64,000 nt of DNA, taken from the NCBI RefSeq assembly GCF_004122095.1, contig NZ_SAWZ01000002.1, positions 248,001 through 312,000 on the forward strand, read 5' to 3'. The DNA comes from Pseudoxanthomonas composti. GTDB lineage: Bacteria; Pseudomonadota; Gammaproteobacteria; Xanthomonadales; Xanthomonadaceae. This document shows positions 1 to 64,000 of the stretch, one piece after another. The notes below the pieces were generated by a model. It was given only the letters and a program-made list of their open reading frames with translations. It had not been told where the DNA came from and searched no databases. The stretch's first letter is position 1; every line of letters begins with the position of its first letter. The position numbers were made by a program, and so were the translations under genes.

Positions 1-333
1 CGCTTCGACACCGGCCCGCGCATGTCCGAGATGACCGTGCACAACGGCGTGGCCTACCTGGCCGGGCAGATCGCCGAGGCCGGTGGCGACATCGGCGCGC
101 AGACGCGCGAGGTGCTGGGGCATATCGACGCGCTGCTGGCGCGCGCCGGCACGGACAAGTCCAAGGTGCTGCGTGCCGAGATCTTCATGACCGATCTGGC
201 CGAGTTTTCCGGCATGAATGCCGAGTGGGAGCAGTGGGTGGTGCCCGGCCACACCCCGGCGCGGGCTACGGTGCAGGCCAGGCTCGCCGACCCGAGCTGG
301 AAGGTCGAGATCGTCATCACCGCCGCGGTCTGA
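1..333 (+). CDS. RidA/YjgF-family protein, 5' end cut by window
   Basis: Member of the RidA (YjgF/YER057c/UK114) family, small trimeric proteins that in the best-studied members hydrolyse reactive enamine/imine intermediates of PLP enzymes. The reading frame is open from base 1 and reads RFDTGPRMSEM, which matches the usual N-terminal part of the family, so the ATG at 22 is probably internal and the true start lies upstream. The C-terminal half carries the family signature PARATVQARLADPSWKVEI, whose arginine corresponds to the active-site Arg of RidA. The next gene starts 9 bp after the stop, so the two are probably co-transcribed. The substrate of this subgroup is unknown. Confidence 0.85.
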   Translation, partial: RFDTGPRMSEMTVHNGVAYLAGQIAEAGGDIGAQTREVLGHIDALLARAGTDKSKVLRAEIFMTDLAEFSGMNAEWEQWVVPGHTPARATVQARLADPSWKVEIVITAAV

Positions 334-342
334 GCGATCGCC

Positions 343-903
343 GTGCAGCACGATCTGTTCGCCATGCCGGCGCAGGCGCCCAGCGTGTTCTTCGCGCTGC
401 AGCCGGCGCAGGGCGACCAGACCGTGCTCGACGAGGCCCTGCGCACCTACGCGCCGCGCTTCGGCCAGCCCACGCCGCTGCCGGCGGCCAAGCGCCACGT
501 CACCATGCTGTATCTGGGCCAGCCGCTGGAGGAACAGCTGCCGGCGCTGCTGGAAGGGGCGCAACGGGCAGGGCAGGCGCTGCGCGCCCAGTCCTTCGTG
601 CTGACCCTGGACCAGCTGGCGGTGTTCGGACGCAACTCGCTGGTGCTGGCTGCCGCGCAGACCCCGCCGGCCGCCGCCGACCTGGAAGCGCAGCTGCGAC
701 GGCAGGCGGCCTTGCACCGCCTGCAGCTGGCCAAGCCGCCCAAGTTCCACCCGCATCTCACCCTGGCTCATACCCACGATGGCAAGCGCACCGCGGCCGA
801 GGCCATCGCCCCGGTGCGCCTGAGCTTCAACGAGGTGCTGCTGCTGCGCGGCGGCGGCGGCGATTGCTACGACGTGCTCGGCCGCTGGCCGCTGTCGCAC
901 TGA
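343..903 (+). CDS. 2'-5' RNA ligase / 2H phosphoesterase family protein
   Basis: A 186-residue protein of the 2H phosphoesterase superfamily (LigT/ThpR-like), which includes RNA 2',3'-cyclic phosphodiesterases and 2'-5' RNA ligases. Both HxT motifs that define the fold are present: H52-V-T and H138-L-T, about 85 residues apart as usual. The start used is GTG at 343; an in-frame ATG at 364 would drop seven residues and still keep both motifs. It follows the RidA gene closely and ends about 140 bp before the TonB-dependent receptor. The cellular RNA substrate cannot be told from sequence. Confidence 0.8.
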   Translation: MQHDLFAMPAQAPSVFFALQPAQGDQTVLDEALRTYAPRFGQPTPLPAAKRHVTMLYLGQPLEEQLPALLEGAQRAGQALRAQSFVLTLDQLAVFGRNSLVLAAAQTPPAAADLEAQLRRQAALHRLQLAKPPKFHPHLTLAHTHDGKRTAAEAIAPVRLSFNEVLLLRGGGGDCYDVLGRWPLSH

Positions 904-976
904 CGCCGGTGCGTCGCCGCGCGCGCGGGGCCCCGGCCGGTTCGAACCATGCGGGGCCGTGTAGCTGTTGACCGCA

Positions 977-994
977 GCGTCATAGAGGTTTCAT
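977..994 (+). promoter_or_regulatory. candidate Pho box (PhoB site)
   Basis: Two 7-base direct repeats, GCGTCAT and GTTTCAT, are separated by 4 bases, which is the 11-base periodicity of a PhoB box (CTGTCAT-N4-CTGTCAT). Each repeat matches the consensus at 5 of 7 positions. It lies 46 bases before the ATG of a TonB-dependent receptor that is followed by a secreted phospholipase C, a context where phosphate control is expected. The match is imperfect, so this is a candidate. Confidence 0.4.
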
Positions 995-1040
995 CGGAAC
1001 GACCAACACTGACGGGCTCCCCCACCTGGATCTGCCGTCG

Positions 1041-3434
1041 ATGTCGTTTGTTTCCCGTCGTGCCCTGCGCGTTTCCCTGCTGTCCCTGACCCTGCTGCAC
1101 GCGCTTGGCGCGCTGGCGCAGGACATGCCCAACGCTGGCACCGATGCCCAGGCCGCCGACGGCAAGCGCGAGGCGCAGACGCTGGATGAGGTCTCGGTGA
1201 TCGGCCAGGCCACCACCTACGCCAAGGCGCCGGTGACGCGTGAGGCGATCGAGCGCAAGTCCATCCTGACCAGCGTCAACGGCGTCCTCAACGAGACCCC
1301 GGGCGTGCTGGTGACCGAAGCCGATGCCTTCGGCTCCTCGGACTGGGGCACGCAGATCAGCATGCGCGGCTTCGTCAGCAACCGCGACTCGCAGCAGATC
1401 GGCACCACCATCGACGGCGTGCCCAACGGCGGGTCGGGCTATGGCGGCGGTGCGCGAGGCAACCGCTACATCGACGTGCTGGACCTGGAGACGGTGGAAG
1501 TCAGCCAGGGCACGGCCGATATCGCCTCGCGTTCGAACGAGGCCCTGGGCGGCACCTTGAATTTCCTCACCAGCGACCCGCTGGGCGCGCAGCGCGTGCG
1601 CCTGGTGGCCGGCGGCGGCGACCAGCAGTCGCGCAAGTACTACGTGCGTTGGGACACGCCGACCTTCGCCAGCGGCACCACGGCCGCCTGGATCAGCGCC
1701 TCCTCGGCGGCCAATCGCGACTGGGTCGACGGCGCCGGGCTGACCAAGCGCGACCATCTTTCGGCCAAGCTGGTCAGCGACCTGGACCGCTGGACGCTGA
1801 CCGGCTACCTGTCCTACGACGACGCCGACGAAAGCGAGTACGCCAGCGTCTCGCTGGAGCAATTCCGCGCCAACCCCGAGGCCGATGCGCTGATCGGCAC
1901 CTGGTCCGGCATTCCCTACATCGACCAGAACTACCGCAGCGGCTCGCGTGCGCTGCGCGAGAACACCTTCGGCTACCTCAAGGCCGAGTTCAAGGGCGAT
2001 GCCATCACCGCCTCGGCCACCGGCTACGCGCATCGCCTGGAAGGGCGCGGCGACTGGATCCCGCCCTACCTGGTGGACGCCACCGACGATGGCGCGGGCA
2101 ACCCGCAGTCCGAGTACACCGGCGGCAGCACCGCCTACGGCCCGCGTGAGGGCAACACCTTCTACTACGTCGATGCCAGCGGCCGCGCCGCACAGATGAT
2201 CGCCGGCTGCACCGGCGGTGGGCAGATCCCGGCCGAGGCCGACCCCGCCTGCTATCCGGCCGGCTCCCTCCCGGTGCAGTCCTATCGCCACAGCCATTAC
2301 GACAACCGCCGCGTCGGCGTGACCGGCGACATCGCCTGGACCACCGAGGTCGGCGCGGCGCAGAACACCATGCGCGCCGGCGTCTGGCTGGAGCGCGTGC
2401 GCCGCAGCGTGCTGCGCGACTGGCACAAGCTGACCGATGCTCGCGTGGGCCCGGCCTTCGACGCGCAGCCTTACTGGGTGCAGTTCAAGGAGGAATACCA
2501 GACCGACGAGCAGATGTACTACATCGAGGACGTGGTGCGGTATGGTGCGTTGGCCTTCCGCGCCGGCGTCAAGCAGTTCTTCGTCGACCAGACCCGCGAT
2601 GAGGTCATCACTGGCGCCGAGCACAGCGAGTCCGACTCGCATTCGGACCCGCTGTTCTCCGCGGGCGTGGCCTGGACCACGCCGGTAGAGGGCATGGAAG
2701 TGTTCGGCGGCTACTCGCAGAACTTCGCGGCCATTCCTTCCGGCGTGCTGGGTCAGACCGACCCACTGGTGCTGAGCCGGGTCAAGCCGGAAACGGCCGA
2801 CAACATCGAGCTGGGCCTGCGCGTGAACCGCTGGCCGCTGATGGGCTCGATCACTCTGTACGACATCCGCTTCGACAACCGCATCGTCTACGTGCCGGCC
2901 AACTTCGTCGATGGCATCGACTACATCGGCCAGGTCGATGGCGTGTACGAGAATTTCGGCGGCGTGCATGCCCGCGGCGTGGAAGCGCAGCTGGGCTATG
3001 GCTGGGACAACGGCCTGCGCCTGACCGGCTCGTACACCTTCAACCGGGCCGAGTACCTGGGTAGCGGCAATGCCGGGCGCGATGCGGCGCTGGGCATCGT
3101 GGAAGGCTCGCAGGTGCAGGGGCAGCCCAAGCACAGCGGTGTGGTCTCGCTGGACTGGTCCAACACGCTCTGGAAGGCCGGCGTCAGCGGCCGCTACATC
3201 GGCGAGCGTTACACCAATGCGGCCAATTCGGAAAAGATCAGCGCGGTGGTGGTGACCGACGCGCATCTGGGCGCCAGCCTGTCCGATGCGGCGTCCTGGC
3301 TGAAAGGCGTTTCCGTCGACTTCACCGTCAGCAACCTCACCAATCGCCGCTATTTAGCGGGTGTGGACGGGGCAGGCTATGCCTTTCCGGCGGCGCCGCG
3401 TACCGTGGGCATTTCGGTGACCGTGGATCTGTGA
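1041..3434 (+). CDS. TonB-dependent outer-membrane receptor
   Basis: A 797-residue outer-membrane beta-barrel that imports a substrate using TonB energy. Residues 1-26 form a signal peptide ending LGALAQ. A short region around TLDEVSVIG starts the plug domain, which includes RGFVSNRDSQQIGTTIDGVP and the LETVEVSQGTADI segment; the rest is a barrel of about 600 residues ending in TVGISVTVDL. There is no N-terminal carboxypeptidase-like domain, unlike the three receptors at 43-59 kb. The phospholipase C gene follows 37 bp downstream with no terminator, so they form an operon, and a possible Pho box precedes it. I infer a role in uptake of a phosphorus-containing compound; ligand identity is not visible in the sequence. 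Confidence 0.9.
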   Translation: MSFVSRRALRVSLLSLTLLHALGALAQDMPNAGTDAQAADGKREAQTLDEVSVIGQATTYAKAPVTREAIERKSILTSVNGVLNETPGVLVTEADAFGSSDWGTQISMRGFVSNRDSQQIGTTIDGVPNGGSGYGGGARGNRYIDVLDLETVEVSQGTADIASRSNEALGGTLNFLTSDPLGAQRVRLVAGGGDQQSRKYYVRWDTPTFASGTTAAWISASSAANRDWVDGAGLTKRDHLSAKLVSDLDRWTLTGYLSYDDADESEYASVSLEQFRANPEADALIGTWSGIPYIDQNYRSGSRALRENTFGYLKAEFKGDAITASATGYAHRLEGRGDWIPPYLVDATDDGAGNPQSEYTGGSTAYGPREGNTFYYVDASGRAAQMIAGCTGGGQIPAEADPACYPAGSLPVQSYRHSHYDNRRVGVTGDIAWTTEVGAAQNTMRAGVWLERVRRSVLRDWHKLTDARVGPAFDAQPYWVQFKEEYQTDEQMYYIEDVVRYGALAFRAGVKQFFVDQTRDEVITGAEHSESDSHSDPLFSAGVAWTTPVEGMEVFGGYSQNFAAIPSGVLGQTDPLVLSRVKPETADNIELGLRVNRWPLMGSITLYDIRFDNRIVYVPANFVDGIDYIGQVDGVYENFGGVHARGVEAQLGYGWDNGLRLTGSYTFNRAEYLGSGNAGRDAALGIVEGSQVQGQPKHSGVVSLDWSNTLWKAGVSGRYIGERYTNAANSEKISAVVVTDAHLGASLSDAASWLKGVSVDFTVSNLTNRRYLAGVDGAGYAFPAAPRTVGISVTVDL

Positions 3435-3471
3435 TGCCGCGCTTGATGTTGTCAAACTGGACGCCACACGC

Positions 3472-5610
3472 ATGAGCGGCACCACCCGCCGCCGTTTCCT
3501 GCAGGCGGGCGCGGCCATGGCCGGCGGCGCGCTGCTGCCGCCGGCCATCGCGCGTGCCTTGTCCATCGCCCCGGACGTGCGCAGCGGCTCGCTGCAGGAC
3601 GTGGCGCATGTGGTGATCCTGATGCAGGAGAACCGCAGCTTCGACCATTATTTCGGCGGACTGTCCGGCGTGCGCGGGTTCGGCGATCGCTTCCCGCTGC
3701 CGGTGCCGGGCACCGACCCACAGCGCCCGGCCACGGTCTGGCGCCAGCCCAGCCAGGACGGCACGCGCAGCTTGCTTCCGATCGCGCTGGACACGGCCGC
3801 GCAGTTCGGGCTGATGCGCATCCAGGGCACGCCGCACGTGTGGTCCGACGCCCAGCAAGCCTGGGATCATGGCCGCATGTCCGCCTGGCCCAGGGCCAAG
3901 CACGACCACGCCATGGGCCACTACGCGCGCGCGGACCTGCCGTTCCAGTACGCGCTGGCCGAGGCCTTCACCGTGTGCGATGCCTACCACGCCTCGCTGC
4001 AGACCGGCACCAATCCCAACCGCATCATGCTGTGGACCGGCACCATCGACGGGATGGGGCAGGGACACGGGCCGGCGGTGGCCAACTCGCACGACAACCT
4101 CCCCGAGCTGGGCGGGCACCCGGCGTCCTACACCTGGACCACCTACGTCGAGCGCCTGCAGCGCGCCGGGGTGAGCTGGCAGGTCTACCAGGACATGGAC
4201 GACAACTTCACCGACAACCCCCTGGCCGGGTTCGCGCCGTTCCGGCAGGCCTGGCGCAAGGCGCCCGGGCACGACCCGCAGCTGCTGGCCCGCGGCATGA
4301 GCACGCGCACGCTGCAGGACATGCGTGCCGACGTGGCAGCCGGCACCTTGCCGCAGGTCAGTTACCTGATCGCCGATGCGGCGCACAGCGAGCACCCCGA
4401 TCCATCCAGCCCCGCGCAGGGCGCGGACTACACCGCGCGCGTGCTCGACATTCTCACGGCCAACCCCGATGTCTGGGCGCGGACGGTGCTGTTGGTGATG
4501 TTCGACGAGAACGATGGCTTCTTCGACCACGTGCCGCCGCCAGCGCCCCCGTCGGCCGATGCCGAAAGCGAAGGCGGATTCGCCGGGGCGTCGATGGTGG
4601 ACACGCGGGGCGAGTACCACCACCTGCCGAGCGTGGGCAACGAGAAGGTCGACCTGCCGCAGTATCGCGGGCGTCCGTACGGGCTGGGCCCGCGCGTGCC
4701 GATGTATGTGGTCTCGCCCTGGAGCCGCGGTGGCTGGGTGAACTCGCAGGTGTTCGACCACACATCGGTCATCCGTTTCCTGGAGGCGCGCTTCGGCGTG
4801 GCCGAGCCCAACATCAGTCCGTGGCGTCGCGCCGTCTGCGGCGATCTGCTGTCGTGCTTCGATTTCACCGGTGCTGCGGCCGGCTTGCCCGAGCGCCTGC
4901 CAGACACCGCGGCCCTGGCTGCGCGTGCCGCCGCGCTGCCAGGCAAGCGCCTGCCGGTGTTGCCGGATCAGGCCACCCAGCCGGTGCCGGCGCAGGCGCG
5001 CGGGCGCCGGCGTTCGCGCGCCTTGCCCTACCAGCTGGCCACGGCCATCGAGACCGATGCCCGCCAGCGCACGGTGCGCCTGCGCCTGCAGGCACGTGGC
5101 GCGGCCGCGGTGCTGCATGTGTACGACCTGCACGCGCTGCAGGCGATCCCGCGGCGCTACACCGTCGCCGACGGCCAGCCGCTTGCGGCCGAGTGGGGCG
5201 TCCATGACGCAGGCCGCTACGACCTGTGGCTACTCGGTCCCAACGGATTCCATCGCCGCCAGCAGGGGCGCGTGGACGTCCGGCCCGTCCAGGCCACGCT
5301 GCGGGCGCGTGGCGACGCGCTCATGCTGGCGCTGCGTAACCCAGGCACGCAACAGGTCACCGTTCGTCTGCGCCCAGGCGCTTACGCGGGCGTGATGCCT
5401 GACAAGTCGCTGCAATTGGCCCCCGATGCCCAGACGGTCGTGTCATGGTCGCTGCAGGAAAGCGCCGGCTGGTATGACCTGTGGCTGGAACAGGATGGCG
5501 CCCGCCAGCGCCTGGCAGGCCGCTGGGAAACCGGACACCACGGCTGGTCCGACCCAGAGCTGGGCGGCCCGGCGCGCCTGTGGGTGGATGAGGAGACAGA
5601 CGCCGCCTAG
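3472..5610 (+). CDS. Tat-exported phosphocholine-type phospholipase C
   Basis: A 712-residue enzyme of the bacterial phospholipase C / acid phosphatase A superfamily (PlcH/PlcN type), which hydrolyses phosphatidylcholine or sphingomyelin to release phosphocholine. The N-terminus has a twin-arginine signal (TRRRFLQ, then an Ala-rich hydrophobic stretch ending AIARA). The catalytic domain starts with VVILMQENRSFDHYFG (E53 and N54 are the metal-binding pair of the family), followed by TGTNPNRIMLW and FDENDGFFDHVPPP. The last 200 or so residues contain two tandem beta domains typical of PlcH/PlcN C-termini. It follows the TBDR gene directly. Whether it prefers choline lipids or other phospholipids cannot be decided here. 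Confidence 0.88.
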   Translation: MSGTTRRRFLQAGAAMAGGALLPPAIARALSIAPDVRSGSLQDVAHVVILMQENRSFDHYFGGLSGVRGFGDRFPLPVPGTDPQRPATVWRQPSQDGTRSLLPIALDTAAQFGLMRIQGTPHVWSDAQQAWDHGRMSAWPRAKHDHAMGHYARADLPFQYALAEAFTVCDAYHASLQTGTNPNRIMLWTGTIDGMGQGHGPAVANSHDNLPELGGHPASYTWTTYVERLQRAGVSWQVYQDMDDNFTDNPLAGFAPFRQAWRKAPGHDPQLLARGMSTRTLQDMRADVAAGTLPQVSYLIADAAHSEHPDPSSPAQGADYTARVLDILTANPDVWARTVLLVMFDENDGFFDHVPPPAPPSADAESEGGFAGASMVDTRGEYHHLPSVGNEKVDLPQYRGRPYGLGPRVPMYVVSPWSRGGWVNSQVFDHTSVIRFLEARFGVAEPNISPWRRAVCGDLLSCFDFTGAAAGLPERLPDTAALAARAAALPGKRLPVLPDQATQPVPAQARGRRRSRALPYQLATAIETDARQRTVRLRLQARGAAAVLHVYDLHALQAIPRRYTVADGQPLAAEWGVHDAGRYDLWLLGPNGFHRRQQGRVDVRPVQATLRARGDALMLALRNPGTQQVTVRLRPGAYAGVMPDKSLQLAPDAQTVVSWSLQESAGWYDLWLEQDGARQRLAGRWETGHHGWSDPELGGPARLWVDEETDAA

Positions 5611-5646
5611 CGGCGTCAGCGCGCACTGCGAAGGTTCGCAACGGAC

Positions 5647-5719
5647 TGGTGGACAAGCTTGGCATTGTCCACCCTACGCAACCCGTAGGGTGGATGGCAC
5701 TCTTCCATTCACCATCGCC
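5647..5719. repeat. intergenic palindromic repeat, copy 1
   Basis: First copy of a repeat made of nested inverted segments: GGTGGACAA...TTGTCCACC, CCCTACG...CGTAGGG and GGTGGATGG...CCATTCACC. Copy 2 begins 166 bases further on. The structure resembles the multicopy extragenic palindromes common in Xanthomonadaceae genomes. Confidence 0.75.
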
Positions 5720-5812
5720 ATGAGTGGCCTGCGTCGGTATGGCGGCGCGCTAGCTTGACCGCCGAGACCCACATCTCGCAGCTGTCCCATGGTCTTGCCG
5801 CAGCCAACGGCT

Positions 5813-5884
5813 TGGTGGACAAGCTTCGCGTTGTCCGCCCTACGCGACCCGTAGGGTGGATGGCGCCCTTCCATCCACCATCAC
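5813..5884. repeat. intergenic palindromic repeat, copy 2
   Basis: Second copy of the repeat at 5647-5719, same orientation, differing at roughly ten positions. Several of the changes fall within the inverted segments. RNA from this region would fold into consecutive hairpins and may act as a transcription end for the convergent genes. Confidence 0.75.
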
Positions 5885-6022
5885 CGAAATCGAACCGCGT
5901 TGGCGTGTCCCGACCCTACAAAACAAGCCGCCGACAGGCGGCTGTTTCGTGGTTTCGCCGTAGCGAGCGCTGTGGTGGCCAGCAACGCGGTCCACACGAG
6001 CCTTCCGATGGTCGTGGAACCT

Positions 6023-6043
6023 CTGTGGAAGCCGCTCCCACAG
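6023..6043. repeat. GTGGGAGCGGCTTC-type REP palindrome
   Basis: CTGTGGAAGCCGCTCCCACAG, an imperfect palindrome. Its complement reads CTGTGGGAGCGGCTTC, the start of a REP class widespread in pseudomonads and xanthomonads. It shares the GTGGGAGC end with the element at 27219-27285. Confidence 0.5.
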
Positions 6044-6096
6044 GTCCTCCGTCTTCCTGACTCCGCAAACCAGCAGCCGCTCTCGCGCGACCCACC

Positions 6097-6399
6097 TCAC
6101 ACCTTGCGCCCGATCAGCCCTCCCAGTGCATCCAGGTAGCGCCCAAACGCGCGCCGGCCCTCGGCCGTGATCGAGGCGCGCGTCAGCGGCTTGTTGTTGA
6201 CGAAGCGCTTGTCGATGGCCACGTAGCCGGCTTCTTCCAGCTTCTTCAGGTGCACCGACAGGTTGCCCTGGGTGGTTTCCAGCGCGGCCTTGAGCTCGGT
6301 GAAGTCGGCCGCGTCCGCATCGGCCAAGTACACCATGATCCCCAGGCGGATGCGCCCGTGGATCACCTCATCGATGTTCTGCAGATCGCCGAGTCCCAC
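6097..6399 (-). CDS. winged-helix transcriptional regulator (ArsR/PadR-like)
   Basis: A 100-residue single-domain winged-helix DNA-binding protein. The sequence has a MarR/ArsR-like helix-turn-helix (DFTELKAALETTQGNLSVHLKKLEEAGYV, residues 31-59) and a wing containing RFVNNKPLTRASITAEGRRAF. No metal-binding cysteines are present, so it is not a metal-sensing ArsR protein. It is the last gene of a leftward operon with a membrane protein (4-bp gap) and an acyltransferase. Such regulators usually control their own operon; the palindromes at 8334-8347 and 8441-8459 in front of the first gene are plausible operators. Confidence 0.8.
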   Translation of the reverse strand: MGLGDLQNIDEVIHGRIRLGIMVYLADADAADFTELKAALETTQGNLSVHLKKLEEAGYVAIDKRFVNNKPLTRASITAEGRRAFGRYLDALGGLIGRKV

Positions 6400-6403
6400 A
6401 GGC

Positions 6404-7054
6404 TCAGCGCTCCTCCGGCTGTGGCGCGCGCGCCTCGCGGTACATGATCCAGCCCGGATAACCGAACAGCGCGAACAAAGCGAACGTGCAGATGCCCAGA
6501 TAGATCGCAGGCTCGCGCACGGTCAGTCCCAACATGGCCGCGGTGATCCAGTGGCCGATGCAGGTCACCAGCATCCAGCGCTTGCGGCGCAGGTTCCAGG
6601 CCGCATACCAAGCCGCGCTCTGCAACCCGAACGCCACGGCCGGGTAATACAACCATTGCGCGAAGTCGTGGTCGCGCATCGCGCCGACGGCGAAGATCAC
6701 CACCATCGCCGCGTTGGCCATGCCGGCCCCACTCAGGCCGGCGGACATGGCCCGGCTGGCCAGGGTGCCGCGGCCGCTGGTCGCTTCCTCGCGCCTGTCG
6801 CGGCGGATCGCCCACACCAGGATCGCCAGGAAACTAACGGTGATGGCGATGACGAAGATCAGGCTGGCCAGGCCCGGCCAGTTCACCCAACCCAGCATCT
6901 GGCCGATGTGGAACAGGCACTGCAGCCCGTACAGCACGCCACCGGCCAGGTAGCAGATCGCCAGCGTGATGGGCGGGCGGCCGCGTCCTTCGACGATGGA
7001 GCGCAGGAACGCCAGGTCGGTCTGTGCGGTACGGTCGAGCGGGGTGTCAGGCAT
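6404..7054 (-). CDS. multi-pass membrane protein, unknown function
   Basis: A 216-residue integral membrane protein with about six hydrophobic segments (for example AICYLAGGVLYGLQCLF, LIFVIAITVSFLAILVWAI, AAMVVIFAVGAM and AIYLGICTFALFALFGYPGWIMY). I recognise no catalytic motif. It lies between the acyltransferase gene (21-bp gap upstream) and the winged-helix regulator gene (4-bp gap downstream) and is probably translated from the same mRNA. Pairing of a small winged-helix regulator with a membrane protein of this size is common in proteobacteria, but the function is unknown. Confidence 0.7.
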   Translation of the reverse strand: MPDTPLDRTAQTDLAFLRSIVEGRGRPPITLAICYLAGGVLYGLQCLFHIGQMLGWVNWPGLASLIFVIAITVSFLAILVWAIRRDRREEATSGRGTLASRAMSAGLSGAGMANAAMVVIFAVGAMRDHDFAQWLYYPAVAFGLQSAAWYAAWNLRRKRWMLVTCIGHWITAAMLGLTVREPAIYLGICTFALFALFGYPGWIMYREARAPQPEER

Positions 7055-7075
7055 GGGTGGCTTTCCGAGGGTGTG

Positions 7076-8296
7076 TCAGTGTGCCGCGACGGCGTCACGG
7101 GCGGGAAGGGGCGACGCACGCCAGGGCAAGCGCCGTCCGTTGAGCCAGCGGCCGATAAAGGTGTGGCGCACCAGCAGCGCGTAACTGCCCAGCCCGGCCG
7201 CGCTCACGCCGGCCACCACGACCGCCAGCTTGCACCACCAGGGCCAGGCCAGGGACTGCATCAGCGCCTGCGCCAGCAGCACCAGCGGCAGGTGCACGAT
7301 GTAGATCCAGTACGAGGCATCTGCCAGATACCGGCGCGCGGCGCTGAAGCCGGAGCACCAGCGCAAAGCGATGCCGAGCGCGGCAAACGTCGCCGCGAAG
7401 GTCCCCACGCCATAGCTCAGTGCAGCCAATGCCCGCAGCCCGCCATCGGCAATGGGCGTCAGCAGCGGCGTGCTGCCCCCGGCCAGCACGAAGGCGGTGC
7501 TGCCGGCCAGCACGGCAGTGCCCAGATGCAGCGGCAGCTGGCGCGCAATGCGGTCCAGCAAGTTTCGCCGGCCCGCCAGCAGCGCACCGCAGGCATAGGC
7601 CAGGCCGAAGCCGATCAACGCCGGAGCACTGGGGACGAAGCCGCGGTCCGGCGTCGGGATCCCGAAGAAGGCCAGCCACATCGGCTGCGCCAACAGGCTC
7701 GCGCCCAGCACCGTTCCCATCAGCAGCGGCCCGGCCGGCCCGGCCAGCAGTGCGGCCATGCGATCGCCCAGGCGTGTGCCCCGCGTGCCCAGCCGCCGCC
7801 ACAGCGCGCCAATGAGCAGCCGGCCGGCGTAGAGGATCATTAGCACGTACAGGAACCACAGGTGGGTCAGCGGAAAGGTCGCCAGGGTCAGCGGCGGGGA
7901 GGGCGGCGGCGCGGCGCCAGGCTTGAGCAGGCCTTGCAGTTGCGCGCTCAGCACCATGGCGGCGATCAGCCCGGCCATGGCAAGCCACCAGAACACCAGC
8001 AGCGGGGCCGCAATGCGCGCTGCGCGATCCTTCACAAAAGCCCTGGCGCCTTTCCGCCCCAGCATCAGTTCGGCGAACAGGCCGGCGATCAGGAACAAGC
8101 TCGCCATCCGGAACAGGTGGATACAGAAGAACAGGCCGCTGGCCCAGGTCGAGCGCTGGGCGTCGGCCACCAGCCAGACCTGGCTTGGAAAAAACGCCAG
8201 GCAGGCATGCAGCACGATGCCCAGCAGCAACGCGAAAGCGCGTAGCGCATCCAAGCCATGCAGGCGTTCGGATGGTGAAGCGATGGGGTCCGACAT
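7076..8296 (-). CDS. acyltransferase family 3 / OpgC-like membrane protein
   Basis: A 406-residue membrane protein of the acyltransferase-3 family, which includes OpgC (succinylation of osmoregulated periplasmic glucans) and various O-acetyltransferases. The N-terminus has the family signature RLHGLDALRAFALLLGIVLHA, with the conserved Arg and His, and about ten transmembrane segments follow. YLADASYWIYIVHLPLVLL near the C-terminus is also typical. It is the first gene of a leftward operon. The acyl donor and acceptor are unknown; nothing nearby makes a glucan backbone. Confidence 0.8.
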   Translation of the reverse strand: MSDPIASPSERLHGLDALRAFALLLGIVLHACLAFFPSQVWLVADAQRSTWASGLFFCIHLFRMASLFLIAGLFAELMLGRKGARAFVKDRAARIAAPLLVFWWLAMAGLIAAMVLSAQLQGLLKPGAAPPPSPPLTLATFPLTHLWFLYVLMILYAGRLLIGALWRRLGTRGTRLGDRMAALLAGPAGPLLMGTVLGASLLAQPMWLAFFGIPTPDRGFVPSAPALIGFGLAYACGALLAGRRNLLDRIARQLPLHLGTAVLAGSTAFVLAGGSTPLLTPIADGGLRALAALSYGVGTFAATFAALGIALRWCSGFSAARRYLADASYWIYIVHLPLVLLAQALMQSLAWPWWCKLAVVVAGVSAAGLGSYALLVRHTFIGRWLNGRRLPWRASPLPARDAVAAH

Positions 8297-8333
8297 GGCA
8301 CTGCACTCCCTCGTGGATAGTTAGGTTTAAATT

Positions 8334-8347
8334 ACAAACTAGTTTGT
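8334..8347. promoter_or_regulatory. perfect 14-bp palindrome, candidate operator
   Basis: ACAAACTAGTTTGT is a perfect inverted repeat 38 bp upstream of the acyltransferase ATG. It is embedded in a short AT-rich stretch in otherwise very GC-rich DNA. Position and symmetry suit a binding site for the winged-helix regulator encoded at the end of this operon. Confidence 0.5.
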
Positions 8348-8373
8348 GCGTCATCAAGTGTATGCCGACGAAC

Positions 8374-8399
8374 GGCGCGGGCCCGCGGTGGCCCGCGCC
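8374..8399. terminator. GC-rich hairpin without T-tract
   Basis: Arms GGCGCGGGCC and GGCCCGCGCC are perfectly complementary over 10 bp around a 6-base loop. No T-run follows on either side. It could end transcription reading leftward from the NRDE gene or be a structural element. Confidence 0.35.
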
Positions 8400-8440
8400 T
8401 GGCCTCTTGTGAGCAAGAGAGTCTGGGAGGATCGTGACAT

Positions 8441-8459
8441 AGCTACATTAAATGTAGCT
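8441..8459. promoter_or_regulatory. 19-bp palindrome, candidate operator
   Basis: AGCTACATT-A-AATGTAGCT is a perfect 9-bp inverted repeat around one base. TACA/TGTA half-sites are used by several winged-helix repressor families. It lies about 145 bp upstream of the acyltransferase start. Confidence 0.45.
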
Positions 8460-8790
8460 TTTGGATAAGCCGAGTCCGTTCGCGGCGCGGGCGTTCGGCT
8501 GGCGCGTGATGGTTAACGGGAGAGCACGTAGGTTGCCGATCGCCGGCTGGCAGGCCAATGACCCCACCGTGTGGACCGGCGCTGGACCTTGCCCCGCATA
8601 CGCCGATCTTGGCCGGCGGAGGTGCTGCGGTCCGCCTCGCTTGCGCCGGCGGAACAGGTCAAAGAGCCGAACCAGGCAAGACCGTGGCGACGCGACCGTT
8701 TTGCTCGACAGCTCAGTCGAGGTAGGAGAACAGGACAGCGAATCGGGAACCGAGCGGGCCAGTCAACGCTGCCACGCTCGCGTACCGCGT

Positions 8791-9594
8791 CTAGATCGCG
8801 TCCCGCAGCACCAGGCGCCGCAGGCTGGTGCCGGCCGGCCGGGCATTGGGGCCGAAGCGACGCTCGGCGAACACGATGGCCTGATCGTCCACCAGCACGA
8901 CCGTGCTGCACCGCGTGCCGTAGCGCTCGCCGGCAATGAACGGCGGCGATAGCGCCCGCTCCAGGACCACGCCCACGCCAGTGTCGGGCAGGGCCTCATC
9001 GGGTGCCGTGCTGGTGTCTGCCAGCGCGTCGAACAAGGGCTCCAGCGTCGGCAGATCCTGCTCGTCCAGGCTGCGCCCGGGGCGCTGCTCTTCCAGCCAG
9101 CGGTCGAGCGCATCGATGGCCCGCGTGCTCTTCGGCCAAGGCGCGTCGAAGGGTCCATTGGACATGGCGTGCAGGCCAGGCGTCACCTCGAGGTGCTGGA
9201 ACTGTGGGTGATTGCTGCAGAACTGCAACGTCCCAGCCTGCCAGGCCAGCAGGTTGAAGCGGCCGTAGCGCGGCGCGTCTGGCTCCAGCGACTGCAGGTA
9301 TTGCTGGGGTGAGGTGCTCCCGGTGACGTAGCCACGCACCAGCGCACCACGCGACAGCGGCCGCTGTTCCGGGTCCGGCCCGGCCCGCACGTTGGTGACC
9401 GCCGCCAAGCGCCCGCGCGTGGAGGCCAGCAACCAGCTGCCGCCCTGCTGCAGATCGCGGCCACCATAAACATCAGGAACGTCGGGGTCGGCCGCCGCCG
9501 CCAAGGCAGGGCGGCCATGGAACTCGTCGCGATTGGCGATCAGGGCCAGTCGGTAGCGCGGGTGGGTCCGCCAGCTGAGGGCAATCAGGCACAT
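8791..9594 (-). CDS. NRDE (TANGO2-like) family protein
   Basis: A 267-residue protein of the NRDE/TANGO2 family, named for its conserved Asn-Arg-Asp-Glu motif, here at residues 21-24 (LALIANRDEFHGRP). Cysteine is residue 2 (MCLIALSW), the position expected for an N-terminal nucleophile hydrolase-like fold. Further family blocks are GGRDLQQGGSWLLAS and AAVTNVRAG. Eukaryotic TANGO2 has been linked to haem trafficking and membrane metabolism; the bacterial role is unclear. Its start is divergent from the HD-family gene, about 90 bp away. Confidence 0.85.
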   Translation of the reverse strand: MCLIALSWRTHPRYRLALIANRDEFHGRPALAAAADPDVPDVYGGRDLQQGGSWLLASTRGRLAAVTNVRAGPDPEQRPLSRGALVRGYVTGSTSPQQYLQSLEPDAPRYGRFNLLAWQAGTLQFCSNHPQFQHLEVTPGLHAMSNGPFDAPWPKSTRAIDALDRWLEEQRPGRSLDEQDLPTLEPLFDALADTSTAPDEALPDTGVGVVLERALSPPFIAGERYGTRCSTVVLVDDQAIVFAERRFGPNARPAGTSLRRLVLRDAI

Positions 9595-9685
9595 GCCGCG
9601 CAGGCTAGCGCAGGTCGCGTTTGCAGGCAGCGAACCCTGGTGGCGACGCGTGCGCTGGCGCCGGCACGGCGTTAGCCTTGCCTGT

Positions 9686-10288
9686 ATGAGCGACCTTCTG
9701 CCTCTGGCACCCGAACAACAGGCCGCGCTGGAAGCGGCCTACGCCACGCCCCCGCGCGCCTACCACCATTTCGGTCACGCGCAGGATGTGCTGGAACAGG
9801 TTGAGCAGGTCCAGCGCGAGCTCGGCTGGCGCCATCCGGACGAGGTACGCATGGCGGCGCTCTACCACGACGCCATCTACGACCCGGCGCGCAAGGACAA
9901 CGAGGCGCGCTCGGCCGACCTGGCCCGCGCGCATCTCGCGCGCTGGATGCCCGCGCGCGTCGACGCTGAGCGGGTCGCCGAGCTGATCGTGCTCACCGCG
10001 CGCCACGGCCAGTTCAAGCCCGGCGAGCTGGATCCGGAGGCCGAACTGTTCCTGGACTGCGACATGGCCATCCTCGGCGCCGCCCCGGAGGCGTTCGATG
10101 CCTACCACCGCGGCATCGCCGCCGAGTACCGCCCGCACGTGCCCAGCTGGCTGTTCAAGCTCAAGCGCAAGCAGTTCCTCAAGGCCCTGCTGGGCGCCGA
10201 GCGCATCTACCTCAGCTCCCACTTCCACGCCCGCCTGGACGCGGCCGCCCGCGGCAACCTGCGGCGGGCGGTGACCGAAAAACGTTGA
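9686..10288 (+). CDS. predicted HD-superfamily metal-dependent phosphohydrolase
   Basis: A 200-residue HD-fold protein. Metal ligands of the fold are visible: H31 in YHHFGHAQDVL, H61-D62 in AALYHDAIYD, and a later Asp in LFLDCDMAILG. This is the COG4339-type family of stand-alone HD proteins, with no known physiological substrate. ATG 9686 is chosen because it gives the family N-terminus (MSDLLPLAPEQQAALEAAY); the frame is open about 90 bases further upstream into the divergent promoter region. Confidence 0.8.
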   Translation: MSDLLPLAPEQQAALEAAYATPPRAYHHFGHAQDVLEQVEQVQRELGWRHPDEVRMAALYHDAIYDPARKDNEARSADLARAHLARWMPARVDAERVAELIVLTARHGQFKPGELDPEAELFLDCDMAILGAAPEAFDAYHRGIAAEYRPHVPSWLFKLKRKQFLKALLGAERIYLSSHFHARLDAAARGNLRRAVTEKR

Positions 10289-10300
10289 GCTGAGCTTGAA

Positions 10301-10329
10301 TTGAAGAGAGACTGATGACGGCCGATATC
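10301..10329 (+). promoter_or_regulatory. possible promoter of the GNAT/borosin-like block
   Basis: TTGAAG (10301-10306) and GATATC (10324-10329) are 17 bp apart, giving a weak sigma70-like arrangement just before the GNAT gene. This is the first non-coding stretch after the HD gene, so a promoter for the next four genes is expected near here. Confidence 0.3.
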
Positions 10330-10361
10330 CCTGTCAGACGAAGGGATTGAAGGTCGGAGAC

Positions 10362-10895
10362 ATGCCTGAGCTGGTTCTGGAAAGTTCGCGCATGCGCTTG
10401 CGCCTGATGACAGGAGATGACTGGGCGCTCTATTCGGGGTACTACACTAGCGCTGAGGTCATGAGACACATCGTCGAGCCGATGTCGGAGGGGCAGGCTA
10501 GAACGGCATTCGCCAGGGTGTGTAAGGCTAATGCGGGGGGGAAGGGGGCATATGTCGCCTGGGTGTGTGTTGAAAAGGGCACAGGGGCAGCGATCGGCAT
10601 GTCGGCGTTGATGCTTGAGGGGGGCGTTGGCGAAGTCGGTACTATCATCTCCGATGGCTGGCATTCCAAAGGTCTTGGGGCTGAAGCGACAGCAGCCATC
10701 GCCGGATATGCTTTGCAGAGGCCGGACGTGCAGGTGGTCATGACCCGCCATCGCGTTGGAAATACCGCCGCTGAAGGTTTGATGGCGAAGTTGGACTTCA
10801 TCAAAGAAGCGGAGCCGAGAGGGGACGGCTTGCAGTACTGGTTGCTTAATAAGCAGGCGGCGAGCCACGTGCCGACGCATGGCCTTACAAGTTAG
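10362..10895 (+). CDS. GNAT N-acetyltransferase (RimJ/RimL-like)
   Basis: A 177-residue GNAT acetyltransferase of the RimJ/RimL type, which transfers acetyl from acetyl-CoA to amines, often protein N-termini. The N-terminal strand ESSRMRLRLMTGDDW and the segment GTIISDGWHSKGLGAEATAAIAGYA (acetyl-CoA binding, residues 99-123) are typical, followed by VMTRHRVGNTAAEGLMAKLDF. ATG 10362 is preferred over an in-frame TTG at 10347 because a purine-rich GGAG stretch precedes it. Base composition is visibly less GC-rich than the flanks. The methyltransferase gene follows after 41 bp, so it may be co-transcribed with, and modify the product of, the borosin-like genes; that link is only inferred. Confidence 0.8.
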   Translation: MPELVLESSRMRLRLMTGDDWALYSGYYTSAEVMRHIVEPMSEGQARTAFARVCKANAGGKGAYVAWVCVEKGTGAAIGMSALMLEGGVGEVGTIISDGWHSKGLGAEATAAIAGYALQRPDVQVVMTRHRVGNTAAEGLMAKLDFIKEAEPRGDGLQYWLLNKQAASHVPTHGLTS

Positions 10896-10936
10896 GAGAG
10901 GTTTTTGACTCAGTGGGCTGATACTGGAATCTCGCC

Positions 10937-11722
10937 GTGACCCCGGGCGCGCTCGTCTGTGTAGGTGTCGGCATCACCCTGGGCGCCCACATTGGCGCAC
11001 GTTCCCGCGCTTACATCGAAAGAGCGGACGTCGTGTTTTGCGCGCTCTCCGATTCCCTGGTGGAGGCCTGGGTCTCGAGCATGAACAAGGATGTGCGCAG
11101 CCTTCAGGGTTATTACAGAGAGGGTGCATCCCGGCGCAGGAGTTACGATGAGATGGTCGAGGCCGTTCTCTTCGAGGTGAGGCTGGGCCGGAAGGTCTGC
11201 ATGGCGCTCTACGGTCATCCGGGCGTGTTTGCCGTCATTGCTCACGAGGCAATCCGCCGCGCCCGGGATGAGGGGTTCAGCGCACTCATGGAGGCAGGTG
11301 TTTCGTCCGAGGATTGCCTATATGCTGACTTGGGAATTGATCCGGCGGATCAGGGTTGCCAGCATTACGAGGCGACGCAGTTCATGATCTATCAGCGTTT
11401 GATAGATCCGACGGCTTACCTCGTTCTATGGCAAATTGGACTGGCTGGCGACAGAACGTTGGCGAGGCGGTCAGTGCGAGCGGAACATCTCGCCTTACTG
11501 GTTGGGAAGCTCGAGCATCTTTACCCGCTGCAACATGTGGTCACACTATACGAGGCTGCTACCACGGCAATTGCGGAGCCAAGAATTAGAAGAGTCGCGC
11601 TTGCAGACCTGGCGAGCCAGGAGATTGGAATGGCGGAGACGCTGGTGGTCCCTCCGTCGCAGGGGATGCGGGCGGATATGGCGATGATGCAGCGTCTCGA
11701 GGCTTTGGATCGGTTGAACTGA
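10937..11722 (+). CDS. tetrapyrrole-methylase-like enzyme; candidate borosin alpha-N-methyltransferase (SonM-like)
   Basis: A 261-residue SAM-dependent methyltransferase of the tetrapyrrole methylase fold. Length and block order match SonM, the split-borosin peptide backbone N-methyltransferase of Shewanella: GALVCVGVGITLGAHIGARS at the N-terminus, RRRSYDEMVEAVL (residues 66-78, carrying the Arg/Tyr pair implicated in backbone methylation), ALYGHPGVFAVIAHEA (GHPG at 93-96, SAM pocket), and CLYADLGIDPADQGCQHYEAT followed by LWQIGLAGDRTL. Porphyrin or corrin methylases do not carry the last two blocks. GTG start at 10937 gives the same N-terminus as the family. The next gene, 22 bp downstream, encodes an 89-residue peptide with borosin-precursor features. 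No porphyrin or cobalamin genes are nearby. Assignment rests on remembered family sequences, not on a search. Confidence 0.85.
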   Translation: MTPGALVCVGVGITLGAHIGARSRAYIERADVVFCALSDSLVEAWVSSMNKDVRSLQGYYREGASRRRSYDEMVEAVLFEVRLGRKVCMALYGHPGVFAVIAHEAIRRARDEGFSALMEAGVSSEDCLYADLGIDPADQGCQHYEATQFMIYQRLIDPTAYLVLWQIGLAGDRTLARRSVRAEHLALLVGKLEHLYPLQHVVTLYEAATTAIAEPRIRRVALADLASQEIGMAETLVVPPSQGMRADMAMMQRLEALDRLN

Positions 11723-11744
11723 TTTTTTTGACTATGGGGGATAT

Positions 11745-12014
11745 ATGCGTGCAATTGTTTCAAAAGTAGAAGAGATTGGCGCTTCGGCGCTTTTGTTCGG
11801 TACATTGGATCAGGTTTTGGGGGATGATCTGCCGGCACAGGGGGCAAGCGCGATCCGCAATGGTGATGTCTCAGCGCTGCGTGACATGCTGGGCGTCAGT
11901 CAGTTCATGATGTGTGCGATCTGGCCGGTTAAGGAAGGGGACGGCGATCATGAGGACGGGGAAAGGAAGGATGGGGACGACCACCAAGAAGACGATCGCG
12001 ATCTTCCGGAGTAA
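11745..12014 (+). CDS. candidate split-borosin precursor peptide
   Basis: An 89-residue peptide encoded 22 bp after the SonM-like methyltransferase, with GGGGG (11736-11740) as ribosome site. Residues 1-26 look helical (KVEEIGASALLFGTLDQVLG). Residues 28-50 (DLPAQGASAIRNGDVSALRDML) have the helix-Gly-Asp-helix pattern of the borosin-binding domain of SonA-like precursors. A hydrophobic stretch VSQFMMCAIWPV (51-62) follows and is the likely methylated core. The tail, residues 63-89, is very acidic (EGDGDHEDGERKDGDD and so on). It has no signal peptide or membrane segment and resembles no enzyme. It overlaps the GGDEF gene. What the mature product is, and whether it is released by proteolysis, is unknown. 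Confidence 0.75.
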   Translation: MRAIVSKVEEIGASALLFGTLDQVLGDDLPAQGASAIRNGDVSALRDMLGVSQFMMCAIWPVKEGDGDHEDGERKDGDDHQEDDRDLPE

Positions 12015-13836
12015 TCGGCGGGTTTATCTGTCGGTCGCCCTTGGGGTCTGCGTCTTATTCGCTACCGCTGCGTCGGCTTCGCAGCCCAGGCCGATCGGCA
12101 TGGTGCTGGATGAGGCCGACGCCATGCGCAGCGATGCCAACAGGTCGAGATTTGCGGAGCTTCTCGAAGAGTTGAATCATCGAGTTGCAGAGGCATCGGA
12201 GGAGCAGAGCGAACAGATCTCCTATCTCAATGCGTATCGAACCGCACTCGCCGGCAGTTACAAACAAGCCATCGCCGAGGCAGTTGACCTCTTTCAGCGT
12301 TCGAAGAACGCAGACATGCGTTTCCGCGCGGCCGCCTTGGCGCTCAACGGAATGGCGGTACAGGCGGATTACACAGGGGGCCTCCGGCAGCTCGAGTCCA
12401 TTTTGCCGCTGGTCGACCAAGTCAAGAACATCGAAGTCCGTCGGCAGGGCCTCGGGGCTGGCGCCACGCTTTACAACCAGGTCGGCCAGTACGAGCTGGC
12501 AATTCCGCTTCTCGAGAAAATCCGGCAAGGCGGCGGGCTGAGTCCCAGAACATCGTGTTTTACCAATTACGCGGAACTCGAGGCTCTGCAGGGCTTGGGA
12601 CGTTTTCCGGAGGATGGGACGGCGGACCGTTACGCATCCAAGTGCGAGGGGAATGGAGAGAAGCTGGTCGCTGTTTTCATTCGCTCTTTCATCGCTCGTT
12701 CGCTGAAGGCACAAGGAAAGATCGACGAAGCCAGCAGGCTACTGGAACGTTTGAGTCGTGAGGCTCATGACATTGGCTATCCGGCACAGATTTCCCAAGT
12801 CGACTCGCTGCTCGCTGAAGTTCGCCTTCTCCGGCACGATCTCGAAGGCGCGTTGCGGGCATCAGCCTCGGCCGTGGCGGCCGGCGAAAAGACGCCGACT
12901 TCCGCTGTTTCTCTTGTTTCGGCCTACAAGACCCAGTACCAGGTTGCGGAGACCCGAGGGGATACGATACGCGCCTTGGCTGCCTACAAGCTCTACATGC
13001 AGGCAGATAAGCAGAACATCGATCAGGTCAAAGCCAAGGAACTGGCTTATCAGATCGTGAGGCATGAGACACAGCAGAAGGCGCAGCAGATCTCGCTGCT
13101 CAGTAAGCAGAATGAGGTGTTGCGGCTCCAGCAGCAGGTCGACAAGCAGTCCGCGCAGAACTCCCGGCTGATGGTGTTGCTGATGCTGCTGGTTTGCGGT
13201 TTCGTGGGCTACTGGGCCTACAAGGTCAAGCGCGTGCAGATCTCGCTCAAGCGCTGGGCCGAGACCGATGCGCTGACGCAGGTCAGCAACCGCCACAGCT
13301 TCTCCCAGACCAGTCGGAATGCGCTCACCGATGCGGCCCGCGATGGCGAGGAGGTGGCGATGGTCATGTTCGACCTGGACCACTTCAAGGCCATCAACGA
13401 TCGCTTCGGCCATGGCACCGGCGATTGGGTGTTGAAGGAGGTCGCAGAGGTTTGCCGCAGCTTCTGCCGCCGGGTGGACCAGATCGGTCGGCTGGGCGGG
13501 GAGGAGTTCGCTTTCCTGCTGCGCGGTTACGATGCGCGCTCGGCGGTGCGGCTGTCCGACGACTGTCGCGCGCGGCTGGCGTCGATCGACACCGCGCCCA
13601 GTGGGCACAGCTTCGTGGTCACCGGCAGCTTCGGCGTCACCACGACAGCCCTATCCGGCTACGACCTCACGCGCCTGCTCTCGCACGCCGACAACGCGCT
13701 TTATCGCGCCAAGCGGGAAGGGCGCAACCGCGTCTATCTCTATGAACCGGCCGCGGTTTCGGTGGAGTCGCAGTTCGGAGAGGTCATGGCGGACAACGTG
13801 GTGCCGCTCAAGGCCGAGCCCGCGGCCTGGGCCTGA
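11950..13836 (+). CDS. membrane diguanylate cyclase with periplasmic TPR-like sensor
   Basis: A 628-residue GGDEF protein that should make cyclic-di-GMP. An N-terminal signal/anchor (RVYLSVALGVCVLFATAASAS) is followed by about 340 residues of helical TPR-like repeats, a Gln-rich coiled coil (about 370-405), a transmembrane helix (about 407-427) and a C-terminal GGDEF domain. The active site is G516-G-E-E-F520, and an inhibitory-site RxxD motif (507-510) sits five residues before it, so both catalysis and product inhibition look intact. The start is uncertain: ATG 11950 (used) or ATG 11971 (preceded by GGAAAGGAAGG). Either overlaps the peptide gene by 44-65 bp, suggesting translational coupling. 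The 5' part of the gene is less GC-rich than the GGDEF part. Any functional link to the peptide is unproven. Confidence 0.88.
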   Translation: MRTGKGRMGTTTKKTIAIFRSNRRVYLSVALGVCVLFATAASASQPRPIGMVLDEADAMRSDANRSRFAELLEELNHRVAEASEEQSEQISYLNAYRTALAGSYKQAIAEAVDLFQRSKNADMRFRAAALALNGMAVQADYTGGLRQLESILPLVDQVKNIEVRRQGLGAGATLYNQVGQYELAIPLLEKIRQGGGLSPRTSCFTNYAELEALQGLGRFPEDGTADRYASKCEGNGEKLVAVFIRSFIARSLKAQGKIDEASRLLERLSREAHDIGYPAQISQVDSLLAEVRLLRHDLEGALRASASAVAAGEKTPTSAVSLVSAYKTQYQVAETRGDTIRALAAYKLYMQADKQNIDQVKAKELAYQIVRHETQQKAQQISLLSKQNEVLRLQQQVDKQSAQNSRLMVLLMLLVCGFVGYWAYKVKRVQISLKRWAETDALTQVSNRHSFSQTSRNALTDAARDGEEVAMVMFDLDHFKAINDRFGHGTGDWVLKEVAEVCRSFCRRVDQIGRLGGEEFAFLLRGYDARSAVRLSDDCRARLASIDTAPSGHSFVVTGSFGVTTTALSGYDLTRLLSHADNALYRAKREGRNRVYLYEPAAVSVESQFGEVMADNVVPLKAEPAAWA

Positions 13837-13867
13837 GGGCGATACGGGCCCGAACCTGCTTTTCGCG

Positions 13868-13890
13868 TCGGCCCGCCTCGTGCGGGCCGA
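13868..13890 (+). terminator. hairpin after GGDEF gene
   Basis: TCGGCCCGC and GCGGGCCGA form a perfect 9-bp stem with loop CTCGT, 31 bp after the GGDEF stop codon. Only a short TGCTTT follows, so it is a weak intrinsic terminator. Confidence 0.5.
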
Positions 13891-14080
13891 TGCTTTAACG
13901 GGATGGAGACCTGCCTCGGAGATGATTGCTCGCGTGTGAGTCATGCGCACAGACGTGTATGGTCAGACAGCGCCCCGTGTCACCTCATGATCTCCTGTGA
14001 CCCAATCCCGAGTGCGCCTGCTTTCGCGTCGCCTTGACCGCCCCTGGCCCCACGATGCGGTTTTCAACAGGAGACGGCCG

Positions 14081-14293
14081 ATGGCCACTTCGCCGCCACC
14101 GTGGAGGAAGGCGCCGCCGCGCACGAGGGCCAAGGTCATCCTGACCGAGGCGCAGAAGGAGGAGGCGCGCGAGCGCGCCGAAGCCAACGGCCGCCGCTAC
14201 CCCAATCTGATCGACAACATGTACGTCACCCGCAAGGCCAAGGCGGACGGCACGGCACGCGTGGCGGGCCAGCAAAGGAGCGATGAGCCATGA
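14081..14293 (+). CDS. small basic hypothetical protein
   Basis: A 70-residue protein (MATSPPPWRKAPPRTRAKV...) with a basic, Pro-rich N-terminus, a charged helix TEAQKEEARERAEANGRRYP and the segment NLIDNMYVTRKAKAD. A good ribosome site, AGGAGA, lies 6 bases before ATG 14081, which is why this start is preferred over an upstream in-frame ATG. The stop codon overlaps the start of the next small gene (ATGA). I do not recognise a characterised function. Confidence 0.65.
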   Translation: MATSPPPWRKAPPRTRAKVILTEAQKEEARERAEANGRRYPNLIDNMYVTRKAKADGTARVAGQQRSDEP

Positions 14294-14442
14294 GCTGGAT
14301 CGGCCTGTTGATCATCATCGTGTGCGTATGGCTGGCGCTGAAAGCAGCTGGCGTGCTGCTCAAGCTGCTGCTGTGGGCGCTGGTGTTGTTCGGGGTGTAC
14401 TGGCTGCTGGCGCCGCTGCTGGGACTGCCTTGGATCCTCTGA
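14290..14442 (+). CDS. 50-residue membrane protein
   Basis: A 50-residue very hydrophobic peptide, MSWIGLLIIIVCVWLALKAA followed by GVLLKLLLWALVLFGVYWLL and a short end, predicted to form two transmembrane helices. Its ATG overlaps the stop codon of the preceding gene (ATGA at 14290-14293), typical of translational coupling, which is the main support that it is a real gene. Function is unknown. Confidence 0.6.
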   Translation: MSWIGLLIIIVCVWLALKAAGVLLKLLLWALVLFGVYWLLAPLLGLPWIL

Positions 14443-14762
14443 GGGCGCGCGGTCTACGCAGTGCATGAAGGATTCCGGAACAAGCCGTACACCCATGGTG
14501 TAATGCCGCTGCAGTGCGGGCGTCACCGGAATTCAACGACATGCCCGCTACAGTGCGCGCACGTCCGCATCCGCCGAGCCGCTGGTGTACAAGCCTCGGG
14601 ATGGCCCGTGCGGACGACCAATCGATCGACGCGTAATACGTATCGACACACAGCGCGCCGCTGGGCCAGTGCCCAGCGGCGTTTCTGTTGAGTGGGGTCG
14701 CGGCGCGAGGGCTGCGGCGATGCAGCACTTACCGCGCGAGCGCCCGTGGGTTGGATGTCGCG
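14443..14762. other. 320-bp intergenic region
   Basis: No gene is supported between the small membrane protein and the convergent flavoprotein gene. The only clear structure is the terminator-like hairpin at 14656-14681. I looked for a tRNA-like T-arm and found none. Confidence 0.5.
14656..14681 (+). terminator. strong hairpin terminator
   Basis: CGCCGCTGGGC and GCCCAGCGGCG pair perfectly over 11 bp around loop CAGT and are followed by TTTCTGTT. This is a good intrinsic terminator for rightward transcription. Confidence 0.75.
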
Positions 14763-16019
14763 TCACCGCGCCAGCCAACGCACGGCGGCCTGCCCGGCGC
14801 GCCTGCCACTGGCAAAGCTGGCCGTGAACAGATATCCGCCGGTCGGCGCTTCCCAGTCCAGCATTTCTCCGGCACAGAACACGCCGGGCAGGGCGTGCAG
14901 CATCAGCGAGGCGTCGGCCGCATCGCTGCGCACACCACCGGCGCTGCTGATGGCCTCGGCAACCGGGCGCGGGCGCAGCAGGGTCAGTGGCAGGCGGTGG
15001 ATGGCCTGCGCGAGCTGCTCGCCGTCCTGCAGGGCGTCCTTGGTGAGGACTTCATGGATCAATGCGGTCTTGGCCCCTTGCAGGTGCACCTGCCGACGCA
15101 GGAATTCGCTCAGGCTGCGTCCCTTGCGGGGGCGGGACAGTGCCTGTCGCAACTGCTCCAGCGACTGGCCCGGTGCCAGATCCAGGTGCAGGACTGCCTG
15201 TCCGTCGCGGGCAATGGTCTCGCGCAGGTCCGCGGCCAGCGCGTAGACCAGGCTGCCTTCGATGCCGGTGGCGGTCACGACGCATTCGCCTTGCTGCCAC
15301 TTGGCCTGGCCGTGCAGGTCGGTCCAGTGCGCGACCACCGGCTTGAGCGGGGCCCCGGCGTGGCGCTGGGCCATGTGCGGGCTCCAGCCGATGTCGAAGC
15401 CACAATTGGCTGGTTGCAAGGGCTCGACGCCGACCCCACGCGCCGCCAGCAGCGCCTGCCAGGCGCCGTCGGAGCCCAGTTGCGGCCAGCTGGCCCCGCC
15501 CAGCGCCAGCACCGTGGCCCGGCTGTGCAGGGCAAGGCGGTTGCCGGCATGCTCGAAGGTGAGGGCGCCTTGCTCGTTCCAGCCGGTCCAGCGGTGACCG
15601 ACATGGAAGCGTACCCCGGCCTCGCGCAGGCGCCGCACCCATCCGCGCAGCAAGGGCGCGGCCTTCAGGTCACTGGGGAACACCCGTCCTGAACTGCCGA
15701 CGAAGGTCTCAACGCCCAGGCCGCGCGCCCAGGCGCGCAAGTCCTCGGGCCCGAAGTCCTGCAACCAGGCGGCGACCTGCGGCGCGCGTTCGCGATAGCG
15801 GGCGATGAACTGGGGCAGCGGTTCGGAATGGGTCAGGTTCATCCCGCCCTTGCCGGCGATCAGGAACTTGCGCCCGACCGAGCCCTTGGCCTCGAACAGA
15901 TCGACCTCGATGCCAGCGGCGCGGGCGGTCTCGGCGGCCATCAGCCCGGCCGGGCCACCGCCGATGATGACCAGACCCGATGCGCGGGCGGGGAGTGGGG
16001 AGTACGAAACGTCAGGCAT
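14763..16019 (-). CDS. HI0933-family flavoprotein (TIGR03862-like)
   Basis: A 418-residue FAD-binding oxidoreductase of the HI0933/BaiN superfamily. The dinucleotide-binding motif is GLVIIGGGPAGLMAAETARAAG (residues 15-36), followed by SVGRKFLIAGKGGMNLTHSE, the family block that contacts FAD, and ALGGASWPQLGSDG. The C-terminus ends with GVFCAGEMLDWEAPTGGYLF and ASGRRAG, also typical. Substrate is unknown. A second, more distant HI0933-family protein is encoded at 22678-23865. The gene is convergent with the small-gene pair at 14.1-14.4 kb and divergent from the serine hydrolase gene. Confidence 0.85.
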   Translation of the reverse strand: MPDVSYSPLPARASGLVIIGGGPAGLMAAETARAAGIEVDLFEAKGSVGRKFLIAGKGGMNLTHSEPLPQFIARYRERAPQVAAWLQDFGPEDLRAWARGLGVETFVGSSGRVFPSDLKAAPLLRGWVRRLREAGVRFHVGHRWTGWNEQGALTFEHAGNRLALHSRATVLALGGASWPQLGSDGAWQALLAARGVGVEPLQPANCGFDIGWSPHMAQRHAGAPLKPVVAHWTDLHGQAKWQQGECVVTATGIEGSLVYALAADLRETIARDGQAVLHLDLAPGQSLEQLRQALSRPRKGRSLSEFLRRQVHLQGAKTALIHEVLTKDALQDGEQLAQAIHRLPLTLLRPRPVAEAISSAGGVRSDAADASLMLHALPGVFCAGEMLDWEAPTGGYLFTASFASGRRAGQAAVRWLAR

Positions 16020-16124
16020 CCGGCCATTATGCCGGGCCGCTCGCCGTGACCGATGGCAGGCCCGCAGCGACGGCGTGCTGCGCTACCGTAGCGGCTGGAT
16101 GATCGATCACACCGGGGATTGGCG

Positions 16125-17732
16125 ATGCGTGGAATGTCGGGCCTGCTGGGGCCGCTGCTGGGCGTGGGGCTGATGTGCGCGGGGCTGGTGCAGCCCGCGC
16201 AGGCGCAGGAGGCGCCGGTCCCGGCGCAGCTGCAGGATTTCGATGCCTACATGGCGCGGGTGCTGGCGCAGTTCGACGTGCCGGGCGTGGCCGTGGCGGT
16301 GGTCAAGGATGGCAAGGTGGTGCTGGCGCGCGGCTATGGCGTGCGCGAGCTGGGCAAGCCGGACAAGGTCGATGCCGACACCCTGTTCGCCATCGCCTCC
16401 AACACCAAGGCCTTCACCGCTGCCTCGCTGTGGATGCTGGCCGACGAGGGCAAGCTGTCCATGGACGACCGGGTGATCGACCACCTGCCGTGGTTCCGCA
16501 TGTCCGACCCGTACGTCACCCACGACATGCGCATCCGCGACCTGCTTTCGCACCGCAGCGGCCTGTCGCTGGGCGCCGGCGACCTGCTGTACTGGCCCAC
16601 CACCGGCTACAGCAACAAGGAGGTCGCCCAGCGCCTGAAGGACGTGCCGATCAAGGGCGGATTCCGCTATCAGTACGCCTACGACAACATCCTGTTCGGC
16701 GTGGCCCAGCTGGTGATCGAGGAAGTCAGCGGGCAGGGTTACCCGGAGTTCCTGCAGCAGCGCTTCTTTGGCCCGCTGGGCATGGCCCACACGCGCTACA
16801 ACGCCGATTTCCTCACGCCCGACGACAACGTCGCCACTGGCCATGCCAAGGCCGACTCCACCCGGCTGCAGCCGGCGCCGCGCATGACCTGGTCGAACGT
16901 GGGCGGGGCGGGCGGCATCTACTCCAGCGTCAACGACCTCAGCCGCTGGGTCCGCGTCCAGCTCGATGGCGGGGTGATCTCCGGTGAAGGCGAGGGCGCG
17001 CAGCGGCTGTTCAGCGCCAAGGCGCAGAAGGACATGTGGACCATGCTCACTCCGATTCCGGTGGCCGAGCCTTCGGTGCCGGAGCTGGCCAGGGCCAAGC
17101 CCAACTTCGCCGGCTACGGCGAAGGCTGGATGCTTTCGGATTACCGCGGCAACAAGCTGGTGTGGCACACCGGCGGCTGGCCGGGCATGGTCTCGCGCAT
17201 CACCCTGGTGCCGGAGCAGAAGCTGGGGGTGATCGTGCTAACCAACCAGGAGGTCGGCGCGGCCTTCAATGCGGTGACGATGCGGGCGCTGGATGCCTGG
17301 CTGTCGCCGGGCGAGGCCACCGACTGGGTCGCCGCCTACGGCAAGGCCGTGGCCAAGTCGCAGGCCGAGGCCGACGACAGCTGGAAGAAGCACCAGGCCG
17401 AACGCGACGCCAAGTCCAAGCCTTCGCTGCCGCTGGCCGACTACGTGGGCACCTACCGCGACGCCTGGTATGGCGATGTCGGCATCACCCGCGAGAACGG
17501 CAAGCTGGTGGTGCGCTTTTCCAAGACCGCCGACCTGGTCGGTGAGCTTTCGCACTGGCAGCACGACACCTTCGTCATCCGCTGGCGCGAACGCTGGCTC
17601 AACGCCGATGCCTTCATCAACTTCGCGCTGGACGCCGATGGCAGGATCGTCAACGCCACCATGAAGCCGATCTCGCCGTTGACCGATTTCAGCTTCGATT
17701 TCCAGGACCTGGATCTGAAGCGGGTGCAATGA
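16125..17732 (+). CDS. secreted serine hydrolase (beta-lactamase/PBP class C family)
   Basis: A 535-residue exported hydrolase of the class C beta-lactamase / penicillin-binding protein family (peptidase S12-like). Signal peptide residues 1-26 end VQPAQAQ. The three catalytic boxes are S92-N-T-K95, Y186-D-N188 and H348-T-G-G (replacing KTG, as in many esterase-like members). A C-terminal DUF3471-type domain (about 435-535, starting LADYVGTYRDAWYGDVGI) follows. ATG 16125 is used; an in-frame TTG lies two codons upstream. Substrate could be a D-amino acid peptide or an ester. Beta-lactam resistance should not be assumed. The following gene overlaps it by 4 bp. Confidence 0.85.
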   Translation: MRGMSGLLGPLLGVGLMCAGLVQPAQAQEAPVPAQLQDFDAYMARVLAQFDVPGVAVAVVKDGKVVLARGYGVRELGKPDKVDADTLFAIASNTKAFTAASLWMLADEGKLSMDDRVIDHLPWFRMSDPYVTHDMRIRDLLSHRSGLSLGAGDLLYWPTTGYSNKEVAQRLKDVPIKGGFRYQYAYDNILFGVAQLVIEEVSGQGYPEFLQQRFFGPLGMAHTRYNADFLTPDDNVATGHAKADSTRLQPAPRMTWSNVGGAGGIYSSVNDLSRWVRVQLDGGVISGEGEGAQRLFSAKAQKDMWTMLTPIPVAEPSVPELARAKPNFAGYGEGWMLSDYRGNKLVWHTGGWPGMVSRITLVPEQKLGVIVLTNQEVGAAFNAVTMRALDAWLSPGEATDWVAAYGKAVAKSQAEADDSWKKHQAERDAKSKPSLPLADYVGTYRDAWYGDVGITRENGKLVVRFSKTADLVGELSHWQHDTFVIRWRERWLNADAFINFALDADGRIVNATMKPISPLTDFSFDFQDLDLKRVQ

Positions 17733-18088
17733 CCAAAGCGCACTGCATGAAAGGAATGACCCGCACGTTGCTTGCCGTCCTGGCCGCCGGCGTCTGCGCG
17801 CCGGTGGTGGCGCAGGATGCCGCACAGTGCACGGCGCAGCGCCTGGCGCGCTTCGTCGGCCCGACAGGTGTACACCAGGCCTGGCCGACCACGACCCTGC
17901 CGGCGGCGCTGGCGCAGCAACCGGGCGTGCTGATCTCCGACCAGGGCAATATCGCCGATGGCTACGAGCACCGCCTGGTGCTGGATACGGCCAGAGCGAG
18001 CGCGTACGTCGTGCAGACCGGCGGATTCGCCGGCCGGCAGACGGTCTACGGTCCGTTGCCGGTGGCCGCCTGTGCAGCGCGACGGTAG
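17729..18088 (+). CDS. small secreted hypothetical protein
   Basis: A 119-residue protein whose ATG overlaps the stop of the serine hydrolase gene (ATGA), so the two are co-translated. It has a signal peptide (TRTLLAVLAAGVCAPVVAQ) and a mature part of about 90 residues with two cysteines. The C-terminal segment GYEHRLVLDTARASAYVVQTG looks like beta strands. I recognise no family. It may be a partner or inhibitor of the hydrolase, which is inference from coupling only. Confidence 0.65.
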   Translation: MTKAHCMKGMTRTLLAVLAAGVCAPVVAQDAAQCTAQRLARFVGPTGVHQAWPTTTLPAALAQQPGVLISDQGNIADGYEHRLVLDTARASAYVVQTGGFAGRQTVYGPLPVAACAARR

Positions 18089-18212
18089 AGGCGAGTCAAC
18101 GAAAGCGCTGGGCTGAGACCGTCTCTCGGTCTGGGCCTGGCCGCCTACATCGAATCGCTCAGATGAAAGAAAGCGGCTGGGCCGGAAGCTGGCCTTCGAT
18201 CTTCATCCCCGC

Positions 18213-18647
18213 CTACTTGACGTCCAGCAGCTCGACTTCGAACACCAGCGAGGCGTTGGGTGGGATCGGGCCGGCGCCATCCGCGCCGTAGCCGTACTCG
18301 GCCGGGATCAGCAGTTCGCGCTTGCCGCCGACCTTCATGCCGGCCACGCCTTCATCCCAGCCGCGAATCACGTGACCGTTGCCCAGGGCGAAGCTGAAGG
18401 GCTGGCCGCGGTCGAGCGAGCTGTCGAACTTGTCCTCGTGCAGGTCGGCCTTGCGCTTGTCGTAGATCCAGCCGGTGTAGTGGACGGTGACTTCACGGCC
18501 CTTGGTGGCCTCCGCGCCGGTGCCGATGCTCAGGTCGCGCTTCTGCAGTCCGCCCTCGACCACACCGCCCGGCGGCGGGCCCGGGGGCGTGCAGGCGGCC
18601 AGCAGCAGGAGCAGGGCGGTCACGGGCAGGGCAAGGCGTCGCAGCAT
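18213..18647 (-). CDS. FKBP-type peptidyl-prolyl isomerase lipoprotein
   Basis: A 144-residue periplasmic-side FKBP domain anchored as a lipoprotein. The signal ends in lipobox LAAC (MLRRLALPVTALLLLLAAC). The FKBP fold is complete, with VTVHYTGWIYD, KFDSSLDRGQPFSFALGNG, VIRGWDEGVAGMKVGGKREL and PAEYGYG, so the active-site Tyr, Phe, Val-Ile and Trp are present. It should catalyse cis-trans isomerisation of prolyl bonds during envelope protein folding. The start at 18647 is chosen because it gives the lipoprotein signal; the frame is open further upstream. Confidence 0.88.
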   Translation of the reverse strand: MLRRLALPVTALLLLLAACTPPGPPPGGVVEGGLQKRDLSIGTGAEATKGREVTVHYTGWIYDKRKADLHEDKFDSSLDRGQPFSFALGNGHVIRGWDEGVAGMKVGGKRELLIPAEYGYGADGAGPIPPNASLVFEVELLDVK

Positions 18648-18708
18648 GTTCGGTCCAGGTCGGGCGGGAAGCGGGCGCCACAGTAGCAGGCCGCTATCAT
18701 GCGTGCCC

Positions 18709-19074
18709 ATGCCCCATCTGCTGCTCAACCTGAAGCTCGTGCCGGACGACGAGGCCGCCGAGGTCCGCGACCTGCTGTCGCGCGAAGGCATCGCCTTCTA
18801 CGAGACCAGGCCGAGCCCCTGGGGGATTTCCCACGGCGGCATCTGGCTGGAAGACCCGGCGCAGATCGAACGCGCCGGCGCCTTGATGGCCCAGTATCAG
18901 CAGGCGCGGCGCAGCGGGGCGCAGGCCGAGCGGGCCCGTGCGGTGGAAGAAGGTCGGCAGGAGACCTTTGCCCGACAGCTGCGGGAACGTCCGGGATACA
19001 CGCTGCTGATGCTGCTGGCGATGGTGGTCATCATCGCGCTGACGCTGGCGCTGCCGTGGTGGCTGCTGCGCTGA
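18709..19074 (+). CDS. DUF6164-like membrane-anchored hypothetical protein
   Basis: A 121-residue protein starting MPHLLLNLKLVPDDEAAEVR, with the block GIAFYETRPSPWGISHGGIW, a charged coiled coil and a C-terminal transmembrane helix (LLMLLAMVVIIALTLALPWWLL). The first block resembles DUF2007/DUF6164-type small proteins of Xanthomonadaceae. It is divergent from the FKBP gene (61 bp between starts). Function is unknown. An ATG ten bases upstream is in another frame and is not used. Confidence 0.75.
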   Translation: MPHLLLNLKLVPDDEAAEVRDLLSREGIAFYETRPSPWGISHGGIWLEDPAQIERAGALMAQYQQARRSGAQAERARAVEEGRQETFARQLRERPGYTLLMLLAMVVIIALTLALPWWLLR

Positions 19075-19165
19075 TGCTTCGACCTGCCTGACTCCCGGCG
19101 ACATCGAGCGTTGCCACGGCCGCTCCACCCCTACAAGCCGCGCCAGCGTCCGACGCCGTTTGGCT

Positions 19166-19615
19166 TCAGTCGAACAGGCGCGCAAGCGCCGCCAACATCC
19201 GGTTCCAGCCCTGTTCGGTGCGGTCGCGGTACTCGGCCCAGCGCGCATCCATCTGGTGGGTCAGCGTCAGCTCGCAGCCATCGCCCGACGGGACCAGGCT
19301 CAGTCGCACCACGCTTGTCACAGCGTCGTCGTCGGACTCGTCCTCGATGCCCCAGGTGAACTCCAGCAGGCGCGGACGGTCCAGGACCTGATAGCGCCCG
19401 ACGTGGTTGACCGGCCCATCGCCGCGGTCCACGCGCAGCGAGAACCGCCCGCCGACGCGCGCATCCACGTCCAGGCCCAGCACGGTCTCGTCCGGGCGGT
19501 GGCCGAACATCCACCTGCCCAGCGTGCGCGGCGTCAGCCAGGCATCGAAGACGCTTTCGGGAGCGGCGTCGAAACGACGAACAAGGTGGACTTTCACGAC
19601 ATCGTTGGTGCTCAT
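19166..19615 (-). CDS. SRPBCC / AHSA1-family protein
   Basis: A 149-residue START-like (SRPBCC) domain protein of the AHSA1 (activator of Hsp90 ATPase homologue 1) family, small helix-grip proteins that bind hydrophobic ligands. Typical blocks are LVRRFDAAPESVFDAWLTP at the N-terminus, LGRWMFGH, and the C-terminal helix TEQGWNRMLAALARLF. The start at 19615 (MSTNDVVKVHLVRRF) gives the usual family N-terminus. Relatives are often paired with an ArsR-type regulator gene, which is absent here. The ligand is unknown. Confidence 0.8.
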   Translation of the reverse strand: MSTNDVVKVHLVRRFDAAPESVFDAWLTPRTLGRWMFGHRPDETVLGLDVDARVGGRFSLRVDRGDGPVNHVGRYQVLDRPRLLEFTWGIEDESDDDAVTSVVRLSLVPSGDGCELTLTHQMDARWAEYRDRTEQGWNRMLAALARLFD

Positions 19616-19897
19616 CGGGATATCCAGCCTCGCGATCAGGGGGGAGAGAGGAGTGGCCGCCTCGGTCCTGCTGTAACGTCGGGCACCGGCGGCTGCCCGC
19701 GCAGCGCACACTTGCACCGAACCGATGCCAGCTGCCGGCCATCGCGCCGTGCGCGGTGGAGGAGGCGCCTGGCGGCGCCCAGCCACAAGACGTTTCCGTC
19801 CCTGCGCCTGATTATTCCAGTGGCCCAAGCCGTACAGCGCGCCCGTTCGACCCGGCCCGACCAACGGCAGCCAGGGCCGACCGATACAATGGCGGCC

Positions 19898-20653
19898 ATG
19901 ATCCTCAATATCGCCGCCTACCACTTCACCCCCATCGACGACCCGCAGGCGCTCGCCGACCGACTGCTGGAAGGTGCCGCGGATATCGGCCTGCGCGGCA
20001 CCATCCTGGTCGCACCGGAGGGTCTGAACCTGTTCCTGGCAGGCGAGGTGGAGCCCTTGCGTGCCTATCTTGCCACCGTGCGGAGCGATACGCGCTTTGC
20101 CGGGCTGCTGGCCAAGGAGAGCTTCAGCCGGGCCATGCCCTTCGGCCGGCTCAAGGCCAAGGTCAAGCCGGAGATCATCACATTCCGTCATCCGCAGGCC
20201 TCGCCGCTGGCCCGGCGCGCACCTGCGGTCGCGCCGGAAACCCTGGCGCGGTGGCTGGACCAGGGCCACGACGATGCCGGCAAGCCGGTGGTGCTGCTGG
20301 ATACGCGTAACGAGGAAGAGTTCGGCTATGGCAGCTTTGCCGGCGCCCTGACCCTGCCGATCACCGACTTCACCGAGTTGCCACAGGCGCTGGCCCCGCA
20401 TCGTCCGGCGCTGGCCGACGCCACCGTCGTCAGCTTCTGCACCGGCGGCGTGCGCTGCGAGAAGGCCGCGCTGTGGATGGCCGACACCGGCATGGACAAC
20501 GTGCTGCAGCTCGACGGCGGCATCCTGGGCTACTTCGAGCGCGTCGGTGGACGGCATTACCAGGGCCGTTGCTTCGTGTTCGACAGTCGCCTGGCGCTGG
20601 ATCCGCAGCTGCAACCCCTGCACGATGCGACACCGACCGAGGCCCACGCATGA
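19898..20653 (+). CDS. trhO: tRNA uridine(34) hydroxylase / rhodanese-domain protein
   Basis: A 251-residue member of the TrhO (YceA) family, which hydroxylates uridine 34 of tRNA in the prephenate-independent route to 5-methoxyuridine and related wobble modifications. The N-terminal acylphosphatase-like domain (NIAAYHFTPIDD...LRGTILVAPEGLNLFL) is followed by a rhodanese domain (about 120-225) with VLLDTRNEEEFGYGSF and the active-site loop C181-T-G-G-V-R (FCTGGVRCEKAALWM). Start ATG 19898 is used; ATG 19889 adds three residues. The glutathione transferase gene overlaps its stop (ATGA). Confidence 0.85.
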   Translation: MILNIAAYHFTPIDDPQALADRLLEGAADIGLRGTILVAPEGLNLFLAGEVEPLRAYLATVRSDTRFAGLLAKESFSRAMPFGRLKAKVKPEIITFRHPQASPLARRAPAVAPETLARWLDQGHDDAGKPVVLLDTRNEEEFGYGSFAGALTLPITDFTELPQALAPHRPALADATVVSFCTGGVRCEKAALWMADTGMDNVLQLDGGILGYFERVGGRHYQGRCFVFDSRLALDPQLQPLHDATPTEAHA

Positions 20654-21321
20654 TCACCGTCCACCATCTCGAGAACTCCCGTTCCCAGCGCGTGCTGTGG
20701 CTGCTGGAGGAGCTTGGCCTGGATTACACCGTGGTGCGCTACGCGCGCGACCCGAAGACGCTGCTGGCCCCGCCGGAGCTGCGCAAGGTACACCCGCTGG
20801 GCAAGTCGCCGGTGATCGAGGATGGCGGGCAGGTGGTCGCCGAATCGGGGGCCATCATCGAGTACCTGGTCGAGCGCTACGATACCGAGCGCCGCCTGGC
20901 GCCATCGCCCGGCACGGCCGAGCACCTGCGCTACCGCTACTGGCTGCACTACGCCGAAGGTTCGCTGATGCCGCCGCTGCTGGTGTCGCTGATCTTCCGC
21001 CGGCTCAAGTCCGCACCGATGCCGTTCTTCGCCCGCCCCATCGCCCGCGGCATCGCCGACAAGGCCATGTCCACCTTCGCCGGCCCGGCGGTGCGCAATC
21101 ATCTGGACTACCTGGAAGCGGAGCTGGCGCAGCGGCCTTGGTTCGCCGGTCCCGACTTCAGCGCGGCCGATATCCAGATGAGCTTCCCGATGGAAGCGGC
21201 GGCCTCGCGGGTGGGCTTCGACGGCCGCGCGCACCTGCAGGCCTTCCTCGAGCGCATCCATGCGCGCCCGGCGTATCAGCGCGCTCTGGCCAAGGGTGGG
21301 CCTTTCGACCTGCCCGGCTGA
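20650..21321 (+). CDS. glutathione S-transferase family protein
   Basis: A 223-residue cytosolic glutathione transferase. The N-terminal thioredoxin-like domain starts ITVHHLENSRSQRVLWLLEELGL, with the Ser-Arg-Ser-Gln region taking the catalytic place, and contains the cis-Pro segment KSPVIED and the glutathione-binding ESGAIIEYL. The C-terminal helical domain has AGPDFSAADIQMSFP, the usual N-capping box. Its ATG overlaps the trhO stop codon, so it is translationally coupled. The substrate is not predictable. Confidence 0.87.
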   Translation: MITVHHLENSRSQRVLWLLEELGLDYTVVRYARDPKTLLAPPELRKVHPLGKSPVIEDGGQVVAESGAIIEYLVERYDTERRLAPSPGTAEHLRYRYWLHYAEGSLMPPLLVSLIFRRLKSAPMPFFARPIARGIADKAMSTFAGPAVRNHLDYLEAELAQRPWFAGPDFSAADIQMSFPMEAAASRVGFDGRAHLQAFLERIHARPAYQRALAKGGPFDLPG

Positions 21322-21458
21322 GTGCCTGATCAGGCGTCAGCCACCGTGGCGGCGGCGCGCGGTGTCATCGCGAGGCAGAACCCTCGCAACCATCCGTGGG
21401 GAATGCTGTATTCCACGCCGGCCGTGGGAAATGGCAGGGCTGACCCCATCTGGAAGGC

Positions 21459-22451
21459 ATGAGCCTTTCGATCCCGTACTCGGTCCTGGACCTTTCGCCC
21501 GTCTGCGAGGGCAGCACGCCCGCCCAGGCCTTCGCCAACTCCCTCGACCTGGCGCGCCATGCCGAAGCGCAGGGCTATACGCGCTACTGGCTGGCCGAAC
21601 ACCACAACATGCCGGGCATCGCCAGCGCGGCGACCTCGGTGCTGATCGGGCACATCGCCGGCGGCACCTCGACCATCCGCGTCGGCTCCGGCGGCATCAT
21701 GCTGCCCAATCACGCGCCGCTGCAGGTCGCCGAGCAGTTCGGCACGCTGGCCTCGCTGTATCCAGGCCGCATCGACCTGGGCCTGGGCCGGGCGCCCGGC
21801 ACCGACCAGCCCACCGCGCGTGCGCTGCGCCGCTACTTCGACAGCGCCGACCAGTTCCCGGCGGATGTGAACGAGCTGCTGCGCTACTTCAACCCGGTGC
21901 AGCCGGGACAGCTGGTGCAGGCGGTGCCGGGCGGTGGCCTGGAAGTGCCGGTGTGGCTGCTGGGCTCCAGCCTGTTCAGCGCGCAACTGGCGGCCAGCAT
22001 GGGCCTGCCGTTCGCCTTCGCCTCGCATTTCGCGCCCGACGCCATGGACCAGGCGCTGGCCCTGTACCACCGCGATTTCCGCCGCTCGGCGCGCCTGCAG
22101 CAGCCCTACGCGATCCTGGGCGTGAATGTCATCGCCGCCGATACCGATGAAGAGGCCCGGCGCCTGTTCACCACCGCGCAGCAGAGCTTCGTCAACCTGC
22201 GCCGTGGCAGGCCGGGGCTGATCCCCGCGCCGATCGAGGACATCGAGGCGTTCTGGGAGCCGCACGAGAAGGCCGGCGTGGAGCGTGCGCTGGCCTGCAG
22301 CGTGGTGGGCGGGCCGGACACCGTCAAACGTGGGCTGGCTGAGTTCATCCAGCGCCATCGCCCGGATGAGCTGATCATCGCCGCCAACATCTACGACCAC
22401 GCCGCGCGCAAGCACTCCTACACGCTGGCCGCCGAGGCCTTGCGCGGCTGA
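21459..22451 (+). CDS. LLM-class flavin-dependent oxidoreductase
   Basis: A 330-residue TIM-barrel protein of the bacterial luciferase-like monooxygenase family, using FMN supplied as FMNH2 or F420-type flavin. Family blocks are [45 protein letters not shown] and [17 protein letters not shown], with [14 protein letters not shown] near the C-terminus. It is of the YhbW/MsnO8-like subgroup, whose substrate is unknown. It begins 137 bp after the glutathione transferase gene with its own leader. Confidence 0.87.
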
Positions 22452-22677
22452 GCGCCGCCGAGCCGGCCGCCCTCAGCCGGCGCCGCCCGATCTTCCCGAT
22501 GGAGGGGGGTAGGGCGGGTGCTTTGGCTTGGAAAGCGTTCCGCGCCCGCAGGGCTTCGGCGTCACGGGCAAAGCTGCTTCCGGGCTTCTCGCTGCGTGGG
22601 AAGGCGCCCGCAGGGCGATCAGGGGCGCCGTTGTGCGAAAGCGCCGATTCGACACCGCCAAATCCCGCGCCAGCGCC

Positions 22678-23865
22678 TCACGACGTGGCCGCCACGCCCG
22701 CTGCATGGCCGGACGCCCAGGCCCACTGGAAGTTATAGCCGCCCAGCCACCCAGTGACATCGAGCACTTCGCCGACGAAATGCAGGCCAGGCTGCAGGCG
22801 CGACTCGAAGGTGCTGGAGGACACCTCGCTGGTATCGATGCCGCCCAGGGTCACCTCGGCCGTGCGATAGCCTTCGGTGCCGCTGGGCACGACCGGCCAG
22901 TGCGAGAGCACCTGCGCGATCTGCTTCAGCTCAGGGGCGTTGAACTGCTTCATCGGCCTGTTCGGCAGCCAGACCTCGCACAGGCGCTGGGCGAAGCGGC
23001 GCGGCAACACCTCGCCCAGCACGGTCTTCAGCTCTGCCGAGGCGCGCGTGCGCTGCTGGGCCTCCAGCCACGGCAGCGCATCCAGGCCGGGCAGCAGATC
23101 CAGGCGCAGCGGTTGACCGGGCTGCCAGTACGAGGACACCTGCAGGATCGATGGGCCACTGAGACCGCGATGGGTCAGCAGCATGGCGTTCTCGAACGCG
23201 CCCTTGCTGGCGCTGGCCCGCACCGGCAGCGAGACACCGGACAGGTCCTGTAGCTGTTCCTGCGGCTTGCCGCTGAGCGTCAACGGCACCAGCCCGGCCC
23301 GCGTGGGCACCAGCTGGTGGCCGAACTGCCTGCCGACCGCGTAGCCGAATCCGCTGGCGCCCATGGCGGGAATGGACAGCCCACCGGTGGCGATCACCAG
23401 GCGCGCCGCGCGCACCGGCCCGCGCGCGGTGGCGATGCGGAACAAGCCCGCCTCCGGCGCGGCGATCGCCTGCACCGCGCAGCCGATTTCCAGTTGCACG
23501 TTGCCATCGCCGCATTCATCCAGCAGCAGCTTGACGATCTGCTTGGACGAGTCGTCGCAGAACAGCTGGCCCAGCTCCTTTTCGTGCCAGGCGATGCCGT
23601 GGCGATCCACCAGCTCGATGAAGTGCGATGGCGTATAGCGCGCCAGCGCGGATTTGCAGAAGTGCGGGTTGTTGGACAGGTAATTAGCCGGCGTGGTGCC
23701 GGTGTTGGTGAAGTTGCAGCGCCCGCCGCCGGACATGAGGATCTTCTTGCCGGGCTTGTTGGCATGCTCGATCACCAGCACCCGCGCACCGCGCTGGCCC
23801 GCAGTCAGCGCGCACATCAGTCCGGCCGCGCCCGCGCCGATCACCACCACGTCGTAGGCCTTCAT
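22678..23865 (-). CDS. HI0933/BaiN-family NAD(P)/FAD-dependent oxidoreductase
   Basis: A 395-residue flavoprotein of the HI0933 (TIGR00275/BaiN) family. FAD motif: [23 protein letters not shown] (residues 4-26), then [18 protein letters not shown] and [17 protein letters not shown]. The C-terminal [21 protein letters not shown] and [20 protein letters not shown] are diagnostic of the family. It shares a 4-bp overlap with the downstream end of the YaiI-like gene (23862-23865), so the pair is an operon reading leftward. The 226 bp after its stop codon hold no gene I can support. Substrate unknown. Confidence 0.87.
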
Positions 23866-24353
23866 GCGCCATCGTCCGGTGTGGGGCGGTGCGCCAGCCA
23901 GCGGTCCAGCTGGCCGGCGAAGGCCTGCTTGTCGCGCGCGTGGAACGGCGGTGGCCCCCCGGTCTGGACGCCGGCGCCACGCAGCGCGTCCATGAAGTCG
24001 CGGACCGAGAGCTGCGCGCCGATACTCTCGCGCGTGTACAGCTCACCGCGGGGGTTCACCGCCAGCGCGCCCTGGGCGATTACGCGTGCGGCCAGCGGGA
24101 TGTCCTGGGTGACCACCAGATCGCCGCGACGTGCACGCGCGGCGATGGCGTCGTCGGCGACATCCGGCCCGCCAGGAACCTGCAGGGCGCGCACGTGGGC
24201 GGTCGCCGGCGTGGACAGCCACTGGTTGGCCACCAGCGTCACGGCGACCCCGGTCCGTGCTGCGGCGCGGAACAGGATCTCCTTGATCGGCCCTGGGCAG
24301 GCATCCGCATCGACCCAGATGCAGGGAGGCGAATCGGCCTGAAAATCAGTCAA
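23862..24353 (-). CDS. YaiI/YqxD (DUF188) family protein
   Basis: A protein of about 163 residues of the UPF0178/DUF188 family, a PIN-like fold with the motif [20 protein letters not shown] near the start and [19 protein letters not shown] in the middle, followed by [22 protein letters not shown]. No ATG or GTG is available in the frame. TTG at 24353 gives the usual family length; another TTG at 24425 would add a Pro-rich extension that looks non-native. The start is therefore uncertain. Family function is unknown; a nuclease role has been proposed from the fold. Confidence 0.8.
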
Positions 24354-24572
24354 GACGGGCGGCTCGGGCGGGGGGCGGCGAGTGTAGGCGAGGTGCGCCG
24401 CATTCCCAAAATGAATGGGTGCCAAAAAATTACTCGCTTTTTGTCAAGAAGATGGGGTAGTGTGCGCGGCACTGAGCTTTGCCAGGGTCACCGTGAATCG
24501 TGAACCTGATGCGGTAGATCCAACGATCAGCTACATCATCCGCTTTACCTGCGCCTGCAAACCCAGTCTCGG

Positions 24573-24590
24573 CCACGGAGGTTTCCGTGG
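24573..24590 (+). promoter_or_regulatory. hairpin in the cold-shock gene leader
   Basis: CCACGGA and TCCGTGG form a 7-bp stem with loop GGTT, about 40 bases before the cold-shock ATG. The gene has about 200 non-coding bases upstream, and long structured leaders control translation of cspA-type mRNAs at low temperature. Confidence 0.35.
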
Positions 24591-24629
24591 TTGCGATCCC
24601 TATATGACTATGTTTTCAGGAGTTTAAAG

Positions 24630-24839
24630 ATGTCTGATCGTCAGACCGGTACCGTCAAGTGGTTCAACGACGCCAAGGGCTTCGGCTTCATCACCCCGCA
24701 GAGCGGCCCGGACCTGTTCGTGCACTTCCGCTCGATCCAGGGCAACGGCTTCAAGTCGCTGCAGGAAGGCCAGCAGGTGAGCTTCGTCGCCGTGCAGGGC
24801 CAGAAGGGCATGCAGGCTGACCAGGTGCAGCCGCTGTAA
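24630..24839 (+). CDS. cold-shock protein (CspA family)
   Basis: A 69-residue single cold-shock domain that binds single-stranded RNA/DNA and acts as an RNA chaperone. Both RNA-binding motifs are present: RNP1 KGFGFI (after GTVKWFNDA) and RNP2 LFVHF. The start ATG 24630 is preceded by AGGAG with 7-base spacing. A long leader with a hairpin lies upstream and a strong terminator downstream, so this is a monocistronic unit. Confidence 0.95.
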
Positions 24840-24862
24840 TCAGCGCCGCACAGGTGCCACAA

Positions 24863-24890
24863 AAAAACGCCGGGCTTGCCCGGCGTTTTT
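24863..24890. terminator. intrinsic terminator after cold-shock gene
   Basis: AAAAACGCCGGGC and GCCCGGCGTTTTT form a 13-bp stem with a two-base loop centre, followed by TTTTTCTTTT. The A-run on the left makes it work in both directions. Confidence 0.9.
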
Positions 24891-24981
24891 CTTTTGCGTC
24901 ATCGGGCGCGCCTGGCCGGCGCCGCTTGCATGCGACGGCGCGGCCCCAACATCGACAGGATGCTTGGCCTTCGAGTCGTCC

Positions 24982-26550
24982 ATGACGCTGCAGTTCGATA
25001 ACCGCTTTCTCGCCGCCTTGCCGGGCGACCCCTCCCAGGCCGTGGGCATCCGCCAGGTGCGCGGCGCGCTGTGGTCGCAGGTGCTGCCCACCGCCGTGGC
25101 CGCACCGCGCACGCTGGCGGTCAACGTGCCTCTGGCCTTGCAGCTGGGGCTGGAGGAAGACTTCCTGCAGTCGCCGGCCTTCGCCGAAGTCTTCGGCGGC
25201 AATGCGCTGTTGCAGGGCATGCAGCCCTGGGCGAGCAACTACGGCGGGCACCAGTTCGGCCACTGGGCCGGGCAGCTGGGCGATGGCCGCGCGATCAGCC
25301 TGGGTGAGGTGGTGGATGTCCACGGGCAGCACCAGGAGCTGCAGCTCAAGGGCGCCGGGCCCACGCCTTACTCGCGCCATGCCGACGGGCGCGCCGTGCT
25401 GCGCTCGTCCATCCGCGAGTTCCTGTGCAGCGAGGCGATGCACCACCTCGGCGTGCCGACCACGCGCGCGCTGAGCCTGGTGGCCACCGGCGATGCGGTG
25501 GTGCGCGACATGTTCTACGACGGCCATCCCAAGGCCGAGCAGGGCGCCATCGTCTGCCGGGTCGCGCCCTCGTTCCTGCGTTTCGGGCACTTCGAGCTGC
25601 CCGCCTCGCGCGATGACATCCCACTGCTGCGCAGCCTGCTGGACTTCACCCTGCGCACGCAGGCGCCGGACCTGGCCGGGCAGGGCGCGCAGGGCGATGC
25701 CGAATGGTTCGGGCGGGTCTGCGAACGCACGGCGCTGATGGTGGCGCACTGGATGCGCGTGGGATTCGTGCATGGGGTGATGAACACCGACAACATGTCC
25801 GTGCTGGGGCTAACCATCGACTACGGGCCCTATGGCTGGATCGACGACTACGACCCGGACTGGACGCCGAACACCACCGATGCGCAGGGACGGCGCTACC
25901 GCTACGGCTGGCAGCCGCGCATCGCCTATTGGAACCTGTCGCGGCTGGCGATGGCGCTGTCGCCCTTGTTCGAGTCGGCCGAGCCGCTGCAGGCAGGGCT
26001 GGAGCGTTACCAGCTGGCTTACGCACAGGCCGAGCAGTCGCTCAGCGCCGGCAAGCTTGGGCTGTCCCAGTGCGATGCGCGCGATATGGAGCTGATGACC
26101 GAGTTGCAGGTGTTGATGCAGTCCAGCCAGGCCGACATGACCCGGCTGTTCCGTCGCTTGGGCGATCTACCCCTGCAGACGCTGGATGCCAGTGCGCTGG
26201 AAGGCCAGCCGACAGTGGACGCCTTCTACGCGCCGCTGGATGAGGCCGCACGCCAGCAGTGGAACGATTGGCTGGCGCGCTATCGCCAGCGCTGCCAGGC
26301 CGATGCGCTCTCGCCTGAAGCACGGCAGGCGCGCATGCGCGCGCACAATCCGCGCTACGTGCTGCGCAACTATCTGGCGCAACAGGCGATCGACCGCGCC
26401 GAGGCGGGCGACCTGGGCGGCGTGCATCGCCTGATGGAAGTGCTGCAACGTCCGTACGAGGACCAGCCCGGGGCGGAGGCATTCGATGCGCTGCGCCCGG
26501 ACTGGGCGCGCGAGAAGGCCGGCTGCTCGATGCTGTCATGCAGCTCCTGA
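24982..26550 (+). CDS. selO: SelO/YdiU protein adenylyltransferase
   Basis: A 522-residue pseudokinase of the SelO family, which transfers AMP to Ser/Thr/Tyr of target proteins and helps oxidative-stress tolerance. Visible blocks are [40 protein letters not shown] (nucleotide binding), and [22 protein letters not shown] (the inverted kinase catalytic/metal region with its Asp and Asn). The C-terminus ends in CSS, where bacterial members carry the conserved Cys that is selenocysteine in animals, so the protein is full length. ATG 24982 is preferred; a TTG at 24964 would add six residues. Confidence 0.92.
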
Positions 26551-26640
26551 GAGGCGCGCATGCAGGGTGCGTCTGTTGCGGGTCCTGCAGGGCGCTAGCA
26601 TGTGCCGCTGTCGCCCCGTTCTTTCTGCATCAGGATCGCC

Positions 26641-27177
26641 ATGTGTAATACCGCCCCCCGCCGTGCCTGGACCGACCTGGTCCGCGACGTGCCGGATTTC
26701 CCCAAGCCGGGGATCCGCTTCAAGGACATCACGCCCGCCTTGGCCGATCCGCAAGGCTTGGCGCAGGTCGTCGAGGCGCTCATCGCGCCCTGGCACGGCG
26801 CTGGCGTGCAGGCCGTGGTCGGTATCGAGGCGCGGGGCTTCATCCTGGGCGCGGCCATGGCGCAGGCGCTGGGAGCGGGCTTCGTGGCCATGCGCAAGCC
26901 CGGCAAGCTGCCGGCGCGCACGCTCTCGCAGTCCTATGGCCTGGAGTACGGCAAGGACTGCCTGGAGGTCCACGAGGACGCCCTGCCGGCAGGCACGCGC
27001 GTGGTGATCGTAGACGATGTGCTGGCCACCGGCGGCACGCTCGGCGCGGCGCTGGCCCTGTGCGCGCGCCTGCGGCTGGACGTGCAGGGCATCGGCGTGC
27101 TGATCGAGCTGGAAGCGCTGGCCGGCCGTGCGCGCCTGCCGGCACAGGTGCGCATCGAGACCGCGCTGCGGGTGTGA
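26641..27177 (+). CDS. apt: adenine phosphoribosyltransferase
   Basis: A 178-residue type I phosphoribosyltransferase that salvages adenine to AMP using PRPP. The family N-terminus VRDVPDFPKPGIRFKDITP is followed by GIEARGFILGAAMA and the PRPP-binding loop VVIVDDVLATGGT (residues 121-133, with D125-D126). ATG 26641 is chosen because AGGA lies 5 bases upstream; the frame is open further upstream. It is a single-gene unit followed by a palindromic element. Confidence 0.93.
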   Translation: MCNTAPRRAWTDLVRDVPDFPKPGIRFKDITPALADPQGLAQVVEALIAPWHGAGVQAVVGIEARGFILGAAMAQALGAGFVAMRKPGKLPARTLSQSYGLEYGKDCLEVHEDALPAGTRVVIVDDVLATGGTLGAALALCARLRLDVQGIGVLIELEALAGRARLPAQVRIETALRV

Positions 27178-27218
27178 GTGCCTTCGGGCGCGCTGTGCGC
27201 TTCAGACGCGGCGCTTTC

Positions 27219-27285
27219 GTGGGAGCCGATTCATCGGCGAAGGGGCATGACCGGGAAAGCCCATCGCCGATGAATCGGCTCCCAC
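27219..27285. repeat. REP doublet (REPIN-like) element
   Basis: Two perfectly complementary 22-base arms (27219-27240 and 27264-27285; left arm starts GTGGGAGCCGATTCATCGGC) flank a 23-base spacer. Each arm also has internal symmetry (GCCGAT...ATCGGC). This is the layout of REPINs, non-autonomous elements mobilised by RAYT transposases. No RAYT gene is in the window. It lies between apt and the convergent dbpA gene. Confidence 0.8.
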
Positions 27286-27367
27286 AGGTTGCAGGTCCCA
27301 CTTCTAAGTGCCGCGATGCCAGTGCGAAGCCCGCTGCTGGCGACCGGCCGCCGTGGCGATCAGCCGG

Positions 27368-28738
27368 TCACAGCTGGCGTACGCGGAAGCGCCGGTTCTT
27401 GATGCGGCCTTCGGACAGGCGCGTCAACGCCTTGCCGGCCTGCGTGCGCGCGATGGCCACGTAGGAGCGGGTCGGGAAGATGGCGATCTTGCCGATCGCC
27501 GCGGCCTGCAAGCCGGCATCGCCGGTCAACGCGCCGAGGATGTCGCCCGGGCGCAGCTTGTCGGTCTTGCCGCCGTCGATGCGCAAGGTGGCCATCGGCG
27601 CGGGCGGGGCGCTGCCGGGCCTGGGCGCGCTGGCCGGGCGCAGGCGCGGCAGCGGTGCGCCGTGCAGCTCCTCGATGCGTTCCAGGCGTGGCAGGTCGCG
27701 CGGGGCGCACAGGCTGATCGCCGTGCCCGAACGCCCGGCGCGTCCGGTGCGGCCGATGCGATGGGTGTAGGTCTCCGCATCGCTGGGCAGGTCGTAATTG
27801 ATCACCAGGTCCACGATGTCCACGTCCAGCCCGCGCGCGGCCACGTCGCTGGCGACCAGTACGTTGGCGCTGCCGTTGGCGAAGCGCACCAGCACCTCCT
27901 CGCGGTCGCGCTGCTCCAGATCGCCATGCAGGGCCAGCGCCGAGAAGCCGAAGTGGCGCAGGGACTGGGCCACCTCGTCGGCGTCCTTGCGCTGGTTGCA
28001 GAACACGATGGCAGCGGTCGGGGCATGGCGCGCCAACAGCCCGGCCAGCACGGTCTGCCGCTGCGCCGGATCGATCTCCACCAGATGCTGCTCGATCACC
28101 GGAGCGGCCTGGGCGGCGTCGGCGGACAGCTCCAGCGGGGTCTTGAGAAAGGCCTGCGCCAGCACGCGGATGGGCTCGGGGAAGGTGGCCGAGAACAGCA
28201 GGCCCTGGCGGGTGGCCGGCGTGCGCTTGACGATGTCGCGGATGGCCTCCTCGAAGCCCATGTCCAGCATGCGGTCGGCCTCGTCCAGCACCAGCACGCG
28301 CAGGCGCGCAAGATGCAGGGCACGCTTGACCAGCAGCTCCTGCAGGCGGCCGGGCGTGCCCACCACGACGTGCGGGTCGTGCTCCAGCGAGGCCAGCTGC
28401 GGCTCCAGCGCCATGCCGCCGCACAGCAGCGAGATCTTCAGGTTGCTCAGCCCGGTGCCGAGCGTACGCAGCTGGCGGGCGACCTGATCGGCCAGCTCCC
28501 GAGTCGGGCAGATCACCAGCGCCTGGGTGGACACCTGCGCCAGATCGATCTGCTGCAGCAGTCCGAGTCCGAAGGCGGCGGTCTTGCCGCTGCCGGTCGG
28601 GGCCTGGGCGATCAGGTCCTGACCTTGCAGGATGACCGGTAGGGCCTGGGATTGAATGGGCGTAGGCGTGGTGTAGCCCAGTGCCTGCAGGCCGGGGAGC
28701 AGCTGCGGGGACAGGCCGAAGGTATCGAAGGAATCCAT
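27368..28738 (-). CDS. dbpA: DEAD-box ATP-dependent RNA helicase DbpA
   Basis: A 456-residue DEAD-box helicase. Helicase core motifs are present: PTPIQSQALPVILQGQD (Q motif), APTGSGKT (motif I), PTRELADQ, VLDEADRM (DEAD), SATFP, and HRIGRTGRAG (motif VI). The last 70-odd residues (MATLRIDGGKTDKLRPGDILGALTG onward) form the DbpA C-terminal RNA-binding domain that recognises hairpin 92 of 23S rRNA, so a role in large-subunit assembly is expected. Start 28738 (MDSFDTFGLSPQLL) matches the family. Confidence 0.92.
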   Translation of the reverse strand: MDSFDTFGLSPQLLPGLQALGYTTPTPIQSQALPVILQGQDLIAQAPTGSGKTAAFGLGLLQQIDLAQVSTQALVICPTRELADQVARQLRTLGTGLSNLKISLLCGGMALEPQLASLEHDPHVVVGTPGRLQELLVKRALHLARLRVLVLDEADRMLDMGFEEAIRDIVKRTPATRQGLLFSATFPEPIRVLAQAFLKTPLELSADAAQAAPVIEQHLVEIDPAQRQTVLAGLLARHAPTAAIVFCNQRKDADEVAQSLRHFGFSALALHGDLEQRDREEVLVRFANGSANVLVASDVAARGLDVDIVDLVINYDLPSDAETYTHRIGRTGRAGRSGTAISLCAPRDLPRLERIEELHGAPLPRLRPASAPRPGSAPPAPMATLRIDGGKTDKLRPGDILGALTGDAGLQAAAIGKIAIFPTRSYVAIARTQAGKALTRLSEGRIKNRRFRVRQL

Positions 28739-28776
28739 GCGCGCATGATCGCAGTCTGGCGCCGCGATCGCACGGA

Positions 28777-29220
28777 TCACAACGCCGGTGCGCGCCGCAT
28801 GGCCTCGAAATCGGCGTCGCGCAGCGCCAGGAAGGCCCAGAACGGCACCCCACGCGCCAGCCAGGCCGCCTGGACCTGGTCGAGCATGCCGATCAGCGCG
28901 TCGAAATCCTGCTCATCGGTGTCGTGCATCTCGCCGGCGCCATCGAACAGCAGCACATACCCGCGGGCACCCAGCCAGTGCAGATCGCGCAGGGCCTCGG
29001 ACAGGGCATCCCAGCTGCGCCCGGCAGCCACCGGCGCATCCACCGAGACGGCGATGCGCAGCAGCAGGGTCGCGCGGTCGCCGATGCCGGACAGGTCCAC
29101 GCGTCGGACCTCCAGTTGCGCGGCATGGGCATGGCGCGACATCAGGTCCAGCTCGTCCAGCGCGACATAGAAAACCCCCGCATGCGCGGGATTGGCCAGC
29201 TCGGGATCGAAGCCTTGCAT
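28777..29220 (-). CDS. barstar-family (ribonuclease inhibitor-like) protein
   Basis: A 147-residue protein with a barstar-like domain in its C-terminal two thirds: VEVRRVDLSGIGD-type strand, then SWDALSEALRDLHWLGARGYVLLFDGAG and DFDALIGMLDQVQAAW. In barstar this fold inhibits barnase-type secreted ribonucleases. No barnase-like gene lies next to it, so it is an orphan here; it may protect against a ribonuclease encoded elsewhere or from competitors, or have another partner. Start at 29220 is the ATG nearest the family N-terminus; the frame is open to 29283. It is 38 bp upstream of dbpA, same strand. Confidence 0.7.
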   Translation of the reverse strand: MQGFDPELANPAHAGVFYVALDELDLMSRHAHAAQLEVRRVDLSGIGDRATLLLRIAVSVDAPVAAGRSWDALSEALRDLHWLGARGYVLLFDGAGEMHDTDEQDFDALIGMLDQVQAAWLARGVPFWAFLALRDADFEAMRRAPAL

Positions 29221-29858
29221 CAGGACACCCCACCATGCGGCCGGGACAACAGGTCTTGCATATACGCTCGCTGCGGGAGGCACGACGCGGAGACTCCATC
29301 CCCGACCATGCCACGATCACAGAACGCAACATCATGTCCGCGTCCTCGCTTCGCCGGGGCCATCCCTGCAGGGCACCGGCGGGGGCGCCACATCCATGCG
29401 GACAGGACCGGCACGCACGCGCCCGTCCTGCTCGACATGCTGTCGATGTGATTCCCCTTCGCCAGGGTCATGCCCTCCCACCCGGTCCAGCGCGTGAAGC
29501 GCATCGTCCCGGAAAGGCCGAAGCCTGCATGTGTCGAGGGCATGTCCTCGGCGAACGCAGGATGCTGGCACAGCCGGACGTCAAAAAGCCACGCACCTCG
29601 TTGGCAGATTGCAGCGCGCCCGCGCGCTCGAAGCAATCGCCATCATGCATTGGTGCCGTGCCGCAAACACCGGAACGTGAACAACGCCTTGTCAGGCATG
29701 ACTTTTGGCCTATCCTCGCGCCGTGTTGCGAAGCACCTTCACCATGGCCGTCGTGGACATCGATGCATCGGCGACAATACACATCGGCATGGCCTTCCAG
29801 GCATGCGCCCCCACTCCCGCGGCGATGCCACATCGCCCAGCTTCGACCGAGAGAACCG
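29221..29858. other. 638-bp region without a supported gene
   Basis: Between the divergent barstar-like and rhomboid genes. Reading frames here give Cys/Arg/Ala-rich products without recognisable domains. I looked specifically for a barnase-type ribonuclease on the minus strand and did not find one. A promoter for the rhomboid gene is visible at 29689-29716. Confidence 0.5.
29689..29716 (+). promoter_or_regulatory. sigma70-type promoter for rhomboid gene
   Basis: TTGTCA (29689-29694) and TATCCT (29711-29716) are separated by 16 bp, a good match to -35/-10 elements. The transcript would have a leader of about 135 bases before the rhomboid ATG. Confidence 0.5.
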
Positions 29859-30473
29859 ATGCCCATCGCCACGTACGCCCTGATCGCCCTCACCGCCGTG
29901 GTGTCCTGGGTCGCTTTTAACCAGCGCAAGCTGGCCGACCGGCTGATCCTGTGGCCGCCGGCCGTGCACCGGCACAAGCAGTACGACCGGCTGCTGACCT
30001 ATGGCTTCATCCACGCTGATTTCCTGCACCTGTTCTTCAACATGATCACACTGTATTTCTTCGGCGGGCAGATCGAGGCGGTGATGGGGCAATGGTCCGG
30101 CCCATGGACGTATCCGCTGTTCTACCTGTCGGCGCTGGTGGTCTCGATCCTGCCCAGCTACCTGAAGAACCAGAACAACCCGAACTACCTCAGCCTGGGC
30201 GCCTCCGGGGCAGTCTCGGCGGTGCTGTTCTCCTTCATCCTGCTGGCGCCCTGGCAGTTGATCTTCGTGTTCTTCATCCCGATGCCGGCCTTCGTGTTCG
30301 CGGTGGTCTACGTGGGCTACAGCATCTGGATGGACCGGCGCGGCGGCGACCGCATCAATCACAGCGCGCACCTGGCGGGCGCGGCCTACGGCGTGATGTT
30401 CATGCTGATCATGCGGCCGCAGGTGTTGGGGCACTTCCTCGATGCCTTAATGCACCCCAGCTTCGGGCGTTGA
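29859..30473 (+). CDS. rhomboid-family intramembrane serine protease
   Basis: A 204-residue membrane protease with six transmembrane segments. The rhomboid signatures are present: LTYGFIHADFLHLFFNMITLYFFG (His and Asn of the oxyanion region), GASG with catalytic S116 (LSLGASGAVSAVLFSF), and H171 in NHSAHLAGAAYG. It cuts substrates within the lipid bilayer; the substrate is unknown. ATG 29859 follows GAGAACC and gives the expected first transmembrane helix. Confidence 0.9.
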   Translation: MPIATYALIALTAVVSWVAFNQRKLADRLILWPPAVHRHKQYDRLLTYGFIHADFLHLFFNMITLYFFGGQIEAVMGQWSGPWTYPLFYLSALVVSILPSYLKNQNNPNYLSLGASGAVSAVLFSFILLAPWQLIFVFFIPMPAFVFAVVYVGYSIWMDRRGGDRINHSAHLAGAAYGVMFMLIMRPQVLGHFLDALMHPSFGR

Positions 30474-30549
30474 CCCTGGCCGGAATCACGGCTGGTGAAT
30501 GTTTTCCGTGGTAACTCGGGCCGCGTGTGAGCAACCAGGAGCCCGATCT

Positions 30550-31260
30550 ATGGCAACACGCGCACGCAAGGCCCCCGTTGGTAAGACGGCAAGCAAGGCG
30601 GTCAAGAAGGCCGCTGCGTCACAGCAGGCGTCCAAGAAGACTGAGAAGAGCGCCACGAAGAAGACAGCCAAGCACGTCGCCGATGTGCCGCAGGCCAAGA
30701 AATCGGCGATCAAGAAAGCGACTGCTCGCAAAGCCACCACGCCCGAAGCAGTTGGCAAGAAGACCGCGGCCAAGGCAGTCGTCAAGACCGCGGCCAAGAC
30801 CGTCAAAAAGACCGCCTCCGGGGCCGCGGCGGGCAAGGCAACGCCAGGCAAGCGGAGCACCGAGCGCGCTGTCGCGGCAAACGATGCCACGCGTGCGGGC
30901 AGGGCGGCCGCTGCCGGCAAGGCGTCGAAGGGCAGGGCCAGCAGCACGGTCCCGGTAGCTAAGCAGGCCGGTGCGAAGCCCTCGCTTTCGGCTTCCAAGC
31001 CTCGCGCCAAGCGCAAGGTGACCCCAGACCAGGCCTTGAGGAAAACCAAGGAGTTGCTGGCCGCCAAGCAGGAACAGGACCGCCAGGTCCAGCCTTGGCA
31101 GTTGCTGGATGAGCATCCGCCCACCGAGCCAGGCTTCCAGCCGCACGAAGCGGCCGCGGCCGCCAACGAGCTGCACTTGGCCGAGACTCGGGCCAAGGCC
31201 ATCCAGGGCAGCGCCGGGACCCAGGACCGTCGCAACCAGGGCAGGCGCGATCACCGCTGA
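30550..31260 (+). CDS. histone H1-like Lys/Ala-rich protein
   Basis: A 236-residue very basic low-complexity protein. About two thirds consists of Lys-Lys-Thr/Ala repeats (KKAAASQQASKK, TAAKAVVKTAAKTVKK), resembling the C-terminal tail of eukaryotic histone H1 and bacterial AlgP/HctB-like proteins that compact DNA. The C-terminal 75 residues are different: VTPDQALRKTKELLAAKQEQDR and PWQLLDEHPPTEPGFQPHEAA, which may be a separate conserved segment. ATG 30550 is preceded by AGGAG with 8-base spacing. A nucleoid or stress role is inferred from composition. Repeats make replication slippage and length variation between strains likely. Confidence 0.75.
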   Translation: MATRARKAPVGKTASKAVKKAAASQQASKKTEKSATKKTAKHVADVPQAKKSAIKKATARKATTPEAVGKKTAAKAVVKTAAKTVKKTASGAAAGKATPGKRSTERAVAANDATRAGRAAAAGKASKGRASSTVPVAKQAGAKPSLSASKPRAKRKVTPDQALRKTKELLAAKQEQDRQVQPWQLLDEHPPTEPGFQPHEAAAAANELHLAETRAKAIQGSAGTQDRRNQGRRDHR

Positions 31261-31275
31261 GTGGGCGCAAAAAAG

Positions 31276-31306
31276 CGCCGCGGACAAGGGTTGCCTGTCC
31301 GCGGCG
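31276..31306. terminator. bidirectional hairpin terminator
   Basis: CGCCGCGGACA and TGTCCGCGGCG form a perfect 11-bp stem with a 9-base loop. An A6 run lies just left of it, so it terminates best for leftward transcription, and it also ends the rightward histone-like gene. Confidence 0.7.
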
Positions 31307-31346
31307 TTGAGGGATTCGATGTCGCCGAATCTAAAGAACTAAGCTG

Positions 31347-31538
31347 TCAGCCGATGCTTGCGGTCTGGTCGGCCGATTCGCCCTCGCCATAGGTGGAGAG
31401 CAGGCCGTCGTAGACAGCTTTATTGAGCCTTTCGAATTCCCATTCTTCGGTGTTGCCGGTGACCACGAGTTGGTACAGGCCTTCCAGCAGCGTGAAATCG
31501 CTGGGAAGGTGAGGTGTGCTGGCGTCGTTGAGACTCAT
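31347..31538 (-). CDS. small hypothetical protein
   Basis: A 63-residue acidic protein, MSLNDASTPHLPSDFTLLEG then LYQLVVTGNTEEWEFERLNKAVYDGLL. I recognise no family. It has a purine-rich AGGGGG 11 bases before ATG 31538 and ends near a terminator. The composition (Trp, Phe, ordered helix) suggests a folded peptide rather than a random frame. A start further upstream at 31580 is possible. Confidence 0.5.
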   Translation of the reverse strand: MSLNDASTPHLPSDFTLLEGLYQLVVTGNTEEWEFERLNKAVYDGLLSTYGEGESADQTASIG

Positions 31539-31740
31539 CGATCTACATCCCCCTGTGGCTATGCTTCCTTTGCGGGACATCGACGCATGGAGCGTGCCAA
31601 CCCGTTCGGTTAGGAGAAATGTTCACTGGTTCGCATTCAGGCAAGGCTGCGCCGCAGGAATGTGACGCAATGGGTCAGCCCTGTCGCTTTCGTCACCTGC
31701 GGGCGCTGACAATGGGCGCCATCACCTGCCGAGGCACGCC

Positions 31741-32040
31741 ATGGTTACCGATCCATCGTCCCCGTCCGCCACCCCGCAGCACCAGCCGGGGCGGCATCGC
31801 TTCGTGTTCGTTCGCGAGGATGGGGAAGCCGAGCTGACCTATCACCTGGACCCAGCCGGCGCGCTGGTGGTGGACCATACGTTCGTCCCCGATGCCTGGC
31901 GCGGCCAGGGCATCGCGGCGCTGTTGATGGGGGCCTGCGTGGACCATGCCATCGCCCAGGGGCTGAAAGTCGTGCCGCGGTGCTCCTACGCCGCGGTGTT
32001 CCTGGACAGGCACCCGGAGCTGGCGGAGCGGGTGAGCTGA
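31741..32040 (+). CDS. GNAT-like acetyltransferase (YjdJ/COG2388 type)
   Basis: A 99-residue minimal acetyltransferase-fold protein. The central HTFVPDAWRGQGIAALLMGACVDHA (residues 46-70) contains the acetyl-CoA binding RGQGIA motif, and CSYAAVFLDRHPEL is the conserved C-terminal strand and helix. These short proteins lack the full GNAT N-terminus; their substrate is unknown. The stop codon overlaps by one base the ATG of the following lipoprotein gene (TGATG). Confidence 0.82.
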   Translation: MVTDPSSPSATPQHQPGRHRFVFVREDGEAELTYHLDPAGALVVDHTFVPDAWRGQGIAALLMGACVDHAIAQGLKVVPRCSYAAVFLDRHPELAERVS

Positions 32041-32933
32041 TGGGCAGGGCAGTCTGGGCAGGGCACAAGCCCTTGAACGCCACGCTGTTGGTGGCGCTGG
32101 CGCTTGGATTGGGCGCTTGTCGGAAGGAAGCCGAGGCGCCGTCCCAGCCCTCCGCAGCGGCGCAGCAAGCCTCACCGCAACCGATGGAGGAGGGCGCGCC
32201 GGCCACCGTGGACCAGCCTGCGGTGCCCGAGTTGAAGGACACCTTCGAGTCTTCCGCGTCCTACATTTTCGGGGTGAGCTACGCGCCGGGTATCAACCAG
32301 TACCCAGGGTTGGCCCGGCATGTCTGGAATTATGTCCAGGCCGCGCGCAAAGACACCGAGGTCGCCGCCGGAGACGGTCCGCAGGCTGGCGCGGGCAACG
32401 CGCCGCACGAGCTGTCCCTGACCTTCAGCCAGGTGATCAAGACGCCGGACCTGGTGGTGATCGCCGCCGATGGCAACCGCTACACCGGCGGCGCCCACGG
32501 CGAGCCCCTGGTCGAACGCTACGTCTGGCTGCCGAAACAGGACCGGCTGCTCGACGCGGCGAGCCTGATCCCCGACGCGGCGGGTTGGCAGGCGGTGAGC
32601 GCGGCGGCGCGTGAATCGCTGCGCACTGCGGTCTCGCTGCGCGCCGACGCCGAGTCGCTGCCTCCGGAACAACGCGAGCAGATGGTGCGACAGGCCGGCA
32701 AGATGATCGACGAGGGCACCGAACCCGATCCAGCCAACTTCACGCGCTTCGTGCCGGTGCTCGATGCTAATGGCAAGGTCACCGCGCTGCGGTTCGTGTT
32801 TCCGCCCTACCAGGTCGGGCCCTACGCCGAAGGCACGCAGCAGGTCGAGGTCCCCGCGGCGGTACTGTTGCCGCACGTGGCCCCCGACTACCGCGGCCTG
32901 TTTACCGGCGGCGCACCTGCCGTCGCCAACTGA
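32040..32933 (+). CDS. lipoprotein with RsiV/DUF3298-like domain
   Basis: A 297-residue lipoprotein. The signal ends at lipobox LGAC (TLLVALALGLGAC). After a Pro/Ala/Gln-rich linker, the mature part has a DUF4163/DUF3298 (PdaC/RsiV-type) arrangement: LSLTFSQVIKTPDLVVIAADGNRYTGGAHG, then FTRFVPVLDANGKVTALRFVFPPYQVGPYAEGTQQVEVP. In Bacillus RsiV this fold binds lysozyme; in Gram-negative bacteria the role is unknown. Its start codon overlaps the stop of the acetyltransferase gene. Confidence 0.78.
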   Translation: MGRAVWAGHKPLNATLLVALALGLGACRKEAEAPSQPSAAAQQASPQPMEEGAPATVDQPAVPELKDTFESSASYIFGVSYAPGINQYPGLARHVWNYVQAARKDTEVAAGDGPQAGAGNAPHELSLTFSQVIKTPDLVVIAADGNRYTGGAHGEPLVERYVWLPKQDRLLDAASLIPDAAGWQAVSAAARESLRTAVSLRADAESLPPEQREQMVRQAGKMIDEGTEPDPANFTRFVPVLDANGKVTALRFVFPPYQVGPYAEGTQQVEVPAAVLLPHVAPDYRGLFTGGAPAVAN

Positions 32934-33021
32934 ACGGCGCTGCAGCGCGCAATGCGGGCTTCAGGGGATGTGAATCGGCCAGGGACTAGGGTGAGGGCAT
33001 CGCAGTAAGCAGGAGCTTTCC

Positions 33022-33423
33022 ATGCACAAGCCTTCCCGCAGGCCGATCACGCTGGCCACCGTGCTGGCGATCGCTGCGACCTCGCCGATGGCGCATGCGC
33101 AAACGGCCAGGCCGCAGGATCCCAACGCGCCGCGGCTGAGCGTGCCGGCCCCTCAGCGCCCGGCCACGCCGCGCCTGGCCGATGACGCCGCAAAGCGTGC
33201 GGTGCCCCCGGCCATCCCCCGTAGCGGTCCGGCGACGTTGAAGGACCAGGCACCGCGCAAGCCCGAGGCTGTCAAGCCAGCGACACCGGGCGTGGTCACC
33301 GACAGAGCCGGTCAGCCCATCTCCGGCGCCGTGGAAGTGGGGACCAACCGCGTCCTGGACCCGCGCACCGGGCAGATCCACAGCACCGTCCCCACCGCCA
33401 GTGGCGCGCAGGTCATCGACTGA
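33022..33423 (+). CDS. small secreted Pro/Ala-rich protein
   Basis: A 133-residue exported protein. The signal peptide (TLATVLAIAATSPMAHAQ) is followed by a disordered, Pro-rich middle and a C-terminal segment GQPISGAVEVGTNRVLDPRTGQIHSTVP that may form a few strands. No known family is recognised. AGGAGC precedes ATG 33022. The gene stands alone and is convergent with the large peptidase gene. Confidence 0.65.
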   Translation: MHKPSRRPITLATVLAIAATSPMAHAQTARPQDPNAPRLSVPAPQRPATPRLADDAAKRAVPPAIPRSGPATLKDQAPRKPEAVKPATPGVVTDRAGQPISGAVEVGTNRVLDPRTGQIHSTVPTASGAQVID

Positions 33424-33455
33424 CGCGCAGGGCCTGAAGCACCGCCTGAAACGAC

Positions 33456-33479
33456 GAAGCCGCAAAGATCCGCGGCTTC
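33456..33479. terminator. hairpin between convergent genes
   Basis: GAAGCCGC and GCGGCTTC form an 8-bp stem with an 8-base loop between the secreted-protein gene and the peptidase gene, followed by TTCTTCGC. Confidence 0.6.
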
Positions 33480-33504
33480 TTCGCATGCGAGGCAGGGGAC
33501 GAGC

Positions 33505-35682
33505 TTACTTGCTGGATCCGGCCGCGCCGCCCTCGCTGGTCAGTCCGCGCTTTTCGAGCAGGGGCTCGATCTGCGGCGCGTGGCCGGCGAAGTTCTGGAA
33601 CAGTTCCAGCGCGTCCATGCTGCCGCCGCGGGACAGCAGGGTCTGGCGGAAGCGATCGCCGTTGGCGCGGCTCAGGCCGCCATGGTCCTCGAACCACTTC
33701 TGCGTGTTGGCATCCAGCACCTCCGACCAGATGTAGGCGTAGTAGCCAGCCGAATACCCGCCCATGATGTGGCTGAAGTAGGGCGTGCGGTAACGCGGCG
33801 GCACCGGGGCGTAGGCGATGCCATCGGCGGCCAGCGCCTTGGCTTCGAAATCCATCACCCCGGCCGCGGCCGGCACCTGGTCCACGCTGATCTGGTGCCA
33901 GCGCTGGTCCAGCATCGCCGCGCCCAGGTACTCGGTGGTGGTGAAGCCCTGGTTGAACTTGGCCGCCGCCACCACCTTGTCCAGCAATGCCTGCGGCATG
34001 GCCGCGCCGGTCTGGTGGTGCTTGGCATAGTGCTTGAGGATGGACGGATAGTCCGCCCACATCTCGTTGACCTGCGAGGGGAACTCGACGAAGTCGCGCG
34101 GCACGCTGGTGCCGGAGAAGTAGGGGTACTTCACGTTGGAGAACATGCCGTGCAGCGCATGGCCGAACTCGTGGAACGCGGTGGTCACCTCGTCCCAGGT
34201 CAGCAGCGTGGGCTGGCCGGTCGGCGGCTTGGGAATGTTGAGGTGGTTGGCGACCACCGGCTTGAAGCCGGTCAGCTCCGACTGCGACACATAGGAGTTC
34301 ATCCACGCGCCACCGCGCTTGGACGCGCGTGCGTAGGGGTCGAAGATGAAGATCGCCAGCTGCGAGCCATCGGCGTCGAACACGTCGTAGACGTAGGTGT
34401 CCTCGCGATACTTCGGCAGGTCGGTGCGCTCCTTGAAGCTCAGGCCGTACTCCTGGTTGGCCGCATAGAACACGCCGTTTTCCAGCACGTTCTTCATTTC
34501 GAAGTAGGGCTTGAGCTGGGACTCGTCGAAGTCGTACTTGGCCTGGCGCACCTTCTCGCTGTAGAAGGCCCAGTCCCAGGCTTCCAGCTTGAAGCTGGGC
34601 TTGCCGGCGGCCTTCTGCTCCTTGTCGATCATCGCCTGCAGGTCGGCGGCCTCGCGCTTGGCGTTGGCCACCGCGGCCGGGGCCAGCTTGCCCAGCATGG
34701 CGTTGACCGCCTCGGGTGTCTTGGCGGTCTGGTCTTCCAGCGAGTACGCCGCGTAGGTGGGGTACCCCAGCATCTTCGCCTTCTGCGCGCGCAGGGTCAT
34801 GATGCGCGAAACGATCGCGGTGTTGTCGTAGGCGTTGCCGCGGCTGCCGCGGGCCATGGAGGCCTTGTGCAGCTTCTCGCGCGTGCTGCGGTCGGTGAGG
34901 TTGGTCAGCGGCGGCTGGCCGGTGGTGTTGAGCAGGGTCAGCACGTACTTGCCCGGCAGCTTGCGGGCTTTGGCCTCGTCGGCCGCGGCGGAGATCTCGC
35001 CCTCGCTCAGGCCGGCCAGCTGCTTGGCATCGTCCAGCACGATGGCCGAATCGTTCACCTCGGCCAGCACGTTCTGGCTGAACTGCGTGGCCAGCTTGGC
35101 CAGCTCGCCGTTCATCTCCTTCAGCTTGGCCTTGTCGGCGTCGGCCAGCTTGGCGCCGGCGCGCACGAAGTCGGTGTGGACCTGTTCGATCAGGCGCACG
35201 CCCTGCGCGTCCAGGCCCAGCGAGGTGCGGGTGTCGTACAGCGCCTGGATGCGCGCGAACAGCTTGCCATTGAGATTGATGGCATCGCGGTGGGCGGCGA
35301 ACTTGCCCGCGTACTCGGCCTGCAGCTTCTTGCGCGCATCGTTGGTATCGGTGCCGACCAGGTTGAAGAACACCGTGGTGGCGCGGTCCAGGATCTGGCC
35401 GCTCTTCTCCATGGCGATGATGGTGTTGTCGAAGGTCGGCTTGGCCTTCTGGTTGGCGATGGCCTCGATTTCCTTCAGCTGCTGGGCCATGCCGGCGTCG
35501 AAGGCCGGCGCGAAATCGCTGTCCTTGACCTTGTCGAACTGCGGATAGTGCAGCGGCAGCGGGCTTTGGCTGAAGAACAGGTTCGCAGAGGCCGCATTGG
35601 CGGCGGGCGTGGCGGCAGCGGCGTAGGCGGGCATTGCAAATCCCAGGGTGGCGGCAAGCGCCAGGGCGAGGCGGGTGGTCAA
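33505..35682 (-). CDS. dcp: M3-family metallopeptidase (peptidyl-dipeptidase Dcp-like), exported
   Basis: A 725-residue zinc peptidase of family M3, which removes C-terminal dipeptides or degrades oligopeptides. The zinc motif is H504-E-F-G-H508 (TAFHEFGHALHGM), with the third ligand Glu in the following FPSQVNEMWADYP. An N-terminal signal peptide (TTRLALALAATLGFAMPAYA) places it in the periplasm. The start is TTG at 35682, because GGAG lies 8 bases before it and the signal peptide follows at once; an upstream ATG would run into the divergent peroxidase gene. Length matches Dcp. Confidence 0.9.
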   Translation of the reverse strand: MTTRLALALAATLGFAMPAYAAAATPAANAASANLFFSQSPLPLHYPQFDKVKDSDFAPAFDAGMAQQLKEIEAIANQKAKPTFDNTIIAMEKSGQILDRATTVFFNLVGTDTNDARKKLQAEYAGKFAAHRDAINLNGKLFARIQALYDTRTSLGLDAQGVRLIEQVHTDFVRAGAKLADADKAKLKEMNGELAKLATQFSQNVLAEVNDSAIVLDDAKQLAGLSEGEISAAADEAKARKLPGKYVLTLLNTTGQPPLTNLTDRSTREKLHKASMARGSRGNAYDNTAIVSRIMTLRAQKAKMLGYPTYAAYSLEDQTAKTPEAVNAMLGKLAPAAVANAKREAADLQAMIDKEQKAAGKPSFKLEAWDWAFYSEKVRQAKYDFDESQLKPYFEMKNVLENGVFYAANQEYGLSFKERTDLPKYREDTYVYDVFDADGSQLAIFIFDPYARASKRGGAWMNSYVSQSELTGFKPVVANHLNIPKPPTGQPTLLTWDEVTTAFHEFGHALHGMFSNVKYPYFSGTSVPRDFVEFPSQVNEMWADYPSILKHYAKHHQTGAAMPQALLDKVVAAAKFNQGFTTTEYLGAAMLDQRWHQISVDQVPAAAGVMDFEAKALAADGIAYAPVPPRYRTPYFSHIMGGYSAGYYAYIWSEVLDANTQKWFEDHGGLSRANGDRFRQTLLSRGGSMDALELFQNFAGHAPQIEPLLEKRGLTSEGGAAGSSK

Positions 35683-35834
35683 GCGGGCGACTCCGGAGAA
35701 CGTGTCCGCCAAGCCTAGCCCAGCGCGCCGGCGACGAGCCCGTGACAAAGGACAGGGGTGGGCTGGACCGGGTGCCCAATTCCCACAGAGCAGGCATGAT
35801 GGCCGAACTGCATGACACACAGGACAGGGACACG

Positions 35835-36317
35835 ATGACCACGGCCTTCGACTTCAGCGCGCGCCGACTCGAGGGCCAGAGCCAGCCCTTGTCCGACTTT
35901 GCCGGCCAGGCGCTGCTGATCGTCAACGTGGCCAGCAAGTGCGGCTTTACGCCTCAATACGAAGGCCTGGAAGCGCTCTGGCGTCGGCATCGCCAGGCCG
36001 GCCTGGTGGTGCTGGGATTTCCCTGCGACCAGTTCGGTCACCAGGAGCCGGGCAACGCGGCGGAGATCGCGCAGTTCTGCGCGCTGCACTACGAGGTCAG
36101 CTTTCCCATGTTCGAGAAGGTCGAGGTCAATGGCGCGGCGGCGCACCCGCTGTGGCAGTGGCTGTGCGCGCAGAAGCGCGGGGTGATGGGGACCCGGGCC
36201 ATCAAGTGGAACTTCACCAAGTTCCTGGTCGGCCGCGAGGGTCAGGTCCGCGCGCGCTATGCACCGACGACCAAGCCTGAGGCGCTGGAGCGCGACATCC
36301 TCCAGGCGCTGGGCTGA
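35835..36317 (+). CDS. glutathione peroxidase family protein
   Basis: A 160-residue thiol peroxidase of the GPx (BtuE-like) family that reduces hydroperoxides. Catalytic residues are visible: Cys in VNVASKCGFTPQYEGL, Gln/Cys block GFPCDQFGHQEPG, and WNFTKFLV with the conserved Trp and Asn. There is no selenocysteine. ATG 35835 follows AGGGA. It is divergent from the peptidase gene (152 bp between starts). Confidence 0.9.
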   Translation: MTTAFDFSARRLEGQSQPLSDFAGQALLIVNVASKCGFTPQYEGLEALWRRHRQAGLVVLGFPCDQFGHQEPGNAAEIAQFCALHYEVSFPMFEKVEVNGAAAHPLWQWLCAQKRGVMGTRAIKWNFTKFLVGREGQVRARYAPTTKPEALERDILQALG

Positions 36318-36392
36318 GTGGCAGCCAGGATCGGCAGCCACGGCCGCCGCTGCCCGGCGTCTGGTCACTGACCCGGACAGGTTGCGGCGGTC

Positions 36393-37172
36393 TTACTTCT
36401 CGACGAAGGCGCGCTCGAACACGTAGTGGCCCGGGCTGCCGATGCGATGGGAGGCCTCGAAACCGCGCGCGTCGAGCAAGGTGCGCAGGTCCGAGAGCAT
36501 CTGTGGGCTGCCGCAGATCATGAAGCGGTCGTTGGCCGGGTCCAGCGGCGGCAGGCCCAGCGTGCGCTGCATCTCGCCGCTGGCCATCAGCTCGGTCAGG
36601 CGCCCGCGGTTGGCGAAGGGCTCGCGGGTCACGGCCGGGTAGTACATCAGCTTGTCGCGCAGGATCTCGCCGAGCAGCTCGTGGTTGGGCAGGCCGTGCT
36701 CGAAATAGTCGCGATAGGCCAGGTCCTTCTCGTAGCGCACGCCGTGGGTCAGGATCACCCGGTCGAAGCGCTCGTAGGTTTCCGGGTCCTTGATCACGCT
36801 CAGCCACGGTGCCACGCCGGTGCCGGTGCCCAGCAGGTACAGGTTCCTGCCCGGATGCAGGTCGCTGATCAGCAGCGTGCCGGTGGGCTTCTTGCCCACC
36901 AGGATCTGGTCGCCGGGCTTGATGTGCTGCAGGCGCGAGGTCAGCGGGCCGTCCTGCACCTTGATGCTGAAGAACTCCAGCTGCTCCTCCCAGTTGGCAC
37001 TGGCGATGGAGTAGGCGCGCAGCAGGGGCTTGGCCTCGGTCTGCAGCCCGATCATCACGAACTGGCCGTTCTCGAAACGAAAGCCTTCGTTGCGGGTGGT
37101 GGTGAAGCTGAAATAGGCATCGGTCCAGTGACGGACCTCAAGCACGGTTTCTGTACCGAACGCTGCAGACAT
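36393..37172 (-). CDS. fpr: ferredoxin/flavodoxin-NADP+ reductase
   Basis: A 259-residue FAD enzyme that moves electrons between NADPH and ferredoxin or flavodoxin. The FAD-binding motif RAYSIAS is followed by the NADP-binding YLLGTGTGVAPWLSVI and MICGSPQML. The C-terminus GHYVFERAFVEK is the bacterial subclass II Fpr ending. It supports oxidative-stress responses and Fe-S cluster supply in relatives. It is transcribed alone; I see no clear operator. Confidence 0.92.
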   Translation of the reverse strand: MSAAFGTETVLEVRHWTDAYFSFTTTRNEGFRFENGQFVMIGLQTEAKPLLRAYSIASANWEEQLEFFSIKVQDGPLTSRLQHIKPGDQILVGKKPTGTLLISDLHPGRNLYLLGTGTGVAPWLSVIKDPETYERFDRVILTHGVRYEKDLAYRDYFEHGLPNHELLGEILRDKLMYYPAVTREPFANRGRLTELMASGEMQRTLGLPPLDPANDRFMICGSPQMLSDLRTLLDARGFEASHRIGSPGHYVFERAFVEK

Positions 37173-37275
37173 GGAATGACGTGGATTTCGATGGGGGAAG
37201 GCGCCCGAGAGTCTAACCTAGATGAGAGTTGATCTCATTTGAGGCACCAAGAAGAGCGGGATGAGCGGAAAACGG

Positions 37276-37297
37276 GACGGGCGCGGTGCTGCCCGTC
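37276..37297 (-). terminator. hairpin after rluB
   Basis: GACGGGC and GCCCGTC form a 7-bp stem around an 8-base loop just downstream of rluB; on the minus strand it is followed by CCGTTTTCC. Confidence 0.55.
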
Positions 37298-37303
37298 GCA
37301 GGC

Positions 37304-38857
37304 TCAGCCGTGACCGCCACCGCGCGGACCGCGGTTGCCGCCACCCGGGCGGCCCTGGCCGCGCGGACCATTACCGCCGGGGCGCGGACCGCCGCCACCG
37401 GGGCGGTTGCCACGACCAGCCGGACGCGGGCCGCGGTTCTGCTGCGGCTGGCCGTAAGGGCTGTAGCCCGGGGTGGCGTAATCGGACGGGAAAGCCGGCG
37501 CATTGCCGGGGTGGCCATAAGGCTTGGGCGAGGCGTTGCCGCGCTTCTGGCCCTGGCCCTGGCCACCACCGAAGCTCTTGCCGCCCGCGGCGCCGCGAGC
37601 GGCGCCCGGGCCACCCTGGCCGGCGGCCTTGGTACCGCGGTTGCCGCCGAAGGGCTTCTTCGGGCCGGCGTTGCGGTGACCGGACGGACCGGTCTCCACG
37701 CCATCGGGCACGTACCAGGTGCGGAACGCAGCCGGATTGCCGTCGGGCAGCGGCTTGGGACCCTTGGGATTGCGCTGCTTGAACGGCTTCTGCGACTGCT
37801 TGGCCGCCGCTTCGCCGCTGACCGTCAGCCCGCCCTTGAAGCCGCCGCCCTTGCCGCGACCGCGGCCGCGATCTTCGCGCACGTGGTCGAAGCGGCGCAG
37901 CTCGCGGCCTTCGTCGGCGGTGTTGTGGCCGTTGACGTAGGCCTGGCTGCGGCCGTCGCGGCTGACCTGCACGGTGGCCTTGGCGGCCTTGCGCTGGCCG
38001 ATCACCGGCTGCAGGGTCAGCGCGGCCGGCGCGCCTTCCTCCAGGCCCAGCTGCTGGCGCATGGCCTGCACCTGCGCCTCGGGCAGATCCTGCGACTGGC
38101 CGCGCAGCAGCGGCTGCGGCAGCGACACCTGGCCGTAGCGCACGCGCTTGAGGCGGCTGACCTGGCAGCCCTGGGATTCCCACAGGCGGCGCACTTCGCG
38201 GTTGCGGCCTTCCTTGACCACGACCCGGAACCAGTCGTGCGAATCGGTGCCGCCGATCCTCTCGACCTCGTCGAACTTGCCCGGGCCGTCTTCCAGCGCC
38301 ACGCCGCGACGCAGGCGGTCGACGATGTTGTCCGGCACGGTCTGCTCGCCTTCCGGGGCGCGCACGCGCACCACGTATTCGCGCTCGACCTCGTAGGACG
38401 GGTGCATCATCGCGTTGGCCAGCTCGCCATCGGTGGTCAGCAGCAGCAGGCCGGTGGTGTTGATGTCCAGGCGTCCGATGGCGATCCAGCGCGCGCCCTT
38501 GAGGGCCGGCAGCGCTTCGAACACCGTCGGGCGGCCTTCGGGATCGTCTCGGGTGGTGACTTCGCCTTCGGGCTTGTTGTAGATCAGCACGCGCGGCGCC
38601 TCGGTCAGCGCGCTGGCCACGAAGGTGCGGCCGTCCAGTTCGATCTTGTCGCCGGTCTTGACCGACATGCCGGTTTGCGCGGTCTCGCCATTGACCTTGA
38701 CCAGGCCCTCGGCGATGCGCTGCTCCAGCGCGCGGCGCGAGCCCAGCCCGGCCTGCGCCAGGACCTTGTGCAGGCGCTCCTCGAGCTTGGCCACGGGGGC
38801 CTCGTCGGTGTCGGTGGCGCGCTTGAGCGAGAGTTTGTTGCGGGGTGCGTTGTTCAT
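37304..38857 (-). CDS. rluB: 23S rRNA pseudouridine synthase RluB with long Gly/Arg-rich tail
   Basis: A 517-residue RsuA/RluB-type pseudouridine synthase; E. coli RluB makes pseudouridine 2605 of 23S rRNA. The S4 RNA-binding domain spans about residues 24-80, followed by the catalytic domain with GRLD (D131) in IAIGRLDINTTGLLLLTTDG and EVRRLWESQGCQVSRLKRVRYG. From about residue 300 there is a 200-residue low-complexity tail, first basic and then GGGNRGPRGG-like, roughly twice the length seen in short homologues such as E. coli RluB. It overlaps scpB by 4 bp. Confidence 0.9.
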   Translation of the reverse strand: MNNAPRNKLSLKRATDTDEAPVAKLEERLHKVLAQAGLGSRRALEQRIAEGLVKVNGETAQTGMSVKTGDKIELDGRTFVASALTEAPRVLIYNKPEGEVTTRDDPEGRPTVFEALPALKGARWIAIGRLDINTTGLLLLTTDGELANAMMHPSYEVEREYVVRVRAPEGEQTVPDNIVDRLRRGVALEDGPGKFDEVERIGGTDSHDWFRVVVKEGRNREVRRLWESQGCQVSRLKRVRYGQVSLPQPLLRGQSQDLPEAQVQAMRQQLGLEEGAPAALTLQPVIGQRKAAKATVQVSRDGRSQAYVNGHNTADEGRELRRFDHVREDRGRGRGKGGGFKGGLTVSGEAAAKQSQKPFKQRNPKGPKPLPDGNPAAFRTWYVPDGVETGPSGHRNAGPKKPFGGNRGTKAAGQGGPGAARGAAGGKSFGGGQGQGQKRGNASPKPYGHPGNAPAFPSDYATPGYSPYGQPQQNRGPRPAGRGNRPGGGGPRPGGNGPRGQGRPGGGNRGPRGGGHG

Positions 38858-39726
38858 GACTTCTGCTCCGACGAGACCACATTGGCGTCGTCTTCTTGGG
38901 TTTCAGGATCGGAATCGGCAGGGGTATGGACCGTGCCGTCTTCCGGAGTGTCTTGCGTGACCGCCGGGTCTTCCGGCGGGGCTTGCGGTGTTGCGATGTC
39001 TGTTAGGTCCTGGTCGGTCTCGCGCTCGGCCACGATGGCCCCGTCCGGGGTCTGCGCCGGCGGCAAGGCGTCATCGCCCTGGTCCTGCGGCGCGCCGTCT
39101 TCGCTCCCCTCGGGCACCGCCGGAGAGGGCGCGTCCTCGGGCCTGGCGCCCGCGGCCGGCATCGGGGCGTTGCCCAGCGCCAGCTGCGGCTCCAGCTCTC
39201 CGATATCGCGCAGTTCCGACAATGGCGGCAGCGCGTCCAGGCTCTTGAGCCCGAAGTAGTCCAGGAAAACCTTGGTGGTGCCGAACAGGGCCGGGCGCCC
39301 GGGGACGTCGCGGTGCCCCACCACCCGGATCCACTCGCGCTCTTCCAGCGCCTGGATGATGTTGCTGCTGACCGCCACGCCGCGCACCTGCTCGATCTCG
39401 CCGCGGGTGATGGGCTGGCGGTAGGCGATCAGCGCCAGGGTCTCCAGGGTGGCGCGGGTGTACTTGGTCTTGCGCTCGGTCCACATGCGCGAGACCCAGC
39501 CGTGGACTTCCTGCTTGACCTGGAAGCGGTAGCCGGAGGCGACCTCCACCAGCTCCACGCCCCGCTCGGCGCAGCCTTCGCGCAGGATCTCCAGGGCCGT
39601 TTCGATGCTGCCCTCCGGCGCCGGCGCCTCCTCGGGAAACAGGCCGTACAGCTGGGTGGCGGGCATCGGGTGGGCGGTCGCCAGCAGGGCGGCCTCGACA
39701 ATGCGGTTGATCAGGCTTTGATCCAT
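38854..39726 (-). CDS. scpB: chromosome segregation protein ScpB
   Basis: A 290-residue kleisin-associated subunit of the SMC-ScpAB condensin. It has two winged-helix domains: residues about 1-80 (LINRIVEAALLATAHPMPATQLYGLF) and about 85-165 (YTRATLETLALIAYRQPITRGEIEQVRGV, then PALFGTTKVFLDYFGL). The last 110 residues are a disordered acidic Pro/Glu/Asp-rich tail typical of Xanthomonadaceae members. It is in a leftward operon scpA-scpB-rluB. Confidence 0.92.
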   Translation of the reverse strand: MDQSLINRIVEAALLATAHPMPATQLYGLFPEEAPAPEGSIETALEILREGCAERGVELVEVASGYRFQVKQEVHGWVSRMWTERKTKYTRATLETLALIAYRQPITRGEIEQVRGVAVSSNIIQALEEREWIRVVGHRDVPGRPALFGTTKVFLDYFGLKSLDALPPLSELRDIGELEPQLALGNAPMPAAGARPEDAPSPAVPEGSEDGAPQDQGDDALPPAQTPDGAIVAERETDQDLTDIATPQAPPEDPAVTQDTPEDGTVHTPADSDPETQEDDANVVSSEQKS

Positions 39727-39786
39727 GAATCGCTTCGGTTCACTGCGCGCGCAGGCGCGTTGGAATGTCGTGCCTGGGCACGTGCT

Positions 39787-40698
39787 TCAGACCGCGGCGT
39801 CGTCATTGGCCGCGTCGCTGTCGTCGAACTCGCTGTTGAACTGCAGCGGCTCGTTGGTGTTGTTGAGCGCCAGCGACTTGACGTAGATCGGCGCCAGCGG
39901 GGCTTCCTGCACGATGTCCAACAGCTGTTCCTTGGCCAGTTCCAGCATCGCCAGGAAGGTCACCAGCACGCCGAGCTTGCCTTCCTCGGCGCTGAACATC
40001 GACTCGAAGCGGTGGAACAGGCCATCATCCAGCCGGCCCAGTACCTCGCCCATGCGCTGGCGCACGCTCAGGGCCTCGCGCTTGATGGCGTGGCCGCTGA
40101 ACAGCTCGGCGCGCTTGAGCACGTCGCGCAACGCCAGCAGCATTTCCTTCAGCTCCACCGGCGGCGGGACCTTGACCGCCACGCGCTCGGGCACGTGCGC
40201 GGCGGCCACGGCGGTGTCGCGGTCCTGGCGGGGCAGGGCGTCGATGTCCTCGGCCGCCTGCTTGAAGCGCTCGTACTCCTGCAGGCGGCGTACCAGGTCC
40301 GCGCGCGGATCGCCTTCCTCGCCTTCTTCCACCGGCGGGCGCGGCAGCAGCATGCGCGATTTGATCTCGGCCAGGATCGCGGCCATCACCAGGTACTCGG
40401 CGGCCAGCTCGAAGCGCAGCTCCTGCATGACCCCGATGTAGTCCACGTACTGCCGGGTGATCTCGGCCACCGGGATGTCCAGGATGTCCAGGTTCTGCCG
40501 GCGGATCAGGTACAGCAGCAGGTCCAGCGGGCCTTCGAAGGCCTCCAGGATGACTTCCAGCGCGTCCGGCGGGATGTACAGGTCGCGCGGGACTTCCAGC
40601 ACCGGCTGTCCATGCACCGTCGCCAGCGGCATTTCCTGCTGCTGCGGGGCGTCGGGCCGGGTTTGCGGGTTCGCGTCTTGCGCGAGGTCGGAACTCAT
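39787..40698 (-). CDS. scpA: segregation and condensation protein ScpA
   Basis: A 303-residue kleisin of the SMC complex. The core begins EAFEGPLDLLLYLIRRQNLDILDIPVAEITRQYVDYI, the diagnostic ScpA N-terminal domain, with a central EYLVMAAILAEIKSRMLLP and a C-terminal winged helix (LGVLVTFLAMLELAKEQLLDIVQ). ATG 40698 is used; the frame continues upstream to 40866 but that extension is not family-like. A short Pro-rich frame overlaps the ATG. First gene of the scpA-scpB-rluB operon. Confidence 0.92.
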   Translation of the reverse strand: MSSDLAQDANPQTRPDAPQQQEMPLATVHGQPVLEVPRDLYIPPDALEVILEAFEGPLDLLLYLIRRQNLDILDIPVAEITRQYVDYIGVMQELRFELAAEYLVMAAILAEIKSRMLLPRPPVEEGEEGDPRADLVRRLQEYERFKQAAEDIDALPRQDRDTAVAAAHVPERVAVKVPPPVELKEMLLALRDVLKRAELFSGHAIKREALSVRQRMGEVLGRLDDGLFHRFESMFSAEEGKLGVLVTFLAMLELAKEQLLDIVQEAPLAPIYVKSLALNNTNEPLQFNSEFDDSDAANDDAAV

Positions 40699-40790
40699 CA
40701 GGTCGAAACCGGATCTCGATACTGCGGGAACTGCGGGCGCGGCCCCGGCGCGGACGGCGGAGGCTTCGGGTCGGGCGGTGACGCGGTCAT
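40698..40790 (-). CDS. possible 30-residue Pro-rich leader peptide of scpA
   Basis: A short frame starting ATG at 40790 and encoding MTASPPDPKPPPSAPGPRPQ and ten more residues; its TGA overlaps the scpA ATG (ATGA). Proline runs such as PPP slow ribosomes, so it could modulate scpA translation. There is no independent support such as a clear ribosome site; it may be chance. Confidence 0.2.
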   Translation of the reverse strand: MTASPPDPKPPPSAPGPRPQFPQYRDPVST

Positions 40791-41033
40791 GGCGAGGGCT
40801 TCGCCCTGCAGCCAAGCAAGCGGGGAGCGCCTGGTATGGCGGTGTCCGGGTGAAAGGCTGGTGCACGCTGGCGAGAACCGGGAGGACGGGCCGTCGGAGC
40901 GGTCTGTGCCGTGTTCTCGACGGGCCGGGGTATCAGGCCATGCAACGTCGCCAAGAGTACGGGCTGGCAACGGCAGTGTCCAGCACCGCCACGCTTACAA
41001 TCCGGTCCTGACCATGACCGGAGTACGCAAGCG
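40699..41033. other. 335-bp divergent intergenic region scpA / yciI
   Basis: It contains the promoters of the leftward scpA operon and the rightward yciI-bolA pair. Apart from the short Pro-rich frame described above, I see no gene or strong symmetrical element. Confidence 0.5.
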
Positions 41034-41333
41034 ATGTGGTATGCGATCGAAGGGCACGACGGTGCCGATGTCCTGGCCCTGCGCGCGGCCGCGCGCCCGG
41101 CGCACCTGCAACGCCTGCAGGCCCTGGCCGAGGCCGGCCGCCTGCTGCTGGCCGGGCCCTGCCCGGCGGTGGACGCCGAGGATCCGGGCCCGGCGGGCTA
41201 TTCGGGCAGCATCGTGATCGCCGAGTTCGAGTCGCTGGAGGCCGCGCGCAGCTGGGCCGAGGCCGACCCGTATGTCGCCGCGGGCGTCTATGCCCGGGTC
41301 GACGTTCGCCCGTTCCGCAAGGTCCTGCCGTGA
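41034..41333 (+). CDS. yciI: YciI-family protein
   Basis: A 99-residue ferredoxin-like alpha/beta protein of the YciI/YCII family. The family starts [25 protein letters not shown], with the conserved His-Asp pair at residues 8-9, and has [30 protein letters not shown] hydrolase or dehydrochlorinase-like role has been proposed in the family, but E. coli YciI has no firm function. In Xanthomonadaceae it is often next to bolA, as here. GTGA at 41330-41333 couples it to the next gene. Confidence 0.85.
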
Positions 41334-41596
41334 GCCGGCTGGAGCGGATCAGGCAGCTGCTGACCGAGCACCTGCGGCCGCAGCGGCTGGAGGTCGAGGA
41401 CGAAAGCCACCTGCATGCCGGGCATGCAGGCGCGCGAGACGGGCGGGGACATTTCCGGGTCGAGGTGGTCAGCGCGGTGTTCCAGGGCAAGCCATCGCTT
41501 GCCCGTCATCGTGCCGTTTATGCCGCGCTCGGCGACATGATGCAGACCGATATCCACGCCCTTTCGGTCCATGCGCGAGCCCCCGGCGAGCCATAG
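41330..41596 (+). CDS. bolA: BolA-family protein
   Basis: An 88-residue BolA-type protein. The start is GTG at 41330, overlapping the yciI stop codon (GTGA). Family features are [27 protein letters not shown], with the conserved His, and [31 protein letters not shown], then [11 protein letters not shown]. BolA proteins pair with monothiol glutaredoxins to handle Fe-S clusters and affect cell shape and motility genes. Confidence 0.9.
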
Positions 41597-41676
41597 CGGG
41601 GTGCGGCGCACACAAATTGGCATCATATTGGTGCGCCGCAACAGTAATTTTAGAGTCTGGCGCCCTTGCAAGTGAT

Positions 41677-41708
41677 TGATAAGTAACCGTTATTCCAGCG
41701 GTTTATCA
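41677..41708. promoter_or_regulatory. extended inverted repeat upstream of lacI-type gene
   Basis: TGATAA...AACCG (41677-41689) and CGGTTTATCA (41699-41708) form an imperfect inverted repeat about 70 bp upstream of the regulator start. The AACCG/CGGTT part matches the half-sites of the operator candidates at 41728 and 51185. It may be a second operator half or an upstream control site. Confidence 0.35.
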
Positions 41709-41727
41709 AACACTTTACATTCTGGAA

Positions 41728-41741
41728 TGGAACCGCTTACA
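41728..41741. promoter_or_regulatory. LacI-type operator candidate 1
   Basis: TGGAACCGCTTACA, a 14-bp near-palindrome with central CG, located 34 bases before the regulator's GTG. It matches the site at 51185-51198 at 11 of 14 positions (shared TGnAACCGnTTnCA). Position suggests autoregulation. Confidence 0.5.
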
Positions 41742-41775
41742 GTCCGCGCCCATCGAACCTGGTGTGAGGCGGTCA

Positions 41776-42813
41776 GTGGCAAAGAGCGGCACAGTCACGA
41801 TCAAGGATGTCGCGCGTGAGGCGGAGGTCTCGGTGGCGACCGTGTCCCGCGCGCTCAATGGACATGAGAACGTCGCCGAGGCCGTGCGCAAGCATGTCCT
41901 GGAGACCGCCCAGCGCCTGCGCTACCAGCCGCACGCGGCGGCGCGCATGCTCAGCAGCCGGCGCACCCACACCATCGGTGTGGTGTTGCCGGACCTGTAC
42001 GGTGAGTTCTTCTCCGAGTTGATCCGCGGCATCGACGGCGTGGCCCGCGCCCGCCGCCAGCACCTGCTGCTGTCCAGCTACCACGGCAACCAGGAGCAGC
42101 AGGGCGAGGCGCTGCGCGCCATGCGCGGCCGCGTGGACGGCCTGCTGCTGCTGTCCCCCTACAGCGAAGGCGGCGATTTCCTCGCCGACAACCTGCCAGG
42201 GTCGCTGCCGGTGGTGCTTGTGAACTCCTCGCTGTCGGGCCTGCCGTACCCGGTGCTGAACATCGACAACTACGGCGGCGCCAACGCCATGCTGCAGCAC
42301 CTGGTCGGTGCCGGGCACCGCCGCATCGCCTTCATCGGCGGGCCGGCCGACAACTTCGACGCGCACGAGCGCCTGCGCGGCTATCGCGAAGCCCTGGCGC
42401 GCCTGTGCCCGGACGTGGCGCCCTGGGAAGAGGCCGGCGATTTCGACGAAGCCTCCGGCTACGAGGCCGGTCGCCGCCTGCTGGCGGCCGCCGAGCGCCC
42501 CGACGCGGTGTTCGCGGCCAACGACATGATGGCCCTGGGCTGCCTGTACGCCTTCAACGAAGCCGGCATCTCGGTGCCCAACGACATCGCGTTGGCCGGC
42601 TTCGACGACATTCCCCTGGCCCGTTTCGTCCATCCCAAGCTGACCACGATGCGCGTGAGCATCGCCGAACTGGGCGGGCTGGCCATGGAAAAACTACTCG
42701 AATCGGTTGCGACCGACGAGCGATCCACGGTCTCGGTGCGCACGCTGACGCCCGAGCTGGTTGTCCGTGAATCCAGCGATCCGCGACTCGCCGGGAGGAA
42801 CTCGCCGCGCTGA
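41776..42813 (+). CDS. LacI-family transcriptional regulator
   Basis: A 345-residue LacI/GalR regulator. The N-terminal helix-turn-helix is TIKDVAREAEVSVATVSRAL (residues about 7-26) with hinge YQPHAAARMLSSRRTHTIGV. A periplasmic-binding-like effector domain follows (VVLPDLYGEFFSELIRGIDG, IAFIGGPADN, DAVFAANDMMALGCL, IALAGFDDIPLARFVHPKLTTMR). GTG 41776 is chosen because GAGG lies 6 bases upstream. It heads a carbohydrate locus, so the effector is probably a sugar or oligosaccharide from the glucan degraded here; it should repress the locus in its absence. Confidence 0.9.
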   Translation: MAKSGTVTIKDVAREAEVSVATVSRALNGHENVAEAVRKHVLETAQRLRYQPHAAARMLSSRRTHTIGVVLPDLYGEFFSELIRGIDGVARARRQHLLLSSYHGNQEQQGEALRAMRGRVDGLLLLSPYSEGGDFLADNLPGSLPVVLVNSSLSGLPYPVLNIDNYGGANAMLQHLVGAGHRRIAFIGGPADNFDAHERLRGYREALARLCPDVAPWEEAGDFDEASGYEAGRRLLAAAERPDAVFAANDMMALGCLYAFNEAGISVPNDIALAGFDDIPLARFVHPKLTTMRVSIAELGGLAMEKLLESVATDERSTVSVRTLTPELVVRESSDPRLAGRNSPR

Positions 42814-42927
42814 TGCACGGCAGCCAGGGGCTGCGTAAGACCAAGTTGTGAAATTGCGTCAATCCTGTTTTTCGAATCAACCACGTACACCAGCCGCCCA
42901 CGGGGGCGGTCCTTGGGGAGGAAACAT

Positions 42928-45900
42928 ATGAAGACCATGAAGTTCGCGCGTCGTCCGGCGCGTAGCCTGTTGGCATGCGCGCTCACCACCGCCATGCTGG
43001 CATCGGCCCCGACGTTCGCGCAGACCGCGACCTCGACCCTGCGCGGCACCGTCACCACGGCCGATGCCGGCCAGGAAGTGACCGCGACCAACAAGGCCAC
43101 CGGCACCGTCCGCCGCGGCGTCATCGGCGCCAACGGCAACTACACCATCGTCGGCCTGCAGCCGGGCGAGTACACCGTTGAGGCAGGTGGCGTGGTGCGC
43201 GAGGTGACGCTGACCGTGGCGTCGGCTTCGACGCTCAACATCGAAGCCCCCACCGCCGCTCCGGCGGGGAATGCGACCAACCTCGAAACCGTGTCCGTCA
43301 CCGCGCCGCTGACGCGCGAGGTCAAGACCTCCGAGGTCGGCAACACGATTTCCCTCCGCCAGATCCAGCAGCTGCCTCAGGCCACGCGCAACTTCCTCGA
43401 GTTCGCCGATACGGTCCCGGGCATGCAGTTCAAGATCGACAACCAGGGGCGTGCCACGCTGCGCGGCGGCGTGACCAACACCAGCTCGTCGAACCTGTAC
43501 ATCGATGGTGTCAGCCAGAAGAGCTACGTGCAGCAGGGCGGCGTGGCGGGCCAGTACGAAAGCGCGGGCAATCCGTTCCCGCAGCTGGCGGTCGGTGAGT
43601 ACAAGGTCATCACGTCCAACTACAAGGCCGAGTACGGCCAGATCAGCGGCGCCGCCATCACCGCGGCAACGCGTTCGGGTACCAACGAGTTCGAAGGCGA
43701 GCTGTTCTATCGCTTCACCAACGAGAACCTCCGCGCCAAGCGCCCGGATGAGGACGACAAGGACGATTCCCAGGTCAAGGAGTACGGCTTCGCGCTGGGC
43801 GGACCCATCATCAAGGACAAGATGCATTTCTTCGTGGCCTATGAAGGCAAGGAGAACATCTACGCACGCTCGATCCAGGCCGATGCCGCTTCGGGCAACG
43901 CCTCTGACCTGTTGCCCGACAACCTGAGGAGCTACTACGGCTCCACCACGCTTCCGTTCCAGGAAGACCTGTACTTCGGCAAGCTGAGCTGGGATATCGG
44001 CGAGAACGACCGCATCGAGTTGAGCGGGCAGTATCGCGACGAGGACATGCTGGGCAACGTCGGCGGCCTCAGCACCCCTGAGCACGGCGACCTGCGTGTC
44101 AACAAGGACTCGCGCGGTAACCTGAAATGGCAGCACTACGGCGGCTTGTTCTACAACGAGATGATCCTGAGCACGCAGGACTCGGAGAACAGCAAGGTTC
44201 CGGCCACCTACGGCAACGGCATTACCTATACGGTGATCAACCGTGGTCCGCCGGTGCAGGAAGCCTCGCTGCTCCAGGTCGGCCCGGCAAGCGGGTTCAG
44301 CCTGCAGGCCCAGCGCCAGAAGGGCTGGTCGGTGCAGAACGACCTGACCTTCAACAGCTTCAACTGGGGCGGTGAGCACACCGTCAAGGTCGGCTTCAAC
44401 TACCGCGATATCGAGCTCGAGTCCAGCGATGGACAGCCGGTCAACCCGCAGTTCTCCTGGGAGTTCGATCCGGCGACGCGGACCCTGGCCGCCAATCCCT
44501 ACCGCGTGGAGTTCATCGCCCCGTTCAATACGCCGGGCCTGACGCCGCTGGTGGAGACCACCGCCAAGCAGTACGGCTTCTACATCCAGGACGACTGGCA
44601 GGCCACCGACCGCCTGATGCTGAATGTCGGTATCCGCTGGGACTACGAAGACGTTCCCGCCTACACCGACCACGTCACCCCGCAGGCCTACGTGGATGCG
44701 CTCTATGGTCCGGACCCGGACAACCCGGGGCAGCCGTTCGTCAACCGCTGGCTCAATGGCGGCATCGACGCGATCAATCCTGCCGACTACATCAGCACCG
44801 GTCATAACCGCAAGAACTTCAAGGACGCCTGGGCTCCGCGCTTCGGCTTCTCCTACGACATGTTCGGCGATGAGACCAGCGTGATCCACGGCGGTGCCGG
44901 TCGTTCCTATGATCGCAACCTCTTCCGCGATCTGGCATTCGAAAGGCACAAGGGTTCGATCTCCCTGGTGCGCCTGGAGTTCCAAGACCCGAGCGGGAGC
45001 TGCGTGGCCATCACCGGGCCTGCCTGCGTTGCCTGGGACCCGGCTTACCTGAACGGTAATGACAACCTGACGGCTGTCCCGGCCTCGCGCGGCGCTGCCG
45101 AGTCGTTCATGCTCAACAACAAGCTGCGCACGCCGTACAGCGACCAGTTCAGCCTGGGTATCACCAACCAGGTTGGCGACTGGCTGACCGACGTGACGGT
45201 GCAGCGCATCCTGGCCAAGGACGGCTTTGGCTACACCACCGCCATCCGCCAGGACGACGGCAGGTTCTTCGACGACAGCGGCAGTCAGTGGGGCGGCGAC
45301 AACGTCCCCGGCTACGGCGGCACGATCCTGGGCGACAACGGCGTCGAGCAGCGCAGCACCCAGGTGCTGATCTCGGCGGACAAGCCCTATACCAAGGAGT
45401 CCGGCTGGGGCGCCAACTTCGCCTACACCCATACCAGCGCCCGTCAGAACAGCCGCAACAACGACAGCCAGTTCGATTATTTCGACAAGTCCAGGCTGCA
45501 GTACTTCCCCTTCGTCAAGTCGAGCAACCAGCCGTCGCATCGCTTCACCGCCTCGGCCTCGATGGATGGTCCGTGGGGCATCACCTTCGGTGCCAAGCTG
45601 GTGCTGGAAACGCCCACGCCGATCAACACGGTCGCCTGCTACGGCCGTCGGGACTTCGACGGTTCGACCTGTCAGCTGATCGGCTTCGTGCCGCCGGGCA
45701 ACGGCAAGTTCCTGGTGGGCGGCGATATCTGGGGCTACCGCACGGTCGATTTCCAGGCCACGAAGGAATTCAATGTCTGGCGTGACAACAAGCTGACTGC
45801 GCGTATCAACCTCTTGAACGCCTTCAACTTCAAGAACTTCGACAGCTATCGCTTCGGTGGACCGGGCGGCAATTACTTTGGTGCCAACGGGCAGCTGGAT

Positions 45901-45984
45901 ACGAGCTACGTGACGGTCAATCGCGACGCCAGTATCTTCTACTTCCCGCGTACGGTAACGCTTGAGGTTGGCTACAAGTTCTGA
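42928..45984 (+). CDS. TonB-dependent receptor, Oar-like, paralog 1
   Basis: A 1018-residue TBDR. The signal peptide (LLACALTTAMLASAPTFAQ) is followed by a carboxypeptidase-regulatory-like beta domain (about 30-110, STLRGTVTTADAGQEVTATN...NYTIVGLQPGEYTVE), the plug (LETVSVTAPLTREVKTSEVG, QQLPQATRNFLEFADTVPGM) and the barrel ending VTLEVGYKF. A shared NPFPQ motif begins at residue 215 and leads into AVGEYKVITSNYKAEY. It resembles the receptors at 48025-51036 and 56394-59375. RBS AGGAAA. It is followed by a terminator hairpin and the halogenase gene. Probably imports glucan-derived oligosaccharides; ligand not shown by sequence. Confidence 0.92.
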   Translation: MKTMKFARRPARSLLACALTTAMLASAPTFAQTATSTLRGTVTTADAGQEVTATNKATGTVRRGVIGANGNYTIVGLQPGEYTVEAGGVVREVTLTVASASTLNIEAPTAAPAGNATNLETVSVTAPLTREVKTSEVGNTISLRQIQQLPQATRNFLEFADTVPGMQFKIDNQGRATLRGGVTNTSSSNLYIDGVSQKSYVQQGGVAGQYESAGNPFPQLAVGEYKVITSNYKAEYGQISGAAITAATRSGTNEFEGELFYRFTNENLRAKRPDEDDKDDSQVKEYGFALGGPIIKDKMHFFVAYEGKENIYARSIQADAASGNASDLLPDNLRSYYGSTTLPFQEDLYFGKLSWDIGENDRIELSGQYRDEDMLGNVGGLSTPEHGDLRVNKDSRGNLKWQHYGGLFYNEMILSTQDSENSKVPATYGNGITYTVINRGPPVQEASLLQVGPASGFSLQAQRQKGWSVQNDLTFNSFNWGGEHTVKVGFNYRDIELESSDGQPVNPQFSWEFDPATRTLAANPYRVEFIAPFNTPGLTPLVETTAKQYGFYIQDDWQATDRLMLNVGIRWDYEDVPAYTDHVTPQAYVDALYGPDPDNPGQPFVNRWLNGGIDAINPADYISTGHNRKNFKDAWAPRFGFSYDMFGDETSVIHGGAGRSYDRNLFRDLAFERHKGSISLVRLEFQDPSGSCVAITGPACVAWDPAYLNGNDNLTAVPASRGAAESFMLNNKLRTPYSDQFSLGITNQVGDWLTDVTVQRILAKDGFGYTTAIRQDDGRFFDDSGSQWGGDNVPGYGGTILGDNGVEQRSTQVLISADKPYTKESGWGANFAYTHTSARQNSRNNDSQFDYFDKSRLQYFPFVKSSNQPSHRFTASASMDGPWGITFGAKLVLETPTPINTVACYGRRDFDGSTCQLIGFVPPGNGKFLVGGDIWGYRTVDFQATKEFNVWRDNKLTARINLLNAFNFKNFDSYRFGGPGGNYFGANGQLDTSYVTVNRDASIFYFPRTVTLEVGYKF

Positions 45985-46015
45985 CCGACCTGCGTTGCGT
46001 CACTGCGTTTCGAAC

Positions 46016-46037
46016 GACGGGGCCGAAAGGCCCCGTC
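46016..46037 (+). terminator. terminator after first TBDR
   Basis: GACGGGGCC and GGCCCCGTC form a 9-bp stem with a GAAA tetraloop, followed by TTCGG. It separates the first TBDR gene from the halogenase gene. Confidence 0.7.
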
Positions 46038-46080
46038 TTCGGTTCATGTTCAAGCGATTCGTCCCAGTCGAGGTTCTATC

Positions 46081-47601
46081 GTGATCAAGCGTCTTGTGAT
46101 CGTTGGAGGAGGGACCGCCGGCTGGATGGCGGCGGCCGCCTTCGCGCAGGTCCTCGGCCCCTCGGTGGCCGTGACCCTGATCGAGTCCGAGCAGATCGGC
46201 ACCGTGGGCGTCGGCGAAGCGACCGTCCCGCATATCCGCGCGTTCAACAATCTCCTGCGGATCAACGAGGCGGAGTTCGTCCGCAAGACCCAGGGAACCT
46301 TCAAGCTCGGCATCCAGTTCGTGGACTGGGAGCGCCTCGGCAAGTCCTACGTGCACGGGTTCGGCAGCAAGATCGGCCAGTCCGCCGGGTTGCTCGCTTT
46401 CCAGAACTACTGGTTCAAGGCACGGCAGCAGGGCTGGGCCAAGCCGCTGGATGCCTACACGATCAATACCGCGGCGGCCCTGGCTGGCAAGTTCATGACA
46501 TCGGCTACGGATGTGCCGCCCGAATCGCCGCTGGCCAACATCGCCTATGCCTACCATTTCGATGCGGGACTGTACGCGCGCTTCCTGCGGCATTACTCCG
46601 AACAACGGGGCGTGACCCGCCTGGAGGGCATTGTCGATGCCGTCGAGCTGCATCCGGAGTCGGGAAATGTCACCACGATCAGGCTGCAGGATGGGCGCGA
46701 GGTGGGCGGCGACCTGTTCATCGACTGCTCGGGGTTTCGCGGGCTGCTGATCGAGCAGGCGCTCAAGACCGGCTACCACGACTTCACCCATTGGTTGCCA
46801 TGCGACCGCGCGCTGGCCGTGCCCTGCGAGAAGGTGGGGCCACCGACGCCTTACACGCGCGCTACCGCGCGTGCCGCGGGATGGCAGTGGCGCATCCCCC
46901 TGCAGCATCGCACCGGCAATGGCTATGTGTATTCCAGTGCCCACCTCAGCGATGACGAGGCCGCCGCGACGCTGTTGGCCAATCTCGACGGCAAGCCGCT
47001 GGGCGATCCGCGGCCGCTGCGCTTCACCACCGGCAGGCGCAAGCTGTGCTGGAACCGCAATGTCGTCGCGCTGGGGTTGTCCAGTGGCTTCATGGAGCCG
47101 TTGGAATCCACCAGCATCCACTTGATCCAGTCCGGCATCGCCAAGCTGCTGGAATTGTTCCCACGGGATGGCTTCAGCCCGGTGCTGGTGCAGCGCTACA
47201 ACGACAGGCTCGCATTCGAGTTCGATCGTATCCGCGATTTCCTGGTGCTGCACTACCACGCGACCGAGCGCGACGACACCGCCTTCTGGCGCGAGTGTCG
47301 CAACATGACGATCACCCCCGAGCTGCAGGGCAACCTGGACCTGTTCCGCGATAGCGGCCGCTTCTACCGCAATGGCGAAGAGATGTTCGGAGAGATCAGC
47401 TGGGTGCAGGTGATGGTGGGGCAGGGCGTGATGCCGCGGTCCTATCATCCGCTGGTCGACCAGATACCCGAACAGGAGTTGCGCGGCTTCCTCAGCGGGG
47501 TGGAGCAGACCATCGCGCGTTGTGTCGATGCCATGCCTGGCCACCAGGCTTTCATCGATCGATTTTGCGCTGCAGCAATGACGCCTGCGATGCGGAGTTG
47601 A
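46081..47601 (+). CDS. flavin-dependent (tryptophan-type) halogenase
   Basis: A 506-residue FADH2-dependent halogenase. The GxGxxG-type FAD motif is VIVGGGTAGWMAAAAFAQ (residues 6-23), the catalytic Lys is K75 (GTFKLGIQFVDW), the halogenase signature W268-Q-W-R-I-P273 is intact, and E339/E342 lie in SSGFMEPLESTSIHLI. All key residues of an active enzyme are present. It starts with GTG 46081. No biosynthetic genes flank it; instead it lies between TonB receptors, as in halogenases of Xanthomonas and Brevundimonas, some of which brominate indole in vitro. The natural substrate and its link to glycan use are unknown. A flavin reductase is not encoded in the window. Confidence 0.92.
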   Translation: MIKRLVIVGGGTAGWMAAAAFAQVLGPSVAVTLIESEQIGTVGVGEATVPHIRAFNNLLRINEAEFVRKTQGTFKLGIQFVDWERLGKSYVHGFGSKIGQSAGLLAFQNYWFKARQQGWAKPLDAYTINTAAALAGKFMTSATDVPPESPLANIAYAYHFDAGLYARFLRHYSEQRGVTRLEGIVDAVELHPESGNVTTIRLQDGREVGGDLFIDCSGFRGLLIEQALKTGYHDFTHWLPCDRALAVPCEKVGPPTPYTRATARAAGWQWRIPLQHRTGNGYVYSSAHLSDDEAAATLLANLDGKPLGDPRPLRFTTGRRKLCWNRNVVALGLSSGFMEPLESTSIHLIQSGIAKLLELFPRDGFSPVLVQRYNDRLAFEFDRIRDFLVLHYHATERDDTAFWRECRNMTITPELQGNLDLFRDSGRFYRNGEEMFGEISWVQVMVGQGVMPRSYHPLVDQIPEQELRGFLSGVEQTIARCVDAMPGHQAFIDRFCAAAMTPAMRS

Positions 47602-48024
47602 AGTCCACCGCCTGGGCAACCTCGGTGAAGCTTGGCGTAGAAGGCGCTGCTTGGAAGCAGCGCTTCGTTGCCTGTCGTCTTCAATCCGCGCTCGTTGGGT
47701 TGGCGCTTCCGTGGCGAGTCGTGCACTTGCCTTTGGTCCGTTTGGAAGCGGCGAAGGAAGCAGGTGCGTTGTCTTGACGTGCTTTGTACACCTCATGCTC
47801 ACAGCGCAGCGGTTCAACTCTGCGCCAGCTTGATGGCATCGCATGAACGTAACGCCGCCTGAGCCGCTACGAGACGAGCGGAAATCGGCGTTCGTTACGC
47901 GCTGACCATCGGCGCTCGTCGTCTGAGCATTCCTGCGTGAGGATTCACCGTGGCATACCGCGCCCAGCGCGTTTCAGGTATCCCGCCGCAGGACGCTCGG
48001 TCAGGAATCAACTGGAGGGATGTC
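47602..48024. other. 423-bp region between halogenase and second TBDR
   Basis: No supported gene. It contains a terminator-like hairpin (47644-47663) and must hold the second TBDR promoter. An imperfect pair of inverted segments (around 47845 and 47886) was noted but not judged significant. Confidence 0.5.
47644..47663 (+). terminator. hairpin after halogenase gene
   Basis: GCGCTGCTT and AAGCAGCGC pair over 9 bp with two central bases GG, followed by TTCGTTG. Confidence 0.55.
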
Positions 48025-51000
48025 ATGAAGCAGGATCTGATTCGCAAGCGCACCCCCGTGCGCTCGCTGTTGAGCGGTGCACTTGTGAGCTGCCTGGCAC
48101 TGGGCACGTCGCAACTGGCCTATGCGCAATCCACCGCCGCAACCTTGCGCGGCCAGGTCGGCGGTGCGGGCGAGGGCACGACGGTCACGGTGACCAATAC
48201 GGCCACCGGCCTGGCGCGCACGGCACGCGTGGGCGCGGACGGCAACTACATCGTAGGCGGCCTGCCGCCGGGCCCCTACAAGGTCGACGTGGTCGCCGAC
48301 GGACAGGCCAGCAGCAAGGAACTGACGCTGCAGGTGGGTCAGACCGCGACCCTGAACCTCGAAGCGGCCGCCACCGCGGCGGTCACCCCGCAGGGCGATG
48401 CGCAGAACCTGGACGCGGTCAAGGTGACCGCGCCGCCGGTGATCGCCGAGACCAAGACCTCGGAAGTGGCCACCTATGTCAGCCAGGCGCAGATCCGCGC
48501 CCTGCCGCAGGCCTCGCGTAACTTCCTGGCCTTCGCCGACACCGTGCCGGGCATGATCTTCGAGCAGGGCGCCGATGGCTCCACGCGCCTGCGCAGCGGC
48601 GCGCAGAGCGCCAACGGCACCAATGTGTTCATCGATGGCGTCGGCCAGAAGAACTACGTGCTGCCCGGCGGCGTGAGCGGCCAGGACTCCTCCAGCGGCA
48701 ATCCCTTCCCGCAGCTGGCGATCGGCGAGTACAAGGTCATCACCTCCAACTACAAGGCCGAATACGACCAGGTCTCCAGCGCCGCGGTGACCGCGCTGAC
48801 CAAGTCGGGCACCAACGAGTTCCAGGGCCAGTTCTTCCGCGACTACACCACCACCGATTGGCGCGAAGCGACCTATGCCGAAGACCAGAACGGTGGGACC
48901 AAGGTGCCGTCCAGCGAGGAGCAGTTCGGCGCCTCCTTCGGCGGCCCGATCATCAAGGACAAGCTGTTCTTCTTCGCCACCTACGAGGCCAAGCGCATCG
49001 AGCGCCCGCGCACGGTGCGCGTGGGCGACAACGCGTTCAACCAGGCCGATCTGACGCCCGAGCTGGCGCAGTACCTGGGCCCGGCCAGCGCGCCGTTCGA
49101 GCAGGACAACTGGTTCGGCAAGCTGACCTTCCAGGCCAACGACAACAACCTGTTCGAGTTGTCCGCCAAGATCCGCGACGAGACGGAAGTGACCAACGTC
49201 GGCGATGGTCCCAACGTGCCCAGCTACGGCAGCGACAAGAGCAACGACTCCAAGCGCTTCGACCTGCGCTGGCAGTTCAGCAACGAGAACTGGCTCAACG
49301 ACCTGCACCTGACCCGCGAGGACGACAGTTGGAGCCCGCGCCCGGTGACCTTCGGTCCGGGCTACCAGATCACCAATAACCTGATCAATCAGGCTGACGG
49401 CACCGCCATCCTCAACATCGGTGGCGGTCCGGACTTCCAGGACAAGGGACAGAAGGGCAATGGTCTGCAGAACGACCTGACCTTCTATGGTCTGGAGGGC
49501 CACACCATCAAGGCCGGCGTCAAGTACAAGGACGTGGAAGTCAGCTCACTGCAGCGCAATCCCGCCAGTCCGCAGTACCGCGTGGATTACTACGAAAACC
49601 GGGACGCAGGCCGCGACACCCTGGACAGCTTCATTCCGTACCGGGTGCAGTTCCGTTCCGCGTTGCCGGGGATGCAGGCGGGCGCGGTGACCTCCAAGAA
49701 CAAGCAGTACGGCATCTATCTGCAGGACGACTGGCAGGTCACCGACCGCTTCGAGCTCAACCTGGGCGTGCGCTATGACTATGAGGAGTCGCCCGCCTAC
49801 CAGGACTTCGTGACCCCGCCGGGAATCGCCGCTGCCATGCGCAGCTGGCCCAATGTCCAGAACACGGACTACGACGTCAACGACTACATCTCCACTGGCT
49901 CCAACCGCAAGGCCGACGACAACAACTGGGCCCCGCGCCTGGGCTTCTCCTACGACCTGACCGGCGACCAGCGGCACGTGATCTTCGGCGGTGCCGGGCG
50001 CTCGTTCGACCGCAACCTGTTCGACTACCTGGCCCTGGAGCAGCTGACGACCTCCTTTGCGCGCTACACCTACAACTTCAACACCGAGGCGCATCCTTGC
50101 GCGGTGGGGACGGGTACGTGCCTGGCTTGGGACCCGGCCTACCTTGATCAGGCCACGCTCGACGGGCTGGCGGCGGCCAACCCGAACCTGGGCTCGGAAG
50201 TGCAGCTGATCAACAACAACCTCAAGACGCCTTACTCGGACCAGTTCAGCATCGGCATGCGCAACATCGTCGAGTTGGCCGGCGTGGAATGGAACACCTC
50301 GGCGGCCATCGCCCATATCCGCAGCTACGACGGGCTGTTGTTCACCCTGGGCAACCGCTATCCGGACGGGTCCTTCCACGGTTGCGATACCGGCGCGCAG
50401 TGGGGCTGCGCGGCGTTCGATGAGCCGATCCCCGGTTACGGCAACCTGATCCTCATCGACAACGGGATCGACACCAAGCTCAACCAGCTGCTGCTGTCGG
50501 CGGACAAGCCCTACAGCGATGAGTCGCCCTGGGGCGTGACCCTGGCCTATACCTTCAGCGATGCCAAGGAAAATCGCCTGAGCAGCGCCAACACGGGCGA
50601 GCGTTACCTGTTCGACCTGCCGAACCTGGACGGGCAGCCGTTCCTGCGCTCGGTCGGTGTCCCGCGCCATCGCCTGGTGGCCACCGGCACCGTGGGTTTT
50701 GCCGGCTTCATCGTCTCCAGCAAGCTGACCCTGGCCACGCCCGAGCCGCTGTCGGCGGTGGATTGCCGTGCGGGCGATGGCAACTGCCGCTTCGCCTCGT
50801 ACACACCCGACACCACGATCGGTTACAAGACCTTCGACTTGGCCATCGAGAAGACCTTCGATACCGGCAGCGACATCAAGTTCCGGGTCCGTGGCGACAT
50901 CTTCAACGTCTTCAACTGGAAAAACTTCACCGACTACAACACCGACTACAACAGCGCACTGCTGGGCCAGCGCAACGGCGTCAACACCGAGTGGCCGCCG

Positions 51001-51036
51001 CGGTTGTTCAAGCTTTCGCTGGGACTGGATTGGTAA
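48025..51036 (+). CDS. TonB-dependent receptor, Oar-like, paralog 2
   Basis: A 1003-residue TBDR with signal peptide (LLSGALVSCLALGTSQLAYAQ), N-terminal carboxypeptidase-like domain (STAATLRGQVGGAGEGTTVTV to about residue 115), plug (QAQIRALPQASRNFLAFADTVPGM) and barrel ending FKLSLGLDW. NPFPQ begins at residue 226. It is clearly more similar to paralog 3 than to paralog 1 in the plug (GVSGQDSS, DGVGQKNYVL). GGAGG precedes ATG 48025. A strong terminator follows, so it forms its own transcription unit. Confidence 0.92.
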   Translation: MKQDLIRKRTPVRSLLSGALVSCLALGTSQLAYAQSTAATLRGQVGGAGEGTTVTVTNTATGLARTARVGADGNYIVGGLPPGPYKVDVVADGQASSKELTLQVGQTATLNLEAAATAAVTPQGDAQNLDAVKVTAPPVIAETKTSEVATYVSQAQIRALPQASRNFLAFADTVPGMIFEQGADGSTRLRSGAQSANGTNVFIDGVGQKNYVLPGGVSGQDSSSGNPFPQLAIGEYKVITSNYKAEYDQVSSAAVTALTKSGTNEFQGQFFRDYTTTDWREATYAEDQNGGTKVPSSEEQFGASFGGPIIKDKLFFFATYEAKRIERPRTVRVGDNAFNQADLTPELAQYLGPASAPFEQDNWFGKLTFQANDNNLFELSAKIRDETEVTNVGDGPNVPSYGSDKSNDSKRFDLRWQFSNENWLNDLHLTREDDSWSPRPVTFGPGYQITNNLINQADGTAILNIGGGPDFQDKGQKGNGLQNDLTFYGLEGHTIKAGVKYKDVEVSSLQRNPASPQYRVDYYENRDAGRDTLDSFIPYRVQFRSALPGMQAGAVTSKNKQYGIYLQDDWQVTDRFELNLGVRYDYEESPAYQDFVTPPGIAAAMRSWPNVQNTDYDVNDYISTGSNRKADDNNWAPRLGFSYDLTGDQRHVIFGGAGRSFDRNLFDYLALEQLTTSFARYTYNFNTEAHPCAVGTGTCLAWDPAYLDQATLDGLAAANPNLGSEVQLINNNLKTPYSDQFSIGMRNIVELAGVEWNTSAAIAHIRSYDGLLFTLGNRYPDGSFHGCDTGAQWGCAAFDEPIPGYGNLILIDNGIDTKLNQLLLSADKPYSDESPWGVTLAYTFSDAKENRLSSANTGERYLFDLPNLDGQPFLRSVGVPRHRLVATGTVGFAGFIVSSKLTLATPEPLSAVDCRAGDGNCRFASYTPDTTIGYKTFDLAIEKTFDTGSDIKFRVRGDIFNVFNWKNFTDYNTDYNSALLGQRNGVNTEWPPRLFKLSLGLDW

Positions 51037-51045
51037 TTACCGGTC

Positions 51046-51073
51046 GCTCCCTCCCCGATACAGGGGAGGGAGC
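51046..51073 (+). terminator. terminator after second TBDR
   Basis: GCTCCCTCCCC and GGGGAGGGAGC form a perfect 11-bp stem with loop GATACA, 9 bp after the TBDR stop codon. Confidence 0.75.
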
Positions 51074-51184
51074 TTGCGCTGCGGTGCAGCGGAATCTCCC
51101 CTCTCCGCAGCCGTGTGGCGACGTGCGACCCCTACCAAATATGAAGAGGGTAGTCAGGCTTTGAATGGAGGTTATGCGTTAAGA

Positions 51185-51198
51185 TGTAACCGGTTTCA
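51185..51198. promoter_or_regulatory. LacI-type operator candidate 2
   Basis: TGTAACCGGTTTCA, a 14-bp palindrome (one mismatch pair) with central CG, 13 bases before the ATG of the GH144-like gene. TTGAAT at 51161-51166 could be the -35 element of the promoter it blocks. It matches operator candidate 1 before the lacI-type gene at 11 of 14 positions. Confidence 0.55.
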
Positions 51199-51211
51199 GA
51201 AGGTCGGTCCG

Positions 51212-52840
51212 ATGAAGTCACTGCGTCTGTCGTCTCTGCTCATGGCCAGCGGCTTGGTGCTGCTTGCGGGATTGGCCGCCTGTGACAAGAAACCCCCGCC
51301 CGCACCGCTGCAACCGGTGCGCGTGACCGGCAGGCCGCCCGTGGAATTGCCCGTGGAAGACAAGAAGCCAGAGCTGTCGCCTTTGTTCCGCGATATCGAG
51401 CGGCGCACGTTCCAGTTCTTCTGGGACACCAGCAACGAACTCAACGGCATGACACCGGACCGCTATCCCTCGCGGCCCTTCGCCAGCGTGGCGTCGGTGG
51501 GCTTTGCCTTGACCGCCTATCCGATCGGCATCGAGAACGGCTGGGTCAGCCGCACGCAGGCGGTGGACCGCACCCTGGCGACCCTGAAATTCCTGTATGG
51601 GCTCAAGCAGGGCAAGCAGGACAAGGGGACGGCCGGCTACAAGGGCTTCTATTACCACTTCCTGGATATGCAGACCGGCGAGCGCTACAACTCGTGGGTG
51701 GAGCTGTCCAGCGTGGATACCTCGCTGCTGCTGATGGGCGTGCTGTTCGCGCAGTCCTACTACGATGCCGACGAGCCGCGCGAGAAAGAGATCCGTGACC
51801 TGGCCGAGAAGATCTACCGCCGCGTGGACTGGAGCTTCCTGCAGGAGAACAAGCCGCTGATCTCGATGGGTTGGTTCCCGGAGAGCGGGGTCATCAAGCA
51901 CGACTGGAAGGGCTACAACGAGGGCATGCTGGTCTATCTGCTGGCGCTGGGTTCGCCCACCCACCCGGTGGACCCCGATGCCTGGCAGGTCTGGACCCGC
52001 ACCTACAACGATGTGTGGGGCGTGTTCCAGGACCAGGAGTACCTGGCCGGTGGGCCGATGTTCTGGCACCAGTACACGCATGTCTGGGTGGATTTCCGCG
52101 GCATCCAGGACGACTACATGCGCGAGCACGGCATGGATTACTTCGAGAATTCGCGCCGCGCCGCCTATGCCCATCGCCAGTACGCCATCAACAACCCGAT
52201 GAAGTGGAAGGACTACGGCGAGAACGTGTGGGGCCTGACCGCCTCGGACGGCCCGCAGAACACCACCCAGGAGTATCGCGGCGAGCAGCGGCAGTTCCGC
52301 CATTACTCGGCGCGCGGCGTGGGCCTGCGCGATGTCTTCGACGACGGCACCATCGCCCCGACCGCGGCCGTGGCCTCGCTGCCATTCGCGCCGGAGATCG
52401 TGATCCCGGCCACCGAGGAGATGCACAAGCGCTACGGCGACTACCTGTACTCCAGCTACGGCTTCCTGGATGCGTTCAACCCCAGCTTCACCTACGAGAT
52501 CCCGATCAAGACCGGCCGCATCGTGCCCGGCCATGGGTGGGTCGCCAGCGACTACATCGGCATCGACCAGGGGCCGATCCTCACGATGATCGCCAACTAC
52601 CGCAACGAGTTCGTGTGGAACGTGATGAAGAAGAACCCGCACATCCGCCAGGGCCTGGAGCGTGCCGGTTTCCGCGGTGGCTGGCTGGCGCCGGAGGGCG
52701 AGAAGCCCGATCCGGCCAGCACCATGGGCGACCCGGACGCGGCCACGGCGCGTGCGCTGGGCACGGCCGAGTCGCGCATCCCCAGCGACCCGCCGGCCGA
52801 CGCCGCCGAGTCGCCCTCGCGCCCGCAGCAGCCGGATTGA
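51212..52840 (+). CDS. GH144-like endo-beta-1,2-glucanase (glycoamylase-domain) lipoprotein
   Basis: A 542-residue lipoprotein (lipobox LAAC after LVLLAGLAAC) with the glycoamylase-like domain (PF10091) of glycoside hydrolase family 144, an (alpha/alpha)6 barrel fold whose characterised members cut beta-1,2-glucan. Blocks visible: RTFQFFWDTSNELNGMTPDR, SVASVGFALTAYPIGIENGW, SWVELSSVDTSLLLMGVLFA, KGYNEGMLVYLLALGSPTHP and SDYIGIDQGPILTMIANYRN. The C-terminal 60 residues are Pro/Ala-rich. It begins the operon with the ABC transporter genes (7-bp gap to the binding protein). Substrate specificity is inferred from family only. Confidence 0.85.
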   Translation: MKSLRLSSLLMASGLVLLAGLAACDKKPPPAPLQPVRVTGRPPVELPVEDKKPELSPLFRDIERRTFQFFWDTSNELNGMTPDRYPSRPFASVASVGFALTAYPIGIENGWVSRTQAVDRTLATLKFLYGLKQGKQDKGTAGYKGFYYHFLDMQTGERYNSWVELSSVDTSLLLMGVLFAQSYYDADEPREKEIRDLAEKIYRRVDWSFLQENKPLISMGWFPESGVIKHDWKGYNEGMLVYLLALGSPTHPVDPDAWQVWTRTYNDVWGVFQDQEYLAGGPMFWHQYTHVWVDFRGIQDDYMREHGMDYFENSRRAAYAHRQYAINNPMKWKDYGENVWGLTASDGPQNTTQEYRGEQRQFRHYSARGVGLRDVFDDGTIAPTAAVASLPFAPEIVIPATEEMHKRYGDYLYSSYGFLDAFNPSFTYEIPIKTGRIVPGHGWVASDYIGIDQGPILTMIANYRNEFVWNVMKKNPHIRQGLERAGFRGGWLAPEGEKPDPASTMGDPDAATARALGTAESRIPSDPPADAAESPSRPQQPD

Positions 52841-52847
52841 TCGACTG

Positions 52848-54170
52848 ATGCATGAGTTCGAAAAAAGGTCCAGGCGCGCCCTGCGGCTTGGACTGGTGGC
52901 GGTGCTGCTGGTCCTGATCGCAGGCTGCGGGGGCGGCGACAAGCGCAAGCAGGTGGTGTCGTTCTGGGCCATGGGGCGCGAGGCCGAGGTGGTGGGCGAG
53001 CTGCTGCCGGAGTTCGAACAGGCGCACCCGGACATCGAGATCCGCGTGCAGCAGATTCCCTGGACGGCCGCCCACGAGAAGCTGCTGACCGCCTTTGCCG
53101 CGGACGATCTTCCCGATGTCTGCCAGCTGGGCAATACCTGGCTGGCCGAGTTCGCCGCGCTCAAGTCGCTGGAGCCGCTGCGCTCGCGCATCGAGGCTTC
53201 CAGCGTCATCGACCAGGCCGATTACTTCCCGGGCATCTGGGACACCAACGTGGTGGACGGTCAGGTGGTGGGCGTGCCGTGGTACGTGGACACGCGGCTG
53301 CTGTTCTACCGCAAGGACCTGGTAGAGCAGGCCGGGGTGAAGCTGCCCATCCAGAGCTGGGCCGAGTGGGAGGCGGCCATGGCCAAGATCAAGGCCATGG
53401 TGGGCAAGGACCGTTTCGCCACGCTGATGCCGATCAACGAGTTCGAGCAGCAGCTCTCCTTTGGCCTGCAGACCGACGATCCGCTTCTGAAGGACCACGA
53501 CACCCGCGGCAACTTCTCCGCGCCGGGCTTTCGCAAGGCGCTGGGCTTCTACGCCAACATGTTCCAGCAGGGCTGGGCACCGGCGGTGTCTGAGACCCAG
53601 ATCTCCAATGTCTGGGACGAATTCTTCAACGGCTACTACGTGTTCTATGTCTCCGGTCCCTGGAACATCCGCGAGTTCCGCAAGGTGGCGCCTGCCAACC
53701 TCAAGGACGCCTGGGGCACCATGCCGCTGCCCGGTCCCAACGGCCCGGGCGCCGGGATCGCCGGCGGCACCAGCCTGGTGATCTTCCGCGACTCCGAGCA
53801 CAAGGAGGCGGCGTGGAAGTTCATCGAGTTCATGTCCCAGCCCAGGATCCAGGAGCGCTTCTACAGCATCATCGGCGACTTGCCGCCGCGGCGCAGCACC
53901 TGGCAGGCCGCCTCGCTGGCCAACGACCCACTGGCCCTGGCCTTCCGCGACCAGCTCGAGCGGGTCAAGCCGACGCCGAAGGTACTGGAGTGGGAGCGGA
54001 TCATGCAGGAGATGCGCCTGGAGACCGAGCGCGTGGTGCGTGGCGGCAAGCCGCAGGAGGCGGCCACCCGCGACCTGGATGCGCGCGTGGATGAGCTGCT
54101 GGAAAAGCGCCGATGGATCTATGCCCGCGACCACGCAGGGCAAGCGGCAGGTCAGGGGGCATCGCCATGA
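52848..54170 (+). CDS. sugar ABC transporter substrate-binding lipoprotein
   Basis: A 440-residue solute-binding protein of the UgpB/MalE cluster (family 1). The signal ends in lipobox IAGC (LVAVLLVLIAGC). Typical blocks: VVSFWAMGREAEVVGELLPEFEQAHP, WTAAHEKLLTAFAADDLPDVCQLGNTW and GVPWYVDTRLLFYRKDL, then GGTSLVIFRDSEHKEAAWKFIEFM. It should bind an oligosaccharide, probably a beta-1,2-gluco-oligomer given the neighbours. Its stop codon overlaps the permease start (ATGA). Confidence 0.9.
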   Translation: MHEFEKRSRRALRLGLVAVLLVLIAGCGGGDKRKQVVSFWAMGREAEVVGELLPEFEQAHPDIEIRVQQIPWTAAHEKLLTAFAADDLPDVCQLGNTWLAEFAALKSLEPLRSRIEASSVIDQADYFPGIWDTNVVDGQVVGVPWYVDTRLLFYRKDLVEQAGVKLPIQSWAEWEAAMAKIKAMVGKDRFATLMPINEFEQQLSFGLQTDDPLLKDHDTRGNFSAPGFRKALGFYANMFQQGWAPAVSETQISNVWDEFFNGYYVFYVSGPWNIREFRKVAPANLKDAWGTMPLPGPNGPGAGIAGGTSLVIFRDSEHKEAAWKFIEFMSQPRIQERFYSIIGDLPPRRSTWQAASLANDPLALAFRDQLERVKPTPKVLEWERIMQEMRLETERVVRGGKPQEAATRDLDARVDELLEKRRWIYARDHAGQAAGQGASP

Positions 54171-55051
54171 GTTCCAGGACTTCGCTGGCCGGCTGGATCT
54201 TCGCCGCGCCCTCGCTGCTGGTGCTGGGCGTGTTCTTCGGCCTGCCGGTGGCCTCGGCCCTGCTGCTGAGCGTGACCGACTTCGACCTGTACGCGCTATC
54301 CGATGTCTCCAACCTGCGCTTTGTGGCGCTGGACAACTACATCGAGCTGTTACAGACGCCGATGTTCTGGAAGTCGCTATGGAACACGACCTACTTCGTG
54401 ATCCTCGGCGTGCCGATGTCGCTGGCGCTGTCGCTGGGCGCGGCGATGCTGCTCAACGCGCCGGTGGCCCGTTTCAAGGGCTTGTTCCGCACCGCGCTGT
54501 TCGCCCCGGTGGTGACCACGGTGGTGGCCGTGGCGGTGATCTGGCGCTACCTGTTCAACACCCGCTACGGGCTGGTGAACTGGGGCCTGGGGCATCTGGG
54601 CATCGACCCGGTGGACTGGCTGGGCGACCCGCACTGGGCGATGCCCACCATCATGCTGTTCGCGGTGTGGAAGAACTTCGGCTACAACATGGTGATCTTC
54701 CTGGCGGGCCTGCAGGCGATCCCGCAGGATCTGTACGAGGCGGCGCGCATCGATGGCGCCAACCGCTGGAAGCAGTTCCTGCACATCACCCTGCCGATGC
54801 TGGGGCCGGTGTTGCTGGTGGTCGGCGTGATCACCGTGTCCGGCTACTTCCAGCTGTTCGCCGAGCCCTACGTGATGACGCGTGGCGATCCGCTGCAAAG
54901 CACGGTCAGCGTGCTGTACTTCATGTTCGAGGAAGGCTTCAAGTGGTGGAACCTGGGCCGGGCCTCGGCCGTGGCGTTCCTGCTGTTCCTCATCATCCTG
55001 GCGGTGACCTCGCTGATGCTGCGCTTCGGGCGCAAGCGGGACCTGGTATGA
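54167..55051 (+). CDS. sugar ABC transporter permease (MalF/UgpA type)
   Basis: A 294-residue six-helix inner-membrane permease. The EAA loop that docks the ATPase is EAARIDGANRWKQFLHITLP, near residue 197. It starts MSSRTSLAGWIFAAPSLLVL. It is translationally coupled to the binding protein at its 5' end, and its stop codon overlaps a 33-codon mini frame leading to the second permease. Confidence 0.9.
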   Translation: MSSRTSLAGWIFAAPSLLVLGVFFGLPVASALLLSVTDFDLYALSDVSNLRFVALDNYIELLQTPMFWKSLWNTTYFVILGVPMSLALSLGAAMLLNAPVARFKGLFRTALFAPVVTTVVAVAVIWRYLFNTRYGLVNWGLGHLGIDPVDWLGDPHWAMPTIMLFAVWKNFGYNMVIFLAGLQAIPQDLYEAARIDGANRWKQFLHITLPMLGPVLLVVGVITVSGYFQLFAEPYVMTRGDPLQSTVSVLYFMFEEGFKWWNLGRASAVAFLLFLIILAVTSLMLRFGRKRDLV

Positions 55052-55149
55052 GCGTTCACCCGATGGCCCGGCGTGGCCACACGTCGGCGCGGGCCAGCTT
55101 TATGGAGCGGGCCTACGGCCGAGCCTTTGCAGAGGAGAGGATGTCTTGA
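55048..55149 (+). CDS. 33-codon mini-ORF bridging two permease genes
   Basis: ATG 55048 overlaps the stop codon of the first permease (ATGA) and its TGA (55147-55149) overlaps the TTG start of the second permease (55146-55148). Encoded product starts MSVHPMARRGHTSARASFME. The layout would let ribosomes relay from one permease to the next. The peptide itself shows no domain; the frame may be selected for coupling rather than for product. Confidence 0.35.
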   Translation: MSVHPMARRGHTSARASFMERAYGRAFAEERMS

Positions 55150-55982
55150 GTCGCGAAGTCGGAGGCACGCGCTGGAATGCGGTGCTGGTCAATGGCGGCC
55201 TGCTGGTGCTGGCCATCCTCGCCCTGGGGCCGCTGCTGTGGATGGTGTCGGTGTCCTTCATGCCCAGCGGCGAGGCCAGCCATTACCCGCCGCCGCTGAC
55301 GCCCTCGCGCATCACGCTGGAGAACTACCACACGCTGTTCGGGCGCACCGGCATGGGCGGCAACTTCGTCAACAGCCTGATCGTATCGGTGTCCATCACC
55401 CTGGGCTCGCTGCTGATCAACACCATGGCCGGCTACGCCTTCGCCAAGCTGCGCTTCGCCGGGCGCGAACGCATCTTCCAGATCCTGCTGGCGGCGCTGG
55501 TGATCCCGGCGCAGGTGGCGATGCTGCCGCTGTTCCTGCTGATGAAGCAGCTCGGCCTGGTCAACAGCTTCGCCGGCGTGGTCATTCCCACGCTGGCCAC
55601 GGTGTTCGGCATCTTCCTGGTGCGGCAGTACGCGCGCAGCATCCCCGACGAACTGCTGGAAGCGGCGCGCATCGATGGCGCAGGCGAGCTGCGGATCTTC
55701 TTCCAGATCGTGCTGCCCATGCTCAAGCCGGTGCTGGTGACCCTGACCATCTTCACCTTCATGGCCGCCTGGAACGACTTCATGTGGCCGCTGATCGTGC
55801 TGACCGACCAGGCGCACTACACCTTGCCGGTCGCGCTGGCCACGCTCTCGCGCGAGCACGTCATGGACGTGGAAATGATGATGGCCGGCGCCGTGGTCAC
55901 GGTGGTGCCGGTGCTGCTGCTGTTCCTGGCCTTGCAGCGCTACTACATCCAGGGCCTGCTGTTGGGCAGCGTCAAGGGATGA
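55146..55982 (+). CDS. sugar ABC transporter permease (MalG/UgpE type)
   Basis: A 278-residue permease. The start is TTG at 55146; AGGAGAGG (55132-55139) lies 6 bases upstream and no ATG is available in frame near the family N-terminus (LSREVGGTRWNAVLVNGGLLV). The EAA loop is EAARIDGAGELRIFFQIVLP. Together with the MalF-type permease and the binding protein it makes an importer, but no ATP-binding subunit gene is present in the operon; a shared MsiK/UgpC-like ATPase encoded elsewhere must be used. Confidence 0.9.
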   Translation: MSREVGGTRWNAVLVNGGLLVLAILALGPLLWMVSVSFMPSGEASHYPPPLTPSRITLENYHTLFGRTGMGGNFVNSLIVSVSITLGSLLINTMAGYAFAKLRFAGRERIFQILLAALVIPAQVAMLPLFLLMKQLGLVNSFAGVVIPTLATVFGIFLVRQYARSIPDELLEAARIDGAGELRIFFQIVLPMLKPVLVTLTIFTFMAAWNDFMWPLIVLTDQAHYTLPVALATLSREHVMDVEMMMAGAVVTVVPVLLLFLALQRYYIQGLLLGSVKG

Positions 55983-56393
55983 GCATGCCGGGCGCCATGC
56001 AGGACTGCGGTCGGCCCGCAAGCGGCAGCGCGCCGCTGCGCACCGCGGCCGATGGGCCACCCGCGATTCCGAGCGGACCAGGCGCCTGAGTCATGTTGGG
56101 AGGACATGGACCCGGGCGCCGGAAACGCGCCCGGGGAACGTGTCGTCCTGCTGCCATTCATTGGAACCGATTTCATCGCGCGGATGCGTGGATGTCTCCA
56201 CGCGCATGTCTGCCGCTGCGCTCGCGCAGCATCTCTGGCGTGCGGCTGGCCCTTGCCGGCGCACACCGACTCATCGGCCCCTTGGGCGATGAGGTTGTAG
56301 GGCGGGGCGCCCGTTTGCGCCCCATCGTCGTGCGCACGGCCGATCTGGCCGCGTGCGCGTTGCTGTACTCATAACTCAGGAGAGAAGGACGCA
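55983..56393. other. 411-bp region before third TBDR
   Basis: No supported gene. It holds a GC-rich hairpin (56111-56135) and the leader of the third TBDR. I found no copy of the TGnAACCGnTTnCA operator here. Confidence 0.5.
56111..56135. terminator. GC-rich hairpin after permease operon
   Basis: CCCGGGCG and CGCCCGGG form an 8-bp stem with a 9-base loop. There is no T-tract, so it is a weak terminator candidate for the transporter operon or a leader structure of the third TBDR. Confidence 0.35.
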
Positions 56394-59375
56394 ATGTCCA
56401 GTCCCACCATGCCCCATCCATTTCGCCATCCCCGCCGCAGCCTGCTGACCTGCGCACTCGCCAGTTGCCTGATGCTGGGCGCTGGCGTGGCATCGGCGCA
56501 GTCGACCAGCGCCACCCTGCGTGGGCAGGTCGCCGGTGCCGGTACCGACACCACGGTCACCGCGACCAACGCCAACTCCGGCTTCAGCAGGACCGTCAAG
56601 GCCGACGCCAACGGCAACTACACCGTGGCCGGCCTGCCACCGGGCACCTACAAGGTGGACGTGGTGGCCAACGGCGCGGCCAGCAGCCAGAACGTCACCC
56701 TGGCCGTGGGCCAGAACGCCACGCTCAATGTCGATGGCGGCGGCGGCGCGGTCACCCCCGCCGGCGATGCGCAGAACCTGGATGCGGTGCAGGTCACCGC
56801 CGCGCCGACCGCTTTGATCGAGACCCGCACCTCGGAGAACTCGGTCTACATCACCACCAAGCAGATCGATGCGCTGCCGCGGGCGACCCGCAACTTCCTG
56901 GAGATCGCCGACACCGTGCCTGGCGTGCAGTTCCAGCGCGACGGCAACGGCAACACCCAGCTGCGTTCAGGCGCCACCAGCGCCAACGGCACCAACGTCT
57001 ACATCGACGGCGTCAGCCAGAAGAACTACGTGCTCACCGGTGGCGTCAGCGGCCAGGACAACAGCCGCGGCAACCCGTTCCCGCAGTCGGCGGTGGGCGA
57101 GTACAAGGTCATCAGCTCCAACTACAAGGCCGAGTTCGACCAGCTCAGCAGCGCGGCCATCGTGGCGGCGACCAAGTCGGGCACCAATGATTTCCACGGC
57201 AGCTTCTTCTGGGACTACAGCAACGACGACTGGCGCGCGATCTCCCCGCAGGAGCGTCGCGACGGCCAGAAGGCCGACTTCAAGGAGGAGCAGTACGGCG
57301 CCACCTTCAGCGGCCCGATCCTCAAGGACCGCGCGCACTTCTTCATCGCCTACGAGGCCAAGGAATACGCCACGCCGCTGATCGTGCAGCCGGGCTCGGT
57401 GTATGCCGGCCGTGCCGACGAGCTGCCGGAAAACTTGCGCGCCGGGCTGGGCTCGGTGACCACGCCGTTCAAGGAGGACCTGTACTTCGGCAAGATCGAC
57501 TGGGCGGTGGGCGAAAACCACCTGTTCGAGCTGACCGGCAAGTACCGCAAGGAGGACGAGGTCAGCGGCATCGGCGACCAGACCCTGTACGAGGCCGGCA
57601 GCCTCAACGGCCAGGAGGAAAAGCGCGCGGACCTGCGCTGGCAGTACACCGGCAACGGCTTCCTCAACGACGCGCACATCACCTACGAGAGCGCGTTCTG
57701 GAATCAGACGCCGATGAACGATGGCATCGGCTACGTGCTGTCCTTCTGGCCGCAGAACGGCGATGAGGCCACCGTGCTCAACGCCGGCGCCGGCGGCAGC
57801 TACCAGCGCAAGGGCCAGGAGGGCTGGTCCATCCAGGACGACCTGACCCTGGACGGCATCGAATGGGCGGGTAGCCACACCTTCAAGATGGGCGTGAAGT
57901 TCAAGGACATCGAGCTCAACTCGATCCAGTACAACCCCTACAACCCGCAGTTCTACTACAACATCCAGACCAGCACGGCCGTGCCGTATCGCGTGCGCTA
58001 CGGCGAGGCGATCGGCAGCGCCGGCGGCTCGGTGATCTCCAAGAACAAGCAGTACGGCATCTACCTGCAGGACGACTGGGAGGTCAACGACAAGCTGACC
58101 CTGAACCTGGGCGTGCGCTACGACTACGAGGAAACGCCCTCGTTCCTGAACTTCCAGACGCCTGCGGACGTGGCCAACGCGCTGCGCAGCTGGGGCAATC
58201 TGGACAACGCCAACTACGACATCGAGAACTACATCAGCAACGGCCGCAACCGCAAGGCCTTCAAGGATGCGATCCAGCCGCGCCTGGGCTTCTCCTACGA
58301 CCTGCAGGGCAACGAGGAACACGTCGTCTACGGCGGTGCCGGGCGCGCCTACGACCGCAACATCTTCGACTACCTGGCGCTGGAGCAGCTCAACAACAGC
58401 TTCGTCTCCTACAACTACTACTTCTCCTCGCCGGAGAACGGCGCCTGCCGCACCCAGGGCACCAATTGCACCGCCTGGGACCCGGCGTACTTCGATCCGG
58501 CCAACCTGCAGGGCCTGGGCACGGCGGAGAACTCCGGCCGCGAGATCTACCTGATCGACAACAACATCAAGACGCCTTACTCGGATCAGTTCAGCATCGG
58601 CATGCGCAACCTGGTGAGCTTCTGGGGGCAGGACTGGTTCACCGACGTCACCCTCTCGCGGGTGGAGAGCAAGGACGGCTTCGCGTTCCTGCGTGGCAAC
58701 CGGCGCGAGGACGGTTCGTTCTTCATCCCGGGCACCACCTCCACCGTGCCGGTGGACTACACCCCGCCCGGATACGGCAGCGTGATCCTGGGCACCAATG
58801 GCCTGGAGACGCGCAACAACTCGCTGGCCATGCGCATCGAGAAGCCCTACACCGAGCAGAGCGGCTGGGGCATGACGGTGTCCTACACCTACTCTGATGC
58901 CGAGGAGAACCGCCAGTTCGGCGAGCACTACTCGCTGGACCAGGAGACGATCGCCGGCTACGGCTGGCGCGAGGCGGCGGGTATCGCCAAGAACCGCCTG
59001 GTGGCGACCGGCATCTACGACCTGCCGGGGGGCATGACGCTGTCGGGCAAGCTGTCGCTGGCCTCGCAGCTGCCGTTCTACGGGCGCGACTGCACCGCGG
59101 GCAACGACGACTGCCAGATCATTCAGTACAAGCCGGACCGCAGCATCGGCTTCAAGCAGTTCGACCTGGCGCTGAGCAAGGACTGGGATACCGGGTCCGA
59201 TGTGAAGCTCAATGTCCGCGCCGACGTGTTGAACGTCTTCAACTGGACCAACTACGGTGGTTACATCACCGAGACCGGGACGGCGCTGGACCCCAACCTG
59301 TCCTTCGGCAACACCAACTACGTGCTGGCCGGCCCGATGCGGACCTTCCGCGTGCAGTTCGGGTTGAACTGGTAA
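56394..59375 (+). CDS. TonB-dependent receptor, Oar-like, paralog 3
   Basis: A 993-residue TBDR with signal peptide (LLTCALASCLMLGAGVASAQ), N-terminal carboxypeptidase-like domain (STSATLRGQVAGAGTDTTVTA, NYTVAGLPPGTYKVDVV), plug (TKQIDALPRATRNFLEIADTVPGV) and barrel ending RTFRVQFGLNW. NPFPQ starts at residue 227, followed by SAVGEYKVISSNYKAEF. GAAGGA precedes ATG 56394. A terminator hairpin separates it from the next gene. Ligand is probably another size class of the same or a related glycan. Confidence 0.92.
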   Translation: MSSPTMPHPFRHPRRSLLTCALASCLMLGAGVASAQSTSATLRGQVAGAGTDTTVTATNANSGFSRTVKADANGNYTVAGLPPGTYKVDVVANGAASSQNVTLAVGQNATLNVDGGGGAVTPAGDAQNLDAVQVTAAPTALIETRTSENSVYITTKQIDALPRATRNFLEIADTVPGVQFQRDGNGNTQLRSGATSANGTNVYIDGVSQKNYVLTGGVSGQDNSRGNPFPQSAVGEYKVISSNYKAEFDQLSSAAIVAATKSGTNDFHGSFFWDYSNDDWRAISPQERRDGQKADFKEEQYGATFSGPILKDRAHFFIAYEAKEYATPLIVQPGSVYAGRADELPENLRAGLGSVTTPFKEDLYFGKIDWAVGENHLFELTGKYRKEDEVSGIGDQTLYEAGSLNGQEEKRADLRWQYTGNGFLNDAHITYESAFWNQTPMNDGIGYVLSFWPQNGDEATVLNAGAGGSYQRKGQEGWSIQDDLTLDGIEWAGSHTFKMGVKFKDIELNSIQYNPYNPQFYYNIQTSTAVPYRVRYGEAIGSAGGSVISKNKQYGIYLQDDWEVNDKLTLNLGVRYDYEETPSFLNFQTPADVANALRSWGNLDNANYDIENYISNGRNRKAFKDAIQPRLGFSYDLQGNEEHVVYGGAGRAYDRNIFDYLALEQLNNSFVSYNYYFSSPENGACRTQGTNCTAWDPAYFDPANLQGLGTAENSGREIYLIDNNIKTPYSDQFSIGMRNLVSFWGQDWFTDVTLSRVESKDGFAFLRGNRREDGSFFIPGTTSTVPVDYTPPGYGSVILGTNGLETRNNSLAMRIEKPYTEQSGWGMTVSYTYSDAEENRQFGEHYSLDQETIAGYGWREAAGIAKNRLVATGIYDLPGGMTLSGKLSLASQLPFYGRDCTAGNDDCQIIQYKPDRSIGFKQFDLALSKDWDTGSDVKLNVRADVLNVFNWTNYGGYITETGTALDPNLSFGNTNYVLAGPMRTFRVQFGLNW

Positions 59376-59415
59376 CAGCGGGGCCATGGCGCAGCGCGCC
59401 ATAAGCGATACGATT

Positions 59416-59439
59416 TCCGGCCGCCGCCTGGCGGCCGGA
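59416..59439 (+). terminator. terminator after third TBDR
   Basis: TCCGGCCGCC and GGCGGCCGGA form a 10-bp stem with tetraloop GCCT, followed by TTCCC. It lies between the TBDR stop and the start of the barrel-enzyme gene. Confidence 0.6.
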
Positions 59440-59462
59440 TTCCCATCAACGGCAAGGTGACG

Positions 59463-62400
59463 ATGATGAAGCTGCTGGTCTCGATGATGTTGGGTGGCGT
59501 GTCGCTGCTGGCCTCGGCGCAAGCGCCCGGCAAGCCGCGGGTGCTGGACGATTTCAGCGACCCGGCCAGCTGGCGGGTGGTCACCTCCAACCAGGTCAGC
59601 GCCTCGCTGCGCAAGCTGCCTGCGGGCGAGGGCGGCGGCCTGTGCCTGGACTACGACTACAACGGCGTATCCGGCTATGCGGCGATCCGGCGCGAGGTCG
59701 CGATCGACTACCCGGACAACTACCGCTTCGATTTCCGCTTGCGTGGCGATTCGCCGCGCAACGATCTGCAGTTCAAGCTGCTGGATGCCAGCGGCGACAA
59801 CGTGTGGTGGGTCAATCGCCCGCGTTACGAGTTTCCCAAGGACTGGACCCCGGTGCGCTATCTCAAGCGCCACATCGACAAGGCCTGGGGCCCGGATCCG
59901 GACAAGACCTTGCGCAAGACCGCAGAGCTGGAGTTCACCCTGTACAACAACGCCGGCGGCAAGGGGTCGGTGTGCTTGAATGCGCTGACCTTCACGCCGC
60001 TGCCGGCAGAAGACACCTCGCCGCTGCGCGCCAAGGCCAGCGCGACGGTTGGCGCGTCGACTGCAGCCGGCGCCGTCGATACGCGCCCGGCCACCGCATG
60101 GAGCGGAAGCTTCGGCGGCGCCGCGCCGGTCCTGACCCTGGACCTGGGCAAGCCGCGCGATTTCGGTGGCCTGCGGCTGGACTGGGCCGAAGGGCAGCAG
60201 GCGCTGGACTACCGCGTGCAGCTGTCCGATGACGGCAAGCGCTGGCGGGATGCTGCACAAGTGAGCGGCAGCAATGGCGGCATCGACTGGATCGCGCTGC
60301 GCGAGGCGCAGGCACGCTATGTGCGCCTGCAGCTGGACAGCGGTGCGGCCAGGGCCTTCGCGCTGCAGCACGTCGAGTTCCTGCCGTTGAAGTTCTCCGA
60401 GACGCCCAACGACACCCTGGCGGCCATCGCCACGCAGGCGCCGAAGGGCCGCTACCCGCGCGGCTTCAGCGGGCAGCAACCGTACTGGACGCTGGTCGGC
60501 ATCGATGGCGGCCTCCAGCAGGGCCTGATCGGCGAGGACGGGGCGATTGAGGTGGGCCGCGGCATGTTCGCCATCGAGCCTTTCGTGGTGGCCGGCGGCA
60601 AGCTGCGCAGCTGGGCCGACGTGCAGGTCAGTCAGTCGCTGCAGGATGGCGACCTGCCGATTCCGGAAGTGCACTGGAAACACGCGGATTTCTCGCTCAT
60701 GACCACGGCCTTTGCCGCCGGTACGGCCGGGCAGTCGCAGCTGGCCGGCCGCTACCTGCTGACCAACACCAGCGACAGGCCGCAGCGTTATGCGCTGGTG
60801 CTGGCGGCGCGGCCGATGCAGGTCAATCCGCCCAAGCAGTTCCTCAGCACGCAGGGCGGATACACGCCGATCGCCACGGTGGCCGTGGATGCGCGCGAAA
60901 TGACGATCGCCCAGCAAGCCGGTGGCCAGGCACGGGTGGTGCGAACGGCGGGCCCTGCCGATGCCGCGCTGGCGTCCTCCTTCGCCGCCGGGGACGTGGT
61001 CGAGCGTCTGGACGGCATCGCCTGGCCGCAGCCCTGCGATACCTGTCGCTTCGCCGCCTTGTCCGATCGCGTGGGCCCGTCCAGCGTGCTGGATGCCGCG
61101 CATCCGGACCCGGTCGGCATGGCCTCGGCGGCCTGGATCTACGAGGTGGACCTGGCCCCGGGCGCGTCCAGGGAGTTCGGCTGGATCACGCCGATGACCG
61201 GCGCGCTGCCGCAGGACCAGACCGATCTGGCCGCGCTGCAGCAGCAGGTCGCCGAGACCTGGCGCGGCAAGCTGGACCAGGTGAGGTTCACCGTGCCCAA
61301 GGCCGGGCAGGACCTGGTGGACACGCTGCGCACGGCCACCGCGCACATGCTGGTCTCGCGCATCGGGCCACGCCTGCAGCCGGGCACGCGCTCCTACAAC
61401 CGCAGCTGGATCCGCGATGGCGCGATGATCTCCGAAGGCCTGCTGCGCATGGGGCGCAGCGAGGTCGTGCGCGACTACGTCCAGTGGTACGCGCCTTACC
61501 AGTTCAAGGACGGCATGGTGCCGTGCTGCGTGGACGACCGCGGCAGCGACCCGGTGCCGGAGAACGACAGTCACGGCGAGCTGATCTTCAACATCGCCGA
61601 GTACTGGCGCTACACCGGCGATACGGCCTTCCTCGAGAAAATGTGGCCGCATGTGCAGGGCGCCTACGCCTACATGGAGCGCCTTCGCCTGTCCGAGCGC
61701 ACTGAAGGGAACCGCGCCCGCAACGCCGCCTTCTACGGGATGATGCCGGTGTCGATCAGCCACGAGGGCTACTCGGCCAAGCCCGTGCATTCGTACTGGG
61801 ACAACTTCTGGGCCCTGCGCGGCTACAAGGACGCGGTGGACATCGCCCAGGCCCTGGGCCATGACGAGGAAGCCCGGCGCTATGCGGCCTCGCGCGACCA
61901 GTTCCGCGACGACCTGGCGTCCTCGCTGAAGCTGGCCGCGCAGCAGCATGGCCTGGATTTCCTTCCCGGTTCTGTGGAGCTGGGCGACTTCGATGCCACC
62001 TCCACCACGATTGCCCTGGCGCCCGGCGGCGAGCAGGGCCGCCTGCCGCAGCCCCTGCTGGACAACACCTTCGAGCGCTACTGGAAGCAACTGGTCGCGC
62101 GGCGCGATGGCACCAGCGCCTGGAAGGACTACACGCCCTACGAGTGGCGCAACGCTGCCGCCTTCGTACGCCTGGGCTGGCGCGAGCGCGCCAACGAACT
62201 GGTGAGCTATTTCTTCGGCCACCGCACACCGCAGCCCTGGCACCAGTGGGCCGAGGTGGTCTCGCGCACCCCGCGGGAGCCGTTCTTCGTCGGCGACCTG
62301 CCGCATGCCTGGGTGGAATCGGATTTCGTCCGCACCGCGCTGGACATGTTCGCCTACACCCGCGAGATCGACGACAGCATCGTGCTGGCCGCCGGCATTC

Positions 62401-62669
62401 CCAGCGCCTGGCTGGGCGAGGGCGGCATCGCCATCGACGGCATGCGTACGCCGCATGGCGCGCTGGGCTACCGACTGCGCCGCGAGGGCAACCAACTGCA
62501 GCTGGACGTGCCCAAGGGCCTGAGGCTGCCCAAGGGCGGACTGGTGCTGCCATGGCCTTACACCGGCGCACCGGGTCGGGCCACGATCAACGGCAAGGCC
62601 GCCCAGTGGGACAAGGGCGAACTTCGGATCCAGCAGTTGCCGGCTACGGTGCGCGTCGTGGTGCCCTGA
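59463..62669 (+). CDS. exported discoidin-domain protein with alpha/alpha-barrel glycosidase-like region, family unassigned
   Basis: A 1068-residue exported protein. The signal peptide (KLLVSMMLGGVSLLASAQ) is followed by an N-terminal beta-sandwich (about 25-178, DDFSDPASWRVV, typical carbohydrate-binding start), a discoidin/F5-8C domain (about 185-310, with LDLGKPRDFGGLRLDW and RYVRLQLDSG), a linker/beta region, and a helical barrel (about 600-1000). Conserved acidic blocks suitable for catalysis are YNRSWIRDGAM (R651-D652), PENDSHGELIFNIAEYW (E700-E706) and LPHAWVESDF (946-955). This is reminiscent of inverting (alpha/alpha)6 glycosidases, but I cannot assign a GH family. It closes the glucan locus. 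ATG 59463 follows AAGG; ATG 59466 and GTG 59457 are alternatives. Confidence 0.8.
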   Translation: MMKLLVSMMLGGVSLLASAQAPGKPRVLDDFSDPASWRVVTSNQVSASLRKLPAGEGGGLCLDYDYNGVSGYAAIRREVAIDYPDNYRFDFRLRGDSPRNDLQFKLLDASGDNVWWVNRPRYEFPKDWTPVRYLKRHIDKAWGPDPDKTLRKTAELEFTLYNNAGGKGSVCLNALTFTPLPAEDTSPLRAKASATVGASTAAGAVDTRPATAWSGSFGGAAPVLTLDLGKPRDFGGLRLDWAEGQQALDYRVQLSDDGKRWRDAAQVSGSNGGIDWIALREAQARYVRLQLDSGAARAFALQHVEFLPLKFSETPNDTLAAIATQAPKGRYPRGFSGQQPYWTLVGIDGGLQQGLIGEDGAIEVGRGMFAIEPFVVAGGKLRSWADVQVSQSLQDGDLPIPEVHWKHADFSLMTTAFAAGTAGQSQLAGRYLLTNTSDRPQRYALVLAARPMQVNPPKQFLSTQGGYTPIATVAVDAREMTIAQQAGGQARVVRTAGPADAALASSFAAGDVVERLDGIAWPQPCDTCRFAALSDRVGPSSVLDAAHPDPVGMASAAWIYEVDLAPGASREFGWITPMTGALPQDQTDLAALQQQVAETWRGKLDQVRFTVPKAGQDLVDTLRTATAHMLVSRIGPRLQPGTRSYNRSWIRDGAMISEGLLRMGRSEVVRDYVQWYAPYQFKDGMVPCCVDDRGSDPVPENDSHGELIFNIAEYWRYTGDTAFLEKMWPHVQGAYAYMERLRLSERTEGNRARNAAFYGMMPVSISHEGYSAKPVHSYWDNFWALRGYKDAVDIAQALGHDEEARRYAASRDQFRDDLASSLKLAAQQHGLDFLPGSVELGDFDATSTTIALAPGGEQGRLPQPLLDNTFERYWKQLVARRDGTSAWKDYTPYEWRNAAAFVRLGWRERANELVSYFFGHRTPQPWHQWAEVVSRTPREPFFVGDLPHAWVESDFVRTALDMFAYTREIDDSIVLAAGIPSAWLGEGGIAIDGMRTPHGALGYRLRREGNQLQLDVPKGLRLPKGGLVLPWPYTGAPGRATINGKAAQWDKGELRIQQLPATVRVVVP

Positions 62670-62905
62670 GGTAGAGGGAAACGCGCCAGCTGCCTGTCAG
62701 GCAGCCAGTTCGCATCCTCATGCCGCAGCCGGACGAGGCTGCGGCCAGTGGCGAGGAGCGATCGCGCCCAGCACTTGCTGCCCTCCTGGGCAGCTTCACC
62801 GTTGCCGACGTCCGATCAAACGCGCCGGCCCTGCGGTCCTTCTGCCGGTCCAGCCTGCACGCAGGAATACGCCGGAGCGCCCGCTGAGGAGCAGTGACTG
62901 CATCA

Positions 62906-62928
62906 TAATGTGATAACGTAACGTTTCC
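62906..62928. promoter_or_regulatory. candidate Zur box
   Basis: ATAATGTGATAACGTAACGT followed by TTC matches the Gram-negative Zur pattern (GAAATGTTATAnTATAACATTTC) at 16 of 22 defined positions by my hand alignment. It lies 24 bases before the ATG of the ABC ATPase gene, in an AT-richer patch. Zinc control is plausible because operons of this ATPase/DUF3526 permease type are often linked to metal uptake. Confidence 0.5.
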
Positions 62929-62952
62929 GCATTTCGAACAGGTTCCAGCTCG

Positions 62953-63687
62953 ATGTCGCAATCCGACCTGCCGGCCATCGCCATCGATGACCTGCACCTG
63001 GCCTACGCCGGCCGCCGTGTCCTGGATGGGCTGAATCTGCAGGTTCCCGCCGGCTGCGTGTATGCGCTGCTCGGTGGCAACGGCGCCGGCAAGTCTTCGA
63101 CGCTGTCGGTGCTGCTGGGCTTCGTGAAGCCCAGCTCGGGCCAGGTGCGGGTAGCAGGCCTGGACCCGGTGAAGGATGCGAATGCGGCCCGCGCGCAGCT
63201 GGCCTACCTGCCGGAGAACGTGGCGCTGTACGAGCACCTCAGCGCGCTGGAGAACGCCGACTATCTGCTGGCCCTGGCCGGTACGCCGCGCCGCCCGCAG
63301 GAGATCGGCCAGGCCTTCGCCGCAGCGGGGCTGCAGGAGCAGGCCTGGACACAACGGCTGTCGGGATTTTCCAAGGGCATGCGGCAGAAGGTCGCCATCG
63401 CCGTGGCCACCTTGCGGCAGGTGCCGGTGCTGCTGCTGGATGAACCGACCTCCGGCCTGGACCCGCGTGCCACCGGCGACTTCAACCGGCTGATCGATGG
63501 CGTGCGCAGCCGCGGCGGCGCGGTGCTCATGGTCACCCACGACCTGCTGGGCGCGGTGGACGTGGCAGATCGCATCGGCTTCCTGGAGCATGGCCGCATC
63601 GTCGAGGAGGTCGGGCCCGGCCAGCGCGGCTTCGATGTGGCCACCCTGCATGCGCGTTTCGCGCAGCGGCAGGATCAGGCTGCATGA
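62953..63687 (+). CDS. ABC transporter ATP-binding protein (NosF-like)
   Basis: A 244-residue ABC ATPase. Walker A is G41-GNGAGKS-S48, the signature LSGFSKGMRQK is at 136-146, Walker B is VLLLDEPTSGLDP (D163, E164) and the H-loop His is H196. It resembles NosF-type ATPases that work with ABC-2 permeases. Its stop codon overlaps the start of the permease (ATGA). The promoter region has a Zur-like palindrome. Cargo unknown; metal-related export or insertion is possible. Confidence 0.88.
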   Translation: MSQSDLPAIAIDDLHLAYAGRRVLDGLNLQVPAGCVYALLGGNGAGKSSTLSVLLGFVKPSSGQVRVAGLDPVKDANAARAQLAYLPENVALYEHLSALENADYLLALAGTPRRPQEIGQAFAAAGLQEQAWTQRLSGFSKGMRQKVAIAVATLRQVPVLLLDEPTSGLDPRATGDFNRLIDGVRSRGGAVLMVTHDLLGAVDVADRIGFLEHGRIVEEVGPGQRGFDVATLHARFAQRQDQAA

Positions 63688-64000
63688 GGGCGGTATTGCG
63701 GGTCGCGCGCGAGGAGCTGCGCTTCATCGTCCGGACGCGCTCGGCCACGGTCGGCCTGGTGCTGCTGGTGTTGCTGACGCTGGTGGCCGCGCTGACCTCG
63801 GCGCAGCATCGCCGTGAGGTGGCCAGCTTCCGCGAGCGCCAGCAGGCGCAGGCGCAGGCTGCCTTCGAGGCGCAGCCGGACCGGCATCCGCACCGCGTCG
63901 TGCACTACGGCCAGTTCATCTACAGGCCGCTGCCGGCGCTGGCCGCCTTCGATGCCGGCGTGGATGCCTTCACCGGCAACAGCATGTTCCTGGAAGGGCA
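63684..64000 (+). CDS. DUF3526-type ABC-2 permease, 3' end cut by window
   Basis: The first 105 codons of a membrane permease. It begins MRAVLRVAREELRFIVRTRS, then a transmembrane helix (ATVGLVLLVLLTLVAALTSA), a periplasmic-looking Gln/Arg/Ala-rich helix and HYGQFIYRPLPALAAFDAGV, typical of DUF3526 proteins. It overlaps the ATPase gene by 4 bp, as expected for the membrane partner. The rest lies beyond the window. Confidence 0.8.
   Translation, partial: MRAVLRVAREELRFIVRTRSATVGLVLLVLLTLVAALTSAQHRREVASFRERQQAQAQAAFEAQPDRHPHRVVHYGQFIYRPLPALAAFDAGVDAFTGNSMFLEG

Follow-up and report, generated by a model that had tools for sequence, protein, structure and literature searches.

The described system closest to the locus reported here is the type IV split borosin SonM-SonA of Shewanella oneidensis (PMC8429565, PDB 7LTC), in which the methyltransferase and its precursor, composed of a borosin-binding domain (BBD) and a core, are encoded by separate genes. 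In the accessible part of PMC8429565 the BBD of SonA is given as residues 1-53 and its methylated residues as L63 and I65. The type XI borosin (XulAM; PMC11395268) is related in another respect, the coupling of a GGDEF domain to the borosin methyltransferase; the accessible part of that paper names a domain of unknown function in the text and GGDEF in a figure legend, and the words TPR, kinase and signal are absent from its main text as far as accessible.

Like SonM-SonA, the locus analysed here has a separate methyltransferase and BBD-core precursor in the same gene order and with the same key residues. It lies within 64,000 nucleotides of Pseudoxanthomonas composti (the window, meaning that whole stretch) and is a four-gene unit on the + strand, made up of a GNAT acetyltransferase, a borosin N-methyltransferase, the precursor and a TPR-GGDEF diguanylate cyclase. 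The first-pass annotation, which used the sequence alone, had drawn the locus around the methyltransferase-precursor pair; the pair stands, but two partners had been missed, a GNAT gene on the upstream side and, immediately downstream, the TPR-GGDEF gene that is the precursor's conserved companion. Compared with SonM-SonA, the window has a GNAT gene in addition and the core reads FMMCAIWP, followed by a long acidic tail, instead of ...YLVISHGN. Compared with type XI, as far as the accessible part of PMC11395268 describes it, cyclase and methyltransferase are separate genes.

The methyltransferase gene (10937..11722, +, GTG start) encodes a 261-aa SonM homologue, a split-borosin peptide alpha-N-methyltransferase by its SonM match and aligned residues. 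SonM (7ltc) is its top match among PDB chains (phmmer, E 5e-73), fungal OphMA-type enzymes follow (E 3e-44 to 8e-40) and Pfam returns TP_methylase (E 5.6e-18); the proposed profile comparison of borosin with CobA/CbiF-type enzymes fell on the borosin side; the SonM-like blocks quoted at first pass are present. Identity to SonM is 117 of 251 aligned residues (47%), and the six key active-site and lock residues are kept (Y58, R67, Y71, Y93, F99 and W166 of SonM; Y60, R66, Y70, Y92, F98 and W165 in the window). The 14 SonM positions that we compared are those looked up among the ones named in the accessible part of PMC8429565; ten are kept (Q55, Y58, R67, R68, Y71, Y93, F99, E146, W166 and L176) and four other contact residues are altered (L34 to A, E173 to D, Q178 to R and F179 to R). 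Two of the altered positions, E173 and Q178, are part of the SonM clamp network according to the same part of that paper, so clamp details may differ in the window enzyme. A discrete SonM/OphMA-type alpha-N-methyltransferase with its catalytic residues, a separate adjacent precursor whose family profile against SonA gives an N-terminal BBD and a C-terminal core, and the gene layout all fit the split-borosin pair proposed at first pass, and we consider it nearly certain that 10937-12014 is a type IV split borosin.

The precursor gene (11745..12014, +, 89 aa) follows the methyltransferase frame after 22 bp on the same strand, in agreement with the lengths and spacing annotated before. As a single query it returned nothing useful from Pfam, NCBIfam and further profile and sequence searches, had no tblastn match in plasmids and matched 0 of the 59 other loci of its order at E < 1e-10. 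Iterated HMM searches, run over loci from 55 further genomes of the window's order, found its relatives, mostly located between the methyltransferase and the next gene, and a 49-member profile that includes the window sequence matches the SonA chains of the PDB (E 4e-5 to 3e-4 overall; 9cgw_B E 3.6e-5, 7ltc_B E 9.8e-5) over residues 1-64/69. From the SonA alignment and predicted helices, residues 1 to about 51 (11745..11897, +) are a leader, or BBD-like region. The same alignment, read by eye, places a putative core, FMMCAIWP, at residues 54-61 (11904..11927, +), where A58 and W60 align with the methylated L63 and I65 of SonA and are the predicted sites of methylation. The remaining 28 residues form an acidic tail of net charge -10 (11928..12011, +), the end of which runs, in a different frame, into the start of the next gene. 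Across the family the core follows roughly the pattern [MVL][FMIV]C[MAG][ILV][WFV][AP], with a Cys at the position of window C57 in 36 of the 49 aligned members, and the tail is net-negative in all 49 (median charge -9). Core and tail had been singled out at first pass as unlike SonA; both do differ, yet both are typical of this precursor subfamily. The helix pair described there gave way to four helices in the structural model (residues 2-14, 21-25, 31-38 and 42-49, block pLDDT 74-92), for which Foldseek returned no significant match (best OphA, E 7.3). By eye, no signal peptide was seen in the precursor.

The GNAT gene (10347..10895, +; PF13302, Pfam E 1.2e-17) is the first of the putative operon. 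At its other end, a TPR-GGDEF membrane diguanylate cyclase of 621 aa (11971..13836, +), assigned from Pfam and AlphaFold2, starts at ATG 11971 or ATG 11950 and shares 44 or 65 nt, respectively, with the precursor gene. Within 11950-12014 overlapping frames encode the acidic tail and the cyclase N-terminus, an arrangement that may point to translational coupling. The GGDEF domain (13258..13731, +; Pfam E 6e-40) carries an RLGGEEF active site, in which R507, G509, G510, E511, E512 and F513 are invariant among the 46 sequences of alignment A2, as are C196 and C225 of the sensor part; an RxxD motif was seen by eye 5 residues before GGEEF. Given this intact GG[DE]EF motif, the product is predicted to be a diguanylate cyclase that makes c-di-GMP. 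Its AlphaFold2 model (mean pLDDT 91) is all-helical over residues 42-330, then continues as a 100-residue helix and the GGDEF domain. Residues 42-330 (12094..12960, +) are a predicted periplasmic TPR-like sensor domain, with helical hairpins between two hydrophobic segments that begin at residues 18 and 401; by hydropathy only, both segments are also present in 133 of 153 sensors. Against Pfam TPR models the window protein stays under the cut-off (best E 0.015, none at 0.01), and only relatives reach it (TPR_12 E 3.4e-11 in L082, E 1.1e-8 in L077; L and G numbers are our labels for loci and genomes), so the TPR label is by fold and family and not by Pfam. Foldseek with the cyclase model is silent on the TPR fold, because GGDEF-protein structures filled the matches listed (best 50 of 1452).

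RNA searches of seven loci returned no c-di-GMP riboswitch or other RNA element at the gathering threshold, with one irrelevant sub-threshold match in window 9500-14000, and promoter and terminator scans gave no more signals than shuffled sequence. No exporter or protease gene was recognised by eye adjoining the pair. Further upstream, a 712-aa ORF (3472-5610, +) has a twin-arginine-like start and, by eye, the look of a secreted phosphoesterase.

Comparative genomics within the window's order indicates that methyltransferase and sensor occur together. Among 100 relatives, 56 have the methyltransferase and 57 match the cyclase sensor-region query; both are found in 54 genomes, the methyltransferase alone in two (G058 and G088, the gene lying at a contig edge in the latter), the sensor alone in three (G093, G098 and G099, the last at E 9e-4) and neither in 41 (Fisher p 5e-22, a test that treats genomes as independent of phylogeny, which they are not). 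Neighbourhoods of ±9 kb were compared at E < 1e-10 for the 59 other loci of the order: a GGDEF homologue is present in 57 and GNAT in 25, upstream window genes other than GNAT in 0-2, and downstream window genes in at most 18, four of them in 14-18. Over all 60 loci of the order, a GGDEF sensor is near the methyltransferase in 57 and a GNAT of the window's family occurs in 38.

We extended the comparison to 150 borosin loci, the window's own included: 60 of the 61 methyltransferase matches of the window's order (a duplicate contig copy in G056 was left out), 10 from a class/phylum sample, 60 from relatives of two outlying genomes, G575 and G386 (63/147 and 5/95 genomes methyltransferase-positive; 57 + 3 regions hand-picked, mostly to spread over genera), and 20 from a Shewanella-like set (36/60 genomes positive). 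A scan of genome contigs with back-translated patterns confirmed a single locus, L021, which played no further part. Under one rule set the precursor is detected in 128 of the 150 loci. In 123 of them a TPR-sensor gene of the same strand follows it directly, at most 400 bp away in either direction and with a median gap of 8 bp; this 123 is on the low side, since the rule misses the precursors of L039, L049, L055, L061, L067 and L158 and the sensor of L147. Precursor hits of at least 260 aa were dropped, which removes weak hits in L089 and L145. By group, adjacency was found in 52/60 loci of the window's order, 3/10 of the class/phylum sample, 48/60 of the G575/G386 relatives and 20/20 Shewanella-like loci. 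Training of the precursor HMMs used loci of the window's order only; the 90 loci outside training comprise 74 with a precursor, 71 of them with the precursor directly 5′ of a sensor. Sensor HMMs were built from alignment A2 and from L082/L083, and 135/150 loci have a same-strand TPR sensor at a distance of up to 3 kb or one fused to the methyltransferase; GNAT is found in 64/150.

A complementary count over the 17,191 ORFs of these loci gave 138 precursor hits, 132 of them 5′ of a TPR sensor, six only near a methyltransferase and none elsewhere, while 127 of 153 TPR sensors have a precursor 5′ and 26 do not; these loci were picked by their methyltransferase, so the figures are not valid for whole genomes. 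The class sample had 10 methyltransferase-positive genomes out of 369; a sensor match was obtained in 4 of the 369, all four methyltransferase-positive, leaving six of the ten positives without one. The arrangement also holds among close relatives of SonM-SonA, with a TPR gene 1-48 bp after SonA in 12/12 loci of close SonM relatives and a TPR-GGDEF gene directly behind the precursor in 20/20 longer loci of the Shewanella-like genus. We treated this genus as Shewanella on account of its SonM, which reaches 99% identity with the PDB sequence.

What stays constant when these loci are rearranged is the precursor-sensor unit. The methyltransferase may stand before the precursor, after the sensor, divergently (L090) or fused behind GGDEF, and some precursor-sensor units lack a methyltransferase within the stretch examined (L095, L097 and, at a contig end, L096). 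A second unit is found behind one methyltransferase in L028, L050, L067 and L115 and around one in L160. The output is exchanged while the TPR part is kept: 108 of the 123 adjacent sensors end in GGDEF and 15 in a histidine kinase, a version that occurs in some loci outside the window's order. GGDEF and methylase are joined in one polypeptide, the methylase C-terminal, in L070, L071, L077 and L078, all four of the fusions scanned by Pfam being TPR-GGDEF-methylase, and ORF and phmmer data add L072 and L079; L070-L072 and L077-L079 look like the type XI GGDEF-methyltransferase proteins. Adjacency of precursor and sensor in most related loci suggests that borosin peptides act in cell signalling, and we think it very probable that precursor and sensor work together.

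Sequence covariation over 101 loci is only suggestive as to which parts are paired. The core covaries with TPR at a partial r of 0.28, with the methyltransferase at 0.23 and with GGDEF at 0.13, and the leader with the methyltransferase at 0.25 vs 0.11 with TPR. Bootstrap support was 0.70-0.88 for core-TPR over core-GGDEF and 0.49-0.92 for leader-methyltransferase over leader-TPR, differences that are not significant, and within the window's order alone the leader contrast vanishes (methyltransferase 0.40 vs TPR 0.42). Weakly, then, the covariation favours pairing of the core with TPR over pairing with GGDEF.

As a whole, these observations are best explained, with a probability of about 0.5, if the adjacent TPR sensor has the methylated peptide as its cognate ligand or regulator, by which c-di-GMP is controlled. 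The methyltransferase would bind the leader and then methylate backbone amides of the hydrophobic core, at the predicted A58 and W60; an unlinked cellular protease would free a short N-methylated peptide, possibly also N-acetylated, as the GNAT may acetylate an amino terminus. The freed peptide would reach the periplasm and bind the TPR domain, a ligand step that we place slightly short of even odds, and binding would set cytoplasmic GGDEF activity, whatever the sign of the effect, by which the cell would tune c-di-GMP. In some loci beyond the window's order, the same cassette would drive a histidine kinase instead. Counting against this reading, no signal peptide, exporter or protease was recognised by eye that would account for passage to the periplasm. 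Somewhat more tentatively, we speculate that gammaproteobacterial split borosins, SonM-SonA included, are peptide signalling systems at large, in which every backbone-N-methylated peptide serves as a dedicated ligand, its receptor being the periplasmic TPR sensor that the following gene encodes, and the same peptide-TPR input is plugged into a diguanylate cyclase or a histidine kinase. N-methylation would, if this is true, provide protease resistance and membrane passage and could explain why no exporter was recognised beside the precursor.

Two alternatives dispense with the connection between peptide and sensor altogether. TP_methylase, the fold family assigned to 10937-11722 by Pfam, would also suit a corrin or porphyrin methyltransferase followed by an unrelated small ORF, yet no NCBIfam model comes close to its cut-off (CobI/CbiL 15.3 bits vs 163, YabN 35 vs 525, CobM 13.3 vs 260, PRK05991 13.7 vs 391), SonM is by far the top PDB match with its key residues conserved, and ORF 11745-12014 belongs to the borosin-precursor family; we rejected this identity as scarcely credible. 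An ordinary split borosin with an unrelated GGDEF gene as its chance neighbour gains some plausibility from the abundance of such genes (33 GGDEF matches in the 4.33 Mb window genome) and from the four downstream neighbours that likewise recur in 14-18 of 59 loci. From that abundance, however, one expects a GGDEF gene on the same strand within 1.5 kb downstream at about 0.006 per locus, or within 3 kb on either side at about 0.02 by the same arithmetic, against the 57/60 counted in the order; moreover, the upstream genes other than GNAT are shared by only 0-2 of 59 loci and the precursor-sensor pairing extends outside the order. We therefore discarded chance neighbourhood as very improbable.

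The other two keep the connection but change its place or direction, and we hold either to be unlikely, to a similar degree. The fusions, with the methyltransferase beside the cytoplasmic output, also allow a cytoplasmic mechanism. Here the cyclase or kinase would be acted on from the cytoplasmic side by the precursor, alone or in complex with the methyltransferase; dimer geometry and output could be set through methylation or leader binding, and export is unneeded. GGDEF proteins act as dimers. The single GGDEF-methyltransferase polypeptides (L070, L071, L077 and L078; L072 and L079), the precursor's want of a visible signal peptide and the homodimeric state of SonM, as given in the accessible part of PMC8429565, would suit this coupling, whereas the partner that stays constant across output swaps is the TPR part, predicted periplasmic, and precursor-sensor units exist without a nearby methyltransferase. 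Such units are also awkward for a flow of information in reverse, in which the TPR sensor reads some other cue and, via c-di-GMP or a phosphorelay, governs the making, maturation or release of an external borosin, possibly an antibiotic or a metallophore: a local regulator explains them poorly where they lie away from the methyltransferase, and duplicated units keep one precursor per sensor. In favour of reverse flow, regulators are common in biosynthetic clusters and at least one lineage may secrete its borosin, given a sensor-less locus (L059) in which a precursor with repeated core-like motifs accompanies a C39-peptidase ABC exporter.

For the ligand reading, the nearest parallel in organisation is with Gram-positive bacteria, where the RRNPP receptors (Rap/NprR/PlcR) are cytoplasmic TPR proteins that respond to unmodified, imported peptides, each small peptide gene lying beside its own TPR receptor gene in cassettes of which a genome holds several. 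Borosin loci resemble these in that a small peptide gene beside a TPR-protein gene, here a putative receptor, forms a repeating unit. Membership of the RRNPP family proper was rejected on topology, since the window's TPR domain is predicted periplasmic and linked, in this family, to GGDEF or a histidine kinase, and the peptide is a predicted methylated RiPP. Should the peptide indeed be the ligand, Gram-negative bacteria would have a modified peptide as a signal that controls c-di-GMP, following a peptide-TPR logic like that of Gram-positive bacteria. The conserved pairing with TPR-sensor cyclases and kinases makes the role of the peptide testable in Shewanella oneidensis MR-1, for which the SonM-SonA complex has been solved.

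Among the papers searched, as far as their text was accessible, 'borosin' and 'GGDEF' occur together only in PMC11395268, 'borosin' and 'diguanylate' in none, and borosin and histidine kinase in one marine-RiPP review; neither GGDEF nor diguanylate nor histidine kinase is mentioned in the main text of a further review, PMC11285071. A link between borosin precursors and TPR/GGDEF sensors was not found in the literature searched, with prior mention possible in Imani 2022, Cho 2022, Lee 2024 and Crone 2023.

Exceptions to the adjacency rule amount to 27 of the 150 loci. Sensors without a recognisable precursor are second copies in L024-L026, L083 and L097 and also occur in L092, L093, L094, L098 and L099, while L080 and L137 have precursor and methyltransferase without a TPR sensor by the rule. 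Seven distant methyltransferases (L084-L089 and L091) showed neither sensor nor precursor by the HMMs used. Protease genes have a patchy distribution: pepsin-like PF00026 proteins occur in 7/100 relatives, all seven methyltransferase-positive, and beside the borosin locus in four (G049, G055, G082 and G097). Lee et al. are said to have reported in 2024 that shewasin A, a pepsin-like protease, matures a Shewanella borosin; the window's genome has no PF00026 match, and we rejected a shewasin-type maturation for the window on that ground.

The locus L059 looks like a secreted multi-core borosin. Its precursor (8476-8910, +) contains, by eye, repeated core-like motifs of the form YFC[WAG]V.TPEE and similar, and its methyltransferase is accompanied by the C39-peptidase ABC exporter (Pfam; 10105-12255, +); neither a TPR sensor in the locus nor a sensor match in its genome, G058, was found. 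Three of the distant loci, L086, L087 and L088, carry borosin methyltransferases of another group, each preceded by a small ORF, and have no TPR sensor by the models used; by eye, all three also contain look-alike ORFs of about 440-470 aa in the vicinity, and two of them, L086 and L087, MFS-like ORFs. Gene copy number also varies among the loci: a single sensor is preceded by a run of two or three precursor genes in L037, L118, L120 and L179, and there are two borosin methyltransferase genes in a single locus in L117, L133, L138 and L154.
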